A stretch of 10,553 nt of DNA from positions 1 to 10,553 of the forward strand of contig PUNP01001016.1 of the NCBI GenBank assembly GCA_003551785.1, in the 5' to 3' direction. This document shows positions 1 to 10,553 of the stretch, in pieces. Positions within the stretch are counted from its first letter, which is position 1; every line of letters starts with the position of its first letter. The notes under the pieces are model-generated. The model did not search any database. It saw only the letters and a program-made list of their open reading frames with translations, and was not told where the DNA came from. Source of the stretch: Candidatus Brocadiaceae bacterium. GTDB taxonomy: Bacteria; Planctomycetota; Brocadiia; SM23-32. The translations under genes and the position numbers were made by a program.

Positions 1-1
1 A

Positions 2-292
2 CTTACTGATGATTTAGGCTTTTCGCCTCTCCATTACGCTGCTTTTGGCAACAGTACCGATTGTTTAGAAAAATTAATCGAACTACCGTCGTTAGACTTG
101 GATACAAAAGCTAAAATGGGGCATACTCCGCTACATCTGGCTGCTGAAAAAGGGAATTATGCCGTTGTAAAACTGCTCATAGAGCATGGGGCCAGTACTG
201 ATGTTAAAACGGAACATAATATGACTCCGGCTGCCCTGGCACGGCAAAGAGGACAATATAAAATTAGCGATTTATTAGAAGGTGAAAAATGA
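2..292 (+). CDS. Ankyrin-repeat protein, C-terminal part (5' end off window)
   Basis: The frame is open from the left edge and gives 96 residues before TGA, so this is only the C-terminal end of a longer protein. Ankyrin repeats are visible: one with the core SPLHYAAFGN, a second with HTPLHLAAEKGN followed by VVKLLIEHGA, and a last capping repeat with TPAALARQRGQY. Ankyrin repeats are protein-binding helix-turn-helix stacks; the partner cannot be read here. A TTG at 98 is the first start-like codon, but the repeat pattern clearly runs upstream of it, so it is not the real start. The stop overlaps the next gene's ATG (ATGA, 289-292), which implies translational coupling with the phosphofructokinase. 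Base composition is noticeably more AT-rich than in the genes that follow. The domain call is firm; the function is unknown. Confidence 0.85.
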   Translation, partial: LTDDLGFSPLHYAAFGNSTDCLEKLIELPSLDLDTKAKMGHTPLHLAAEKGNYAVVKLLIEHGASTDVKTEHNMTPAALARQRGQYKISDLLEGEK

Positions 293-1398
293 ATAATAAT
301 GCAAAAATTAAGCGAGTTGGTGTCTTAACCGGTGGCGGCGATTGCCCCGGACTTAATGCCGTCATCCGCGCAGTGGTTAAATCCGGAATTCAGGACCACG
401 GTGTAGAATTTTACGGTATCGCTGATGGGTATGATGGATTGGTAACCGGAAATATTTCCCCTCTGTCCTGGGATGATGTCAGCGGCATCCTGACCCTCGG
501 CGGAACGATCCTGGGCTCTTCTAATAAAGCCAACCCCTTCGCCTATTACCCGCCCGACCAAAAGGATAAAAAACCACAGGATATGTCTGATACCTGCATG
601 GAGAATGTCGATAAACACCAACTCGACGCTATCGTTTGTATCGGGGGCGACGGCACGCTCAGCATTGCAGATCGCCTCAATAAAATGGGAATACCCACCG
701 TCGGAGTGCCTAAGACCATTGATAATGATGTTTGTGAAACTGATGTCACTTTCGGATTTGACACTGCGGTGCAAATCGTAGCCGATGCCGTTGACCGGCT
801 CCATACTACCGCCCAGTCACATCAGCGGGTTATGGTAGTGGAAACCATGGGGCGGTATGTAGGTTGGCTGGCGCTGATGGGCGGACTCGCCGGAGGCGGA
901 GATGTTATCCTGATACCTGAAATACCGTATGATTTCAATACCGTCTGCGATTTCCTTGCGGAAAGAGCAAATACAGGGCGCAGGTTCAGTATTGTCGTCG
1001 TAGCTGAAGGTGTAAAAACGCCTGCCGGCAGCTATATTGAGCGTGATCAGGTAAAAGAGAGCCATGATCCGCGACGGTTGGGAGGCATTGGAACTTATCT
1101 TGCATCTGAAATTGAAGATGCTATCCGCGTTGAAGCCCGCTCGACCGTCCTCGGACACCTTCAGAGAGGCGGAACACCGACCGCTAGGGACAGAGTGTTG
1201 GCTACACAGTTCGGACACCACGCTATGTCGGCCGTTGCACGTGGAAACTTCGGCGTGATGGCCGCCCTCAAAGGAACCGAGATAACGAGCGTCGCACTCG
1301 AAAAAGTCGCTGAAAAACAGCGCAGCATCAATCCGAATGAACAAATTGTTAAAACGGCTAAAGCCGTAGGAACTTGCCTGGGAGATATTGATGATTAA
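289..1398 (+). CDS. pfkA: 6-phosphofructokinase, mixed-signature (group III-like)
   Basis: Cytoplasmic glycolytic kinase forming fructose 1,6-bisphosphate from fructose 6-phosphate. The 369-residue product has the N-terminal phosphate-binding loop GVLTGGGDCPGLNAVIR (11-27), GGDGT (119-123), PKTIDND with the catalytic Asp (141-147), the sugar-binding ETMGRYVGW (185-193) and GHLQRGGTPTARDR (289-302). In E. coli numbering the donor-site residues are Gly104 (as in ATP enzymes) and Lys124 (as in pyrophosphate enzymes). This combination is known from actinobacterial-type ATP-dependent enzymes, so ATP is the likelier donor, but pyrophosphate is not excluded. The length fits that group and is longer than the roughly 320 residues of E. 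coli PfkA. The start is ATG 289, preceded by AAGG at 279-282 with a 6-nt spacer, and it overlaps the ankyrin gene's stop. The 3' end overlaps the next gene by 8 bp. Family certain, phosphoryl donor less so. Confidence 0.95.
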   Translation: MNNNAKIKRVGVLTGGGDCPGLNAVIRAVVKSGIQDHGVEFYGIADGYDGLVTGNISPLSWDDVSGILTLGGTILGSSNKANPFAYYPPDQKDKKPQDMSDTCMENVDKHQLDAIVCIGGDGTLSIADRLNKMGIPTVGVPKTIDNDVCETDVTFGFDTAVQIVADAVDRLHTTAQSHQRVMVVETMGRYVGWLALMGGLAGGGDVILIPEIPYDFNTVCDFLAERANTGRRFSIVVVAEGVKTPAGSYIERDQVKESHDPRRLGGIGTYLASEIEDAIRVEARSTVLGHLQRGGTPTARDRVLATQFGHHAMSAVARGNFGVMAALKGTEITSVALEKVAEKQRSINPNEQIVKTAKAVGTCLGDIDD

Positions 1399-4291
1399 TA
1401 ATGAGAGAATCCCCGTTATTGGCGATGTCGATATTATTGTTGTCGGCGGCACAACCGCCGGCGTGGCCATCGCTTGCGCAGCCGCACATAAACATTCAAA
1501 AGTATTCCTTGCTACCAGCGAAACTTACCTCGGCGAGGATATTTGTGCCTTAGGCCGATACTGGTTCGATGAAAACGATTGTGAGGTTTCCCCATTACTT
1601 AAGAAGATATTGGCCGATGAAAACGGGGATCTCCATTCACCAGTTAAACCGTTAAGTGTAAAACTCAACCTGGATACCGCATTGTTGAACTCGGGAGCTT
1701 ACTTCTTGTTCGATTCTCATCCTTCCGACCTGCTATTAGATGAGAATGGCGCCGCCTCCGGCGCTGTATTTACCGGTAAGTCCGGCCCCTTTGCTGTCAA
1801 AAGCAAGTACGTAGTCGACGCCACGCTCATGGCGAAATTAGCGCGTTCCGCCGGCTTGCCTTTCACCCACTGGGATGGTGGAAAACTGACTTTCAAAAAA
1901 ATTGCGGCGGGCAATTTGACAGCGAAACATGCCTGTGATCAAAAACGTATTCTGCCCGGTGTTCTGGTCGATGAGTCCATAGAGGATTCCGGTGGTTTAC
2001 AGGCCGCTGAATACAGCAAAGATATCTACCTTCAGGCATGGAACCCCGCCGAATTAAACAGAGCGGAACAATTGATGAGAGATGCGACCTGGAACCCCGG
2101 TCAATTATGGGCATCAGACATGTCCGCCGTCGTGCCGCCTGTTCACATTGACGGCGCCGGCCTCAAGGATTTAGTGAGTATTGGCGGTGTACAGCCGGAT
2201 ACTTTTCAGACGTCAGTTGAACGCTTTTATGTTTCAGGGCCCTGTGCCGCCGTTCCCAGGAATACCGCTTCTCAGCTCATGACCCCCCAATTCTGCATAC
2301 CTGCGGGCAATATTCTTGGAAAATATCTTTCCAAAATGGTTCATCAAATACCTGATGAACAGAATCAGAACACCCTTATCTCTCCGAAAAATACCCAGCA
2401 TACTCTGGAATATAATGTTTCTGAACCGGTCTCCGGCAGCAGGTTCGAGCGAGATTGCTCCGAATCACTGCCGGCGCCCGCCGGTCTCAACCTCCCCACA
2501 CTCGGCACATTTGATGTCGTTGTTGCCGGCGGAGGCACGGGAGGCGCTCCCGCCGCCATTTCCGCTGCGCGTAAAGGCGCCAATGTACTGCTGCTGGAAT
2601 CGCTGTCCGGGTTGGGAGGTGTCGGGACGCTCGGTCTCATAGGCAAATATTATCACGGCTACCGTGAAGGATTCACCGCTGAGATGACAGAGGGCATGCA
2701 GAAAATGGCCTCTGAGGCCGGTATGGAAGACTTCGACCCCGCTTCGTGGAAAATCGAACATAAATCGGAATGGCTCCGAAAAAACATTAAAGATGCCGGC
2801 GGGCAAATATGGTATAACTCAAAGGCTACCGGAGCACTGCTGAGAAATAAACGTCTGCAAGGCGTCATAGTCAATACGCCGTGGGGCCGCGGTGTGATTG
2901 AAGCCAAAATCGTTATCGACGCAACAGGCAATGCTGATATCGCCTCTGCCGCAGGTGCTGAGTGTAAAATCGTAAGCGAAGACGACCTCGCCGTACAAGG
3001 AAGCGGGCTCCCCCCCCGACCTCTTGATCGTGCATACTTCAACACCGATTATACTTTCATCGATGACAACGACCAGGTGGATATTACAAGGGCATTCCTG
3101 GCTGCACGACGTAAATATAATGGACAGTTTGACCTCGCCCAAATTCCGGACACCCGCGAACGTCGCCAGATCGTGGGGGATGTCACACTCACCCCCTATG
3201 ATGTCTATACCTCAACTAACTGGCGGGATGCCATTTGTTTGAGCAGAAGCAATTTTGACAGCCACGGCTTTACCGTCCACCCGCTTTTCTTCATTCAGCC
3301 GCCCGACAGAACAAGTTTTGATGTGTGGGTGCCTTTACGCGCCCTGTTGCCAAAAGGGTATGAAGGCTTACTCGTCACCGGCCTGTCCCTGAGCGCCCAC
3401 CGCGACGTCATGCCGGTGCTGAGAATGCAGCCGGATGTGCAGAACCATGCCTATGCCGCCGGAGCGGCGGCCGCCATGGCTGTAAAAGCTGATACTCCTC
3501 TCCGTGATATCGACATCCATCAACTGCAATTGCTTTTGGTCGATAAAGGTATTTTGCCGCAGCATGTGTTCATTTCCAAAGAGAATGAAGGGATGCCGGC
3601 CCCCCCATCGACAATACAAGCCGCGGCCCGGGGAGAATTGCACCATCATTCTGAATTGTCCATTTTAATGCAGAACCCGGATCGCTCAATACCACTTATC
3701 CGTAAAAGGCTTGTCACTGAAAATGATGCGGAAAAAAGGGTGCTCTGTGCGAAACTGCTGGCCTTCATGGGCGATGAAACCGGTGAAGATATACTCATCG
3801 AAACGGTCGATTCGCAAGCCTGGGACCAAGGCTGGAACTATCGGGGAATGGGCCAGTTCGGTCGCAGCATGAGTTTTGTTGATGACTGCATCGTCGCCCT
3901 GGCGCGGATTAAATCCCGAACGGCCAATGAGGTATTGCTCAATAAAGCGGCTGAGCTCAGTCAGGAACATGAGTTCTCCCATTTCCGGGCAGTCTCGCTG
4001 TATGCTGAATCTGTGAAAAGCGAAAGTTGGGCGGAACTGCTCGCCGAGTTGTTAAACAAAGATGACATGTCAGGACATGCGATTCTTGCCTTCCGTGATG
4101 CATTAGCCCATATACCTGAAAGCGGCACGGATAACACAACCAGAAACGCTGCATTGCGCGAGCTTTACCTCGCCAGAGCCTTGTATCTTTGTGGTGACCT
4201 GGATGGAACGGCGAAGCAAATACTTCAAAGTTACAGTAAGGATGTGCGGGGGCACTTTGCAAGGTATGCGGACAATCTGCTGCGAAAGTAA
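1391..4291 (+). CDS. Tandem FAD-dependent oxidoreductase with HEAT-like C-terminus
   Basis: The 966-residue protein holds two FAD-binding modules of the PF12831-like type. The first (about 12-340) starts with DIIVVGGTTAGVAIA (14-28), lacks much of the middle domain, and closes with a region around FYVSGPCAAVPR. The second is complete (about 372-715): FDVVVAGGGTGGAP (374-387), VIDATGNAD (508-516), and the C-terminal FAD motif VTGLSLSAHRD (662-672) followed by QNHAYAAGAAAAMA (684-697). Residues from about 760 to the end are alpha-helical and look like HEAT repeats. No signal peptide is visible, so it is probably cytoplasmic; the substrate is unknown. ATG 1391 is preferred over TTG 1388 because GGGAG (1380-1384) lies 6 nt before the ATG. 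The start lies inside the phosphofructokinase gene (8-bp overlap), which implies coupled expression. The first module may be non-catalytic, possibly structural; that is inference. Confidence 0.85.
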   Translation: MINNERIPVIGDVDIIVVGGTTAGVAIACAAAHKHSKVFLATSETYLGEDICALGRYWFDENDCEVSPLLKKILADENGDLHSPVKPLSVKLNLDTALLNSGAYFLFDSHPSDLLLDENGAASGAVFTGKSGPFAVKSKYVVDATLMAKLARSAGLPFTHWDGGKLTFKKIAAGNLTAKHACDQKRILPGVLVDESIEDSGGLQAAEYSKDIYLQAWNPAELNRAEQLMRDATWNPGQLWASDMSAVVPPVHIDGAGLKDLVSIGGVQPDTFQTSVERFYVSGPCAAVPRNTASQLMTPQFCIPAGNILGKYLSKMVHQIPDEQNQNTLISPKNTQHTLEYNVSEPVSGSRFERDCSESLPAPAGLNLPTLGTFDVVVAGGGTGGAPAAISAARKGANVLLLESLSGLGGVGTLGLIGKYYHGYREGFTAEMTEGMQKMASEAGMEDFDPASWKIEHKSEWLRKNIKDAGGQIWYNSKATGALLRNKRLQGVIVNTPWGRGVIEAKIVIDATGNADIASAAGAECKIVSEDDLAVQGSGLPPRPLDRAYFNTDYTFIDDNDQVDITRAFLAARRKYNGQFDLAQIPDTRERRQIVGDVTLTPYDVYTSTNWRDAICLSRSNFDSHGFTVHPLFFIQPPDRTSFDVWVPLRALLPKGYEGLLVTGLSLSAHRDVMPVLRMQPDVQNHAYAAGAAAAMAVKADTPLRDIDIHQLQLLLVDKGILPQHVFISKENEGMPAPPSTIQAAARGELHHHSELSILMQNPDRSIPLIRKRLVTENDAEKRVLCAKLLAFMGDETGEDILIETVDSQAWDQGWNYRGMGQFGRSMSFVDDCIVALARIKSRTANEVLLNKAAELSQEHEFSHFRAVSLYAESVKSESWAELLAELLNKDDMSGHAILAFRDALAHIPESGTDNTTRNAALRELYLARALYLCGDLDGTAKQILQSYSKDVRGHFARYADNLLRK

Positions 4292-4292
4292 T

Positions 4293-4490
4293 CCTCCTAC
4301 CTGGGAATTGGCCGAAAAGGCAATAATAAGCAAATGGAAACGTAAGGTTCGTGCGTCCCGAAGACAATGGGCCGCCGGATAAAATAAGAACCCATATATT
4401 GAAGAGGATACCGATATTTATGCTGACACCCGCGATCCGTATAAGCGTGCATGGATAAGGTGGGAGCGGGATCCGAAGGGCAAGAAATAA
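4293..4490 (+). pseudogene. Remnant of an unidentified gene, 3' end, interrupted by a stop
   Basis: Directly after the oxidoreductase stop, one frame reads PPTWELAEKAIISKWKRKV, then WAAG, then TAA at 4380-4382. It continues in the same frame with PYIEEDTDIYADTRDPYKR and WIRWERDPKGKK to a second TAA at 4488. The mix of Trp, Arg, Asp and Tyr looks like real protein rather than random translation. There is no start codon or ribosome site at its head. It could be the tail of a lost gene, or a C-terminal extension of the oxidoreductase cut off by a +1 shift at its stop plus one nonsense change. I do not recognise the family. Confidence 0.3.
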
Positions 4491-4574
4491 AAAAAAGCAC
4501 CATCCCGGGAATCGTGTGGAATAAAAATTATTCTTTCCTTCTTCGTAACCTCATCAGGCTTTTTTGTTTCTTAT

Positions 4575-4817
4575 TTGTGTAAAAGAACGCTCTATCAATA
4601 TGAAAGATTTCTACCTTCTGGTGATATCGAAGATGTAGTCGTTATGGCGGAGTACGAATATATATCCGGAATATATACAGTAGGGCTTTTTTTGGCTTTT
4701 GCAGGAATTGTACACTTGTTGTTTTTTCTGCCGGAATATAAAAAATTAAATAAATTAGTCAAATATAAGAAATCACCGGATAAAGATTGGCATTTCTGGC
4801 ATAATTTATTACGTTAA
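4575..4817 (+). CDS. Small hypothetical membrane protein, start uncertain
   Basis: The 80-residue reading from TTG 4575 has a clear membrane segment, roughly residues 32-52 (core YTVGLFLAFAGIVHLLFFLP), and a lysine-rich C-terminal tail that would sit in the cytoplasm. The frame is open back to 4491 and encodes another hydrophobic stretch (IILSFFVTSSGFFVSYL) just upstream. The intact gene may therefore have had two membrane helices joined by a short acidic loop, but that part contains no ATG, GTG or TTG and would need ATT or ATA. No good ribosome site is seen before TTG 4575. The segment is AT-rich compared with both flanks, which fits foreign or decaying DNA. No family recognised; it may be a pseudogene. 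Confidence 0.35.
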   Translation: MCKRTLYQYERFLPSGDIEDVVVMAEYEYISGIYTVGLFLAFAGIVHLLFFLPEYKKLNKLVKYKKSPDKDWHFWHNLLR

Positions 4818-4979
4818 ATAATTTATCTCCCCTCTTGCAATGCCTGCTCCCGTTATCGCTATCGTCCATTGTAAGAAGGCAAGGAAAGACATTAGAGAAC
4901 AGATCAAATTGCCGGGTAGCAGAGAGTGAATCATCATAATAACTAGGGGCTTCGCAAAGTGCACGATAGCCAATGCGCA

Positions 4980-5173
4980 ACGATCTACCGCGGCCTTTCA
5001 GGGCGCAAAATACGTGTGAATCATCACCTCGGGTTTGAAACCCGAGGCTACCGTACTTTGCCCCTTCGGGGCAAGGTCTCTGTTTTCGCCCCAACGGGGC
5101 GAGGTTAGGTAGCCCCTGGTTTTAATCAGGGGTAATAAATGATACAAAGATAAATGCGCCCCGGAAGGAGCGC
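4980..5173. repeat. Palindrome cluster A (tandem hairpins)
   Basis: A non-coding stretch made of successive short palindromes. They are CCTCGGGTTT-G-AAACCCGAGG (5027-5047), TTGCCCC-TTC-GGGGCAA (5058-5074), TCGCCCC-AAC-GGGGCGA (5086-5102), CCCCTGGTT-TT-AATCAGGGG (5113-5132, one G-U pair) and an imperfect one, GCGCCCCGGAAGGAGCGC (5156-5173). An imperfect GCGGCC/GGGCGC pair precedes them near 4989-5006. Linker words such as ACGATCTACCGCG (4980-4992) and GGTTAGGTAGCC (5103-5114) recur in cluster C. This resembles extragenic palindromic repeats seen in several environmental phyla. The rest of the gap 4818-4979 shows nothing I can assign except the repeat of GTGAATCATCA (4926-4936 and 5016-5026). 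Confidence 0.7.
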
Positions 5174-5216
5174 GGGTGTTTTCCATTTGGTATCTTCTGG
5201 GAGATATAGGGATTAA

Positions 5217-5328
5217 AGAGCCTGTCGCGTAATTCATGGGCGCCCAATCTATTTGCAGGCTATAGGTCTTATAAGTCCTATACTTCGTAGGCTCCGAGCG
5301 AAAACCATGGCATTGTGCAACAGGCTCT
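5217..5328. mobile_element. 112-bp MITE-like element with inverted terminal repeats
   Basis: The left end, AGAGCCTGTCGCGTAATTCA (from 5217) running on to CATGG at 5239, is matched by the reverse complement of 5305-5328, which begins AGAGCCTGTTGCACAATGCC and runs on to ATGG. About 19 of 23 positions agree. Ends with CAACAGGCTCT resemble the termini of some IS1182- or IS5-like elements as I recall them; that link is unverified. The interior is too short for a transposase and includes a near-palindrome from TATAGG (5261) to CCTATA (5282). CAATCTATTTG occurs inside the element (5245-5255) and again just outside its right end (5329-5339). No convincing target-site duplication is visible. Confidence 0.55.
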
Positions 5329-5346
5329 CAATCTATTTGATCATAA

Positions 5347-5352
5347 TATAAT
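5347..5352 (+). promoter_or_regulatory. Possible -10 box of the lipoprotein gene
   Basis: A perfect TATAAT lies in an AT-rich stretch 25 bp before the lipoprotein ATG and 18 bp beyond the right end of the MITE-like element. No good -35 hexamer is seen at the usual spacing; that position falls on the edge of the element. This is a weak call made from one hexamer. Confidence 0.25.
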
Positions 5353-5377
5353 GATATATATTTGGAGAGAAGCTATC

Positions 5378-5974
5378 ATGAGAAAAATAACGGGCCGGTT
5401 CATTTTTGCCGCTGGATTGTCGGCGGTGATGATGCTGGCGGGCTGCCGCAGCACTGAAATAATAGAATCTGAAGAAAAAGAAATCGCCGAGACTGTCTAT
5501 CAGCTGCGGGTGACGCATAGGGGATCGGTTGACGGCAATGACAGTGCAGCCGAACGGGTAAACGGAGAGGAACTCCCTCTATCGTGTCGGTTCCGCGTCG
5601 AACTGACGGCCGAAAGAGAAAATGAAGGAGCCAAAAAAAAGAATATCGGGAAGTTGACCGCGGGAAAGGAAAAGGAATCATCCATGGCGAGGGTGTATTC
5701 CGGTGATTTATCTGTCGGGGAGTTTGTGATGGAAGGGTATGCTCTGGAAGTGGAGGTGGACAGCTACGATGCCCAAGCGGGCGAGGGCACGGTGAACGGG
5801 GAGTTTATAGCCGTTGAAGCCGGATTGGTTGATGTTCATACTAATTGGAAAAACCTGCCCTTCACGGAGGGCGAATGTATATTTCTCGGTGGAGAAAAGT
5901 CGCACCGGGAAGAGATGGAACGGAGTTATGATCTAAAGCGTGAGTTGTTGGAGAGATATGAACGCGAGGAGTGA
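5378..5974 (+). CDS. Hypothetical outer-membrane lipoprotein
   Basis: The 198-residue product begins MRKITGRFIFAAGLSAVMML and then has the lipobox LAGC with the modified cysteine at residue 23. It would be processed by signal peptidase II; the +2 residue is Arg, not Asp, which favours transport to the outer membrane. The mature part has alternating beta-type stretches (VYQLRVTHRG, CRFRVELTAE, YALEVEVDSY, NGEFIAVEAG), a lysine-rich loop near residues 84-100 and a charged helical C-terminus (REEMERSYDLKRELLERYE). No family recognised. ATG 5378 is chosen over an upstream in-frame alternative (5315) because GGAGAG sits 8 nt before it and the signal peptide starts there. It is followed after 4 nt by a tiny membrane-protein ORF, so the two are probably co-transcribed. 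Confidence 0.75.
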   Translation: MRKITGRFIFAAGLSAVMMLAGCRSTEIIESEEKEIAETVYQLRVTHRGSVDGNDSAAERVNGEELPLSCRFRVELTAERENEGAKKKNIGKLTAGKEKESSMARVYSGDLSVGEFVMEGYALEVEVDSYDAQAGEGTVNGEFIAVEAGLVDVHTNWKNLPFTEGECIFLGGEKSHREEMERSYDLKRELLERYEREE

Positions 5975-5978
5975 ACGA

Positions 5979-6125
5979 ATGAGAATCAAAGAATTTTCAG
6001 TAATCCCCACGGGATATTTCCTCACGAGTGTCTTATTGTTTTCGGCGGGTACTTTCGGTCTTTGGAAAAAAACTCGCCCCTTAGCAGCCTGCGTACAATT
6101 CGTAACCGTAAGCTTGATCGTTTAA
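5979..6125 (+). CDS. Small membrane peptide (48 aa) downstream of the lipoprotein
   Basis: ATG 5979 follows a strong GAGGAG (5966-5971) with a 7-nt spacer and lies 4 nt after the lipoprotein stop, so its ribosome site is inside the end of that gene and the pair should be co-translated. The product has one membrane helix (residues about 10-29, PTGYFLTSVLLFSAGTFGLW), a short KKTR turn, and a second hydrophobic stretch (AACVQFVTVSLIV) up to the stop. That hairpin topology suits a small inner-membrane protein. No family recognised. The abrupt hydrophobic ending could also mean truncation; an AGAGGA sequence just after the stop has no start codon at a usable distance. The spacing and ribosome site argue that it is translated. 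Confidence 0.5.
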   Translation: MRIKEFSVIPTGYFLTSVLLFSAGTFGLWKKTRPLAACVQFVTVSLIV

Positions 6126-6218
6126 AGAGGAACTTCACATCATTATTATTTTCGTTTCTAAAGTCGTACATTCCTCACTGCATTGTCAAATGACGATCGA
6201 AAGAATCAGTCAGTACTT

Positions 6219-6477
6219 CCACGGGGACAAGCCCAGTGGGGAGATTGGGTGACCAAAAACGGTTCTGGTAGTCAATCATCCAATCCACTGGGGCAAGCCC
6301 AGTGGTGGTTCTATCACCTTGTTCAGGTTTGGCGCCCCGGCCCCTGCAGGTCTTGTTCACATGGTTTGTCTGATTAATAGTCGTTTCCCCACGGGCCTTG
6401 TGCCCGTGGCTTGGGTGACTGACTACCAGAGAATCAAAATACCAAAACAGAAGACTCCACGGGGCTTGTCCCCGTGG
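6219..6477. repeat. Palindrome cluster B: two inverted pairs of 21-bp hairpins
   Basis: Four 21-bp palindromes with 8-bp arms and 5-nt loops lie at 6219-6239 (arms CCACGGGG/CCCAGTGG, loop ACAAG), 6285-6305 (CCACTGGG/CCCAGTGG, loop GCAAG), 6389-6409 (CCACGGGC/GCCCGTGG, loop CTTGT) and 6457-6477 (CCACGGGG/CCCCGTGG, loop CTTGT). Loop sequence shows that the first two and last two copies are in opposite orientation. The spacer inside each pair (45 and 47 bp) also matches in inverted form: CTGGTAGTCAATCATCCAA in the first, CTGGTAGTCAGTCACCCAA in the reverse complement of the second. This is a REP-doublet style arrangement. It fills most of the gap 6126-6487; I see no gene there. Confidence 0.75.
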
Positions 6478-6487
6478 TTATAATGAC

Positions 6488-6718
6488 TTGTCTGAAATCG
6501 AAAGAAAAAGAACAACTTTGAGGACGGCCTTCGGATTTTCAAGCTTAATGGTTACCACAATTCTTATTGGGTTAATTGGATTTCTTTATCACTTTTATGT
6601 GGTAGGCAGGCCGTCCGGAAAAAGGCAGGCTGACCTTGCGCCTCCATGCGGTATCGAATATGATACCATCGTGGCGAGTGCTCAAGAATTTTTGGAGAAA
6701 ATAGGAGAAGAGCTATGA
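6488..6718 (+). CDS. Small single-TM protein coupled to the RHH gene
   Basis: The 76-residue reading has a basic N-terminus (EIERKRTTLR), one membrane helix (about 17-41, core MVTTILIGLIGFLYHFYVVG) and a short soluble C-terminal part ending in EFLEKIGEEL. Its TGA overlaps the ATG of the ribbon-helix-helix gene (ATGA, 6715-6718), so the two are probably translated together. The start is a problem: the only candidates are TTG 6488, 10 bp after the last palindrome of cluster B, and an internal ATG at 6548 that would remove the N-terminus; neither has a good ribosome site. The repeat cluster may have replaced the original 5' end. Function unknown; it could be a remnant or a membrane-acting partner of the RHH protein. 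Confidence 0.45.
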   Translation: MSEIERKRTTLRTAFGFSSLMVTTILIGLIGFLYHFYVVGRPSGKRQADLAPPCGIEYDTIVASAQEFLEKIGEEL

Positions 6719-6948
6719 GTACTATCAGTTTAAGATTGCCGGAGTCTCTGCACGATCGCCTTCGCGAAATGGCTTCCCAAGAAGGGGTCAGCATGAATCA
6801 GCTTGTAACCCTCGCTCTTGCCGAAAAGCTTTCCGTGCTTGAAGCCCGGGATTACCTGGCCCGGCGGGCGGAAAGGGGCAATTGCGCGAAATTTGAACGC
6901 GCGATGGGCAATGTGGCCGAAATGGATCCGCCGGAATACGACCGGTAA
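6715..6948 (+). CDS. Ribbon-helix-helix (HicB/CopG-like) antitoxin-type protein
   Basis: The 77-residue protein opens with TISLRLPESLHDRLREMA, the beta-strand and first helix of a ribbon-helix-helix fold, followed by EGVSMNQLVTLALAEKLS for the second helix; the strand residues would contact DNA as a dimer. The C-terminal tail (DYLARRAERG, then DPPEYDR) is typical of small proteins annotated as HicB-family antitoxins or CopG-like regulators. In such modules this tail binds the toxin and the dimer represses its own promoter. AGGAG at 6703-6707 gives a 7-nt spacer to ATG 6715. It overlaps the upstream single-TM ORF by ATGA. No recognisable RelE, ParE, HicA or PIN toxin lies beside it; repeat cluster C follows instead. 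It may be an orphan antitoxin or a stand-alone regulator. Confidence 0.75.
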   Translation: MSTISLRLPESLHDRLREMASQEGVSMNQLVTLALAEKLSVLEARDYLARRAERGNCAKFERAMGNVAEMDPPEYDR

Positions 6949-7012
6949 GCTACCTCTTTATAAGTTTGATATGGACTACCCTATGCAAGAGAGAAAAAGG
7001 GAGAAATAATTA

Positions 7013-7102
7013 ATGAAAAAAGCTTGTACTGGAAAATCATTCAAAAGAGTTTTTAAGGTTGATGAGCAGTGCTGGCTGAGCGCTGTGGCCGTTATGCCCT
7101 GA
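7013..7102 (+). CDS. 29-codon ORF running into repeat cluster C, possibly truncated gene start
   Basis: ATG 7013 follows GGGAG with a spacer of about 8 nt, and the reading begins MKKACTGKSFKRVFKVDEQC. It ends at TGA 7100-7102, which lies inside the first palindrome of cluster C (7096-7109). A good ribosome site on such a short frame ending in a repeat suggests the 5' end of a gene whose remainder was removed or displaced by the repeat. It may also be chance. No family recognised. Confidence 0.2.
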   Translation: MKKACTGKSFKRVFKVDEQCWLSAVAVMP

Positions 7103-7379
7103 TAAGGGCAAGGTTGGGTAGCCTCGGGTTTTGAACCCGTGGAAACGGGATGACACCCCCACCACCGGGTGCCCCGAATGGGGCACGGTAAATGGTCGGT
7201 AGATCGTTAACGGTATAATACGTCAATTCGCGAGGAATATAAATAAATTTGAGGTGTCCGGCGGGAGCGGAAATTGCTGTGAAAATGGACGCTCTACCGC
7301 GCCCAGTTCGGGGCGCCCATCGCGTAGTTGGGGACACAACCCCCACCCGAGGCTGCCTAACATCGCCTCTGTCGAGGCG
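7096..7379. repeat. Palindrome cluster C: inverted arms of tandem hairpins
   Basis: Hairpins include GCCCT-gata-AGGGC (7096-7109), CCTCGGGTT-TT-GAACCCGTGG (7122-7142), GTGCCCC-GAAT-GGGGCAC (7169-7186), GCGCCC-AGTTCG-GGGCGC (7299-7316) and CGCCTC-TGTC-GAGGCG (7364-7379). The two halves are inverted relatives. GTTGGGTAGCCTCGGG (7114-7129) matches the reverse complement of 7345-7360 (GTTAGGCAGCCTCGGG), and GGGTGCCCCGAATGGGGCAC matches the reverse complement of the 7299-7316 hairpin region with few changes. GGTAGATCGT (7198-7207) is the exact reverse complement of a word in cluster A, and ACGCTCTACCGCG (7289-7301) is a direct near-copy of the same module. The remainder of the gap to 7520 shows no gene I can support. 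Confidence 0.65.
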
Positions 7380-7520
7380 GGATTGACGAAAAAATGCAGA
7401 CTTGGGGCGTTAGAATGTCTCGATTTCTTCGCCAGGGCCTATCGCATCGAAGGGGCAGGTGAGACAGTGAACCCTGTTATTCAACATAATAGGAGTTTAT
7501 AGAACCACGGATAAAGCCTG

Positions 7521-8363
7521 TCAGAACCCGACCCGCAAGCCGGTAAACACACGCCAGTCGGCGGCACCGTATCCACGCCCGGGCCCGTAGGTGGCGCCGC
7601 AGGTGAGTGCCGACCCACCAAAATCGTACCCTGCCGAGACCAGCCCCTCAAAAGGTGAATGCCTGCTATCATCCAGGCTTTCACTCCGGCCAAAAAGTTC
7701 GGCCGTTAAGTGCACCGGCAGCTCGGGCAGGTCATAGACCAATCCAGCACCAAAGAGCAGCGAATGGTTGATGTTGATCTGCGCGAGTGAGCGACGCGAC
7801 TGATAACGATAACCGACATTAACGCTGCCTTTCAGATTCTCGTTGATATCCCTGTCGGCTATCAACCGGAAACCCGAAGCCACTCTGCTGCTCCCGATCA
7901 GGGCGTCGCTGCTGCCCGTATCCAGATTAACATACGGAGCAACGGCGAACCTGAGTTCCTCCACATCAAGCGGCAGCGTGTATTTGGCCGCGAGCGACAA
8001 ATCACCCAAACCATACTTGTCTATGTCATCGAGGTCTGAATCCTGATCGATCACATAAGGAACCGACAGTGACACCTGGAGCGATTCCCTGACACCGTAG
8101 GCCAAGGACGCCTGGGCAAGGTGCTGATTTTCAGCCACATCAATACGCTCGCCGGCGGCACCCCGCCCTTCGAGCATCGTACCGGCGAGGGAGTAAAAAA
8201 GACTTCCGGACCATTCTCCTTCCCCGACGGTGTCCGCGGTAGGAACCACCACCGTTTTATCCTCGCCCGGCGCCGTTTCGAAGTGGTTGATGTCCGCACC
8301 ATGAGACACACCTGCGCCAACCGCCAGGCACAAAAGCATTGTCAGCAACGATTTTCTCAGCAT
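7521..8363 (-). CDS. Outer-membrane beta-barrel protein, probable internal or separate start
   Basis: This 280-residue segment has everything a separate gene needs. ATGATG (8366 down to 8361) is preceded by AGGGAG; the second ATG has a 7-nt spacer and is preferred. The product begins with a signal peptide, MLRKSLLTMLLCLAVGAGVS, cut after SHGA (residue 23). The mature part is a chain of amphipathic beta-strands with the motif YGLGDLSLAAKY (117-128), typical of the PF13557-like (MetA-pathway/transporter) barrels. It ends VFTGLRVGF, with the terminal phenylalanine recognised by the BAM assembly machinery. It shares its frame with the upstream CFI-box protein, so it may also be made as that protein's C-terminus. 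As a separate protein it would be an outer-membrane channel or a partner for the surface protein; the cargo is unknown. Confidence 0.65.
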   Translation of the reverse strand: MLRKSLLTMLLCLAVGAGVSHGADINHFETAPGEDKTVVVPTADTVGEGEWSGSLFYSLAGTMLEGRGAAGERIDVAENQHLAQASLAYGVRESLQVSLSVPYVIDQDSDLDDIDKYGLGDLSLAAKYTLPLDVEELRFAVAPYVNLDTGSSDALIGSSRVASGFRLIADRDINENLKGSVNVGYRYQSRRSLAQININHSLLFGAGLVYDLPELPVHLTAELFGRSESLDDSRHSPFEGLVSAGYDFGGSALTCGATYGPGRGYGAADWRVFTGLRVGF

Positions 8364-10553
8364 CATCTTTCTCCCTTTTACAATGAGAAGGATCAGGAGT
8401 GCAGCAGCCGTAAGCAGCATAATCAGGCTGCCGTATCCGCTGACTGCCAGGAAGGCGAGTCCGGCCACTGGTAGCAGTGCGGCAGCGGCCAGTGTCCTCA
8501 ATACCGGACGCTGCGCAACGGCCGACGCATAACGCGGGCTGTGCGCATAATAAGTTTCGACCAGGCGGGTACCGGGACGGTTGGTTAACAGGTACATGTC
8601 CCTGAACCGTCTGAGCACTTCAACATGCACCGAATCACATGACCCGAACGCGGCGGTGGCGATAAAGCAGTCCCCACTGCCGCCGGAAATGCGATCAACG
8701 GGGCTGACCGGCCTTCTCGCGCTGCCCACGGCGAATGTGCGGCCGCTGAAATCGTCCAGTGACGGGCTGGTAGCCTCACCGATGGTGATCCGTATGTACC
8801 CGTCATACCCGTACTGTTCAAATCCGGGCAGCGGCTCGTCGAACACCTCCTGATGCGAGCACTCCACCCACTGCTCATCGTCAAACCAGAAAATAACTTT
8901 GCTTGATGGTTCTCGGTAATGTATATCCAGCGTAATACTGGTCAAGCCCTCCTTATCAGTGATAACAAGTTGGGTGTAGACTACATCCTCATCGGCCCCG
9001 TCGAAAACCACTCCCGTCGGGTTTTCGCCCGATACGGAGGCAGAGGCCTCTCCGCCATCGCTTTCAAGCCCCAGCCCCTGCTCGGGATCCTCGGATCGGG
9101 GTTCGTCTGTGGAGACGGATGTGCCGCGTCCTTTGCTTTCAGCACCGGTCCACGGCCTGAATTCCACATTGCCGGAGACCCCATCGCCAACTCCGTCGGG
9201 GTTGTCCGTTTCGTGGTAAGGTCCCGTCCTGTGTCCCCACCAGTTATTGGCGGCCTTCAGCGCCTCGTCACCGTCCCAGACCGCACCGGCGCCGTTGCCG
9301 ACGATGTTGTTGTGCGTGGCTCGGGTATCTTCGGGCGACTTACCCGGTTCATTCATTATGGCCGCATCGGTATTGCGCAACAGCCTGTTGTTGAGTATTC
9401 TGGTAGCTTTGGCGGAGCCTCCGATACCTATGCCTACTTCGGCATCCTCGATGCTGTTGCCCCGGATTCTGGCGCCCGTGCCATCGACCACTATAGCGAT
9501 CTCGGCATGCGCCTCGAACTCCTCGCAGTATCCGTCCAGGACGTTATCCACAATCCTGACGTTATCGCCGCGGATCAGTATACTGTGCTCATGGAACCCC
9601 CTTATCGTGAATCCTTCCACGGTAACATCATCGGCGCGTATGTGCATGGCCCTTTCCCCGCCTTCAGCATCGATGAACGTCTGGTTCCTGCCGTGGGTTG
9701 AGCGCAGGGTAACGCCTTCGACATTTATATCCAGCGTTTCGGCGGCAGTAAAGTCGCCGGGCCCGATTTCGATGGTATCTCCGGGCTCCGCCCGGTTGAT
9801 TTCACCCTGCAGTGCCGTTACGAAAACCGCTCTCAGGGTTTTTTCATCGCCAGCATCGCCGTCAACGTTGATCGGGTTGGCATCACCAATGTTCTGGTCG
9901 TCAAGCCGCCAATGCGCCAGTTCCCAGCCGTCCGCGGGCTTGGCGAGCACCTCGACATCTTCTTCAATGCTGTAAACATGGTCGCCGGTGCCGGGTTCGG
10001 TTGTGCCGTGGCCGACCGGATCAGCTACATTAAGCGTCCAGGGAGCTAATATATCTGCGGTCGCCGTCGGAGCGCTGGCGAGCGAGAGCGTATAATTATG
10101 CGCATCGTCACCGTCCAATCCCGCATCGGTGATGTTGACCATTATGCCCTCGCCGGCATTTGCCTGCGCGAATTCGACCACCACACCGATGAGGTCTACA
10201 TCATCTTGTCCCACAAAATTGAGCAGCACCAGATTGTTGTCTTTGATCACTGCACCGGTAGTGCCGTCGTAGGGTTTATCGTACGCGGTAAAGGTGCCGC
10301 CGATGATCAGTTCCTTCGCCATGATATCGGCTGCTGCCGTCGGAGCGCCTTCAAGTGAGAGCGAATAATTATGCGCATCGTCACCGTTCAGATCCGCATA
10401 GGTGATATTGACCGTTATGCCGTCGCCGGCATCCGCCTGCACGAACTCGACCACGACGCCAGTGAGGTTCACATCGTCTCCTGCAACCGCATTCTCGAGC
10501 GTCAGGCTGTCCTCATCAATCGAGGCTGTCACGGTTCCGTCATAGATTTTATC
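7521..10553 (-). CDS. Surface beta-helix protein with CFI-box anchor, fused in frame to a beta-barrel (5' end off window)
   Basis: One frame of 1010 residues enters from the right edge without a stop. Residue numbers count from that edge. YDG-type repeats begin DKIYDGT (1) and DKPYDGT (92). An InlB-like repeat follows (171-245, with GWELAHWRLDD). A right-handed parallel beta-helix spans 246-470, with turns such as ITLDI/VTVEGFTIRGF/NVRIVDN and the NNWWG motif (436-440). A beta-sandwich resembling the choice-of-anchor domain (514-610) ends SLDDFSGRTFAVGS. The CFI-box anchor starts CFIATAAFGS (629-638) and carries RRFRDMYLLTNRPG and hydrophobic helices at about 686-704 and 709-725. No stop separates it from a signal peptide and outer-membrane barrel starting at 730. 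The GTG at 10532 is not a real start, since YDG sequence continues upstream of it. It is probably a secreted, surface-anchored protein; ligand or enzymatic activity unknown. Either a true fusion or two genes. Confidence 0.8.
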   Translation of the reverse strand, partial: DKIYDGTVTASIDEDSLTLENAVAGDDVNLTGVVVEFVQADAGDGITVNITYADLNGDDAHNYSLSLEGAPTAAADIMAKELIIGGTFTAYDKPYDGTTGAVIKDNNLVLLNFVGQDDVDLIGVVVEFAQANAGEGIMVNITDAGLDGDDAHNYTLSLASAPTATADILAPWTLNVADPVGHGTTEPGTGDHVYSIEEDVEVLAKPADGWELAHWRLDDQNIGDANPINVDGDAGDEKTLRAVFVTALQGEINRAEPGDTIEIGPGDFTAAETLDINVEGVTLRSTHGRNQTFIDAEGGERAMHIRADDVTVEGFTIRGFHEHSILIRGDNVRIVDNVLDGYCEEFEAHAEIAIVVDGTGARIRGNSIEDAEVGIGIGGSAKATRILNNRLLRNTDAAIMNEPGKSPEDTRATHNNIVGNGAGAVWDGDEALKAANNWWGHRTGPYHETDNPDGVGDGVSGNVEFRPWTGAESKGRGTSVSTDEPRSEDPEQGLGLESDGGEASASVSGENPTGVVFDGADEDVVYTQLVITDKEGLTSITLDIHYREPSSKVIFWFDDEQWVECSHQEVFDEPLPGFEQYGYDGYIRITIGEATSPSLDDFSGRTFAVGSARRPVSPVDRISGGSGDCFIATAAFGSCDSVHVEVLRRFRDMYLLTNRPGTRLVETYYAHSPRYASAVAQRPVLRTLAAAALLPVAGLAFLAVSGYGSLIMLLTAAALLILLIVKGRKMMLRKSLLTMLLCLAVGAGVSHGADINHFETAPGEDKTVVVPTADTVGEGEWSGSLFYSLAGTMLEGRGAAGERIDVAENQHLAQASLAYGVRESLQVSLSVPYVIDQDSDLDDIDKYGLGDLSLAAKYTLPLDVEELRFAVAPYVNLDTGSSDALIGSSRVASGFRLIADRDINENLKGSVNVGYRYQSRRSLAQININHSLLFGAGLVYDLPELPVHLTAELFGRSESLDDSRHSPFEGLVSAGYDFGGSALTCGATYGPGRGYGAADWRVFTGLRVGF
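8361..8376 (-). promoter_or_regulatory. Ribosome binding site and double ATG at the fusion junction
   Basis: Read on the minus strand, AAAAGGGAGAAAGATGATG spans the end of the anchor helix codons (IVKGRK) and the start of the barrel's signal peptide. AGGGAG is 4 nt from the first ATG and 7 nt from the second. A well-formed site at exactly the point where a signal peptide begins argues that ribosomes start here whether or not upstream translation reads through. Confidence 0.65.
10047..10553 (-). repeat. Tandem 273-bp coding repeat (YDG domains)
   Basis: Two copies of a 91-codon unit; the shared word ATTATGCGCATCGTCACCGT on the plus strand recurs exactly 273 bp apart (its ATG at 10098 and 10371). 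Nucleotide identity stays high through the second half of each unit, including silent positions, which indicates recent duplication or gene conversion. The array runs off the right edge, so more copies are likely. YDG repeats are stalk-like modules in secreted proteins. Confidence 0.8.

Follow-up and report, generated by a model that had tools for sequence, protein, structure and literature searches.

A conserved in-frame fusion of a CFI-box-tagged protein to a TraB-like barrel, and tag exchange in a second barrel family

Architecture of the fused gene and its barrel

The window, the 10,553-nucleotide stretch of DNA analysed, carries on its minus strand a single open frame, 10553..7521, without an internal stop. 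The frame is open at its 5' end at the window edge, beyond which the N-terminus of the passenger lies, and it ends at a stop codon at 7523-7521 (-). The first-pass annotation had described a CFI-box protein reading in frame, with no stop, into a signal peptide and barrel, with a ribosome site and double ATG at the junction, and this description is borne out. Along the chain the CFI box is followed by a hydrophobic helix, a KGRK cluster coinciding with a Shine-Dalgarno (SD)-like sequence and a double ATG, another signal peptide and a barrel of 12 strands. The features are as follows.

7521..10553, minus strand: the complete frame, 1010 aa and a stop codon, with its 5' end outside the window
10080..10316, minus strand: passenger, the better-scoring of two YDG domain stretches (Pfam PF18657, 82.3 bits, aa 80-158)
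9270..9632, minus strand: passenger, right-handed beta-helix region (Pfam PF13229, 31.7 bits, aa 308-428)
8466..8669, minus strand: CFI-box domain (CFIATAAFG..., cysteine first, after a Gly/Ser linker; NF041770, 78.8 bits, cut-off 40, aa 629-696)
8379..8429, minus strand: hydrophobic helix of the tag, SLIMLLTAAALLILLIV, read from the sequence, with a predicted topology
8367..8378, minus strand: KGRK basic residues, assigned to the cytoplasmic face of the tag helix; the SD lies within their codons
8371..8375, minus strand: SD-like GGGAG, 4 bases ahead of the double ATG
8298..8366, minus strand: internal signal peptide MMLRKSLLTMLLCLAVGAGVSHG, whose first codons are ATG ATG (from 8366), with Ser at -3 and Gly at -1 of a cleavage site picked by eye
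7524..8297, minus strand: predicted mature 12-strand outer-membrane barrel of a TraB-like family, 258 aa (AF2 pLDDT 88)

A frame that stays open over some 45 codons is unremarkable by itself. The CFI box was called with the NCBIfam model CFI_box_CTERM (NF041770), whose 40-bit cut-off the window protein clearly exceeds. Its cysteine codon begins at 8669 (-), and the domain is not C-terminal, 314 aa more following in frame. A profile search did not report MYXO-CTERM (TIGR03901) among the families of the window protein, and Pfam returned neither an autotransporter domain nor an OmpA domain, the chain ending at the barrel. AF2 applied to tag plus barrel gave a mean pLDDT of 50, and we make no claim on the fold of the CFI box. 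In a plasmid search, 10 records matched YDG or beta-helix proteins in part, in no case over 80% of the query.

The barrel had been described as intact, and the AF2 model agrees, with 12 strands, a pLDDT of 88 and a pTM of 0.84; by this model it is a credible outer-membrane barrel. The TraB profile (NF033763) is matched weakly but consistently by 14 of 15 members of the barrel family, below the profile cut-off, with a best E of 8.8e-10. The window barrel itself scores 20.7 bits (E 8.6e-5) over profile positions 38-291, the barrel part of TraB, and the curated cut-off of 700 bits is reached neither by the barrel nor by the whole window chain (17.3 bits). An hhalign value of 99.8% over 256 columns was obtained for the window barrel against loci which were themselves found with that barrel. 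On these profile comparisons the window barrel is a predicted member of the TraB-like barrel superfamily, with homology over most of its length. Foldseek matched the barrel model to FapF and the COG4313 outer-membrane channel (TM about 0.70), at an identity of 12-16%, and an exporter role is a candidate function only. At nine TraB-like barrel-OmpA loci of Myxococcales, some with less than 1.1 kb of upstream sequence, no tagged gene lies directly upstream. FtsZ/FtsA motifs were absent in the flanks examined at two loci, L018 and L019, which are not linked to MXAN_5598 by their neighbours.

Fused and two-gene forms among relatives

When homologues were searched for adjacency of CFI-box protein and barrel, the check proposed with the first-pass annotation, 13 fused loci, window included, and three overlapping gene pairs were found. 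The other fused loci are L001, L002 and L041 of Brocadiaceae (L041 and L002 being one genome), L003, L004, L005 and six from the phylum of genome G003 (L068, L069, L072, L073, L075 and L076). L005 is possibly a misbinned or transferred contig, since only G005, 1 of 68 in its phylum, was matched. The barrel is complete in 11 of the 12, at 28-54% identity to that of the window; L041 is truncated beyond the start of the barrel, and L076 shows no CFI motif, its contig beginning inside the tag. What exceeds chance is the recurrence of this in-frame junction at 12 further loci. Kept outside the 13 were P0004, a fused protein with no DNA, and P0002/P0003, the same or near-same genes as L003/L004, whereas L006/L052, L051/L054, L077, L078, L010, P0022, P0023 and P0032, being contig-cut, fragmentary or weak, were counted neither as fused nor as separate. 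On one of the trees, P0004 and P0022 carry a no-SD label without DNA for either.

The same pair occurs in the same order as two overlapping genes at three Omnitrophota loci, with overlaps of 8 nt (L071 and L074) and 22 nt (L070). These pairs, together with eight protein records of 284-288 aa (P0024-P0031, counted as protein records), make up the free-standing barrels of one Omnitrophota group. In the phylum of G001, 34 of 294 sampled genomes gave a barrel match; apart from L001 all were weak, the best reaching 52 bits (L079), and the 29 other loci obtained all lacked a CFI motif.

The CFI box is more widely distributed than this barrel. Across 35 Omnitrophota genomes, 91 CFI matches were obtained. 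A hydrophobic helix precedes the protein end in 43, and 40 of the 43 have at least two Arg/Lys among their last 14 residues, which fits the expectation that the box closes a protein just after its helices and basic residues; another 38, three of them partial matches, end without such a helix and do not fit it. Seven run on into a window-type barrel and three are cut by a contig end. The suggestion that the barrel serves CFI-box proteins accordingly holds for a subset, box and barrel being fused or overlapping for 10 of the 91, but not in general: the barrel is matched in 11 of 28 CFI-bearing genomes and in none of the remaining 17, although these genomes may be incomplete, and it is the next gene for only 3 of 44 CFI proteins with longer tails. 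A role as general CFI exporter is thus not supported. Of the 11 genomes with the barrel, 3 gave a CPBP protease of the myxosortase type, and an exosortase was detected in 0 of the 35; searches for CPBP, exosortase and rhomboid proteins named no CFI-processing enzyme.

Tag exchange in a second barrel family

The same architecture and alternation between fused and separate genes characterise the MXAN_2561/MXAN_2562 pair (NF045522/NF040596) of Myxococcota. The MXAN_2562 barrel has no detectable relation to that of the window, which gave no profile match to NF040596 and an hhalign probability of 5.6. At 73 of 75 loci, a tagged protein is either fused to the barrel domain or ends no more than 400 nt upstream of it. 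MYXO-like tags are found in 34 separate and 18 fused loci and the CFI box in 18 separate and 3 fused loci, two being untagged, so that 21 of the 75 are fused. Tag states were read by eye, with patterns as an aid; L216, flagged both ways, was set to separate by hand, L225 was assigned to CFI with its motif missing at the contig edge, and the CFI motifs of L181 and L232 are degenerate. The tree of the pair requires at least 10 changes of fusion state and 7 of tag, the two untagged rows being excluded from both counts, and fewer when well-supported branches alone are considered. Passengers with either tag matched NF045522 in nine of nine cases scanned, all below the cut-off.

Because all four combinations of tag and fusion state occur in this pair, the CFI box seems, at the level of sequence, to be interchangeable with MYXO-CTERM. 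This suggests that the CFI box is functionally equivalent to a known surface-sorting tag and gives a domain which is named in NCBI annotation, and which was not found by that name in the open-access literature searched, a testable function, surface display. A broader proposal is offered tentatively, as we consider it somewhat short of an even prospect. CFI-box-CTERM may be a general surface-sorting tag in and beyond Myxococcota, exchangeable for MYXO-CTERM at a shared cysteine position and matured by a different enzyme. Pairs of tag and barrel might then form a recurring display system of two parts, a FapF-like barrel exporting or anchoring its own tagged partner and the genes alternating between overlapping ORFs and polyprotein because the internal signal peptide would make these forms equivalent.

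Proposed origin of the barrel from the fused chain

The fact that relatives keep the pair either fused or as overlapping genes suggests that cleavage of the fused chain yields two proteins that work as partners. We consider it probable that in the window two functionally linked genes, one for a CFI-tagged surface protein and one for a dedicated TraB-like barrel, are naturally fused in frame, the product being a polyprotein from which signal peptidase frees the barrel. Sec would export the passenger up to the tag helix, which would halt it in the inner membrane with KGRK left in the cytoplasm; the hydrophobic stretch that follows would act as a new signal peptide, re-enter Sec and take the barrel across. 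Cleavage by signal peptidase I after ...SHG would release the barrel, which could reach the outer membrane via the BAM machinery, while the CFI-tagged passenger would remain for surface sorting, with the barrel probably serving as its partner, as anchor or export channel. The fusion and its recurrence, the two-gene form, the resemblance to TraB and the tag exchange in the second family are observed; cleavage, topology, surface location and partner role are predicted. An internal signal peptide with acceptable residues at -3 and -1 is present in 13 of 13 window-family fusions, and at each of the 34 fused junctions of the two families (13 and 21) the site picked by eye carries Ala, Ser, Gly or Val as its -3 residue and Ala or Gly as its -1 residue.

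The junctions also bear on whether the barrel arises mainly by internal initiation at the SD and ATG ATG, a coupling without a stop, with the long chain a by-product or minor species. Starts were scanned at hand-anchored junctions widened to three codons before the first basic residue, which catches the ATG in L076. The window, L001, L069 and L073 retain an ATG preceded by an SD core and placed 23 codons ahead of the mature barrel, exactly where the separate genes L071 and L074 start. In the window, this retained SD and double ATG may also initiate extra barrel independently; the dual product proposed in the first-pass annotation is thus possible there, and cannot account for the family as a whole. 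An SD-backed start is lacking in the other 9 of 13 fusions, and no ATG, GTG or TTG occurs in the junction stretch of 5 of 13 (7 of 13 counting from the first basic residue). Similarly, 20 of 21 MXAN_2562-family fusions have no SD-backed start, one having such a start, and 8 of 21 have no start codon (9 of 21 from the first basic residue). As an SD-backed start exists in only 4 of the 13 and any start is missing in 5, the barrel must in many cases derive from the fused chain itself. Even where the SD persists this is weak evidence, since AGA, AGG and AAG, the codons that make up a basic cluster, are SD-like in themselves. Internal initiation is rejected as a general rule because of the missing starts, and we regard it as unlikely to be the main source of the barrel. 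The internal start retained in the window does count against the polyprotein reading, as the window barrel could come from internal initiation alone. So do the free-standing barrels of one Omnitrophota group, the nine barrel-OmpA loci with no tagged gene next to them on the upstream side, the 17 CFI-bearing Omnitrophota genomes without a barrel match and the outcome of the protease searches.

It is less likely still that CFI box and barrel are mere operon neighbours whose fusion is selectively neutral and reflects no partnership. The rarity of the barrel as next gene to longer-tailed Omnitrophota CFI proteins and the ease with which fusion state changes on the MXAN_2561/2562 tree would fit such a reading, but in each of two barrel families without detectable similarity the barrel repeatedly adjoins a tagged surface protein or is fused with one, and one of these families has kept the pair while its tag was exchanged. 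A single autotransporter-like molecule, in which the passenger stays joined to a barrel that exports or anchors it, is suggested by the beta-helix passenger preceding a C-terminal 12-strand barrel and by the resemblance of the fold to FapF, a polypeptide transporter. We consider this design, also raised in the first-pass annotation, quite improbable, as passenger and barrel have a membrane helix, a basic cluster and a second, complete signal peptide between them, the same pair exists as two genes, and Pfam gave no match to an autotransporter family. A sequencing or assembly artefact, or the recent loss of a stop codon or frame in one genome, is hardly credible: near the SD, fused L073 and separate L071/L074 do differ by about one base, but fusion occurs at the same place in 12 further loci, on which ground artefact or stop-codon loss is rejected as a general explanation, and three protein-database records cover 94-97% of the fused region.

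A bacterial precedent for resolving a polyprotein at an internal signal peptide, as proposed for the window, is fbcH of Bradyrhizobium, a cytochrome b/c1 polyprotein cut by signal peptidase; unlike the window chain, it gives rise to inner-membrane proteins and has no sorting tag. The alternation of overlap and fusion points to a way in which bacteria could produce a secreted protein together with the outer-membrane protein that partners it, in the form of a single polyprotein. Automatic annotation could mistake such chains for type V autotransporters, with which the modelled window chain shares the C-terminal 12-strand barrel, or could misplace the barrel start.

Precedent for the linkage of tag and barrel also exists. 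In TraA/TraB of Myxococcus xanthus outer membrane exchange, a tagged surface protein is followed by a barrel-type protein, the two genes overlapping by four bases (PMC3325183). The window differs in having a CFI box instead of MYXO-CTERM, fused genes, no OmpA domain, and a YDG/beta-helix passenger unlike TraA as described in that source. MXAN_5598 resembles the window in having a sorting tag, here an internal MYXO-CTERM, in mid-ORF and an outer-membrane barrel behind it, to which OmpA is added; its authors proposed that genes had fused and that the N-terminal part is processed (PMC11980579). The window has another tag and no OmpA domain, and its family shows a two-gene counterpart and conservation across lineages. 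Internal MYXO-CTERM tags are called rare in that source, which discusses one, MXAN_5598 (PMC11980579), whereas 21 of 75 MXAN_2562-family loci are fused here.

The fused reading frame and its distribution

An uninterrupted frame of 1010 aa runs on the minus strand from the window edge to a stop at 7523-7521, confirming the first-pass annotation that a CFI-box protein reads in frame, without a stop, into a signal peptide and outer-membrane barrel. Within the ORF, YDG repeats precede a beta-helix region; a Gly/Ser linker then leads into the CFI box (78.8 bits to NF041770), which is followed by a hydrophobic helix, KGRK, MMLRKSLLTMLLCLAVGAGVSHG and, last, the barrel. The annotated ribosome site and double ATG are also present, GGGAG lying 4 bases upstream of the first ATG of the pair. 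We infer that one membrane helix would follow the CFI domain, since its hydrophobic end, ALLPVAGLAFL, is equivalent to the short C-termini of those CFI proteins which terminate at this point. Modelled alone from 18 aligned sequences, the barrel is predicted with confidence to fold into 12 strands (pLDDT 88, pTM 0.84). Among solved structures, the model best matches the polypeptide transporter FapF (E 8.5e-10) and the channel 4rl8 of COG4313 (E 1.7e-9), each at TM ∼0.70.

A protein database search with residues 600-1010 as query (7998 candidates scored) detected 20 matching proteins, among them P0002, P0003 and P0004, which cover 94–97% of the query at 44–46% identity and carry differing passengers. 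Used to scan the genome collection, the barrel alignment yielded 19 loci. Each of the five close loci for which upstream sequence exists (L001-L005) is a single fused ORF; L006 is truncated by its contig, and L010 represents a short fragment. The barrel is present in 11 of 35 Omnitrophota genomes examined, the 14 matches comprising eight fusions (including L003 and L004 again, and L076, although its CFI motif falls beyond the contig start), three separate overlapping gene pairs (L070, L071 and L074) and three contig-cut or weak matches. Counting the window and L041, which is from the same genome as L002, the family contains 13 fused loci. Recent stop-codon loss between two coupled genes, one explanation offered for the window, is therefore rejected as an isolated event, the CFI-box/barrel fusion being no accident. 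A second protein search with 15 barrels returned 12 proteins, eight of them (P0024-P0031) stand-alone records of 284–288 aa, known here from protein records alone, that are similar in sequence to the group of separate pairs. Genome G002, where two fused copies occur, has a further ORF of 2986 aa that also bears a CFI tag (L027, contig C408); its tail ends close to the usual junction and no barrel follows.

In the separate pairs, the CFI gene runs beyond the first base of the barrel's ATG, by 8 nt in L071 and L074 and 22 nt in L070. Fused L073 differs from L071 and L074 by approximately one base after the Shine-Dalgarno (SD) sequence, in the junction AGGAGG(C)AAAATG, a difference that decides whether tag and barrel share a reading frame. 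In the barrel tree the three separate pairs group with fused L073 and L069 (support 100/100), and the window clusters with Brocadiaceae loci L001 and L002 and protein P0022 (support 99/98).

Related and unrelated barrels of the same design

The NCBI TraB profile is matched by 14 of 15 window-family barrels scanned singly (best E 8.8e-10), the window barrel aligning at E 8.6e-5 to positions 38-291 of 522; all of these matches are far under the 700-bit cut-off, which spans the OmpA part as well. Profile-profile comparison gave 99.8% over 256 columns with ten Myxococcales loci, a value that is not independent because those loci were found using a window-family barrel, and 5.6% with the MXAN_2562 family. 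Four of the ten, when scanned, matched TraB at 194–232 bits, most strongly over the OmpA part. Two TraB-like Myxococcales loci (L018 and L019) and a locus from the phylum of genome G001 (L079, G189:C1:142988-143632) carry a Gly-Cys, helix and Arg-rich tag instead of the CFI box, with tag, signal peptide and barrel in one ORF, to which L018 and L019 add OmpA.

No tagged gene was found directly upstream of nine other TraB-like barrel-OmpA loci (among L007-L017), some of which have <1.1 kb of upstream sequence.

The same design is observed with an unrelated barrel. In two proteins from the residue 600-1010 search, P0008 and P0018, the CFI box leads in frame into an MXAN_2562-family barrel (192 and 95 bits, cut-off 100), and their passengers match the MXAN_2561 family, whose members are named MYXO-CTERM-anchored by NCBI, at 43 and 41 bits, below the cut-off of 150. 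A third protein, P0017, has in residues 645-952 a CFI box, then an in-frame signal-peptide-like stretch and a barrel-like end without a barrel family match. MXAN_2562-family matches occur in 215 of 282 Myxococcota genomes sampled. Among the matches listed, in which weaker family members are under-sampled, 75 loci (the best 30 returned, 5 from another search and 40 at about every third further match with enough flank) were classed by pattern and by eye, a separate pair being one whose tagged ORF stops no more than 400 nt before the barrel domain. MYXO-like tags were separate in 34 and fused in 18, CFI boxes separate in 18 and fused in 3, and 2 loci had no tag. A tree joining P0008 and P0018 to these loci, built by a quick method with 24 of 74 inner branches open, requires at least 7 tag changes and at least 10 fusion changes; well-supported branches alone force fewer (by group: MYXO separate 6, MYXO fused 4, CFI separate 2, CFI fused 1).

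All nine passengers scanned (5 CFI-tagged, 4 MYXO-like) match NF045522 at 22–103 bits, under the cut-off of 150, and two of the four MYXO-like passengers also reach the TIGR03901 cut-off. The NF045522 match ends at profile position 277-281, ≤3 residues from the CFI cysteine, in CFI-tagged passengers and at 280, 284, 299 and 304 in MYXO-like passengers; the CFI box thus takes the place of MYXO-CTERM.

The tag-plus-barrel architecture is already known in kind, because MXAN_5598 and traA/traB provide published precedents. The sources describe internal MYXO-CTERM motifs as rare and MXAN_5598 as a single ORF joining adhesin, tag, barrel and OmpA, likened to TraA/TraB with its N-terminal part proposed to be processed (PMC11980579), include MXAN_5598 as an OmpA-domain protein among those tabulated from mass spectrometry (PMC4158809), and report that traA and traB overlap by four bases and that both mutants have the same phenotype (PMC3325183). 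In the open literature searched, no paper was found under the name CFI-box or on MXAN_2561/MXAN_2562, nor any report of the CFI-box version and its spread, of the alternation between overlapping genes and fusion with a frequently missing internal start, or of CFI-box/MYXO-CTERM interchange.

Possible internal initiation and proposed release of the barrel

A dual product, the long fusion plus an internally started barrel, had also been proposed. Start codons (ATG, GTG or TTG) leaving a signal peptide of ≥15 residues were sought in a stretch opening three codons ahead of the basic cluster in the tag. None occurs in 5 of 13 window-family fusions (7 of 13 when the scan begins at the first basic residue) or in 8 of 21 MXAN_2562-family fusions (9 of 21 by the narrower scan), and starts with an SD core are limited to 4 of 13 (window, L001, L069 and L073) and 1 of 21, respectively. 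Given the fusions without a usable internal start, translation must often continue through the whole fused chain, with the barrel presumably freed afterwards. All 34 fused junctions, at sites picked by eye, carry Ala, Ser, Gly or Val at -3 along with Ala or Gly at -1, which together with the signal-peptide shape points to signal peptidase I as the predicted cutter. The SD sequence of the window is weak evidence for initiation at the junction, because the Arg/Lys codons of the tag's basic end are naturally SD-like. The best reading is a conserved tag-plus-barrel polyprotein, the dual product being retained as possible extra internal initiation in the window and not as a property of the fusions generally.

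Candidate partners of the barrel and neighboring genes

The suggestion that the barrel serves CFI-box proteins holds in part. Among Omnitrophota genomes, the barrel was found in 11 of the 28 that have CFI boxes and in 0 of the 7 that lack them, and it is the next gene for 3 of 44 CFI proteins with 95–121-aa tails (one without a helix), several of which have little downstream sequence. These frequencies suggest that the barrel partners particular CFI proteins, not all. In two more of the 44, L157 (G008:C92) and L158 (G013:C38), the CFI gene has a helix tail and is followed after 182 nt by the start of a secreted, porin-like gene, possibly another barrel partner. Omnitrophota CFI-box genes also occur in runs (L144, L145, L155, L168, L169 and L170), the next gene often encoding a further CFI-box protein or else a small, secreted product bearing the motif 'ILK[RK]N[IV]F'. 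Two subtilase-type proteins (P0016 and P0021; PF00082) have an internal CFI box followed by ∼100 non-barrel residues.

Rhomboids are present in 10 of 11 barrel-bearing Omnitrophota genomes (24 of 35 overall) and CPBP proteases in 3 of 11 (16 of 35 overall); no exosortase was found in the 35 genomes searched. On three contigs (G007:C23, G012:C7 and G015:C23) a rhomboid gene lies within ∼25 kb or less of a fused CFI-barrel gene, a possible lead to a candidate CFI-processing protease.

Elsewhere in the window, a phosphofructokinase gene (289-1398) adjoins a gene (1388-4291) whose 967-aa product matches FAD oxidoreductases (three stretches of PF12831) and seems to combine two FAD-binding parts in a single chain.
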